From assembly GCA_028284955.1 (NCBI GenBank), contig JANQQS010000018.1, forward strand, positions 1 through 34,105: a DNA stretch of 34,105 nt, in the 5' to 3' direction. Under the pieces are notes generated by a model that saw only the letters and a list, made by a program, of their open reading frames with translations, did no database searches and was not told the origin of the DNA. Shown in pieces: positions 1 through 34,105 of the stretch. The DNA comes from Myxococcota bacterium. GTDB taxonomy: Bacteria > Myxococcota_A > Polyangia > Polyangiales > Houyiibacteriaceae. Made by a program: the position numbers and the translations under genes. Position 1 is the first letter of the stretch. Each line of letters begins with the position of its first letter.

Positions 1-94
1 GTGGGGGGAGGGGCAGCGGCCAGCCCCTCCGAAAAACCAGCGGGGCCCCGCGGAATCGTATTCCGTGGGGGGAGGGGCAGCGGCCAGCCCCTCC
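1..94 (-). repeat. Paired GC-rich hairpin repeat, gene 3' flank (cut by window edge)
   Basis: Two identical hairpins lie at 7-30 and 71-94. Each has arms GGAGGGGC and GCCCCTCC around an 8-nt loop (AGCGGCCA on the plus strand). Between them are the palindrome CGGGGCCCCG (41-50) and a hairpin with arms CGGAAT/ATTCCG (51-65). The element begins 7 bp beyond the stop codon of the deacetylase gene, read in that gene's direction. Related elements occur at 30285-30425 and 30929-31066. No T-tract follows the stems in the gene's direction; a T-rich stretch precedes them, so this is not a standard intrinsic terminator. The element may continue to the left of the window. Confidence 0.8.
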
Positions 95-101
95 AAACAA
101 T

Positions 102-1031
102 CTAGACGGCCGCAAATGCTCGCGCCGCGGTTGCGAGGGTGACGAAGCGGTAGCCGTGGTGCCTCAGGGTACGCACAACGTCGGACAAAATGGTTCGTTT
201 CTTTGCCACGGGGATGTTGATGTCCGGCTGGTTAGGGCGAAGGAATTCGAGACCATCCTGGGTATCGAGGAGGTCGATGCCGTGCAGTTCTAGATTGATG
301 AAGGGTCGCCCGACAATCGTTCGGGAAAGTAGTTTGGCGCCGTGGGACCCGGCCAGCATGAGGCTCGTTCCGATATATGGAAGTCGGCCTGAACGTCCGC
401 GTGTGACCCCGATGGGAAGCTCGAGAAGCCTCTGGCCCCGACGCCAGTACGGGGTACCTGCGCGGTAGGGGTTGGCGGGTGCCAGAAGCACCTGGGGGTC
501 TCCGATGACCGAACGGCTGGTTCGGCCGCGAAATCGAATCGACGCCATCGCCGCGGCTTTCGCCGAGTAGTACAGCGGGCAGGGAAACACGCTTGAGTCA
601 TAGAGATATCCGTCGTCGACGAGCGCATCGAACACGTCGTCTGTGATGGTGTACCCGGGCGCTCGAAACCCGACCGGAGACGCACCGCACACGCGTTTGA
701 TGGAGTCCGCGCCCATTCTGATTTCTCGACCAATGCAGTCGACGCCGCGACGAGTGAAGTCGTAGAAGTGGTGCTGCGTGTGGTTTGCGAGTTCGTGGCC
801 TCGGGCGGACAAATCACGAAGGATCGTTTGGTTTGCCGGTGTCTCTGTATCGTTTCCGATAACAAAGAAGGTTGCCGCAACGTCTAGGTCGTCGAACACC
901 TCGGCGTATCGTGTCACGGCCGTTCGATATACCGCATGGCGCGCGTCGTCAGTCGGTCGCGGTAGGCCGTGGATGGCGGAGTAACAAGGGATTTCGTCGA
1001 GGTCGACCGACAACGCGGCGAAAGCGACCAC
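102..1031 (-). CDS. Polysaccharide deacetylase (NodB-type, CE4-like)
   Basis: A protein of about 309 aa with the NodB/CE4 layout: an acidic motif near the N-terminus (D10, D12 in SVDLDE), the metal-binding motif NHTQHH (H84, H88) and GFRAPGY near residue 125. Members remove N- or O-acetyl groups from polysaccharides using a divalent metal. No signal peptide is visible, so it may act in the cytoplasm or on a lipid-linked sugar. The frame stays open upstream to 1154, inside the glycosyltransferase gene. I chose the GTG at 1031 because AGGGA lies just before it and the upstream gene stops 4 bp earlier, which suggests translational coupling. It is the last gene of the probable manA-GT2-deacetylase operon. 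The exact substrate cannot be told. Confidence 0.85.
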   Translation of the reverse strand: MVAFAALSVDLDEIPCYSAIHGLPRPTDDARHAVYRTAVTRYAEVFDDLDVAATFFVIGNDTETPANQTILRDLSARGHELANHTQHHFYDFTRRGVDCIGREIRMGADSIKRVCGASPVGFRAPGYTITDDVFDALVDDGYLYDSSVFPCPLYYSAKAAAMASIRFRGRTSRSVIGDPQVLLAPANPYRAGTPYWRRGQRLLELPIGVTRGRSGRLPYIGTSLMLAGSHGAKLLSRTIVGRPFINLELHGIDLLDTQDGLEFLRPNQPDINIPVAKKRTILSDVVRTLRHHGYRFVTLATAARAFAAV

Positions 1032-1035
1032 CGCT

Positions 1036-1776
1036 CTATCCCTGAATACGTATTGCGACGAACAACCGCGCGAGGTTTTTGAGCACGTTGGGCACTCGAC
1101 GAATGAGTCCCACCGACGGCGGCCGCTTTTCGAGCACACGCACCGGGATTTCACGGATATGAATCCCTACGCGCTCCGCGCGGATGACAAACTCCGATGC
1201 AAATAGGTCGCGCTCCACCAGGCATGCGCGGGCGACATCGACGAGGGGCGCCCTGCGGAACGCTTTCAAGCCGTGGGTGTCCGTGCCTCTGAAGCCAAGC
1301 GACACCCGAAGCATGCCGTTGATGACATGCGTGCCCATTCTGCGAAACATGGGTCGCTCATCGCTGGCGCCGGCCATGGTTTTGGAGCCGATCACCATAT
1401 CGGCTTCACGGGTCTCGAGAATTTGGATTGCGCGATGGTGGAAATCGACGTCGCAAAGGTCGATTTCGTCGCAAATGACAAACTCCCCGGTCGAGTTGAG
1501 AATGCCTTCGCGGAGTGCCTTGCCGTAGTTTGGTTCGCCAAGGCTCGTGGACCGCACTTGTGGAAACCTATCCGACAATCCGCGGGCCACTTCGACGGTG
1601 CGATCCGTGGAGCCGTTTTCGGCGAGCACGATTTCGTAAAGCCAGCCGGTTTTCCCGAGACGGTCCACTAGGTCTACGACGGCAGACTGTAGAATCGCTT
1701 CCTCGTTGTATACCGGAATGATGACGGAGATCCGGGGTTCGGAACGAGGCTCGTGTTTATGGTTGGCTGCACACAT
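1036..1776 (-). CDS. Family 2 glycosyltransferase (dolichol-phosphate-mannose-synthase-like)
   Basis: A 246-aa GT-A fold transferase. The N-terminus RISVIIPVYNEE is the typical nucleotide-sugar-binding start of GT2 enzymes, followed by AENGSTDRT and an acidic cluster (CDEIDLCD) at the expected DxD region. The length and lack of C-terminal membrane helices resemble soluble DPM1/polyprenyl-phosphate sugar transferases. It starts 42 bp after manA and ends 4 bp before the deacetylase start, so the three genes are probably co-transcribed. Because ManA feeds mannose-6-phosphate/fructose-6-phosphate interconversion, a GDP-mannose donor is an attractive guess, but nothing in the protein proves it. 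No clear Shine-Dalgarno precedes the ATG at 1776. Confidence 0.85.
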   Translation of the reverse strand: MCAANHKHEPRSEPRISVIIPVYNEEAILQSAVVDLVDRLGKTGWLYEIVLAENGSTDRTVEVARGLSDRFPQVRSTSLGEPNYGKALREGILNSTGEFVICDEIDLCDVDFHHRAIQILETREADMVIGSKTMAGASDERPMFRRMGTHVINGMLRVSLGFRGTDTHGLKAFRRAPLVDVARACLVERDLFASEFVIRAERVGIHIREIPVRVLEKRPPSVGLIRRVPNVLKNLARLFVAIRIQG

Positions 1777-1818
1777 CGGAAAGTTCGCGCGCCACTCTTC
1801 CTCACCTCGCCTCGTTGG

Positions 1819-2937
1819 TCAAGTCGCGCCGCGGCTCGAGGAGGTATCGCTGTCGGTGTGTGCGACGGCGGTGATCAGTGCAAGCACGCGCTCCGCATAC
1901 GCCGCAATTTCCGGAAGTGCGGCAGGCAAGACGAGGGAGCGTCCTGTCCTCGCCACGAGATCGAAGTCGTGACCCCTAAGACGAAGGCTCCCTGCAAGGA
2001 TGGTGAGTCCACGAAGATACGACGCTGGGGGTAAATTCAACTCGCCGCTGCCGGAAAGGCGAGTCATCCGTATTTCGTCCGGGCCCGGGCTCGGTGACCC
2101 AAAGGTGAGCGTCTGCAGTGTGGCAGGCGCTTCAGGGTTCGTTCGGCCAGCCCGCGTGCGTATCTGCGCGAGGAGCGCGGAGCCTGTCGGGCTGCTGAAG
2201 TCGGTGACGGCGAGCGCATGCTCCACGTGAAGGGCGCGTGCTTTGCCGTTTGGAGATTGGCGACCGCGCTCGTCATACAGGCGATTCCAATCCCAGTATC
2301 GGTAGGTCACGCCCCGCATTCCGGGAAGCACCCGTTGAGGCTCGAGCAAGGTGATTCCGCCGCCGATCGCGTGAGGCGTGCCCGGGTCGATCCGAAACGC
2401 ATCCCCGGGTTCTACCGGCACGAAGTTGAGGAGCGCGGAGACGTCGTCGCCACGTTCGATGGCTCGTCGCATGGTTGGTCGATCGACGTTTGGCGCCAAG
2501 CCAACGTAAAGACCTGCGCCCGGGCTGCGGTCCAGCACGTACCAACATTCCGGTTTGCCGGATTCGCCAGGATCCAGGCCGTCGTAGTCGTCGGCCGGAT
2601 GAATTTGTACCGACAGAGCCTCTTTGGCGTCGAGCAACTTCACGAGCAAGGTTGTCGAGGGCGCGCGTTTTGCAGCGCGCGCGCCGAGGGCCGCGACTGG
2701 GTCCTCTGCAATCAGCTCAGTCAACGGTCGACCGTGCTCGTCCAGGCTCGGAAAGTCGGGCTCGACGGATAGTTCCCAGGACTCCCCGATAATCGTGGTC
2801 GGAGGAACGTTCAACTTCGGCTTGTAGTGCGACGCGATCCGAGTGCCGCCCCACGGGGTTCGGGAAGCCGAGGTGAAGTTGTTGGGCCGAAGTAGCCACG
2901 GCCGTGGACTCGATGTGTGCGATTTGAGGCCGCTCAT
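1819..2937 (-). CDS. manA: Mannose-6-phosphate isomerase, type I
   Basis: A 372-aa cupin metalloenzyme interconverting mannose-6-phosphate and fructose-6-phosphate. Family signatures are present: LLDAKEALSVQIHPADD (about 101-117, with zinc ligands Q111 and H113), GKPECWYVLD (E130), GTPHAIGGG (H189) and the TYRYWDW segment near 211-217. The length fits bacterial short type I enzymes, with a modest N-terminal extension. It is the first gene of a minus-strand set with a GT2 and a deacetylase, so it probably supplies a mannose precursor for a surface glycan. The start codon at 2937 is itself part of a 14-bp tandem repeat (see the leader at 2934-2992), which may control translation. Confidence 0.9.
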   Translation of the reverse strand: MSGLKSHTSSPRPWLLRPNNFTSASRTPWGGTRIASHYKPKLNVPPTTIIGESWELSVEPDFPSLDEHGRPLTELIAEDPVAALGARAAKRAPSTTLLVKLLDAKEALSVQIHPADDYDGLDPGESGKPECWYVLDRSPGAGLYVGLAPNVDRPTMRRAIERGDDVSALLNFVPVEPGDAFRIDPGTPHAIGGGITLLEPQRVLPGMRGVTYRYWDWNRLYDERGRQSPNGKARALHVEHALAVTDFSSPTGSALLAQIRTRAGRTNPEAPATLQTLTFGSPSPGPDEIRMTRLSGSGELNLPPASYLRGLTILAGSLRLRGHDFDLVARTGRSLVLPAALPEIAAYAERVLALITAVAHTDSDTSSSRGAT

Positions 2938-2992
2938 CTGGGTTCGCTCATCTGGGTTCGCTCATCTGGGTTCGCTCATCTGGGTTCGCTCC
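2934..2992 (-). promoter_or_regulatory. manA leader: four 14-bp repeats forming a mini-ORF chain
   Basis: Four perfect copies of CGAACCCAGATGAG (minus strand) occupy 2933-2988. Each carries an ATG (at 2979, 2965, 2951, 2937). The first three ATGs each open ATG-AGC-GAA-CCC-AGA-TGA (MSEPR), and every TGA overlaps the next ATG as ATGA. The third stop overlaps the manA start codon. The only clear Shine-Dalgarno, GGAG, is at 2992-2989, 9 nt before the first ATG. The arrangement suggests termination-reinitiation along the chain into manA, with output sensitive to repeat number. The sequence pattern is certain; the regulatory role is inferred. Confidence 0.6.
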
Positions 2993-3126
2993 GATTTCAC
3001 AGGTCAATTTCTATGTATTGAGATGTAGGATATGTAGGATACGGGAAGCTGGTTCAGATGAGTCCGCGAGGGCGTGAAAACCTCACCGGGCGTTCGATCG
3101 TTGATTGCGGAAGGGAGGGATGTGGC
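2993..3126. other. Divergent intergenic region with a 9-bp tandem repeat
   Basis: This gap separates the minus-strand manA operon from the plus-strand genes. It is AT-richer than its surroundings and holds two perfect tandem copies of ATGTAGGAT (3023-3031 and 3032-3040). Promoters for both directions should lie here, but I cannot assign -35/-10 boxes with confidence. Confidence 0.4.
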
Positions 3127-3435
3127 ATGGGTCGAGAGCGTAGAATTCATAAGGTCTTCGTCACGAGAAACACGGAATATCACATTCGGCGGGACACGTG
3201 CGTTGGCGTTCGTGATCGGCGCAGCGGTCGGTGGATGCATGGCCACCTTGCGCTTCGAAGCAGAGTCTCGGGCGGTTTGCGTTTCAACTCTGTGGGCGGC
3301 GTTCAACCAAGCGAAGGCATCCCGGCTATCGGGGAGTCGTTGTTTTTCTCCGCTGCAGGTCGCGACCTGATCACGAGCCCCATTGTCGCGGTCCGCAGAC
3401 CGGACAAGATGATTGTGCAAACCTACTCACACTAA
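3127..3435 (+). CDS. Small protein of unknown function
   Basis: A 102-aa protein that I do not recognise. I chose the ATG at 3127 because GGGAGGG lies a few bases upstream; an in-frame ATG at 3058 lacks such a signal. The sequence reads like a real compact domain: a basic N-terminus (MGRERRIHKVFVTRNTEYH), a central VGVRDRRSGRW stretch and a C-terminal ITSPIVAVRRPD strand-like segment. There is no signal peptide or membrane helix. The next gene, a Nudix hydrolase, begins 43 bp downstream on the same strand. The antisense frame across this region is also open but lacks a plausible start. Confidence 0.55.
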   Translation: MGRERRIHKVFVTRNTEYHIRRDTCVGVRDRRSGRWMHGHLALRSRVSGGLRFNSVGGVQPSEGIPAIGESLFFSAAGRDLITSPIVAVRRPDKMIVQTYSH

Positions 3436-3478
3436 ACCTTCTACTGCAACCCCGCGAACAGTGCTATAGACGCTGTCT

Positions 3479-3898
3479 ATGTCTGAGCGTCCGCACAAGA
3501 CTATACGTGTGGTGGCCGCGGTGGTAGATCGAGACGGCCGGTATCTCATAACGCGACGTCGGGAAAACGCGGTGCTTGCTCTCCTCTGGGAGTTTCCCGG
3601 AGGCCGCGTAGAGACGAATGAGTCAGACGCGGAGGCGCTGACGCGGGAAATGGACGAGCGGCTGGGTGCACGCGTCAAGGTGGGGCAGCTTATCTCGTTC
3701 GTTAGCCATCCATACGAGCGATACACCGTCGACCTCTACCTCTACGAATGCGATTTGCTTTCGGACGAGCTCGAGTGTCGCGCGGTGCACGAATTCCGCT
3801 GGGTTGCTTCGGACGAGTTTGACCAGTATCCGTTCACCCCGGCCGACGAGGCCTCGATGAATCAACTGCTCGGCGAAACCGAGCCTAGGGCCGAATAA
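3479..3898 (+). CDS. Nudix hydrolase, MutT-like
   Basis: A 139-aa single-domain Nudix protein, close in size to MutT-type (deoxy)nucleoside triphosphate pyrophosphohydrolases. The Nudix box runs from G42 to A64: G42, E48, R56-E57, E60 and G63 are in place. The second glutamate of the usual EE pair is R61, giving REMDERLG. The preceding LLWEFPGGR segment is typical of MutT-like members that sanitise oxidised nucleotides. A metal site with one carboxylate missing could still work, because E57 and E60 remain. Substrate unknown. It is followed 29 bp later by a small membrane protein. Confidence 0.85.
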   Translation: MSERPHKTIRVVAAVVDRDGRYLITRRRENAVLALLWEFPGGRVETNESDAEALTREMDERLGARVKVGQLISFVSHPYERYTVDLYLYECDLLSDELECRAVHEFRWVASDEFDQYPFTPADEASMNQLLGETEPRAE

Positions 3899-3927
3899 AC
3901 GGCAGAACCGATTGTTCTGGAGCACGC

Positions 3928-4440
3928 ATGCGAATCTTCGGACTGTTCCTGCGCGTGCTTGGAATCGGAACGATCGGCGTCGGCATCTTGTCCGCCGGCG
4001 CCATGATGTCTACCGTGTCCGGTCCGGGAGGGCTCGTTTTGGGCATCGGCGCCGCAGCACTTGGACTTGGCGCGGGCGTGCTGTCCCTCCGAGCGGGCGG
4101 ACGGGTCGCCTCGCAAGCGGATCGCAAGCAGCAGGTTCGACGCGAACTGTCGGTGGTTGCCCTCGCTGAGCGTCGTGGCGGAGTGGTCACCGTCACGGAC
4201 GTGGTTCGTGGCTTGGGTATAACCTACGAGGAAGCGGATCAGCTTCTCTCGTCGATGGCCGACGGGTCGCGCATCAGCGCCGAGGTCACGACGGAGGGAA
4301 TTGTACGATACGTTTTTCGCGAACTTCGACAAACCAATGAAACTCCAAGAGTTCGGGTTCCTGCCTCGACCGAGGATCCACTAGAGGTTTCCGATGATCT
4401 TGCGGCAGAGGAGAGCGAGAACGCGCGTGCCAACCACTAG
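3928..4440 (+). CDS. Small membrane protein with C-terminal winged-helix-like domain
   Basis: A 170-aa protein of no family I can name. Residues about 5-57 form two glycine-rich hydrophobic segments that should be membrane helices. A basic linker (QADRKQQVRRE) follows, then a soluble part of about 100 residues. The ALAERRGGVVTVTDVVRGLGITYEEADQLL stretch looks like a winged helix: helix, TVTDV turn, recognition-like helix, then a basic/aromatic wing (IVRYVFRELR). The tail is acidic and disordered. GGAG lies 5 nt before the ATG. It may be a membrane-tethered DNA- or protein-binding factor; this is inference from pattern only. Confidence 0.7.
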   Translation: MRIFGLFLRVLGIGTIGVGILSAGAMMSTVSGPGGLVLGIGAAALGLGAGVLSLRAGGRVASQADRKQQVRRELSVVALAERRGGVVTVTDVVRGLGITYEEADQLLSSMADGSRISAEVTTEGIVRYVFRELRQTNETPRVRVPASTEDPLEVSDDLAAEESENARANH

Positions 4441-4477
4441 CTGAACGTATTCACTGCATGTGCTACGACGCCGAGCT

Positions 4478-4981
4478 ATGGCCAAAAAGCGGGTCGACAA
4501 GGGGGTGCCGGGGATGGAGCTCCTGGTGTGTCGCAATCCGAAGGCGGCTCAGCGATACGAAATCGAAGAGCGCATCGAAGCGGGCATGGTGCTCAAGGGG
4601 TCAGAAGTCAAAAGCTTACGCCATCGGCGGGGTGACCTCGACGGGTCCTACGCGGCGATTGCAGGGAACGAACTTTACCTTCACAAGATGCACATTCCAC
4701 CCTACGAGCAGGCCGGCGCTTTTGGACATGAGCCCAGAAGGTCTCGGAAGCTTCTTGCACATCGGCGTGAGATTGAGCGCATGCGTGGTCGACTCTCCAC
4801 TCGCGGATTCACCTTGGTGCCGCTGCAAGTCTATTTTCGAAATGGGGTGGCCAAAGTGCAGTTGGGTCTCGGGCGCGGCAAACGGCTTGGCGACGACCGC
4901 GAGTCGGTGCGGCGTAAGCAAGATTTGCGAGACGCGCGCGACGCCATGCGCCGCGGAAAGGGCCATCGCGGCAAAGCGTAG
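4478..4981 (+). CDS. smpB: SsrA (tmRNA)-binding protein SmpB
   Basis: A 167-aa SmpB, the partner that binds tmRNA and delivers it to stalled ribosomes for trans-translation. Recognisable landmarks are YEIEERIEAGMVLKGSEVKSLR, the GxxxxxxSYAAI segment, LHKMHIPPYEQ, the FGHEPRRSRKLL block and TLVPLQVYFRNGVAKVQLGLGRGK, with a basic C-terminal tail (RRGKGHRGKA) as expected for the ribosome-inserted tail. I start at ATG 4478 (MAKKR); a GTG six codons upstream at 4460 is possible but adds nothing homologous. The N-terminal part before YEIEE is a little longer than usual. No tmRNA gene is visible in this window. Confidence 0.95.
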   Translation: MAKKRVDKGVPGMELLVCRNPKAAQRYEIEERIEAGMVLKGSEVKSLRHRRGDLDGSYAAIAGNELYLHKMHIPPYEQAGAFGHEPRRSRKLLAHRREIERMRGRLSTRGFTLVPLQVYFRNGVAKVQLGLGRGKRLGDDRESVRRKQDLRDARDAMRRGKGHRGKA

Positions 4982-4991
4982 TGGAGATTCT

Positions 4992-5252
4992 ATGCGCATA
5001 AGTTGGCCAGGTTGCGAAACACCGATGGATGCTTTTTTTGAACGTGGGACGCTGACCCTCGTCTCTGACCGCGCGGTGGCGCCGGGGACTCCGGTTACGC
5101 TGGACGCGGGCGCTGCAAGCAGCGGGTTTTCATTCCAGGGAAAGAGCTTGGGCTCGGTGCGACGTCCCGACGGATCCTTCCAGGTACGGGTTCGCCCTCT
5201 CAATCTTCGCCGCGAGCATCGCAAGCTGCTCGAACTTGAGCTTTCGCGCTAG
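4992..5252 (+). CDS. Short PilZ-like domain protein
   Basis: An 86-aa protein between smpB and the ABC1 gene, ending 5 bp before the next ATG. Its pattern (FFERGTLTLVSDRAVAPGTPVTLD, then FSFQGKSLGSVRRPDGSFQVRVRPLNLRREHRKLLE) resembles the C-terminal two-thirds of single PilZ domains: a strand, a PxGTPV turn, a strand pair and a final helix. The N-terminal RxxxR/DxSxxG c-di-GMP-binding motif of PilZ is not visible, so it probably does not bind c-di-GMP in the standard way. The frame is open far upstream through smpB, but only the part after ATG 4992 looks like protein. Family assignment is tentative. Confidence 0.5.
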   Translation: MRISWPGCETPMDAFFERGTLTLVSDRAVAPGTPVTLDAGAASSGFSFQGKSLGSVRRPDGSFQVRVRPLNLRREHRKLLELELSR

Positions 5253-5257
5253 ACGCC

Positions 5258-6679
5258 ATGGGACTACTGATACGTCTTCTTATATCGTTGTGGCTCTTCG
5301 GACGCATATTCCTCGGCTACATGCTGCACTTTGGCTTCGCGCGGCTGCTCACAGGACGGTGGTTTCCTGGTCGGACATCGTCGGCACAGGGGAGCGTCGA
5401 GAAGCGGGGGGTGCGCTGGCTCGCCACGCGGCGCGCCCGCCTCGACGAAAAGAACGCTGAGCGCTTGCTGACCGGGATGCTGCGTCTTCGGGGCGTCTAC
5501 ATCAAAATGGGTCAGGTGCTTTCGATCATGGGAGGATTTCTTCCTCGCGTATACACCAAGAAGCTCGAGTTGCTGCAAGACGCAGTTCCTCCCCGGCCGT
5601 TTGAAGAAATCGAAAAAGCGCTGGTCCAGAGTTTTGGCCGAAGCGCGCAGGAGTGCTTTGCGGAAATCACCCCGGTGCCGATCGCAGCCGCGTCGCTTGG
5701 TCAGGTGCACGCTGCGCGTCTTGATGACGGGCGCAAGGTGGCGGTGAAAGTGCTGTATCCGGGCATTCGCGACGTGATTCGCGTGGACATGAAAGTAGTT
5801 CGTCTGGCGCTGCGGGTGTACCAACGTTTTGTTCCGGTACAAAACCTCGAAGCGGTTCACGAAGCATTGGTCAAGCTTCTGCGTAGAGAGACCGACTACA
5901 TTCACGAGGGCGAGTGCATGTCGAGGATGGCTGGGGATTTCGCGTCCGAGCCGGACATCGTATTTCCCGAAGTCGTGTCCCCGCTTACCACCAAAGACGT
6001 ACTGACCATGACGTTCATGGACGGAATCAAGATCACGCGTTTCGAAGAGCTCGCCGAGGCCGGAGTGGATCGCAAAGTAGTGGGAAAGCGTCTCGTGCAG
6101 TGTTTTTACAAACAGCTATTCGTGCACCGTCTATTTCACGCCGATCCACATCCAGGGAACTTCTTGGTGCAGCCGGGTGACACGCCTGGCGAGCCTCGAA
6201 TTGTCGTGCTTGATTTTGGAGCGGTGAGCGAGGCTCCAAGCCGTCTTATCGACGGGCTGGTTTCGGTATTGCGTGGATTCTTTGAACAAAAAGATTCGCT
6301 AGTTCTTCAAGGCGTGCATCAAATCGGATTCGTTGCGCCCGAGGGTGACCGAGAGCTTCTCGAGCACACGGTGAAAAACTACTTCAGCAAACTTCTACGC
6401 GTTGAGAATCGAAGCGTAGGAGCGCTGATGCGCGCCCCCGTCGAAGAACTCGAAGCGCTCGCTGATCCAGAGGTGGAGCGCCAAAAATTGCGCACCCTGA
6501 TGAAATCAGTGCGTTATCCCGAAGATTGGTTCTACGTCGAACGGGCCGTGATTCTGATGTTTTGGCTGATTGGCCAAATCGACCCGGAGCTTGACACGCT
6601 CCAAGTCGGATTTCCGTATGTCATGCCTCTGCTGGCGAAGGCGACTGCAGCGTCGTCGTCGACTTCCAAAGCGGTTTGA
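5258..6679 (+). CDS. ABC1/AarF/UbiB-family atypical kinase-like protein
   Basis: A 473-aa member of the UbiB/ADCK atypical kinase family. The diagnostic KxGQ motif (K83-Q86 in YIKMGQVLS), the alanine-rich nucleotide loop (IAAASLGQVH, about 142-151), the VAVKVLYPG lysine (K164), the HADPHPGN catalytic segment (294-301) and DFG (319-321) are all present. Hydrophobic stretches lie at the N-terminus (about 3-25) and near the C-terminus. UbiB-type proteins support ubiquinone or other prenyl-lipid metabolism and have ATPase activity, but this divergent copy cannot be called ubiB from sequence alone. Its 3' end overlaps the convergent mfd gene by 59 bp. Confidence 0.9.
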   Translation: MGLLIRLLISLWLFGRIFLGYMLHFGFARLLTGRWFPGRTSSAQGSVEKRGVRWLATRRARLDEKNAERLLTGMLRLRGVYIKMGQVLSIMGGFLPRVYTKKLELLQDAVPPRPFEEIEKALVQSFGRSAQECFAEITPVPIAAASLGQVHAARLDDGRKVAVKVLYPGIRDVIRVDMKVVRLALRVYQRFVPVQNLEAVHEALVKLLRRETDYIHEGECMSRMAGDFASEPDIVFPEVVSPLTTKDVLTMTFMDGIKITRFEELAEAGVDRKVVGKRLVQCFYKQLFVHRLFHADPHPGNFLVQPGDTPGEPRIVVLDFGAVSEAPSRLIDGLVSVLRGFFEQKDSLVLQGVHQIGFVAPEGDRELLEHTVKNYFSKLLRVENRSVGALMRAPVEELEALADPEVERQKLRTLMKSVRYPEDWFYVERAVILMFWLIGQIDPELDTLQVGFPYVMPLLAKATAASSSTSKAV

Positions 6680-9600
6680 GGTTGCTGATTATTTCTCGAA
6701 TTCGATCGATCGCGTCGCCGGATAACTCGTTTTCGAATCGGCGGGTAAGCTTGAGATCGGGTGAGAGTTTCCAAGCGCTCCGGGGCACGTTGACAAGCGA
6801 CATCACCTTTGCTGGATCGAGCGGCGTGTCTTCTTTGAGATGAAGCGTGACCCGCTGCGAAGAGGCTTCGCAGCCCAGGGCTCGCAGTTTGCGAAGTTCG
6901 GGCATCGTCTGCATCGCGCGGATCAGGGTTGCCGCGGGCGGTGGGGGAGGGCCAAAGCGGTCCTCCATTTCTTCGGCAAGCTCGCCGACTGCCTCGACGC
7001 TCGGTGCGCTCGCGAAACGCTTGTAGAACGAGAGCCTGAGCCCGACATCGTCGATGTAGTCGTCGGGCAAGTAGTGCTCCACGTCGAGCGTGAGCTCGGT
7101 GTCGACTTCGTGGTGCACCGTCTGTCCTCGAAGCTGAGCCACCGCGGATTCCAACATATGAACGAAAAGCTCGAAGCCAACCAATGAGACGCTTCCGCTT
7201 TGTTCAGCGCCAAGCAAATCGCCAACGCCGCGCAGCTCCATGTCGAGCGATGCCACCTGGAAGCCGGATCCGAGCTCGGTGAAGCGCTCGAGTGCCTGAA
7301 TGCGCTCGCGCGCGTCGTCGCTCATTTGCGTGGGAGGCGGTGTAATCAGGTAGCAGTATGCGCGCTCTTGTGAGCGTCCCACACGTCCGCGCAGCTGGTA
7401 GAGTTGAGACAAGCCGAAGATATCCGCGCGATCGATAATCATCGTGTTTGCGCGCGGGATATCGATTCCACTTTCAATGATCGCGGTCGAGCAGAGGATG
7501 TCGTACTGACCGTCAACGAAATCGGTCATCGTGCGTTCGAGCTGCTGCTCCTTCATTTGCCCATGAGCCACCGCGATGCGCGCGTCGGGTAGGAGCTCCT
7601 GCAAGCGGTGGGCTCGTTCGTAGAGGCCTTCGATGCGGTTGTACACAAAAAATACCTGCCCTCCGCGGCTCAGCTCGCGCTGAATGGCTTCTTTGATGGC
7701 GTGTTTGTCCCAGCGACACGCGTAGGTGCGTACGGCGCGCCGGTCGACTGGCGCCGTGGTGATGAGGGATAGGTCGCGCATGCCGCCCAATGCGAGCTGG
7801 AGCGTGCGCGGAATGGGAGTTGCGCTGAGCGTCAGGACGTCCACTTGGGTTCTGAGCGCCTTGATGCGTTCTTTGTGTCCTACTCCGAAACGCTGCTCTT
7901 CGTCGACCACGAGCAGGCCGAGATTCTTGAAGTGAACGTCTTTGGAAAGCAGCCGATGAGTACCCACCACTACATCCACAGTGCCCGCTTTGAGCTCGCG
8001 CACGACGTCTGCTTGCGCTTTCCTTTCAGCGAAGCGGGAAAGGACGTTCACCTTGAGCGGATAGTTTCTTAGGCGCTCGCGGAAATTGAGGAAATGCTGC
8101 TGGGCAAGCACGGTCGTGGGACAGAGCAGAGCGACTTGCCGACCGCTCATCGCGACGCGAAACGCGGCGCGAATGGCGACTTCGGTCTTACCAAACCCGA
8201 CGTCTCCGCAGATCAGTCGGTCCATCGGCTGTGGTCCCTCTAGGTCGCTGAGGACGTCATCAATGGCTCGCGCCTGGTCGGGGGTCTCATCGAAAGGAAA
8301 CGTGGCCTCAAACTCGGCGTAGGCTCGATCGGCGTCCGGAAGGGCCGGCCGGACCGCAGCGGCCCGTTCCGCGTAGAGTTTGAGTAAGTCTTCCGCGAGT
8401 TTTCGAACCGCCTTCTTAACCCGGTCTTTCTTCTTCGTGAACGATTGCCCGCCCAGTTTGTCCAGCTTTGGCTTCTGCCCTTCTTGTCCGGAAAACTTTT
8501 GAATCTGGTTGAGGCGGGTGACCGGAACGAACAGTTTGTCGCCTCCGACGTACTCGACGACGAGCGCCTCCACGAATCTTTTCGGGACACCCTGGAGTCG
8601 CTCGAAGGCGCTCTGGGCGATTTCTTGCTGCTCGAGGCCAAGATATTTTCCGACGCCGTGGTCTGAATGCACGACGAAATCACCTACGTGGAGTTCTCGC
8701 AGATCTTGGATAAAAGGAGCGTCGATACGTTTTTGTTTTGCGCGGGTACGTCTTTTTCGTGCGCGCGATCCGAAGATTTCTTCCTCGGTGAGAAACACGA
8801 TGGCTTCGGTGGCGAATACGAAGCCTGTTCGTAAGCCGCCGATCGCCACATGAACGTCATCTGCAGTACGCGGGGGCAGCTCCGATAAGGGCTCTTTTTT
8901 TACTGGAACGCCGTAGTCACGGAGCAATCCACGCAAACGGTCGGCTTGAGTGTGGGTGCGCGCGGTGCACACCACCCGCATACCGGAATCGAGCCACCGC
9001 AAGACCTGCGTGGCGATCGGCCGAAGCGCATCTTCGGTGCCGTGCGTTGCCCGGTGGGCGCGTAGAGCTGCCACCAGCATGCTTTGATCGTCTGCCGCTA
9101 AGTTTCGAACTTCGCTTTCCTGCGTGGTCTCGAACGCGGCAAGCGGCGACTCGCTCGCGTCGAGCGCTCCGGAAACCGCCAGCGTATGGATTGCGGCGAC
9201 GTTTCGATCTCCCATGCGGTCATGGAGCTCTTGCTCGCTCTGGTAGAGATCGTCGTTCGGGAAGGCGGGCGATCCGTCGGCGATTTTTGCCTCGCGGTCG
9301 GCGTTTGCCTGAACGAGTTCATCGCGAACCGCGGAGGAGATGGCGGTAGGGTCGACAAGCGCGATCGTGCTGGTCGCGGGCAAGTAGTCGAAGACTGTTT
9401 CGAGTTTGGGGTGAAACGCAGGGAGGAGCCCATCAAGCCCGTAGAACGTGCGCCCGCTTTCGAGGTCGTCGAGGAGCGCGCGGGTTTTTGCGGTAGGCAT
9501 ATTGATGGAGTCGCAAAGGTCGCGGACACGCGCCAAGACAGCTTTCTGCCCACCTACTGAGCGGATGGTGTCTCGAACCGGGTGCACGGAGACCTCATTG

Positions 9601-10346
9601 ATCGAAGTCACGGTCCTTTGATTGTCGGGGTCAAACCGTTTGATCGAGAGAACCAGCCAATCGTCCAGTTCAATGCGCACGGGGTGGCGCTGACGAGGGG
9701 GAAAGACGTCGATGATGCCACCGCGCACAGAAAACGTGCCGGGGTCTTCGGCCACGGGAACCCGCAAGTATCCACCGTCGGCGAGCATTTCGAGAAACGC
9801 GTCGCGATCGAGCTCTTCTTCGGCGCGAACAATCGCTGAACTCTTTGCGATAGCTTCGCGTGGCGCGATTCGTCGGGCCAGCGCCGTCGCGGGAATGACA
9901 AGAAATCTCCACGAGAGGGCGTGAGAGAGATGAAAGAGCACGCCCAAGCGGTCCATGGTCCCGCGTCGATCCGGCGCGACGTCCAGGTAGGGAGTGGTGT
10001 CCGACGCGGGATAGTGAAGAACTTCGCTTGGCTGCAACCCAAGCATCGTGTTCCCGAAGAAACGCAGGTTGTCGGCCATGACTTGCGCAGTCGTCGCATC
10101 TGCGGTGACGACCGCCGTGCGTGACTCTTGGTTTTCCCGCGCGTGGGATACGAGTGCGTACGCGCATGCTCCAGGGGGAAGCCCCGCGTAGTCAACGCGA
10201 CCGTGGCCGAGGGCGGCAACTGCATCGGCGAGCCGGCAAGTCGAGCGGGCGAGGCCTGTTTCTAGCGGATTCGAGCAGGAGACATCGGCATCTCCGACGT
10301 TCGCCGAATGCGCTTTTCTATCGCTGACCGATCGGGGTTGCCGCAT
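6621..10346 (-). CDS. mfd: Transcription-repair coupling factor Mfd
   Basis: About 1241 aa, somewhat longer than E. coli Mfd (1148 aa). Mfd pushes stalled RNA polymerase off damaged DNA and recruits UvrA. In order: UvrB-like N-terminal modules (the region with NLRFFGNTM and YLDVAPDRR), a CarD-like RNA-polymerase-interaction domain ([17 protein letters not shown]), a RecG-like motor with Walker [10 protein letters not shown] and a DEEQRFG box, helicase motifs SATPIPRTL and QLRGRVGRS, and the C-terminal D7 domain. The frame is open to 10463, which would overlap the upstream gene. I prefer ATG 10346, preceded by GGGG, with ATG 10361 as alternative. It lies 49 bp behind the cyclic-nucleotide-binding gene and overlaps the ABC1 gene at its 3' end. 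Confidence 0.95.
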
Positions 10347-10395
10347 GCGGAGCCCCACCATAGGACGGAGGCGACACGGAGCAAGTCGGCTGGCT

Positions 10396-10926
10396 CTATC
10401 CCGGGTTGCGCGGGTGCGAATAGGCGTCGGAGACTGTGGTGACAAATTGTGCGAGGATTCCATCCGCGACGCGCAAACGTCGGCTTAGCTCCCGCGCGAC
10501 ATTCATCAACAAGAGCGAAAAGGCTTTGAGGTTGCGGCGGTAGAAGATCTCGTCCACGTGTTGCGGTCCCATCCGTGCGAGGACGGTGGGTGCCACCGAA
10601 CGCACGGTGGCCGAGCGCGGCTGGACATCGAGTATGGCCATCTCCCCAAACCAATCCCCTGGTCCAAACATCGCGACCCTCATTTCGTTGCCTTCGCGGC
10701 CCTGCTTCACGACCTCTAGTTCGCCTCCGAACACGATAAACATGTCCTGGCTGGTGTCGTGCTCTTCGACCACGATCGCTCCGGCTTCGACCTTCTGGAC
10801 GGGAAGTTTGCGCGCCAGAATCTCCAGAGTTTCGTCGTCGAGCCCCGCGAAGAGACCGTTATCCTTCAGCATTGCTGGAGTGAGTTCGGGGGGCGTTGCG
10901 GCTCGGGTGTGGGGTTGATTGGCCAT
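10396..10926 (-). CDS. Cyclic-nucleotide-binding-domain protein (stand-alone)
   Basis: A 176-aa protein with one CRP-type cyclic-nucleotide-binding fold: LFAGLDDETLEILARKL, an FIVFGGELEVVK beta section, and the phosphate-binding cassette FGEMAILDVQPRSATV (about 93-108) with the conserved E, R and SA. A helical C-terminus of about 55 residues follows, with no helix-turn-helix visible, so it is a sensor or effector rather than a CRP-like transcription factor. GGAGGAG lies 8 nt before the ATG, a strong start. mfd begins 49 bp downstream on the same strand. The ligand (cAMP, cGMP or none) and target are unknown. Confidence 0.9.
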   Translation of the reverse strand: MANQPHTRAATPPELTPAMLKDNGLFAGLDDETLEILARKLPVQKVEAGAIVVEEHDTSQDMFIVFGGELEVVKQGREGNEMRVAMFGPGDWFGEMAILDVQPRSATVRSVAPTVLARMGPQHVDEIFYRRNLKAFSLLLMNVARELSRRLRVADGILAQFVTTVSDAYSHPRNPG

Positions 10927-11130
10927 GAGTCACTCCTCCTGCGGATAAATCGTCACCGGTGCCGTCTTCGGATGGCCCGCTCGCGAACTCTCGCCGCGGT
11001 CTCGGATGGCGTGAATCGTGCATTCCCGGCGTTCCTGCAGTACCGTTTTCTTCTAGCGAATGATTGTACCCAGAGGACGTTTGGTTGGGAAGGTCGGCTG
11101 AATCGATGACCTTGCGCGAGGGCTAGCAAC
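10927..11130. other. Divergent promoter region
   Basis: About 200 bp between the minus-strand cyclic-nucleotide-binding/mfd pair and the plus-strand kinase. Both genes must be expressed from here. The minus gene has a clear GGAGGAG and the plus gene GAGGG 8 nt before its GTG. I see no repeats or palindromes that stand out. Confidence 0.4.
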
Positions 11131-13620
11131 GTGCCGAATAGCGGAAACAACAGCATGGAGCTGCCGCGGCCGTTCGGCCCCTACTCGTTGCTCCAGCGCC
11201 TCGCCGTGGGCGGAATGGCCGAAGTGTACATCGCGACCGCTCGGGGAATCGGCGGTTTCGAGAAACTTGTGGCGATCAAGGTGATTCATCCGCGCTACTC
11301 CGAAGACGAGCATTTCGTCCGCATGTTGGTGGAGGAAGCCAAGCTTTCGGTGTTGCTCAACCACGTCAACGTGGCTCAAACGTTCGATCTCGCGTGCATC
11401 GATGGAACCTATTGTATTGTCATGGAGTACATTGATGGAGCGGACGTATACCGGCTGTTGCGTCGTGCCTCTGAGCGCCGCATTCCGATTCCCATCGATA
11501 TCGCGGCGTTCGTAGCCGCGGAGATGTGCAACGGCTTGGACTACGCCCACCGCAAGCGGGATGTTGGCGGTCGTCCGCTCAAGATCGTTCATCGGGATAT
11601 TTCGCCTCAGAACGTGCTGATCAGCTTCGCTGGTGAGGTGAAAATCGTCGATTTCGGAATTGCCAAAGCCGCTCTTCGAACGGGCAACACCGAGGCTGGG
11701 GTCATCAAGGGCAAGTACTATTACATGTCGCCGGAACAAGCGTGGGCTGATCCCATGGATCATCGCAGCGACATATTTTCATCCGGCATCGTGCTCTACG
11801 AAATGCTGACCGGGCAAATGCTCTACAAGGAAGAAAGTTTACCCAAGCTGCTCGATAGAGTGCGGAAAGCGGAGATTCCCGCGCCGTCCAGCAAACGAGA
11901 AGAAATCCCCCGTCAACTCGACGACATTGTACTCAAAGCTCTAGCCAAAGAACCGGGGGGACGGTTTTCGTCGGCCCACGAGTTCGGTCAAACGCTGACC
12001 AACTTCTTGTACCACTATGAGCCGGCGTTCACCGCCGGGCGCCTGACCGGATTCATGAACTCGATATTCGATCCGGAGGTCGACCTGGCCACTACCGATG
12101 CATCGGGTGTCGACATGAGCAATCAGAGCCAAGCGACGGAACACACCCAGGACCACGGCGGAACCCGCGGAACGCTCGACGCTATGCGCGCAGAGGAGTT
12201 CCGTCCGGATCCGGTGCAGAGCGTTATTTTCGACGTGGGCGGCGATGATGATGTAACGCGACGGGATATTGTGGCCCAGATTGAGCCTACGACGTCGGCT
12301 GCCTCCGGCGCTGGGGCGTCCGAAAAAGGGGGGATGCGTCGGGCGGGGCGATCGCGCGAGCAAGCCACTGCCGAACTTCCTCTCGAACAAGTGTCAAGCG
12401 CTCGAGCTCATCTCGCGGTCGTATCCACCACGGTTGCCGACGATGTCGACGATTCCGAGACACTGGTCGATGCCAAACAGGACCTGAATGAAATCACTGC
12501 GCCGATACCTCCCAAGCGGTCGACCGCGAGCCTTGGCGAACAGAAGTCGCGTTCGAGGGCTCGGCCGTCACCTCCGCCGATCGCTGCCGCGCACGCTACC
12601 GGCAATCGGTCGTCTCGCCCTCCGAGGTTGTGGTCATCTCGCCCGCCCAGTTCTCACCCGCCCAGTTCTCGCCCACCCAGTTCTCATCCGCCCAGTTCTC
12701 GCCCGCCCAGTTCTCATCCGCCCAGTTCTCATCCGCCCAGTTCTCATCCGCCCAGTTCTCGTTCACCTGGTTCTCGTGCAGCTGGCCCACCGCAAGGTTC
12801 TCCAGAACGCGATGTAACTCTGCGGCCGGGAGCTGCGCGATCTGGACGTTCCTCGAGTGCACCCTCGCCATCTCGCAAAACTCAGAGTTCGTCGGCTGTG
12901 GCAAACCGCTCGAGCTCGCCTCCCGCGACGACTTCGCCAGCTAGCTTGTCGCGCAGCAACCCGGCGTCTTCCGACCGAGAAGAGAGACCGGAAACCCGCG
13001 CGAGCGGCTCATCGGATTCTTCGCGATCAAAATCCATCTTCATCACGAGAGCACGTCCGGCGATTCGGACGGTCTCGCGCTCTTTGATGACACAAAGATT
13101 TTTTTGGCCGATCGTGGGCGCTGGCGCGCTCATCGTCGGTTTGACGGTCGGAGCCTGGGTCGCCGTCCGACCGACAAGGACAAATCCTTCTCTCGATATC
13201 ATCTCCGTTCCCCCCGGCGCTACGGTGGAACTCGATGGCACGGTGTTGCCGCAGCGCACTCCGGTTCGCGCGATCCCACTCGAACGCCCTGGAGAGATGT
13301 CGCATGTCGAAATACGACTTGATGGATATGAGCCATGGTCGACCGATTTTCGCCAGCCCGAGCATCTCGCGCAGCAAATCGCAGTACTTACCCCGCGCCG
13401 CGTCACACTTTGGATCACCACCGAGCCAGATGGTGGGGAGGTATGGGTAGACGGAACCAAACGCGGAACCTCCCCAGTTCAAGTTCCGAACCTTCCCATT
13501 GGTCGAGAGCTTGTGGTTCAGGCCAGTCTAGAGGGGTATGCGACGGTGATGCAGAATGTGCGCGTCACTTCAAACGAAGACGAGCCCAGACTGACGCTAC
13601 GTTTTACCCGCCGGCGGTAG
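11131..13620 (+). CDS. Membrane-anchored Ser/Thr protein kinase with PEGA-like repeats
   Basis: An 829-aa Hanks-type kinase. The catalytic domain (about 14-300) has the glycine loop AVGGMAEVY, K50 in VAIKVI, E69, HRDISPQN (154-161), DFG (174-176) and SPEQ (200-203), so it should be active. A disordered Ser/Pro-rich linker of over 300 residues follows, with eight PPSSH/PPSSR repeats (505-544). Then come one transmembrane helix (about 657-679) and two PEGA-like beta modules outside the membrane (SVPPGATVELDG and TTEPDGGEVWVDG). This is a common myxobacterial receptor-kinase layout. The GTG at 11131 has GAGGG 8 nt upstream; ATG 11155 is the alternative. Its 3' end overlaps panC by 24 bp. Targets unknown. 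Confidence 0.92.
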   Translation: MPNSGNNSMELPRPFGPYSLLQRLAVGGMAEVYIATARGIGGFEKLVAIKVIHPRYSEDEHFVRMLVEEAKLSVLLNHVNVAQTFDLACIDGTYCIVMEYIDGADVYRLLRRASERRIPIPIDIAAFVAAEMCNGLDYAHRKRDVGGRPLKIVHRDISPQNVLISFAGEVKIVDFGIAKAALRTGNTEAGVIKGKYYYMSPEQAWADPMDHRSDIFSSGIVLYEMLTGQMLYKEESLPKLLDRVRKAEIPAPSSKREEIPRQLDDIVLKALAKEPGGRFSSAHEFGQTLTNFLYHYEPAFTAGRLTGFMNSIFDPEVDLATTDASGVDMSNQSQATEHTQDHGGTRGTLDAMRAEEFRPDPVQSVIFDVGGDDDVTRRDIVAQIEPTTSAASGAGASEKGGMRRAGRSREQATAELPLEQVSSARAHLAVVSTTVADDVDDSETLVDAKQDLNEITAPIPPKRSTASLGEQKSRSRARPSPPPIAAAHATGNRSSRPPRLWSSRPPSSHPPSSRPPSSHPPSSRPPSSHPPSSHPPSSHPPSSRSPGSRAAGPPQGSPERDVTLRPGAARSGRSSSAPSPSRKTQSSSAVANRSSSPPATTSPASLSRSNPASSDREERPETRASGSSDSSRSKSIFITRARPAIRTVSRSLMTQRFFWPIVGAGALIVGLTVGAWVAVRPTRTNPSLDIISVPPGATVELDGTVLPQRTPVRAIPLERPGEMSHVEIRLDGYEPWSTDFRQPEHLAQQIAVLTPRRVTLWITTEPDGGEVWVDGTKRGTSPVQVPNLPIGRELVVQASLEGYATVMQNVRVTSNEDEPRLTLRFTRRR
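12643..12762 (+). repeat. 15-bp tandem repeat encoding PPSS(H/R), eight units
   Basis: Eight in-frame 15-bp units, close to CCGCCCAGTTCTCAT, encode PPSSH or PPSSR inside the kinase linker. A ninth, diverged unit (SPGSR) follows. Because the period is a multiple of three, copy number can change without breaking the frame. The same DNA gives repetitive open frames in other phases; these are shadows. Confidence 0.95.
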
Positions 13621-14457
13621 CTCGATATTGTCGATGAGGCGCGTTGCTCCGACGTGGCCAGCGGCGAGCAACACTGCTTCGGTGATCGGAGGCGCCGCGC
13701 GGCGAAGGGTTGTGGGGCATACCGCGGTGACGTAGTCCACGGAATCGAAGTTGTCTTCGATCGGCTCTCGAGCGATGGACTCGAGTTCAAGGGGCGAACG
13801 ACAACCGTTCTTCCACGCCTTTGCGGCCTGGCGTAAACCTTGGATCATGCTCCGCGCGCGGGTTCGTTCTTCGTGATTCAGGTACCGGTTTCGCGACGAT
13901 TGCGCGAGGTCGTCGGTTTCGCGCACGATGGGATGTCCGACGATGTCGATTGGGAGGCAGAGGTCGAGGATCATTCGCTCAACAATCCGAAACTGCTGAT
14001 AGTCCTTGCGGCCGAAGACCGCCAGCGATGGTCCTGCGAGGGAGAACAGTTTTGCGACTATCGTGCACACGCCAGGAAAGAAATGCGGACGATGCACTCC
14101 TTCGAGTACTTCGCCGAGGCTGGGGACCGCTACGCGCGTCGCGAACCCTTCCGGGTATATATCCGCTTCGCGTGGGGCGAACACCATGTCGACCCCCAAC
14201 TCACCGCATGCGCGAATATCGTCATTCAGGGTGCGCGGGTAGGCATCAAGATCTTCGTGGGGGGCGAATTGAGCAGGGTTCAAGAACACGGTGACCGCGC
14301 GGAATGTGGCGCCGCAATCTGCAGCGTGTCGAATCAGGCTGAAGTGGCCTTCGTGGAGTGCGCCCATGGTCGGCACGATGCCTACGCGGTGACCCGCCGC
14401 TCTTGCCTCGGCGCACACCCCTCGAAAATCGTTGGGATCGGAAACGATGTGCTTCAT
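13597..14457 (-). CDS. panC: Pantoate--beta-alanine ligase (pantothenate synthetase)
   Basis: A 286-aa enzyme joining pantoate and beta-alanine with ATP, the last step of pantothenate (vitamin B5) synthesis. Signatures: VPTMGALHEGH (about 28-38, the HIGH-like nucleotide motif), FLNPAQF (Q63, pantoate binding), GRKDYQQF and the KMSKS-like SSRN segment. The usual GLALSSRN is DLAQSSRN here, a mild deviation. It starts 31 bp after panB, completing a panB-panC pair at the end of a minus-strand run, and overlaps the convergent kinase gene at its 3' end. Length is normal for the family. Confidence 0.96.
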   Translation of the reverse strand: MKHIVSDPNDFRGVCAEARAAGHRVGIVPTMGALHEGHFSLIRHAADCGATFRAVTVFLNPAQFAPHEDLDAYPRTLNDDIRACGELGVDMVFAPREADIYPEGFATRVAVPSLGEVLEGVHRPHFFPGVCTIVAKLFSLAGPSLAVFGRKDYQQFRIVERMILDLCLPIDIVGHPIVRETDDLAQSSRNRYLNHEERTRARSMIQGLRQAAKAWKNGCRSPLELESIAREPIEDNFDSVDYVTAVCPTTLRRAAPPITEAVLLAAGHVGATRLIDNIELPPAGKT

Positions 14458-14488
14458 AAACGGATGACGAAGTTATTCTTGGGCGAGG

Positions 14489-15376
14489 CTATTCTTTGGG
14501 GGATGCGGCTCGGCGGAAACTATGTTCGCTTGTCGGAAAGACGCCACTTCGCACTTCCTCGATATAGCGCTGGGTCGCTTTTCGACCCGCGTCGTATAGT
14601 TCGGCGTAGCGCTTGACAAATTTGGGTCGCAGCTCTGGGGTGAGCCCCAGCAAGTCGTAGCTCACGAGCACCTGACCGTCGGTATCAGGCCCTGCCCCGA
14701 TGCCGATGGTAGGAACCGAAAGCTCTTGGCTCAGATCTTTCGCGAGTTCTGCGGGGACGCCCTCGAGCACGACGGAATACGCTCCCGCTTGGACGACGCT
14801 GTGCGCGTCTTCGCGAATCTGTGCGGCTGTGTTGTCGGTTCGACCCTGCACACGAAAGCCGCCCATGGCGTGCACTCGCTGCGGCATCAGACCGACGTGA
14901 CCCATGACGGGAATGCCGGCGTCGACCAGCCGTTTGATCGTCGGCGCAGCGCTTTTCCCGCCCTCGAGCTTCACCGCGTGCATTCCGCCTTCGGAAAGAA
15001 ACCGACCTGCATTGCGCAAAGCCTCTCCCTCGGAGATCTGCCAACTCATGAAGGGCATATCGCCCACCAGATGGGCTCGTTGCCGTCCCCGCGCGACGGC
15101 TCGGCAATGATAAAGAACGTCGTCTAGCGTGACGGGGAGCGTGGAAGCGTGGCCTTGCACCACCATGCCGAGGGAATCGCCCACCAAGAGAATGTCTGCT
15201 CCGGCTTCGTCCAACATACGCGCGAAGGTGTAGTCGTACGCTGTGACAGCGGCGATTCGCTCGCCCGCGGCCTTCATGGTCAGGAGCCGAGGTACGGTGA
15301 CCTCTTTCGATCGTGGGTCCGGCGACGACGCGTACCGGGGGGTACGCGGTCCGCTGGATGGCGGGTGGTCGGTCAT
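14489..15376 (-). CDS. panB: 3-methyl-2-oxobutanoate hydroxymethyltransferase
   Basis: A 295-aa ketopantoate hydroxymethyltransferase, which transfers a hydroxymethyl group from methylene-tetrahydrofolate to 2-ketoisovalerate. The fold's landmarks are clear: VTAYDYTFARMLDEAGADILLVGDSLGM (metal-binding D in GDS), VGDMPFMSW, HAVKLEGG, GIPVMGHVGLMPQ, VLEGVP and TIGIGAGPDTDGQVLV. The first 25 or so residues (Pro/Ser-rich) extend beyond the usual start; an internal start near VTVPRLL is possible. It lies 88 bp after the TPR gene and 31 bp before panC. Confidence 0.96.
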   Translation of the reverse strand: MTDHPPSSGPRTPRYASSPDPRSKEVTVPRLLTMKAAGERIAAVTAYDYTFARMLDEAGADILLVGDSLGMVVQGHASTLPVTLDDVLYHCRAVARGRQRAHLVGDMPFMSWQISEGEALRNAGRFLSEGGMHAVKLEGGKSAAPTIKRLVDAGIPVMGHVGLMPQRVHAMGGFRVQGRTDNTAAQIREDAHSVVQAGAYSVVLEGVPAELAKDLSQELSVPTIGIGAGPDTDGQVLVSYDLLGLTPELRPKFVKRYAELYDAGRKATQRYIEEVRSGVFPTSEHSFRRAASPKE

Positions 15377-15464
15377 GAGCTTGCAATCGGTCGTGGCCGG
15401 ACAGAATTCCGGTCCCCGCCGCTATACGAACCATAGCACGCACACAGTGCTTGGCGAAGTCGCT

Positions 15465-16763
15465 CTACGATTCAGCGCCTTGCGATACGGAACTGCTTGG
15501 TTCGGAGAGTTCTGGTTTTGGGCTTTCTGGTTCGGACGAGCGCTCGGAGGCGGTCTCGGCGTCAACCAGGGCTTGAGCTCGCTCATTCATGCGATGGGCG
15601 TCATCAGAAAGCCCAAGCTCGTTCAGCAGGCGAGCTGCCTCTCGATAGTACGTTGCGTGCTGTTCTTTGTCGCTGCCTTGGGACAACGCCCGGTACATGT
15701 CGGCGGCTCGATCGAGTCGCCCCGATGCTTCGTAGAGCTCCGCGAGCCGCGTGGCGGCGGCGGGAGGGAAATCGACGATCTGACGCGTGGTGAGGGTTGT
15801 GATGACCTGCTCGAGCGCGGCGATCGCGTCTTCGGTTCGTTCGGTATCCGCGAGCGCGAGGCCAAGTTCTTGATAGATTCGCCAGTCTGGTTGCACAGGA
15901 TCCATTTCGTTTAGCCCTGCTTCGAGAACTTCCACTGCGTCCGCGAAGCGTTGCTTCCGTCGCAGGTAGTTGCCCATCGCCAGATACGGCCGGTGGTCGT
16001 CTTCAAGCTCGACGACAGCAGCCTCGTAGTGGGCCAGCGCGCCATCCGTGTCTCCTGCGTTGTCTGCGAGCTCCGCCAGTTCGAGACGCGCCGCCAAGCG
16101 TGCGTCGCTTCCTTCCCCCTCGTCGAGCGATTCGAGAAACGCGGCCAGCGCTTGCGCGCCGGGCTCGATATCTTCGTCGAGGAGGCGGGCTCGACCCACC
16201 TCGAGGTATAGATAACGTGGCGATGGGGCGTTCTCGAGAACAGCTTCCAGCGTTTGTCGCGCGTCTGCAAACCGTTCGTCGTGGAGGGCAAGAAGTGCGT
16301 TGAAGAAAGCATCTCCGTAGGCCTCGTACTCTTCCGCTTGTCTTCCCTCCCATTGCCCAGCAATGAGCGCAAGTCGCTCCTCGTCGCTTACATCGACGGG
16401 CAGCGCCTGTGCGACCGCATCGTCGCGTTCTATGTTGTCGCGGAGCGCAATCGCCTGACGTTTCAAATCGTCGGACCGAGCCACTTCAATGGCGCCATTC
16501 AGTTCCACCTGCGCGAGGTCCACATCCCCGCGGTTCAACAGACGCTGGGCTTCCTCGACGCGGGCAGCAGCGATACCGTCGAGGCATGCGTGGATTTTTT
16601 GCTCCACGCTACGCCTGTCTTCCTCAGCATTTCGGGGAATCTGAGCCAGCACTTTCTCGTATGTGAGTTTCGCCGAACCGAAGTCTCTTGCGTCGAATTC
16701 TGCGTTCGCGCGGTCGCGAAGTTTGCTCGCGTCGCCGTCGAACAACCGCTTCCAGATTCCCAT
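15465..16763 (-). CDS. TPR-repeat protein
   Basis: A 432-aa protein built of helical repeats of the tetratricopeptide type (for example FNALLALHDERFADARQTLEAVLENAP, EALADNAGDTDGALAHYEAAV-like units and YLAMGNYLRRKQRFADAVEVLEAGL). There is no signal peptide, although the N-terminal MGIWKRLFDG is amphipathic. The C-terminus is a Ser/Glu/Pro low-complexity tail. GGAGG lies 4 nt before the ATG. It begins 14 bp after the HEAT-like gene, so the two are probably translated from one message with panB-panC. TPR proteins scaffold complexes; the partner cannot be told. Confidence 0.85.
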   Translation of the reverse strand: MGIWKRLFDGDASKLRDRANAEFDARDFGSAKLTYEKVLAQIPRNAEEDRRSVEQKIHACLDGIAAARVEEAQRLLNRGDVDLAQVELNGAIEVARSDDLKRQAIALRDNIERDDAVAQALPVDVSDEERLALIAGQWEGRQAEEYEAYGDAFFNALLALHDERFADARQTLEAVLENAPSPRYLYLEVGRARLLDEDIEPGAQALAAFLESLDEGEGSDARLAARLELAELADNAGDTDGALAHYEAAVVELEDDHRPYLAMGNYLRRKQRFADAVEVLEAGLNEMDPVQPDWRIYQELGLALADTERTEDAIAALEQVITTLTTRQIVDFPPAAATRLAELYEASGRLDRAADMYRALSQGSDKEQHATYYREAARLLNELGLSDDAHRMNERAQALVDAETASERSSEPESPKPELSEPSSSVSQGAES

Positions 16764-16777
16764 CTCGCCTCCGAATT

Positions 16778-17887
16778 CTACCGTTTGCTGCCTCGCTTCA
16801 CGAGTCGTTGTTGTGCGGTGGTGCGTAGCGCACCCGGAATCCCGCGGCTTTTGGCTAGCGTTTTTAGATCGTTCGGACGAAGGTGGTTGAGAAGGCGCAT
16901 CGCAATGGCGAGAGGCGCTTTCGGGTTAAACACCAGCGCGCGCTTCATTTCATAGCTTCGAAGCCATTCTCTCCGATTTCCGATATAGCGAAGCACGTCT
17001 TCGCTAACTTCTTTACTATGCGCGATGGCTATGGCCTCAGGCTCTTTCATTCGGGGCGAGCTAATCGCAGCAAAGGCCACAACCCGGTTCGGGTCCCGCA
17101 CCAAGATCGTTCGCGCCGCCGCGTCGCCAACTACTGCGAAGCGGATCTTTTCGGCGATGTTCATGTCGCGGATCCGAAAGCTCAGAGGCCGGAAACGTTC
17201 TTTTACGGATTCCTCCCCGTCTTCGCTGTCGATATCGATTGCAGCTTCTGCAGCGTCGGCTTCGAGTGCTTGTGTGAACGCCGTGTCCGAAGGAAGTGGT
17301 TCGTCGGTCGGTTCTATGATGAGCTGTCCCTGAATCGCTTCTACATGGTGCTTGAACGCGGGAATACCCCGAAGCTCCACGTGGTTGCGGGCGGCCAGTT
17401 CGACCAATCGATCGGCGGTCGACATTCGGGTGTTTTTGTTCTTGTAGAGCGCTTCGATGATTTCCGGCGCCTCGAGCAATCGCTGCTGGTTTTCGGCGAT
17501 GATTTCGCAGATAGGTTCCGGCGCTCGAGCGGCGACTGAGGTGAGGGTTTCAGCGCTGATCGAAGAGTTCTGGACAATCCTCTCCAGCACGTCGATTCGA
17601 TCCCGAAATCGTCTTGAAAGCTCATCGATGACAGCAGGTGGCAACGCGCCTTCGCATGCGGGGAGCAACACCACCTCAGGCAGTCCGTTGAGCGATTCCT
17701 CGGCGGCGTCTCGTACCGTGGGTTCCGGGTCAACGCTCAGCTGACACAGAAGCAAGACCAAATCGTTTCCCTTGATGGGAACGAGGCCCTTGGCCGCCAT
17801 CATACGAGCGGGGGTCGGCGCTTTTGCCGAAGCGAATTTTTTGATCGTGGCAGGCAGTTCCTCTGCCGAGAGCGGGAGCGTGCTCAT
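16778..17887 (-). CDS. HEAT-repeat-like protein of unknown function
   Basis: A 369-aa, almost wholly helical protein without signal peptide or membrane segment. The N-terminal half has HEAT-like helix pairs (LLCQLSVDPEPTVRDAAEESLNGLP; the run of ILARD/VVAFAAISSPRM later). The middle carries an acidic stretch (ADAAEAAIDIDSEDGEE), and the C-terminus is basic. It is the first gene of the minus-strand run with the TPR protein, panB and panC, and is divergent from ftsE. Pairing of a HEAT-like and a TPR protein suggests a scaffold, but I cannot assign a function. Confidence 0.8.
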   Translation of the reverse strand: MSTLPLSAEELPATIKKFASAKAPTPARMMAAKGLVPIKGNDLVLLLCQLSVDPEPTVRDAAEESLNGLPEVVLLPACEGALPPAVIDELSRRFRDRIDVLERIVQNSSISAETLTSVAARAPEPICEIIAENQQRLLEAPEIIEALYKNKNTRMSTADRLVELAARNHVELRGIPAFKHHVEAIQGQLIIEPTDEPLPSDTAFTQALEADAAEAAIDIDSEDGEESVKERFRPLSFRIRDMNIAEKIRFAVVGDAAARTILVRDPNRVVAFAAISSPRMKEPEAIAIAHSKEVSEDVLRYIGNRREWLRSYEMKRALVFNPKAPLAIAMRLLNHLRPNDLKTLAKSRGIPGALRTTAQQRLVKRGSKR

Positions 17888-17989
17888 GCTCCGGACCGTA
17901 GCCTGAATCGATGCGGAGACCAGCGTTGTGAGGTTGATGTGATTGCCGCTTTTTTGCGTTTTTGGAGGTGCTCGCGGTAGCGATGCTCT
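17888..17989. other. Divergent region before ftsE, with T-rich stretch
   Basis: About 100 bp separate the minus-strand HEAT-like gene from ftsE. It contains an interrupted T-run (17950-17963), which on the minus strand is an A-tract that could act as a promoter UP-type element. GGAGGTG (17964-17970) precedes ATG 17983, which opens a six-codon frame (MLYDR, stop at 18000) overlapping the ftsE start out of frame. Confidence 0.35.
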
Positions 17990-18805
17990 ATGACCGGTAG
18001 CTCTCGCGATTCAGGCGTGAGGCCTTTTCCATTCTTCCGTGCGGGCGCCCAAGCCCACGCGGGTGAATCACATCGGCCGATCTTGGTGTTGGAAGATGTA
18101 TACAAGTATTTTCGTCGCGACGTGCCCACCTTGAAAGCGGTCAACTTGACCATTGAGCGCGGTGAGTTTGTTTTCGTGACGGGAGCCAGCGGAGCCGGAA
18201 AAAGCACTTTGCTGCAGCTTATTTACCGGAAACATACGGTCGACCAGGGGCGAATTTCGTTTTGTGGTCGGGACATCGCGCGGTTGTCGTCTTCGTCGAT
18301 TCCGTATCTTCGGCGAAACTTGGGGATCGTGTTTCAAGATTTTCAGATCATCGAGCACTGGTCGGTCTTCGACAACGTCGCGGTTGCCTTGGAGATTTTG
18401 GATATGCCTCAGCGCCTTGTTCGCGCCCGCGTTGCCGAAGCGCTTGAGCGGGTGGGGCTTGCGGGGCGGGGACCCGAGCGGACATCTGATCTCTCAGGCG
18501 GGGAGCAGCAGCGTGTCGCCGTGGCGCGCGCTATCGTCACCGAGCCGGCGCTCATTTTGGCGGATGAGCCAACCGGGAACCTGGACCCGCATCTCGCAAT
18601 CGACATCCTCACGCTGTTCGAAGAGATCAATGCGAGCGGTTCTACGGTGCTATTTGCGACGCACGACCATTCGCTTATCGCCAAGCGCGACCATCGAATT
18701 ATTTCGCTCGATGACGGTCGCGTCGTCGAGTCAAGGACAGGGCTCGGCGGATGGCACGCCGCCGCTCAAGCGGCGATGGCAGCGCGCGCAGCGATAGGAG
18801 CCTAG
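17990..18805 (+). CDS. ftsE: Cell division ATP-binding protein FtsE
   Basis: A 271-aa ABC ATPase that powers FtsX to control septal peptidoglycan hydrolysis. Walker A GASGAGKS, Q-loop VFQDFQ, signature LSGGEQQR, Walker B LILADEPTGNLD and the ATHD H-loop are intact. It is longer than typical FtsE (about 220-230 aa), with an N-terminal extension of about 30 residues before ILVLEDVYKYF and an alanine-rich C-terminal tail. The true start could therefore be an internal GTG/TTG near 18085. Its stop codon directly abuts the ftsX ATG (TAGATG). Confidence 0.93.
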   Translation: MTGSSRDSGVRPFPFFRAGAQAHAGESHRPILVLEDVYKYFRRDVPTLKAVNLTIERGEFVFVTGASGAGKSTLLQLIYRKHTVDQGRISFCGRDIARLSSSSIPYLRRNLGIVFQDFQIIEHWSVFDNVAVALEILDMPQRLVRARVAEALERVGLAGRGPERTSDLSGGEQQRVAVARAIVTEPALILADEPTGNLDPHLAIDILTLFEEINASGSTVLFATHDHSLIAKRDHRIISLDDGRVVESRTGLGGWHAAAQAAMAARAAIGA

Positions 18806-19687
18806 ATGAACCTGCAATCCACCATACGTCGAGCGAAGCGCGGCTTTCGAGAGGAGTTTCGGCTCTACATGGTCGCCGTGTTCAGCTTGACGGTGGCGTT
18901 TCTTTGCTTGGGTGGGTCGATGCTCGCAGTGGCGAACCTCAACGCAATCGGAGAGCGTTTTGGGGATACAGGCCGCGTTACGGTGTACCTCAAAGACGAT
19001 GCGGCAGGAGAGGATATCTCAAGGCTCGGGGCTGTGCTCGAAGGTCTTCCGGAAGTCGCCAGCGTGGAGTATTGGAAACCTGCCGAGGCGCGCGCTCACT
19101 TTCTCGAAGAGACAGATCTTGCTTCCGAGCTTTCGTCCATTCCCAAAGACGCGTTTCCGGCTTCTCTGGAGGTCACGCTTCGGTCCGGGCGCAATGCTCC
19201 GCGGACCTCGCATATGGTGCAGCGCATTCGAGAGTTTCGCGCGGTTCAAGATGTCGAGCGATACGACGGGTTCTATCGTCGCGTGGATTCGCTGGTTGCT
19301 GCGGGCCGCGGGATCGCGCTTGCGGTTTGCCTGCTGGTGGGCATTGGGGTGCTCGCGGTGATTGGCAATACGATCCGTCTCGCGGTCGCGCGTCGCCGTC
19401 GTGAAATCGAAGTCATGAAACTTTGTGGCGCGACGGACCGCTTCGTGCGCGATCCCTTTGTCCTCGAAGGAGTGTTTCAGGGAGTTGCCTCTTCTTTGGT
19501 TGCGGTGGCCATTCTGGCGCTGGTGTTTGTGTTGCTTCGCGAACAGGTTGATTCGGCTCTCTCGGTGTTGCTCGGTGGTAAGTCTGTCTTCTTGCATCCC
19601 CTATCGTGTTTGGCGTTGCTGGGGCTTGGTGCGTTCACTGGCGCGATCGGAAGCGCGCTATCTGTTCGACGATATTTGGCGGTATGA
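18806..19687 (+). CDS. ftsX: Cell division protein FtsX (permease-like)
   Basis: A 293-aa FtsX. It has a cytoplasmic N-terminus, a first membrane helix (about 22-44), a periplasmic domain of about 120 residues, then helices near 167-189, 224-246 and 265-287. The LAVARRRREIEVMKLCGAT segment between helices 2 and 3 is the hallmark coupling region of FtsX/MacB-type permeases. It transmits the ATPase cycle of FtsE to a periplasmic hydrolase or activator, likely the next gene, whose ATG overlaps this stop codon (ATGA at 19684-19687). Confidence 0.93.
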   Translation: MNLQSTIRRAKRGFREEFRLYMVAVFSLTVAFLCLGGSMLAVANLNAIGERFGDTGRVTVYLKDDAAGEDISRLGAVLEGLPEVASVEYWKPAEARAHFLEETDLASELSSIPKDAFPASLEVTLRSGRNAPRTSHMVQRIREFRAVQDVERYDGFYRRVDSLVAAGRGIALAVCLLVGIGVLAVIGNTIRLAVARRRREIEVMKLCGATDRFVRDPFVLEGVFQGVASSLVAVAILALVFVLLREQVDSALSVLLGGKSVFLHPLSCLALLGLGAFTGAIGSALSVRRYLAV

Positions 19688-20592
19688 CGAATCGCTGGTT
19701 CCATGTCTGCGCGTTCGCTATTTCTGCGATATCGGTCGCACGTGCGCAGCCGGTCCTGCCAGCGACATTGTCGTCCCGCGGACAACCGGAAATGCACGAG
19801 GAGCTCGACGCTCGAACGCCGACCAGGGCCGGTCGAATCGTCGGCGACGAGACTGGCGATGTGCCCAAGTCACGAGCCTCCAAATCGAGAGCTCCCAAAA
19901 CGAGAGCTCCCAAAACGAGAGCTGAGGCTGAGCTGCGTGCGTTGCAAAAAGAAGAGCTGCAAACGAAGCGTCGTGCAAAACGACGTGTGCGCGCTCTCTA
20001 TCGACTAAGTCGGTTGCGCATGCTTTCGGCCTCTGGAGGTGTTCACACAACACTTGGCCATCTGGCTCGTCTCAATCGCTTGGAACGAGTCGTCGTGAGC
20101 GACGTCCGAATGCTGCACGCGCTGCGCAAACGGATTTCGGCACAACAGGTCGAGGTTCGTCGCCTGGCCCGTGATTCCGGATCCGCAGGCGAGGGGGAGA
20201 CTCAGGTGAGCGCGTACGTTGGTGGGCAGCCGTTTTCCTCGCAGCGCGGCGATCTGCGTTTGCCGTTAAGCGGCCCGCGCAGCGTTCGCGCGGCGCAGCA
20301 ACACGGCGATCCGGGTCTCGCGCTTGTGCCGGATATTTCCCGCCCAGTGGTGAGCGCGGTTGCGCATGGTCGCGTGGCGTTCGTCGGTTCTCAAGCTCCG
20401 TTTGGCCGGTTGGTGATCGTCGACCACGGAGAGTCTTTTTTTACGGTATACGCGGGTCTTTCGGAAATCGACACGGCGGTTGGAGAATTCGTGAGTCGCG
20501 GGGCAGCACTTGGGGCTGCGCGCGAGGAGATGTTTTTTCAGGTGCGCCGAGGGACACGAGGGCTCGATGCAGCGAGCTGGCTCGATCTATGA
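19684..20592 (+). CDS. EnvC-like degenerate LytM (M23) protein, putative amidase activator
   Basis: A 302-aa exported protein: signal peptide ending near ARA-QP (about 1-22), a basic repeat region (61-80), a helical stretch of about 80-160 likely to be coiled coil, and a C-terminal LytM/M23 fold (about 210-302; PVVSAVAHGRVAFVG, LVIVDHGESFFTVYAGL, MFFQVRRG). The M23 zinc-binding motifs are lost: GDPGLAL replaces HxGxD, and MFFQ replaces LHFE. EnvC of E. coli is likewise non-catalytic and activates amidases under FtsEX control. The ATGA overlap with ftsX supports the same role here. No amidase gene is in this window. Confidence 0.8.
   Translation: MTNRWFHVCAFAISAISVARAQPVLPATLSSRGQPEMHEELDARTPTRAGRIVGDETGDVPKSRASKSRAPKTRAPKTRAEAELRALQKEELQTKRRAKRRVRALYRLSRLRMLSASGGVHTTLGHLARLNRLERVVVSDVRMLHALRKRISAQQVEVRRLARDSGSAGEGETQVSAYVGGQPFSSQRGDLRLPLSGPRSVRAAQQHGDPGLALVPDISRPVVSAVAHGRVAFVGSQAPFGRLVIVDHGESFFTVYAGLSEIDTAVGEFVSRGAALGAAREEMFFQVRRGTRGLDAASWLDL
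19864..19923 (+). repeat. 15-bp tandem repeat encoding (P/S)K(S/T)RA, four units
   Basis: Four in-frame 15-bp units in the EnvC-like gene encode PKSRA, SKSRA, PKTRA and PKTRA; the last two are identical in DNA. This gives a basic, probably flexible segment between the signal peptide and the helical region. Confidence 0.9.
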
Positions 20593-20852
20593 CGCGATGA
20601 CGTGCCGACGCGAGGGTGAATCATTGTCTCGGGGAAATAGCGGTTCGGAGGAGACCACGGCCTTGTGACTGTGCATTCATTCATTGTCCGGAAAATCCAT
20701 GATTTGTATTTTTTCGGCTTTCAGCGTGGCTGGACACTCTCTGGATGAAGCGATCTTCGCGGTTCTAAAGTCGTCGTCGTCGCTTCGACTTGAGGCGCTT
20801 TGCGCGCTATCCCCTGGCTAGTAGTCACAGAGCCAATTGCGTTGTGAGAGCC
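20593..20852. other. Intergenic region, nothing clear
   Basis: About 260 bp between the EnvC-like gene and the next plus-strand gene. There is an AT-richer patch (20670-20715) and the short repeat ATTCATTCATTG. I see no hairpin with T-tract, no tRNA-like fold and no confident promoter. Confidence 0.4.
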
Positions 20853-22298
20853 ATGACCACGACAGCCATGAGAACCTGTTTGGGAGCGCAGCGGCCCAGC
20901 TCACTCGTGCGCGTTTGGTTGGTGCTGGCGTTGTTTTTCTGCGCGTGCTCGGCCTCCGGCGAGTCTGGCGACGATGCGATGAACAAACTCCTCGGCGAGG
21001 AAGTTGGCTATACCCTTTGTCCGGCCGAAGTAGTTCTTGCGACGCACCCGAACTGGATGGCGATGGCAGGCAGAGTGAGACAAGGGCACTCGGGGGTCCC
21101 GTTCACCTTTGTCCCGAATTTTCGACAAATCCAACCTCGCACGACTCGCCTGGTCTTCACCGGGCCGTCGACCTTCGTTCCCGTGATCAAAGAGCTTCGC
21201 CTCGAACAAGGGGGCGCGTCAGGGCCAAACAGGTACAACGCGAGCTTCAAGTTTGTGAGCCCAGGAACGGCGGGGCAGGCGGCGGATTTCTTTGAGCCTG
21301 GTGGCACGTGTACGGATACCGTGCCCGGCAGATCGCTGACTGCGCTCGTGCCACCACCTCCAGAAGACGCAACGATTCTACGAAACGCGGTGTTGGTGTG
21401 CCAGAGACCTTCCGGAGAAGGAGGAGTCCAACATTATCTCAGCAATCAGGCGACGGGGGCGCCAGTCGTCTGGCGGGAAGGCATGATTCGGTCTTCGGAC
21501 CTGCTGGCCACGAAGGTTCTTTCTCGAAACAACTTGATTCACGATGTCATTGATGACGTTGGGAGCTGGCGATACTGTGTTCCAGTCACCTACGATAAAG
21601 AGTTTCAGACTATGCCGTGGGGAGAGACGTCCACACCAACGTTCGAAGACGTCATTCAAGCGCAAGTGAGGGAGTGGAACCAGGCAGTGAAGGAGGCGGG
21701 TGTCGCCTTCCGTTACTGTATTCCTGAAGTGGATGCGTACCAACCGGCGTCATATCGACAGGTCGCGGGGTCGGCTCTTTGGTGTGGGAGCGCCGACAGC
21801 TCGCCAAAATTCGGTGTCCATTTCGCGCGCAACGCGGATCCGTGCTGCCCATATGATTTTTGCGTCAACGATATCGGAGTTGATCACACCGGCAGGCTCG
21901 TTTTTCCTCCGCATGTGCTGCCGACGGGGCTCTCGCCAACGCAAAAGGCTAGCTTGACCACGCGGGCTGTGATCGACTGGATCTCCATGCAGCGGGTGAT
22001 CGTCCGATTCCCGTCTGCGAAAACCACGCGGCCGCAGCCAAATGACATCCTGACGGCCCTAACTCGATCCGCCGGGGTGCTGCCCGGACCGGCCGGGGAG
22101 CTCAGTTTGGAGAGCGAGACAGTGCGCCAGCGGTTGGTGACGTTGTATCCCGAGGCAGGGCGAGATCCGAACGACTACGGCCCTCAGCCGTATTGTGAGG
22201 AACGCTACTTGGACGGACGCCGCGCCTGGTACCAAAAGCCGGTGTCGTACCAAAACACAGCGTCCTCGCATCAAGTTGCATCTCGGGACGTCTTGTAA
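20853..22298 (+). CDS. Cysteine-containing lipoprotein/secreted protein, unknown family
   Basis: About 481 aa. An N-terminal signal (LVRVWLVLALFFCAC) is followed by SASGESGDDA, so it is probably a lipoprotein anchored at the second cysteine, although the lipobox FCAC is unusual. Many cysteines in the mature part (for example DPCCPYDFC, ALWCGS) suggest disulfides and an envelope or extracellular location. I recognise no catalytic domain. The start is uncertain: ATG 20853 or 20868 both give a sensible signal peptide, while the frame is open to 20790. It faces the cytochrome c gene, 14 bp apart. Confidence 0.75.
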   Translation: MTTTAMRTCLGAQRPSSLVRVWLVLALFFCACSASGESGDDAMNKLLGEEVGYTLCPAEVVLATHPNWMAMAGRVRQGHSGVPFTFVPNFRQIQPRTTRLVFTGPSTFVPVIKELRLEQGGASGPNRYNASFKFVSPGTAGQAADFFEPGGTCTDTVPGRSLTALVPPPPEDATILRNAVLVCQRPSGEGGVQHYLSNQATGAPVVWREGMIRSSDLLATKVLSRNNLIHDVIDDVGSWRYCVPVTYDKEFQTMPWGETSTPTFEDVIQAQVREWNQAVKEAGVAFRYCIPEVDAYQPASYRQVAGSALWCGSADSSPKFGVHFARNADPCCPYDFCVNDIGVDHTGRLVFPPHVLPTGLSPTQKASLTTRAVIDWISMQRVIVRFPSAKTTRPQPNDILTALTRSAGVLPGPAGELSLESETVRQRLVTLYPEAGRDPNDYGPQPYCEERYLDGRRAWYQKPVSYQNTASSHQVASRDVL

Positions 22299-22312
22299 TC
22301 AGTTCGCGGCAA

Positions 22313-22711
22313 TCAGTTCGCGACCGCGCCCAGCGTCTGCAAATACGCGAGAAGGGCTTCGAGCGCCTCGGCGCTGATCCGGGTTTCATCGAACCCCGGC
22401 ATGTTGTCTTCTCCCTCACGGATCTGCTTGCGCGTTTGCGCTGGCGACCACGCGAGATTCTTGATCGCGGGGCCAGATCCTTCGTCTCCCCCGGGATGGC
22501 ACCCGGCGCAGTAGGTCTCGTATTGTTGCTGTCCTAGGGCGACGTCGGTGGACGAAATCGGTCCGTCGTACGAGGCGGCGATTTGTTCACCTCCCGAAGA
22601 TTCGTCGGTAGTCGCGGTCGCGGGTTTCTCTCCGCCGCAACCGCCGAGGGCAACGCCGAGGAGAGCGACACACGCCGCAATCGAGCACTCTGCTTTCTTG
22701 GGTACCGTCAA
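22313..22711 (-). CDS. Small cytochrome c lipoprotein
   Basis: A 132-aa single-heme class I cytochrome c: CAGCH (68-72) binds heme and M104 in NMPGF is the likely sixth ligand. The N-terminus has a lipobox (VALGGC, C25) and then a Thr/Ser/Glu-rich linker, so it is probably tethered to a membrane in the periplasm. I chose the TTG at 22711 because GGAGG lies 7 nt before it and the signal peptide begins there; the frame continues upstream to 22831 but reads like non-coding sequence. It probably moves electrons between respiratory complexes; no oxidase or dehydrogenase is nearby. Confidence 0.88.
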   Translation of the reverse strand: MTVPKKAECSIAACVALLGVALGGCGGEKPATATTDESSGGEQIAASYDGPISSTDVALGQQQYETYCAGCHPGGDEGSGPAIKNLAWSPAQTRKQIREGEDNMPGFDETRISAEALEALLAYLQTLGAVAN

Positions 22712-22853
22712 GTTGTTTCCTCCGTCAGAGATATTGGCCGCAGGGTACTCGTCCGCGAGTCCATTTGCACGCATCTGAAGCGGAGAACTGACCGTGTTTC
22801 GCTTCCGCGCGCGGAGACGCGTTGGGCCCACACTTCTGTGCTAGGACCGTCCC
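22712..22853. other. Divergent region between cytochrome c gene and leuS
   Basis: 142 bp holding the 5' signals of both genes. I see no T-box-like leader or long attenuator hairpin before leuS, so no sequence evidence for leucine-tRNA-responsive control. Confidence 0.35.
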
Positions 22854-25421
22854 ATGGAGCGCTACGATCACCGAACTATCGAGGCCAAGTGGCAGGCGTA
22901 TTGGGAGCAGTCGGGGACGTTTCGGACGCCAACCGACGACCATCCCGGGCCGCACTCCTACGTTCTCGATATGTTTCCCTATCCGTCAGGGTCTGGACTG
23001 CACGTAGGCCATCCCGAGGGATATACCGCGACCGATATCATCTGCCGGTACCGCCGGGCTCGCGGCCACGCAGTGCTGCACCCCATGGGATGGGACGCAT
23101 TTGGTTTGCCGGCTGAACAGCACGCGATTCAAACCGGAACCCATCCGCGGCAGACCACCGAGAAAAACGTCGCGAACTTCCGGCGCCAACTCAAGATGCT
23201 GGGGTTTAGCTACGATTGGGAGCGAGAGATCGACACCACGGATCCAGCGTACGTGAAATGGACGCAGTGGATATTCTTGGTGCTCTTTCGGCGCGGGCTA
23301 GCGTATCAGAGCGAAGTGGCGGTCAACTGGTGTCCGGCGCTCGGCACGGTGCTGGCGAACGAGGAAGTGGTAGGTGGGGTGAGCGAGCGGGGAGGGCACC
23401 CCGTGGATCGTGTGCCGATTCGTCAATGGGTGCTTCGCATTACCGCGCACGCAGAACGCTTGTTGGCCGGGCTGCAGGACGTCGACTGGCCAAGCAGTAC
23501 GCGGACCATGCAACAAGAATGGATCGGTCGTTCGGAGGGAGCCTTGGTCCGGTTCGCGGTGAACGCCCCGAGCGACCAACGGTTCATCGAGGTGTATACG
23601 ACCCGGCCCGACACCCTCTTCGGAGCGACGTTTCTGGTGCTCGCCCCGGAGCATCCGTTGGTGGCCGAAGTGACGTCGGATGCGCAGCGCCCCGCGGTGG
23701 ACGCATACGTCGAACGCGCGCGCTCGCGAAGCGAGCTTACGAGGCAGTCCGACAAAGAAAAGACGGGGGTATGGACCGGTGGGTACGCGGTGAATCCCGT
23801 GAACGGGGAGAACGTTCCGATCTGGATCGCGGACTATGTATTGATGGGATATGGAACTGGGGCGATCATGGCCGTCCCGGGCCACGATGAGCGCGACTTC
23901 GAGTTCGCCAAGCGGTTCGATATCCCGATCGTGCAGGTGGTGAGCGAAGACGGGCAGGTTCCCGAGCGTCCGCTCGATGCCGCGCTCGCCAAGCCGGGGC
24001 GAGCTATCCACTCGGGTCCCTACGACGGCCTGGAAACCGCGGTGGTCAAACAAAAGATTGTCGAGGATCTCGAGCAGGCGGGAACCGCGACGCGTCGCGT
24101 CCAGTACAAGTTGCGCGACTGGGTGTTTTCGCGGCAGCGCTACTGGGGAGAGCCGATTCCGATCTACTTCCCCGTGGAGACCGAAGGTGACCCGCGTCAA
24201 GGGGACCCTCACACCATACGTTACGACCAGCCCAGAGCACTCGACGAGAGCGAACTCCCGCTCCTTCTTCCCGAGCTAGACGATTACAAGCCAGGGGCAG
24301 ACCCGGCGGGGGTGCTGGCGCGGGCCGTCGATTGGCGTTTCTTTGAGCGCGATGGGCAATGGTTTGCTCGCGAGACCAATACGATGCCTCAGTGGGCGGG
24401 GTCATGCTGGTACTATCTGCGGTTTCTTGATCCGGCGAACGAGCGCGAACCCTGGACCGCGACATCTGCGGATCGATGGCTGCCGGTGGACCTCTATGTG
24501 GGAGGCGCCGAGCACGCGGTGCTTCATCTCCTCTACGCACGTTTTTGGCATCAGGTGCTCTACGACGAAGGGTTGGTTCGTGTCGCAGAGCCTTTTTACA
24601 AGCTCGTACACCAGGGCATGATTTTGGGCGAGATCGAATACCAACGTGCGGACGGGACGTGCGTCGATGCGGCTTCGGTCGAAAAGAACGCGGCGGGCAA
24701 GTTCGTGGAGCGCGGCGTGCCCGATGGCGAGTTGACCGCGAAGGCCTACAAGATGAGCAAATCGAGGGGGAACGTCGTGAACCCGGACGATATCGTGGAG
24801 CAGTTCGGTGCCGATTCGATGCGGGTATACGAGATGTTTATGGGGCCGCTCGAGGCAACCAAGCCGTGGAATACGGAAAGCATCGGAGGCGTACGCCGGT
24901 TTCTCGATCGCGCATATTCGCTCTCGCGAATGGCGGATGCGAAAGTAGCTTCGGATGATACGCTCGATCGCGCGGTTCATCGCGCGGTGAAAAAGGTCAC
25001 GGAGGATATCGAGACGATGCGGTTCAATACCGCGATCAGCGCGCTGATGGTGCTGAGCAACGAGCTTCATCGGCGAGCGTCGGTTCCAAAGCGCGCGGTG
25101 GAGACATTGACCCAACTGCTGCACCCGTTTGCGCCCCATCTGGCCGAAGAGATGTGGGAGCAAATCGGAAACCCGGCCAGCGTTCAAGACGCAGCGTGGC
25201 CAGCGTTCGACCCGGCGCTCTGCGAGGATGATGAAGTGGAGATACCGGTTCAGATCAATGGAAAGAAACGCGGCGTAGTCAAGTTGTCCAAAGACAGCAG
25301 CGAAGATCAAGCGCTGGTGGCGGCACGAGCGATCGATAAAGTGCAAGAGCAGCTTGAGGCAGGAACGTTGCGCAAGACCATCTGGGTTCCCGGCCGCATT
25401 CTCAACCTTATTGTCAAATGA
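22854..25421 (+). CDS. leuS: Leucyl-tRNA synthetase
   Basis: An 855-aa class I synthetase of the bacterial type, charging tRNA-Leu. The HIGH motif is HVGH (50-53) in PYPSGSGLHVGHPEGY, KMSKS is at 633-637 (KMSKSRGNVV), and between them lies the CP1 editing domain with the Thr-rich TTRPDTLFGAT segment and the D-containing VPGHDERD region that hydrolyses mischarged tRNA. The C-terminal anticodon-binding and Leu-specific domains are complete, ending in GRILNLIVK. Length is typical. Its 3' end is 8 bp from the convergent glycosidase gene. Confidence 0.98.
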   Translation: MERYDHRTIEAKWQAYWEQSGTFRTPTDDHPGPHSYVLDMFPYPSGSGLHVGHPEGYTATDIICRYRRARGHAVLHPMGWDAFGLPAEQHAIQTGTHPRQTTEKNVANFRRQLKMLGFSYDWEREIDTTDPAYVKWTQWIFLVLFRRGLAYQSEVAVNWCPALGTVLANEEVVGGVSERGGHPVDRVPIRQWVLRITAHAERLLAGLQDVDWPSSTRTMQQEWIGRSEGALVRFAVNAPSDQRFIEVYTTRPDTLFGATFLVLAPEHPLVAEVTSDAQRPAVDAYVERARSRSELTRQSDKEKTGVWTGGYAVNPVNGENVPIWIADYVLMGYGTGAIMAVPGHDERDFEFAKRFDIPIVQVVSEDGQVPERPLDAALAKPGRAIHSGPYDGLETAVVKQKIVEDLEQAGTATRRVQYKLRDWVFSRQRYWGEPIPIYFPVETEGDPRQGDPHTIRYDQPRALDESELPLLLPELDDYKPGADPAGVLARAVDWRFFERDGQWFARETNTMPQWAGSCWYYLRFLDPANEREPWTATSADRWLPVDLYVGGAEHAVLHLLYARFWHQVLYDEGLVRVAEPFYKLVHQGMILGEIEYQRADGTCVDAASVEKNAAGKFVERGVPDGELTAKAYKMSKSRGNVVNPDDIVEQFGADSMRVYEMFMGPLEATKPWNTESIGGVRRFLDRAYSLSRMADAKVASDDTLDRAVHRAVKKVTEDIETMRFNTAISALMVLSNELHRRASVPKRAVETLTQLLHPFAPHLAEEMWEQIGNPASVQDAAWPAFDPALCEDDEVEIPVQINGKKRGVVKLSKDSSEDQALVAARAIDKVQEQLEAGTLRKTIWVPGRILNLIVK

Positions 25422-25429
25422 TCACTGCT

Positions 25430-26548
25430 CTAGAGCCACGGCCATGCTTCGGGGTCGACGCCCCAGCGCATTTGAAACGCGTCGCGAAGAAAGCCTTCGG
25501 CCTGCTTTGCGTGTGGCGAGAACCCGGTAATGGGTTCCTGCGAAACGTCGTCGATGTTTGAATAGTATCGCCAAATGAACAGCCCCGAGAACCATGGTTC
25601 GGGGAGAAAATACTGAAACATGACCTCGAACCCGCGGGTCTGGGCGGCCTCGTCGACCGCGCTTCCGTCTGCGTGCTCGGGCCACACGTGCGGTTGAAAC
25701 GTTGCATTCGGGCGGGCCATGTACCCGATTTCGGTAAAAAACACAGGCATGCCAAGTGTTCGGGAGATGTATGCGAGTTCGTCGCGTGCTTCTTCAGCCT
25801 TGACGTGGTTTTCGTAGAGCGTGTTGTCTTGCCATCCCAGTTCGTAGAACGCGTTGACGCCAACCAGGTCGAGCTGGTCCCAAAACAAGACGTCACTCAC
25901 TTCTTCCCACCAGTTTGCGCTGTAGGTCACGAGGCCCGGATAGATGGCGCGAACGTCGCGAATCAAGGAGGTCCAAAATTCGAGATGAGATCCCGAAAAA
26001 GACTGGCACTCCTGACCGATCGCAAACGCATCCACCCGAGAGGCGCTTGAGTCCGCCGCCCACGCCAGAATAAACTCACGATACGAGCTTAGGAACGCCT
26101 TCCAGCGCGCCTCGGAACCCGGATCGACGTGGAGCCGAAAGCCTCCCGCTTCGATCCAGATATGCGGCACCAGCAAAACACGCATGTCGCGCTCGTGGGC
26201 TTGCTCGACCATCTTCGCGATCGCGGCTCGGGTGTCTTCATAAGGTGCTTCGAAGTCCATCAAGATGTCGGTGCTTTGCTCGTCCCACATCCGCCCGTAG
26301 GGCGTGATGGCGATCCAGTTCACGCCCAACTTGCGTAGTTCATCGAGAAGCCGTGCGCTGTACTCGGTGCCGTATCCCCGGCCCGCTTGCTGGGAAGATT
26401 CGATAGGGCCGATGGTTACCCCGCGCATTCCTGAGAGCCCGGCGTCTTTCCAGGCTCGTGAGCCAGGAGGCAATCGGTGCCAGGCGAATGCAGCCCCTGA
26501 GTAACCCATCGTAGCCCCAAATGCGGCGGCGAAGTACGCCGCGAGCAA
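25430..26548 (-). CDS. GH113-like glycoside hydrolase, membrane-anchored
   Basis: About 372 aa. One hydrophobic N-terminal segment (signal anchor) is followed by a TIM barrel resembling family GH113, whose known members are beta-mannanases. Supporting motifs: GVTIGP near the start, NWIAITPYGRM, the acid/base candidate E in AIGQEC, the NAFYELGW strand and the nucleophile candidate E in FFTEIGYMARP. I chose the TTG at 26548 since it opens directly into the anchor; a GTG at 26647 (with AAGGG 10 nt upstream) would overlap the preceding gene by 68 bp and add a polar extension. It is the last gene of the mglB-mglA-lipoprotein run. Substrate is inferred only. Confidence 0.82.
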   Translation of the reverse strand: MLAAYFAAAFGATMGYSGAAFAWHRLPPGSRAWKDAGLSGMRGVTIGPIESSQQAGRGYGTEYSARLLDELRKLGVNWIAITPYGRMWDEQSTDILMDFEAPYEDTRAAIAKMVEQAHERDMRVLLVPHIWIEAGGFRLHVDPGSEARWKAFLSSYREFILAWAADSSASRVDAFAIGQECQSFSGSHLEFWTSLIRDVRAIYPGLVTYSANWWEEVSDVLFWDQLDLVGVNAFYELGWQDNTLYENHVKAEEARDELAYISRTLGMPVFFTEIGYMARPNATFQPHVWPEHADGSAVDEAAQTRGFEVMFQYFLPEPWFSGLFIWRYYSNIDDVSQEPITGFSPHAKQAEGFLRDAFQMRWGVDPEAWPWL

Positions 26549-26579
26549 GTAGCGACCCGCGACGCGCTTGGCTCGCGAG

Positions 26580-26966
26580 TTAGCGAGCGGGTCGGAGCTG
26601 AAGGTCGATCCTCCTCGCTCGAGTGTCGAAATGCACCGTGGCTTCACCGCTTACAAACCCTTCCTTCTCGGCTCGTACTTGACCGAAAGGAACGTCCGTG
26701 TCCACCGTCATCTCGTAGTCGCCGCCTCCGCCCGTGGAGGTGCGTGTTCGAAAAAGGGTATCAGAAACGAAGGTGACAGTTGCTCCGCCGATACCATTCC
26801 CGTTGGTCTCGTCGGTTACTACGCCGGATACCTCAAATGCGTCGGTCGCCGAGCCAGCTTCTTTGCACGCCGAACTGGCGGGCAGCATGAGGAGCAAAAA
26901 AAGTGTGGAGACGTGTCGAACGACGCAGAACGCGGAGGCGGGAGACGCTATAAGCTTGCTCGGCAT
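26580..26966 (-). CDS. Small lipoprotein with carboxypeptidase-regulatory-like domain
   Basis: 128 aa: signal peptide ending in the lipobox-like ASSAC (C34), then one domain with the pattern FEVSGVVTDETNGNGIGGATVTFVSD, a Gly-rich turn, YEMTVDTDVPFG and VRAEKEGFVSGEATVHF. This matches carboxypeptidase-regulatory/CNA-B-like beta-sandwich folds, which are surface-exposed and often bind or present other proteins or sugars. It begins 3 bp after the mglA stop codon, so it is almost surely on the same mRNA. No enzymatic residues are seen. Confidence 0.82.
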   Translation of the reverse strand: MPSKLIASPASAFCVVRHVSTLFLLLMLPASSACKEAGSATDAFEVSGVVTDETNGNGIGGATVTFVSDTLFRTRTSTGGGGDYEMTVDTDVPFGQVRAEKEGFVSGEATVHFDTRARRIDLQLRPAR

Positions 26967-26969
26967 GCG

Positions 26970-27587
26970 CTAGCGAGACGCCTGGTTGCCACCGGTGGCA
27001 CCGCTTCCTCGCTTGAGCTCAGTGAGCACCAGTTTCGCAATCGCTTTCAGCGTATCAAATACGCCTTCCCCAGTCGTAGCCACCGCGCCAAAATCCGGAA
27101 CGCCGTTCGGGTTGAGCAAGTTCTTCAGCTCCTCCTCGGGCGCGATGCTTGGCATGTCTCGCTTGTTGTACTGTACGACGTAGGGCAACCGATCCAGGCT
27201 GTAGCCTTGCTCTGCCAGGTTCGTCCGGAGATTTTCCATCGATTCGATGTTGGCTTCCATCCGCGCAATCTGCGAATCGGCCACAAAAACCACTCCATCC
27301 ACACCCTTGAGGATGAGTTTTCGGCTCGCGTCGTAGAACACCTGCCCCGGAACCGTATAGAGGTGGAATCTTGTCTTGAATCCTCGAATCTCTCCGAGGG
27401 CCAAGGGCAAGAAATCGAAAAACAGCGTACGTTCCGTCTCCGTGGCGAGGGAGATCATTTTCCCTTTCGCGTCCGGATTGGTCTTGTTGTAGATGTACTG
27501 AAGATTGGTCGTTTTACCGCACAGACCGGGCCCATAGTAGACGATCTTGCAGTTGATTTCTCGTGACAGGTAGTTGATGAACGACAA
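26970..27587 (-). CDS. mglA: Polarity GTPase MglA
   Basis: A 205-aa Ras-like GTPase nearly identical in pattern to Myxococcus MglA, which in the GTP form marks the leading cell pole and directs motility. P-loop GPGLCGKTT (19-27), the FDFLPL switch region, TVPGQ (in place of DTAGQ) and QYNKRD (guanine specificity) are all present. Homology starts at the TTG at 27587 ([13 protein letters not shown]), which has GAGAGGA just upstream and lies 10 bp after mglB. The frame extends upstream but overlaps mglB. MglB is its expected GAP. The C-terminus ([14 protein letters not shown]) is slightly longer than in Myxococcus. Confidence 0.96.
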
Positions 27588-27597
27588 CGGGATCCTC

Positions 27598-28080
27598 TCA
27601 GTCGTTGAACAGGTTGTCGATGTCGTCGTCGGTGATTTCCGCGAACGGTGTTTCTTGGTTGGGGTCTTGTACTTTCGCGAGCAGCGCTTCAAAGATGCGG
27701 TTGAGCTCTTCGCTCGACTTCTTCACGCGAAGCCGAACCAGACCTAGGCTCGTCTTGTTGTCAAAGATGACGACCAGGATGACTCGGTTGCCCACCAACT
27801 GAATGTGGATGTTGGCTCGCTCGCCCTCGTGAAACTGGGTGGTGAACTCGTTTTCCCGCAGCAGTTTTGCGATGCCCCCCGTCGCAGCAATATTGCCGGC
27901 GGTAAGCGAGGCAAGCGAAGTCGTATCGATCTGATCGGTGTCGCCGGCGGCCGCAATCAACTGACCGTTTTTGTCAATGATAAATACGACTTGGGCGTTG
28001 GCGTCGCGTACGAGTCGGTCCACGATGCCTTGGATTTCGTGAAACTCCTCCTCGTACATAACCATCTGCGGGCTGCTCAT
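27598..28080 (-). CDS. mglB: MglB, Roadblock/LC7 GTPase-activating partner of MglA
   Basis: 160 aa with a Roadblock/LC7 fold. The sequence tracks Myxococcus MglB closely: [69 protein letters not shown] and the acidic C-terminal [11 protein letters not shown]. MglB dimers sit at the lagging pole and stimulate MglA GTP hydrolysis. GGAGGAG lies before the ATG. It is the first gene of an mglB-mglA-lipoprotein-glycosidase run. Confidence 0.96.
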
Positions 28081-28526
28081 GGGCTCCTCCGCGTGACCTG
28101 TTCGCTCACGCTGTTCATCTCAAGTTGGTTCCCTGCATGTTCCCTCGGCGAGCTTCCTATGTGACCACACGGGTTTGCACGTCGCCCGGTTATTCGTTCC
28201 TACCAGATGCGGCCGACGCAGAAAAGGCTTACCCGAGTCATCATAACTCGAGTCACGCGATGACTGGGCCGGAATCTTACGCAAAAGCCAAAGTTCTTGA
28301 TGCGGCGAGGTCTCGCTTCGCAGCGTGCGAACGCACAGTTCAATACCCTGGCCGCCGATCGCGTGGCCGATCACAGCGACCATCTTCTCGGAGCTCGCTC
28401 CTGCATGCAAGCAACTTGTGCGGTCCGTCTCGTCGGGCGCGTGACGGATTTACACCTATCGAATCTCGGAATGTTCCAAAACCACTTCGAATTCGTCTAT
28501 CGTACCTCCCGGAGGTTTCATACGAC
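28081..28526. other. Long divergent intergenic region upstream of mglB
   Basis: 446 bp between mglB and a plus-strand lipoprotein. Frames remain open in places, but none has a credible start or composition. It contains a nested palindrome at 28236-28265 and, just before the lipoprotein, the inverted repeat ACCTCC-C-GGAGGT (28504-28516), whose right arm is that gene's Shine-Dalgarno. Regulatory elements for both polarity loci probably lie here. Confidence 0.45.
28236..28265. promoter_or_regulatory. Nested palindrome, possible operator
   Basis: Arms AGTCATC (28236-28242) and GATGACT (28259-28265) enclose a second perfect palindrome, ACTCGAGT (28246-28253). GAGTCA also occurs twice as a direct repeat here. 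Such nested dyads are typical of dimeric regulator sites. No regulator is identified. Confidence 0.35.
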
Positions 28527-29117
28527 ATGCGACGCTTTCGATTGGAGACCTGCGTTCTCGCCGTCCTTATCGCGTCCTGCGGAGGTGCGGGGGCGGGCAT
28601 ACGCGCCGGCAAGATGCCGGATGGTGCCACGTACTATGGAGTTTGGCAGTCTCCTCAATATGGCGAAATGAATCTTTGTCAGTCGGGCACCACCGTGCAC
28701 GGTGATTTCGTCAAGAACGAACGCCGGGGTCGCATTCATGGCACCGTGGAGGGTGACGTTCTTCAATTTCAGTGGGAAGAGCGGCGGGAGCTCGTTCAAG
28801 GGCGACCATCGATCACCCGGGGTCACGGGTACTTTCGTCTCGAAATCGGCGACGATGACGACCACTATCTGCGCGGACAGTGGGGGCACGACAACTCGTA
28901 CGATGGCGGTGGGCCCTGGAACGCGGTCAAGCTTCGTCGCCGCACGCCGACGGGTTGCGGGGGACCCAGCCCAAGCGCACCCTCGCAAGAATCCTACGAC
29001 GAAGGCTCCTACGATTCAGAAGCTGAAGATGAATACGAGGACGCCGGTGATCCGGTGGATGCCGCCGACCCAGCGGATGGGGCCGACCCCGACCTTCAGG
29101 GGCTCGATGAGCTGTAA
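28527..29117 (+). CDS. Lipoprotein of unknown function with acidic tail
   Basis: 196 aa with a lipoprotein signal (VLAVLIASC). The middle part (TYYGVWQSPQYGEMNLCQSG, VHGDFVKNERRGRIHGTVEGDVLQFQWEER, HYLRGQWGHDNS) reads as repeated short beta strands with alternating Gly and aromatic residues, like small lipocalin- or MORN-like sheets. The last 50 residues are Asp/Glu-rich and probably disordered. GGAGG lies 11 nt before the ATG, inside an inverted repeat. The MglA-like GTPase follows 39 bp later, so the two are probably co-expressed. Confidence 0.75.
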   Translation: MRRFRLETCVLAVLIASCGGAGAGIRAGKMPDGATYYGVWQSPQYGEMNLCQSGTTVHGDFVKNERRGRIHGTVEGDVLQFQWEERRELVQGRPSITRGHGYFRLEIGDDDDHYLRGQWGHDNSYDGGGPWNAVKLRRRTPTGCGGPSPSAPSQESYDEGSYDSEAEDEYEDAGDPVDAADPADGADPDLQGLDEL

Positions 29118-29156
29118 CGCGTCTGTTCTGGTGCTGTCGCTTTCACGCGCATAGAC

Positions 29157-30284
29157 ATGGCTCAGGTCAACCCGCTCACTCGTGAACTGCTGGTCAAGCT
29201 GGTCTACTATGGGCCGGGGCTGTGCGGAAAAACGACCTCTCTGCAGTGCGTACACCGGGTTTCTCCCCCAGAAAGTCGCGGTCAAATCGTGTCGCTGGCG
29301 ACGCCTGTCGATCGCACGCTCTACTTCGATTTCTTGCCGTTGCGCTTGCCCCCGGTGCGTGATCATCACGTGCGGCTGCAGCTGTTCACAGTACCGGGCC
29401 AGGTATATTTCAATGCAACGCGCAAGCTGGTGTTGACTGGAGTCGACGGGATTGTGTTCGTTGCCGATTCGCAGGTCGAACGACAAGACGCCAATCTCGA
29501 GTGCATGGAGAATCTGGCTTCGAACTTGGAAGACCAAGGTCGAAGCCTCGCCGAAGTTCCTTTGATCATGCAGTACAACAAAAGGGATCTTCCGAATGTC
29601 CTTCCCATTGTGGAGCTTGAGCGTTCGCTCAACGCCCTCGGCGTTCAATCGTTTTCCACGTGCGCGACGCGCGGGGAAGGCGTGCTGGATGCGCTCGACG
29701 GTTTAGTGCAGGTCGTCCTCCGGGACCTCGAAGCGCGCAACGTGCTCGGTGCCCCGACCGCGCCATCGACGGAGCCGCGTTTCGAACGCGCTGAGGAAGC
29801 CCTTGATGAGCAGATCGGTCGGGCGAGCGAGGAAATTTGGAGAGATCGCGCGGAGCGCCCCACCGAAGCGATCGCGGCACCGTCGATTCAGCCACGCGTC
29901 AGCATGGATCCTATCCCCGTCGCGCCGCCGGGCACAGGTGGAGCGGGGCCGAGCTGGGTGGCTCTTTTTTCGGAGGACGCGCCCCTTATTCGCGCCCTCG
30001 AAGAGGACATCGCGGCGGGTCGACTGAGCGATGCCGTCATTCGCTGCGAGGAGCTTGCTACGGCAATTCTGACCCACGCTGCTCATCAAGCAGGAATTTC
30101 GGCTCAGTTTGTCGAGTCCGCGCTGGTCGCCCCCCTGGTTGGCCTAGAAGGAGAACGATGGTTCGCGTTTCGGCGGCTGGTCCGCCGGGCTCGGTCCGGC
30201 GGTCCCATCGACCTCCGTGACGCCCTCCGCGCATACGCCATGCTGATCGAAACACGCCTCCGCCGTGACCGTTTGCTCGGTTAA
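29157..30284 (+). CDS. Second MglA-like GTPase with C-terminal helical extension
   Basis: 375 aa. Residues 1-195 are an MglA-family GTPase: GPGLCGKTT (19-27), FDFLPL (57-62), FTVPGQVYFNATRKLVL (77-93) and QYNKRD (139-144). Unlike MglA, it continues with a Pro/Ala-rich linker (about 195-265) and a helical domain of about 110 residues (for example FSEDAPLIRALEEDIAAGRL, IDLRDALRAYAMLIETRL) that I cannot place. It lies about 1.1 kb from the mglBA genes and diverges from them. Conserved P-loop and NKxD suggest it binds GTP. It may share or compete for MglB, or link polarity to another output through the extension; this is inferred. Confidence 0.85.
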   Translation: MAQVNPLTRELLVKLVYYGPGLCGKTTSLQCVHRVSPPESRGQIVSLATPVDRTLYFDFLPLRLPPVRDHHVRLQLFTVPGQVYFNATRKLVLTGVDGIVFVADSQVERQDANLECMENLASNLEDQGRSLAEVPLIMQYNKRDLPNVLPIVELERSLNALGVQSFSTCATRGEGVLDALDGLVQVVLRDLEARNVLGAPTAPSTEPRFERAEEALDEQIGRASEEIWRDRAERPTEAIAAPSIQPRVSMDPIPVAPPGTGGAGPSWVALFSEDAPLIRALEEDIAAGRLSDAVIRCEELATAILTHAAHQAGISAQFVESALVAPLVGLEGERWFAFRRLVRRARSGGPIDLRDALRAYAMLIETRLRRDRLLG

Positions 30285-30425
30285 TTGGAGGGGCTGACCG
30301 CAGCCCCTGCATCGTTCGGAGGGGCTGACCGCAGCCCCTCCCCCCGCGGAATACGATTCCGCTGGGCCCCCCACCCGCCGCCGGCCGCGTTTGCGGCCGT
30401 CCCCACCGCGTAGCGGCGGGGCCCC
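30285..30425 (+). repeat. Composite multi-hairpin element, copy A
   Basis: It starts directly after the GTPase stop codon. In order: hairpin AGGGGCTG/CAGCCCCT (30289-30308), a 9-bp spacer, hairpin GGAGGGGCTG/CAGCCCCTCC (30318-30341), hairpin GCGGAAT/ATTCCGC (30346-30362), hairpin CGGCCGC/GCGGCCG (30382-30399), and CCCCACCGC/GCGGCGGGG with one mismatch (30401-30421). The same order occurs in reverse at 30929-31066. No T-run follows the stems. Confidence 0.85.
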
Positions 30426-30570
30426 GGTTACGTTGGGCTTCAGCGTTGGGGCAAGACAGCGGACGCCGACAACACCTCGAATCCGCTACCGCGGTTCACG
30501 GTCAGGCAACCAGTTCACGTGCGTCGTGGCGGGGGAGCTTGGGTGAATCGTCGGGGTTGTACCCTGACGA

Positions 30571-30593
30571 GAGGGTTTGGGTGCCAAACCCTC
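30571..30593 (-). repeat. Hairpin, third arm variant of the family
   Basis: Arms GAGGGTTTGG (30571-30580) and CCAAACCCTC (30584-30593), a perfect 10-bp stem with a 3-nt loop. On the minus strand it is preceded by TTGTTT, as in the other family members. Relative to the arms GGGTCTG/CAGACCC at 31010-31033, both sides have changed so that pairing is kept. Confidence 0.75.
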
Positions 30594-30642
30594 AAACAAC
30601 ATAGCCGCGGGGCCCCCCACCCAACGCCGCTTCGCGCTGCGC

Positions 30643-30671
30643 GGGGGCCCCTACGCCCCCTTGCTTTCTTC
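30643..30671 (+). terminator. Possible weak intrinsic terminator
   Basis: GGGGGC (30643-30648) and GCCCCC (30655-30660) form a 6-bp GC stem, followed by a T-rich but interrupted stretch (TTGCTTTCTT). It could end plus-strand transcription from the GTPase gene, about 360 nt downstream of its stop. The broken T-run keeps confidence low. Confidence 0.3.
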
Positions 30672-30770
30672 GTGCCGTGTTCGCGGTGAACTGCTTTCGT
30701 TCGGACGGTGTCTGCCGTCTGGTTGGCTCTTCTATCCGTGTCGTTGGAAGGCGTGATTGTGTCCTAAGTC

Positions 30771-30812
30771 CGGCCGCTTTGCGGCCGCCCCACCGCGGAG
30801 CGGCGGGGCCCC
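30771..30812 (+). repeat. Partial copy of the composite element (3' hairpins only)
   Basis: CGGCCGC/GCGGCCG (30771-30787) and CCCCACCGC/GCGGCGGGG (30788-30808), followed by CCCC. It matches the last two hairpins of copy A (30382-30425) in sequence, order and orientation, with small loop differences. The leading GGAGGG hairpins and the GCGGAAT hairpin are absent. Confidence 0.8.
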
Positions 30813-30928
30813 AGCAGTTCAACCCTACGAAACCGAGCACGTGGTTCCTGGCGGGCGACCTGACAACGGGTCGAAGGTCTGTTGTCGTTTGAAGTCTTGT
30901 CCCAACGCCGAAGTCCGACGAGACCGGG

Positions 30929-31066
30929 TCCCCGCCGCTCTGCGGTGGGGACGGCCGCGAACGCGGCCGGCGGCGGGAGGGGGCCCCCGCGGAATCGTAT
31001 TCCGCGGGGGGAGGGTCTGCGGCCAGACCCTCCCAACAATACAGGGTCTGCGGCCAGACCCTCCAA
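30929..31066 (-). repeat. Composite multi-hairpin element, copy B (inverted)
   Basis: Read on the minus strand, just after the stop codon at 31071 and a TTTTTT run: hairpin AGGGTCTG/CAGACCCT (31062-31043), a 9-bp spacer, hairpin GGAGGGTCTG/CAGACCCTCC (31033-31010), hairpin GCGGAAT/ATTCCGC (31005-30989), a CGGCCGC hairpin, then the CCCCACCGC/GCGGCGGGG stem (30950-30930). It matches copy A module for module, but both GGAGGG hairpins carry T-A in place of the G-C pair. Confidence 0.85.
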
Positions 31067-31070
31067 AAAA

Positions 31071-32423
31071 TCACAGCTGAAGTCTGAGCGTGGCGTAGGG
31101 CTCGAGCTCAATTGCGCCGCGGATGCGAAATCGATTGCCAGGCAAGTCGACGACCGGTCGATATTGGGGGTTCACGATTCCCTCCGGGCATTGTCCTGCC
31201 CGAGCATCGCTAGCGCCTGCTACTGCGCCTACGTTGCACGGATTTCCTGCGGTAATTAGGTGAGGCGTGACGTAGGTAATCAGCGTTCCCACATGGAGTC
31301 GCACTCGACGCGACGCCTGGATCTCCAGCGCCAGGCGCCCTCCCAAACGGCCATGTGGGTTGACTTGGGTGAGCCCGGTGAACGCGACCGAGCGAAATCC
31401 TCCTGCCGGGGAGATCCCTTCGAAGTTCACGTTTCGCAGAAAAGGAGACGCGGATGTGCCGAGTGCATCAAAGAGAGGGGTGTAGTCGCGGCCTTCGGAT
31501 ACGTACGTTGCGCGAAACCCCACGTCGACGGCGACTCGCTGCCAAGCCTCCCGGTTCTCCCATGGGATCCAGGCCGCCCCTGCTCTAAACGTGCCCCTTT
31601 TGGGGGGATTGGTTACGTCCGAGCCCTCGAGGTTTCCTCCTGGCTGAAATCGATCCTTAGCGCGTCCCGGCCACTCCGAGTGAAACAAAAGGCCTCCATA
31701 GGGCTCAAAGTAGCGAAAACGTCGGGAAAGTTTGGTCTCTACGCGCAGCGCGTGCGTACCGCGGCTCACTCCTTGGCCGCATTCTACGGCGAGGTCGGCG
31801 TCGCATGGTTCAAGTATTCTGCCGATGCCGAAGCGACCTTCCGCGGCGATTACCCAGTTGGGTAGATCCGGACGTCGTTCTTGGCCCAAGATTCCCCACG
31901 AGATTCCCACCGCGAGATGCTCCGGACCAAATCGGATAGGGGAGCGAAATGGGACCCCAAATAGGGGAATGCGCCCGCGACCATCCGGGTCCAGCACGCC
32001 GAGCACGAAGTCGTCGCCGTTGCTCAGTCGACGGGAATCTCGCACCACCACCGGGAGACGCGCGTAGAGCGCAAGGTCGTGGTAGAGCCCGATATCGATG
32101 CCCGCGTCGACGATGGATTTGTGATGCGTAAACGTCGCCGCGCCGGCAAACGTGCTCGGATTGCCCGATAGACCCGACGCAGCGGTCGTCGTTTCCCGTT
32201 CTATCGTGCCGCGCGTGTATACGTGGCGAAACCCGAGTGTGATATCGAAATCAAACGGATCCCCAGGCTCTGCCGCGTCGATCACGTCGGTGAATTCGAT
32301 GGGGCTGTTCAGTAGGGTCAGCGAATCGTCGGCGTGAACAGACTTCTTCGGGGCAAGCGCAAGTAGCGCGGCGAGCACAAGCAGGCTCGTCCGGGTCCCA
32401 GACCAGAATGCGCGAAGGACCAT
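31071..32423 (-). CDS. Outer-membrane beta-barrel-like protein
   Basis: About 450 aa. Signal peptide (SLLVLAALLALAPKKSVHA) and then a mature part full of alternating strands: DITLGFRHVYTRG, IDIGLYHDLALYARLPVVV, HLAVGISWGILG, LRVETKLSRRFRYFEPYGGLLFHS, AVDVGFRATYVS, GRLGGRLALEIQASRRVRLHVGTLITY. The last strand IELEPYATLRLQL ends close to the C-terminus, as in barrel proteins. I recognise no specific transporter family. I chose ATG 32423; the frame is open to 32507, but that part lies in the 25-bp direct repeat of the promoter region. It is divergent from the GH5-type gene. Confidence 0.78.
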   Translation of the reverse strand: MVLRAFWSGTRTSLLVLAALLALAPKKSVHADDSLTLLNSPIEFTDVIDAAEPGDPFDFDITLGFRHVYTRGTIERETTTAASGLSGNPSTFAGAATFTHHKSIVDAGIDIGLYHDLALYARLPVVVRDSRRLSNGDDFVLGVLDPDGRGRIPLFGVPFRSPIRFGPEHLAVGISWGILGQERRPDLPNWVIAAEGRFGIGRILEPCDADLAVECGQGVSRGTHALRVETKLSRRFRYFEPYGGLLFHSEWPGRAKDRFQPGGNLEGSDVTNPPKRGTFRAGAAWIPWENREAWQRVAVDVGFRATYVSEGRDYTPLFDALGTSASPFLRNVNFEGISPAGGFRSVAFTGLTQVNPHGRLGGRLALEIQASRRVRLHVGTLITYVTPHLITAGNPCNVGAVAGASDARAGQCPEGIVNPQYRPVVDLPGNRFRIRGAIELEPYATLRLQL

Positions 32424-32472
32424 GACGCGCGGAGCATACGTACGCGACCGGCAAAGGGTCAAGCCGCCGCCC

Positions 32473-32522
32473 GCGACTGCACCAGACTGACTACCCTGCG
32501 ACTGCACCAGGCTGACTACACC
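32473..32522. repeat. 25-bp direct repeat in divergent promoter region
   Basis: Two adjacent copies (32473-32497 and 32498-32522) of a 25-bp unit beginning GCGACTGCACCAG, differing at a few positions. They sit between the barrel-protein start (32423) and the GH5-type start (32617). The 25-bp spacing is about 2.5 helical turns. They could be regulator sites shared by both genes or a simple duplication. Confidence 0.6.
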
Positions 32523-32616
32523 GTGGCGCTCGTCTACTTACGTATGGTAGCACAGCCATTCTGAGCAACGATTCCGGTTGCGGAGCGTTGACCGAAGGAG
32601 TCATGCCGGAGAAGTC

Positions 32617-33984
32617 ATGGTGGACGGGGGATGCTGGGGAGTGCGCCGATGCGTGGTGTGGAGTAGTCTCTTGGTGCGCGCAGGCCTCGCGCTGTCGTTC
32701 TTCGTGGCGGGCTGCGGGGGACGATTTTCCGCGAGGACCAGTGCAGTGCGGCGAAAAGGATTTGTAGCCGTTGAAGACGGGCGGTTGGTTCGGAACGGCA
32801 CGCCCTACCGATTTTTGGGCGCGAATTTTTGGAACGCCGCGAACTTGGCCTCTCGAGGGCCGGGTGGCGACCGCGCGCGTTTTCTTCGTGAGGTGGATCG
32901 CCTCTCCGATCTTGGAGTGACGAATGTTCGTGTGATGGCCAGCGGGGAGGGCAAGCCCGACCTTCCGTACAGTGTGCAGCCCGCCTTGCAACCTCAAGCG
33001 GGAGACTACGATCCCCAGGTCTTCGACGGCCTCGACTTTGCTCTCGCAGAGTTTGGCCGGCGGGGCATCACGGTGGTGATGTGTCTCAACAATTTTTGGT
33101 TTTGGTCAGGCGGTTTTGCCCAATATCTGCGTTGGAACGGAAGCGGGGCAGTTCCTTTTCCGGAAAGCCAGGACGACGACCACGGGCCGTTTAGCCGATT
33201 CTCTGCGAAATTCTACCGAAGCGGAGGGGCCCAGCAGGATTTTCAGCGCCACATACGCACGGTTATCCTTCGAAAAAACTCATACACGGGCACGTCGTAC
33301 CGCGACGACCCCCACATCATGGCTTGGGAGCTCGCCAATGAACCTCGAGGGATGGGCGATCGGAGGGTGTTCCGGCAGTGGATCGACGAAAGCGCGGCGT
33401 TCATCAAATCCGTAGACCCGGCCCACCTGGTGACCACCGGCAGCGAAGGGGACACCCGCTATCCCTTTTTGAATGGCTTGGACACTCAAGTGGACCACCA
33501 GAGTGACCATATTGACTACGTCACGTTTCATCTTTGGGTCCAGAACTGGGGATGGTTCGATGCCGAGCACGAATCGACCAGTATCGCGTCCGCGATATAC
33601 AAAGCGAAACGATACATCGATGACCAGCTCAAACAGGCGGCCGCGGTGGGTAAACCTGCGGTGCTCGAGGAGTTTGGCATAGGTCGCGATGGAGGGTCGT
33701 ACGAGCCCGCGTCCTCGGTGCGCATTCGTGCGCGGTACTTCGACGAAGTGTTGGAGGCTATCTACCGATCCGCGTCCGGTGGTGGGGCGGCGTCGGGAAG
33801 CAACTTTTGGGCATGGGCTGGAGAAGGGCGCCCGCAGGATCCGGGTGGCATGTGGTCGGCAGGCGATCCGTGGATCGGCGACCCGCCACACGAGCGACAG
33901 GGTTGGTACAGCGTGTATGACGCCGATGCGGCCGTGCTCGATGTGTTCCGCCGCCATGCGTCGCAGCTTCGCGATCTGGACTAG
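32617..33984 (+). CDS. GH5-type glycosidase lipoprotein (endo-beta-mannanase-like)
   Basis: About 455 aa: lipoprotein signal (LALSFFVAGC), then a TIM barrel typical of clan GH-A family 5, close to endo-1,4-beta-mannanases. Key features are FVAVEDGRLVRNGTPYRFLGANFWNA at the start, IMAWELANEPRG (acid/base E after N), YVTFHLWVQNWGW, and AVLEEFGIGRDGG (nucleophile E). The N-terminal FxxxxGxxFxxNGKPYxFxGAN pattern is characteristic of GH5_7 mannanases. GGAG lies 5 nt before ATG 32617. An out-of-frame ATG at 32603 has its own AAGGAG and could open a competing short frame ending at 32764. Mannan is the inferred substrate. Confidence 0.88.
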   Translation: MVDGGCWGVRRCVVWSSLLVRAGLALSFFVAGCGGRFSARTSAVRRKGFVAVEDGRLVRNGTPYRFLGANFWNAANLASRGPGGDRARFLREVDRLSDLGVTNVRVMASGEGKPDLPYSVQPALQPQAGDYDPQVFDGLDFALAEFGRRGITVVMCLNNFWFWSGGFAQYLRWNGSGAVPFPESQDDDHGPFSRFSAKFYRSGGAQQDFQRHIRTVILRKNSYTGTSYRDDPHIMAWELANEPRGMGDRRVFRQWIDESAAFIKSVDPAHLVTTGSEGDTRYPFLNGLDTQVDHQSDHIDYVTFHLWVQNWGWFDAEHESTSIASAIYKAKRYIDDQLKQAAAVGKPAVLEEFGIGRDGGSYEPASSVRIRARYFDEVLEAIYRSASGGGAASGSNFWAWAGEGRPQDPGGMWSAGDPWIGDPPHERQGWYSVYDADAAVLDVFRRHASQLRDLD

Positions 33985-34027
33985 AGCAGTGCCCTTTTGG
34001 CCTGATCGCGGCTTACCTCCCCTGCTC

Positions 34028-34062
34028 GGCCAGCCGAAGTACCCGACGTACGTCGGCTGGCC
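34028..34062 (+). repeat. Inverted repeat downstream of the GH5-type gene
   Basis: GGCCAGCCGA (34028-34037) pairs with TCGGCTGGCC (34053-34062). Inside lies a perfect 14-bp palindrome, CCGACGTACGTCGG (34043-34056), which allows an alternative fold. It is 43 bp past the stop codon and again lacks a following T-run. It may take part in termination or mRNA 3' protection. Confidence 0.6.
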
Positions 34063-34105
34063 TGCGCTGCCCAGTAGGGGGTGGGGCCCCATCGGATGTA
34101 TTCGA

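Follow-up and report, generated by a model that had tools for sequence, protein, structure and literature searches.

A dispersed REP-like repeat of several ordered hairpins, preferentially placed behind stop codons, in a Polyangiales genome

Integron attC sites lie directly behind stop codons and keep their structure while their sequence drifts. Pneumococcal BOX elements consist of structured modules in variable arrays and have no gene of their own, and the BIMEs of E. coli are known to bind proteins of the gyrase, nucleoid-protein or condensin type. REP repeats are intergenic and lie near the 3′ ends of ORFs in convergent or codirectional arrangement, often at less than 20 bp and, between convergent ORFs, at less than 20 bp from both (PMC3733652). 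Their sub-families have alternative complementary stem residues, and the frequent G-T pairs of the tagged REPs have been taken as a sign of RNA function (PMC3733652). REP-like repeats usually consist of one short tagged hairpin with a cognate transposase; the repeat of the Polyangiales described here is a long ordered series of hairpins.

The window, the whole stretch of 34,105 nucleotides that was analyzed, corresponds to contig C101 in a draft genome of 6.07 Mb and 223 contigs. An initial annotation, made from the sequence alone, had described a family of hairpins at gene 3′ ends, and when the sequence was re-read every hairpin it named was present in its place. What it had missed is that these hairpins are fragments of a longer composite repeat; all of them are parts of one dispersed family of composite, palindromic, multi-hairpin DNA repeats (Table 1). 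Their arms read GGAGGGGC/GCCCCTCC at 7-30 and 71-94 (8 bp followed by an A-A mismatch), GGGGCTG/CAGCCCC at 30287-30310 and 30318-30341, GGGTCTG/CAGACCC at 31010-31033 and 31041-31064, and GAGGGTTTGG/CCAAACCCTC at 30571-30593. The two double changes pointed out between these arms (G-C to T-A and C-G to T-A) are real. Also borne out was the observation that copies begin within a few bp of a stop codon in the same orientation relative to the gene, as the distances from stop to GG foot are 7 nt (gene 102-1154, minus), 2 nt (29157-30284, plus) and 6 nt (31071-32507, minus).

Table 1. Hairpins, composite elements and adjoining genes in the window.
Feature	Position	Strand	Remarks
Hairpin A, outer head	71-94	-	7 nt past the TAG stop (104-102) of gene 102-1154
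Hairpin B, CCCC[A]CGGAAT acg ATTCCGCGGGG	46-70	-	contiguous with A
Second copy of hairpin A	7-30	-	T-rich leader TTTTTC before it; contig end cuts the array off
Composite element (A, A, B, linker, C, D, middle)	30285-30480	+	starts 2 nt past the TAA of gene 29157-30284
Imperfect hairpin A, tandem with next copy	30287-30310	+	
Hairpin A, GGAGGGGCTGaccgCAGCCCCTCC	30318-30341	+	
Hairpin B, CCCCGCGGAATacgATTCCGCtGGG	30342-30366	+	
C-rich linker B-C, CCCCCC[AT]CCCG..	30367-30381	+	among the best kept stretches across genera
Hairpin C, CGGCCGC..GCGGCCG	30382-30399	+	
Hairpin D, CCCCaCCGC..GCGGcGGGG	30401-30421	+	
Hairpin E (TCGTCGGGGttgTACCCTGACGA)	30548-30570		inner hairpin, second inverted head type
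Hairpin F (GAGGGTTTGGgtgCCAAACCCTC)	30571-30593		outer hairpin, second head type
Inverted composite copy	30871-31066	-	faces convergent gene 31071-32507
Hairpin A, T-A variant, GGAGGGTCTGgccgCAGACCCTCC	31010-31033	-	
Outermost imperfect hairpin A	31041-31064	-	6 nt past the TGA stop (31073-31071) of gene 31071-32507
Gene	29157-30284	+	Pfam Arf-type GTPase domain; stop adjoins composite element
Gene	31071-32507	-	no Pfam match; convergent; stop adjoins inverted element
Gene	102-1154	-	Pfam polysaccharide deacetylase; copy 1-94 behind it

The two composite elements (30285-30480 and 30871-31066) are 196-nt inverted copies, 84% complementary, at both ends of one convergent gap. Covariance-model matches were found at 30318-30425 (104.4 bits), at 30926-31033 on the minus strand (106.5 bits), over hairpins E and F at 30493-30594 (minus) and at 1-94 (minus, 53.5 bits), where the contig end cuts the match off. 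Rfam 15 gave no match in the window, and only chance-level matches in 30250-31110. Three other repeats were seen in the same stretch. A 15-nt tandem repeat, present eight times at 12622-12786 in gene 11131-13620, reads on the plus strand as AQFSS/AQFSP pentapeptide repeats, and a 14-nt tandem repeat (ATCTGGGTTCGCTC) at 2922-2991 covers the start of gene 1819-2937 (minus) and the positions just upstream. A 53-nt inverted similarity (85%) connects 27497-27549, in a minus-strand gene, with 29195-29247 in the Arf-type GTPase gene 29157-30284, which suggests two related GTPase genes in opposite orientation.

In gene sense, the repeat unit runs from the stop codon through a leader, hairpin A, hairpin B and a C-rich linker to hairpins C and D. 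The leader is usually 2-8 nt long and T-rich, with T at positions -6, -5 and -3 before GG in 73, 87 and 78 of 101 copies, respectively. Hairpin A has the general form GGAGGGGCTGgccgCAGCCCCTCC and is directly followed by hairpin B, CCCCGCGGAATacgATTCCGCGGGG; the linker takes the form CCCCCC[AT]CCCG[CA]C in the genome copies. Longer copies continue for about 150 nt beyond D and then contain hairpins E and F. Read from the other strand, E and F are a second head of the same kind, with a T-rich leader, an outer hairpin (A/G)AGGGTCTGGcacCCAGACCCT, an inner hairpin and a C-rich linker; full copies therefore turn an outward head to each convergent gene. The homologous unit measures at least 108 bp and has four hairpins, and lone A hairpins are also present in arrays. 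Inverted pairs with a spacer, as in BIMEs and REPINs, occur both as the arms in the window and as the outward A-B and F-E heads of full copies.

The covariance model of hairpins A to D gave at least 151 matches in the window's genome, and DNA similarity recovered 45 copies, almost all 84-100% identical, next to unrelated genes and many at contig ends; these counts are lower bounds, as the repeat probably breaks the assembly. Contigs C37, C47, C53, C54, C83, C103 and C168, among others, have a copy within about 500 bases of one of their ends. Chance is excluded, since the longest form occurred in 69 exact copies genome-wide and its reversed pattern not once, and a 0.77-Mb sample held 73 family hairpins against 1 in its shuffled copy.

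Placement relative to genes was determined in this sample, which comprised 774,644 bases on ten contigs, picked partly for length and for carrying copies, with 533 genes called by a purpose-written codon-usage method. All but two of the family hairpins (71 of 73) were intergenic. Elements occupied 17 of 84 convergent gaps (46 hairpins), 6 of 223 codirectional gaps and 2 of 102 divergent gaps; the difference between convergent and other gaps (17 of 84 vs. 8 of 325) was significant (Fisher p = 1.3e-7). The outer hairpin usually starts 2-8 nt past the stop codon. Among 83 distinct first hairpins at most 60 nt from a stop, the distance from stop to AGGG was most often 8 nt (16 of 83), corresponding to 6 nt to GG; as this wider set was chosen from loci around known copies, frequencies were taken from the 0.77-Mb sample only. 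Their position at gene 3′ ends is non-random, which the initial annotation had proposed to check by tabulating distance and orientation to stop codons. Nine copies form another peak, at 20 nt, and 8 of them share TAGagcNNtgatcagtttgcctg, from a different repeat family fused to the head. Just 24 of 204 convergent 3′ ends (about 12%) have an element, so that it is not a general terminator and most genes manage without it. The convergent enrichment was not reproduced in a Sandaracinaceae genome (G025; 3 occupied gaps, 0 convergent), where hairpins were few and ORFs were called through elements.

A further repeat family, TAGAGCNNTG[AG]NC.., begins at TAG stop codons of genes, in the window at 25430-25432 and 1036-1038 (both minus). 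It had 18 copies in the 0.77-Mb sample, and in 9 of the 18 the TAG was the stop of a called gene. In this it is like the GTAG-REPs, which supply TAG stops to genes (PMC3733652).

Pairing was scored in two sets of copies. In 26 copies from the window's genome 97.4% of the cells were paired and 9 pairs had changes on both sides, with a covariation score of 0.116 compared to at most 0.045 for slid partners. As these copies belong to a dispersed family of near-identical members, much of the covariation within the genome comes from few variants copied many times. In 46 model-fitted matches from ten genomes 95.8% of the cells were paired, 33 of 36 pairs had double changes, and the score across genera rose to 0.353, with maxima of 0.056 for slid and 0.098 for shuffled controls. 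We counted pairs in the model-fitted alignment, since several rows of a MAFFT alignment of cross-genus A-B heads were misregistered; the slid and shuffled controls were supplied because a model-fitted alignment leans towards structure. The search of the genome and its relatives with a covariance model, as suggested in the initial annotation, therefore found covariation exceeding both controls, and the claim of covariation was right and holds more strongly across genera than inside the window. Read directly, hairpin B gives the same picture, being GCGGAATacgATTCCGC in the window's genome, ATTGGGCaaaGCGCCAAT in G025, GTTGCGGgccgCCGCAAC in G013 and ATGCGGCaaaGCCGCAT in G176, with well kept flanking linkers.

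The near absence of G-U in stems beside a stop codon is a simple sequence test of the folding strand. Selection on the gene-sense RNA would be expected to leave more G-U pairs than A-C mismatches. In 123 copies of the window's genome, read on the gene-sense strand, 35 G-U cells were counted vs. 85 A-C cells, and in hairpins A and B of the same copies 10 vs. 70; the numbers of positions with G-U and with A-C were about equal. A-C cells become G-U when the opposite strand is read, and the strand tolerant of G-U is not the mRNA-sense one. As G-U is not favored over A-C, nothing singles out the mRNA-sense strand; the counts are as compatible with a DNA fold, or with folding of either strand, as with RNA, and selection may act on either strand or on double-stranded DNA. 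Among copies from Sandaracinaceae, G-U outnumbered A-C by 21 cells to 1, nearly all of them in helix C, where the alignment is loose.

The RNA fold of 30282-30480 has an energy of -110.2 kcal/mol (z = -3.8). No T-run was found behind the hairpins, hairpin A being followed by CCCC. The terminator test was passed by 1 of the 24 element-bearing convergent ends, a number equal to that in shuffles, and canonical U-tract terminators were present at 4 of 180 convergent gene ends in the 0.77-Mb sample vs. 0 in shuffles. A canonical intrinsic terminator was rejected, because the hairpins are not followed by a U-tract and the genome hardly uses such terminators. Since convergent genes nearly always lack canonical terminators, their termination may depend on Rho or on U-less hairpins, and the hairpins of the element could for the same reason matter at these ends.

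Other genera and families of the Polyangiales have the same architecture with rewritten stems, and the repeat is old enough for family-level divergence within the order. When 84,980 species genomes, possibly not including the window's own, were scanned at the DNA level with the A-B pattern, only Myxococcota matched, namely Sandaracinaceae bacterium MED-G138 (17 stretches, with element coordinates that agree with the contigs of genome G037) and Myxococcales bacterium CG_2015-01_69_45. The broader model gave matches at E <= 1e-4 in 7 of 183 genomes of the order under strict filters; the family is therefore patchy. One genome (G034) had a single weak copy. Two near-identical Sandaracinaceae genomes (G025 and G037), from a different family than the window's, had 55 and 18 matches. 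Their heads lie behind stop codons (L107, rpoZ; L141, L133, L136 and others), behind terminator U-tracts (L036, L093, L138), and behind an SRP RNA gene (L140) and a tRNA gene (L123); a further head lies behind a tRNA gene in G028 (L088), all RNA genes being named from sequence reading. Some Sandaracinaceae copies sit past an already complete terminator, so that a terminator function would be redundant there. In another genus of this family (G176), a TGA precedes 4 of the 5 stop-adjacent copies by 6 or 7 nt. At one locus of G025 (L189), the gap behind the element is filled with additional tandem iterons (e.g., GGCTCGCTTCGCTGCGCTCGCTC).

The rpoZ stop was readable in 22 genomes, and a head was present there in two only: an A-B head 7 nt past the stop in G025, and a head of the F-E type 5 nt past it in G007, a genus of the window's own family. 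A congener (G014) has the same rpoZ protein end and is without the head; this pair is not a clean empty site, because the gene order downstream of rpoZ differs and synteny breaks at the stop. Matched loci of G025 and G037 were 98-100% identical, and all matched sites were occupied in both. One of these loci had identical flanks and several clustered differences in the element, which suggests conversion or recombination between copies. As neither an empty site nor a target duplication was found in the comparison of G025 and G037 flanks or at the rpoZ loci, the case for mobility is the dispersal of the copies.

A search for Y1_Tnp genes covered the window's genome and 36 relatives and gave 30 loci, one weak gene in the former and 29 loci in the latter. 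No family hairpins were found near these loci, and Y1_Tnp genes were absent from several element-bearing relatives. The RAYT link was rejected, as no family hairpin stood in the flanks of any of the 30 loci. Neither GTAG nor CGTC was found within 7 nt upstream of the foot in any of 28 oriented A heads.

We give a little over an even chance to the reading that the hairpins in the window are heads of a dispersed REP/BIME-like composite family, which has multiplied in this Polyangiales genome and for which a two-way effect at 3′ ends is the likeliest role. Copies would have spread as DNA and then been kept where they were least harmful or somewhat useful. The family is dispersed, is placed behind genes with its heads facing outward, and keeps Watson-Crick pairing on both strands while the sequence of the stems is replaced. 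Just past its stop codon, a transcript from either side would meet a hairpin of very high stability; a two-way effect is likeliest because transcripts from both sides would end in such a stop-adjacent structure. The element could hinder or terminate transcription from both genes and also block 3′ exonucleases, thereby protecting 3′ ends. Inverted heads facing both convergent stops and the lack of a sense-strand preference for G-U support the two-way reading. The composite repeat probably has this two-way 3′-end effect, and its function as RNA is an inference. A more far-reaching statement is rather doubtful and is offered tentatively: a mobile composite element, tag-less and RAYT-less, might place itself immediately behind stop codons and other transcript ends and serve convergent genes as a two-way terminator or 3′-end cap in a lineage nearly without canonical intrinsic terminators.

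A selfish REP/MITE-like element is a possible, although less likely, explanation. Its placement behind stop codons and the T-tracts of terminators would result from the insertion mechanism and from the purging of harmful insertions, and its hairpins would be recognized by a transposase as single-stranded DNA without any role for the host. Whatever the context, terminators and SRP RNA or tRNA genes included, a T-rich leader does precede the copies, they form head-to-tail arrays, most gene ends are without an element, pairing restricted to Watson-Crick pairs suits a DNA hairpin, and published REPs are similarly placed at less than 20 bp from both convergent ORFs (PMC3733652). However, the repeats of the window's genome and of its relatives have no linked RAYT/Y1 transposase gene, neither empty sites nor target duplications were found, and the tight spacing to stop codons would need a targeting rule. 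This rival remains strong chiefly on account of the Sandaracinaceae copies behind complete terminators. RNA structures owned by the genes themselves (terminators or 3′-UTR elements) and evolving in place by compensatory changes, as the initial annotation had proposed, appear improbable to us. They would agree with the stop-adjacent position, the fixed orientation and the covariation, but long, nearly identical copies beside unrelated genes show that copying took place between loci, and a head at rpoZ in just two of the 22 readable genomes does not fit. What stands of that proposal is pairing kept beyond controls and a non-random position at 3′ ends; a transcript-end RNA is not established, given that there is no excess of G-U over A-C, no U-tract and an element at only a minority of ends. 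Still less probable is a DNA-level site in the positively supercoiled region between convergent genes, either a cruciform or a putative site for gyrase, a nucleoid protein or condensin. Such a site would leave the spacing of few nucleotides to the stop and the copies behind tRNA and SRP RNA genes unexplained, even though strand-symmetric pairing, the preference for convergent gaps, the conserved C-rich/G-rich linkers and the analogy with the protein-binding BIMEs of E. coli speak for it. The Polyangiales repeat is a good system for testing a selfish repeat against a two-way transcript end.

Compared with known systems, the repeat shares with integron attC sites the position directly behind stops and a structure that is kept under sequence drift, but it is dispersed singly, in both orientations and behind core genes such as rpoZ. 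No RYYYAAC/GTTRRRY core sites were seen by eye at its outer boundaries, and an attC identity, suggested by the stop-adjacent structure, was set aside by this inspection only. Like pneumococcal BOX it is a modular composite in variable arrays without a gene of its own, a likeness by description and not by sequence to an element from an unrelated lineage. With intrinsic terminators it has in common a GC-rich hairpin directly behind the gene in fixed orientation; it differs from them in its lack of a U-tract, its start 2-8 nt past the stop, the long homology beyond the hairpin and its presence at a minority of gene ends. The repeat resembles REPs, REPINs and BIMEs (PMC3733652, PMC2817692, PMC3116915), which are likewise high-copy, palindromic and intergenic near ORF 3′ ends, have sub-families with alternative complementary stem residues, and form inverted pairs and arrays. 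A REP unit is a single palindrome of 20-40 bp, whereas this repeat strings 4 to 6 hairpins together in fixed order over about 110-300 bp. Unlike REPs, it has no GTAG/CGTC tag at its foot and no linked RAYT, G-U is not favored, and its stems are rewritten between families of one order with pairing and linkers kept. As a high-copy, mostly intergenic palindrome that prefers gene 3′ ends and especially convergent gaps, it resembles bacterial REP repeats, without their tag and without an associated transposase; since tag, unit length and RAYT link were each tested and each differs, we class it as REP-like and not as a REP. We regard the composite hairpin repeat as new, and its placement pattern is one already published for REPs.
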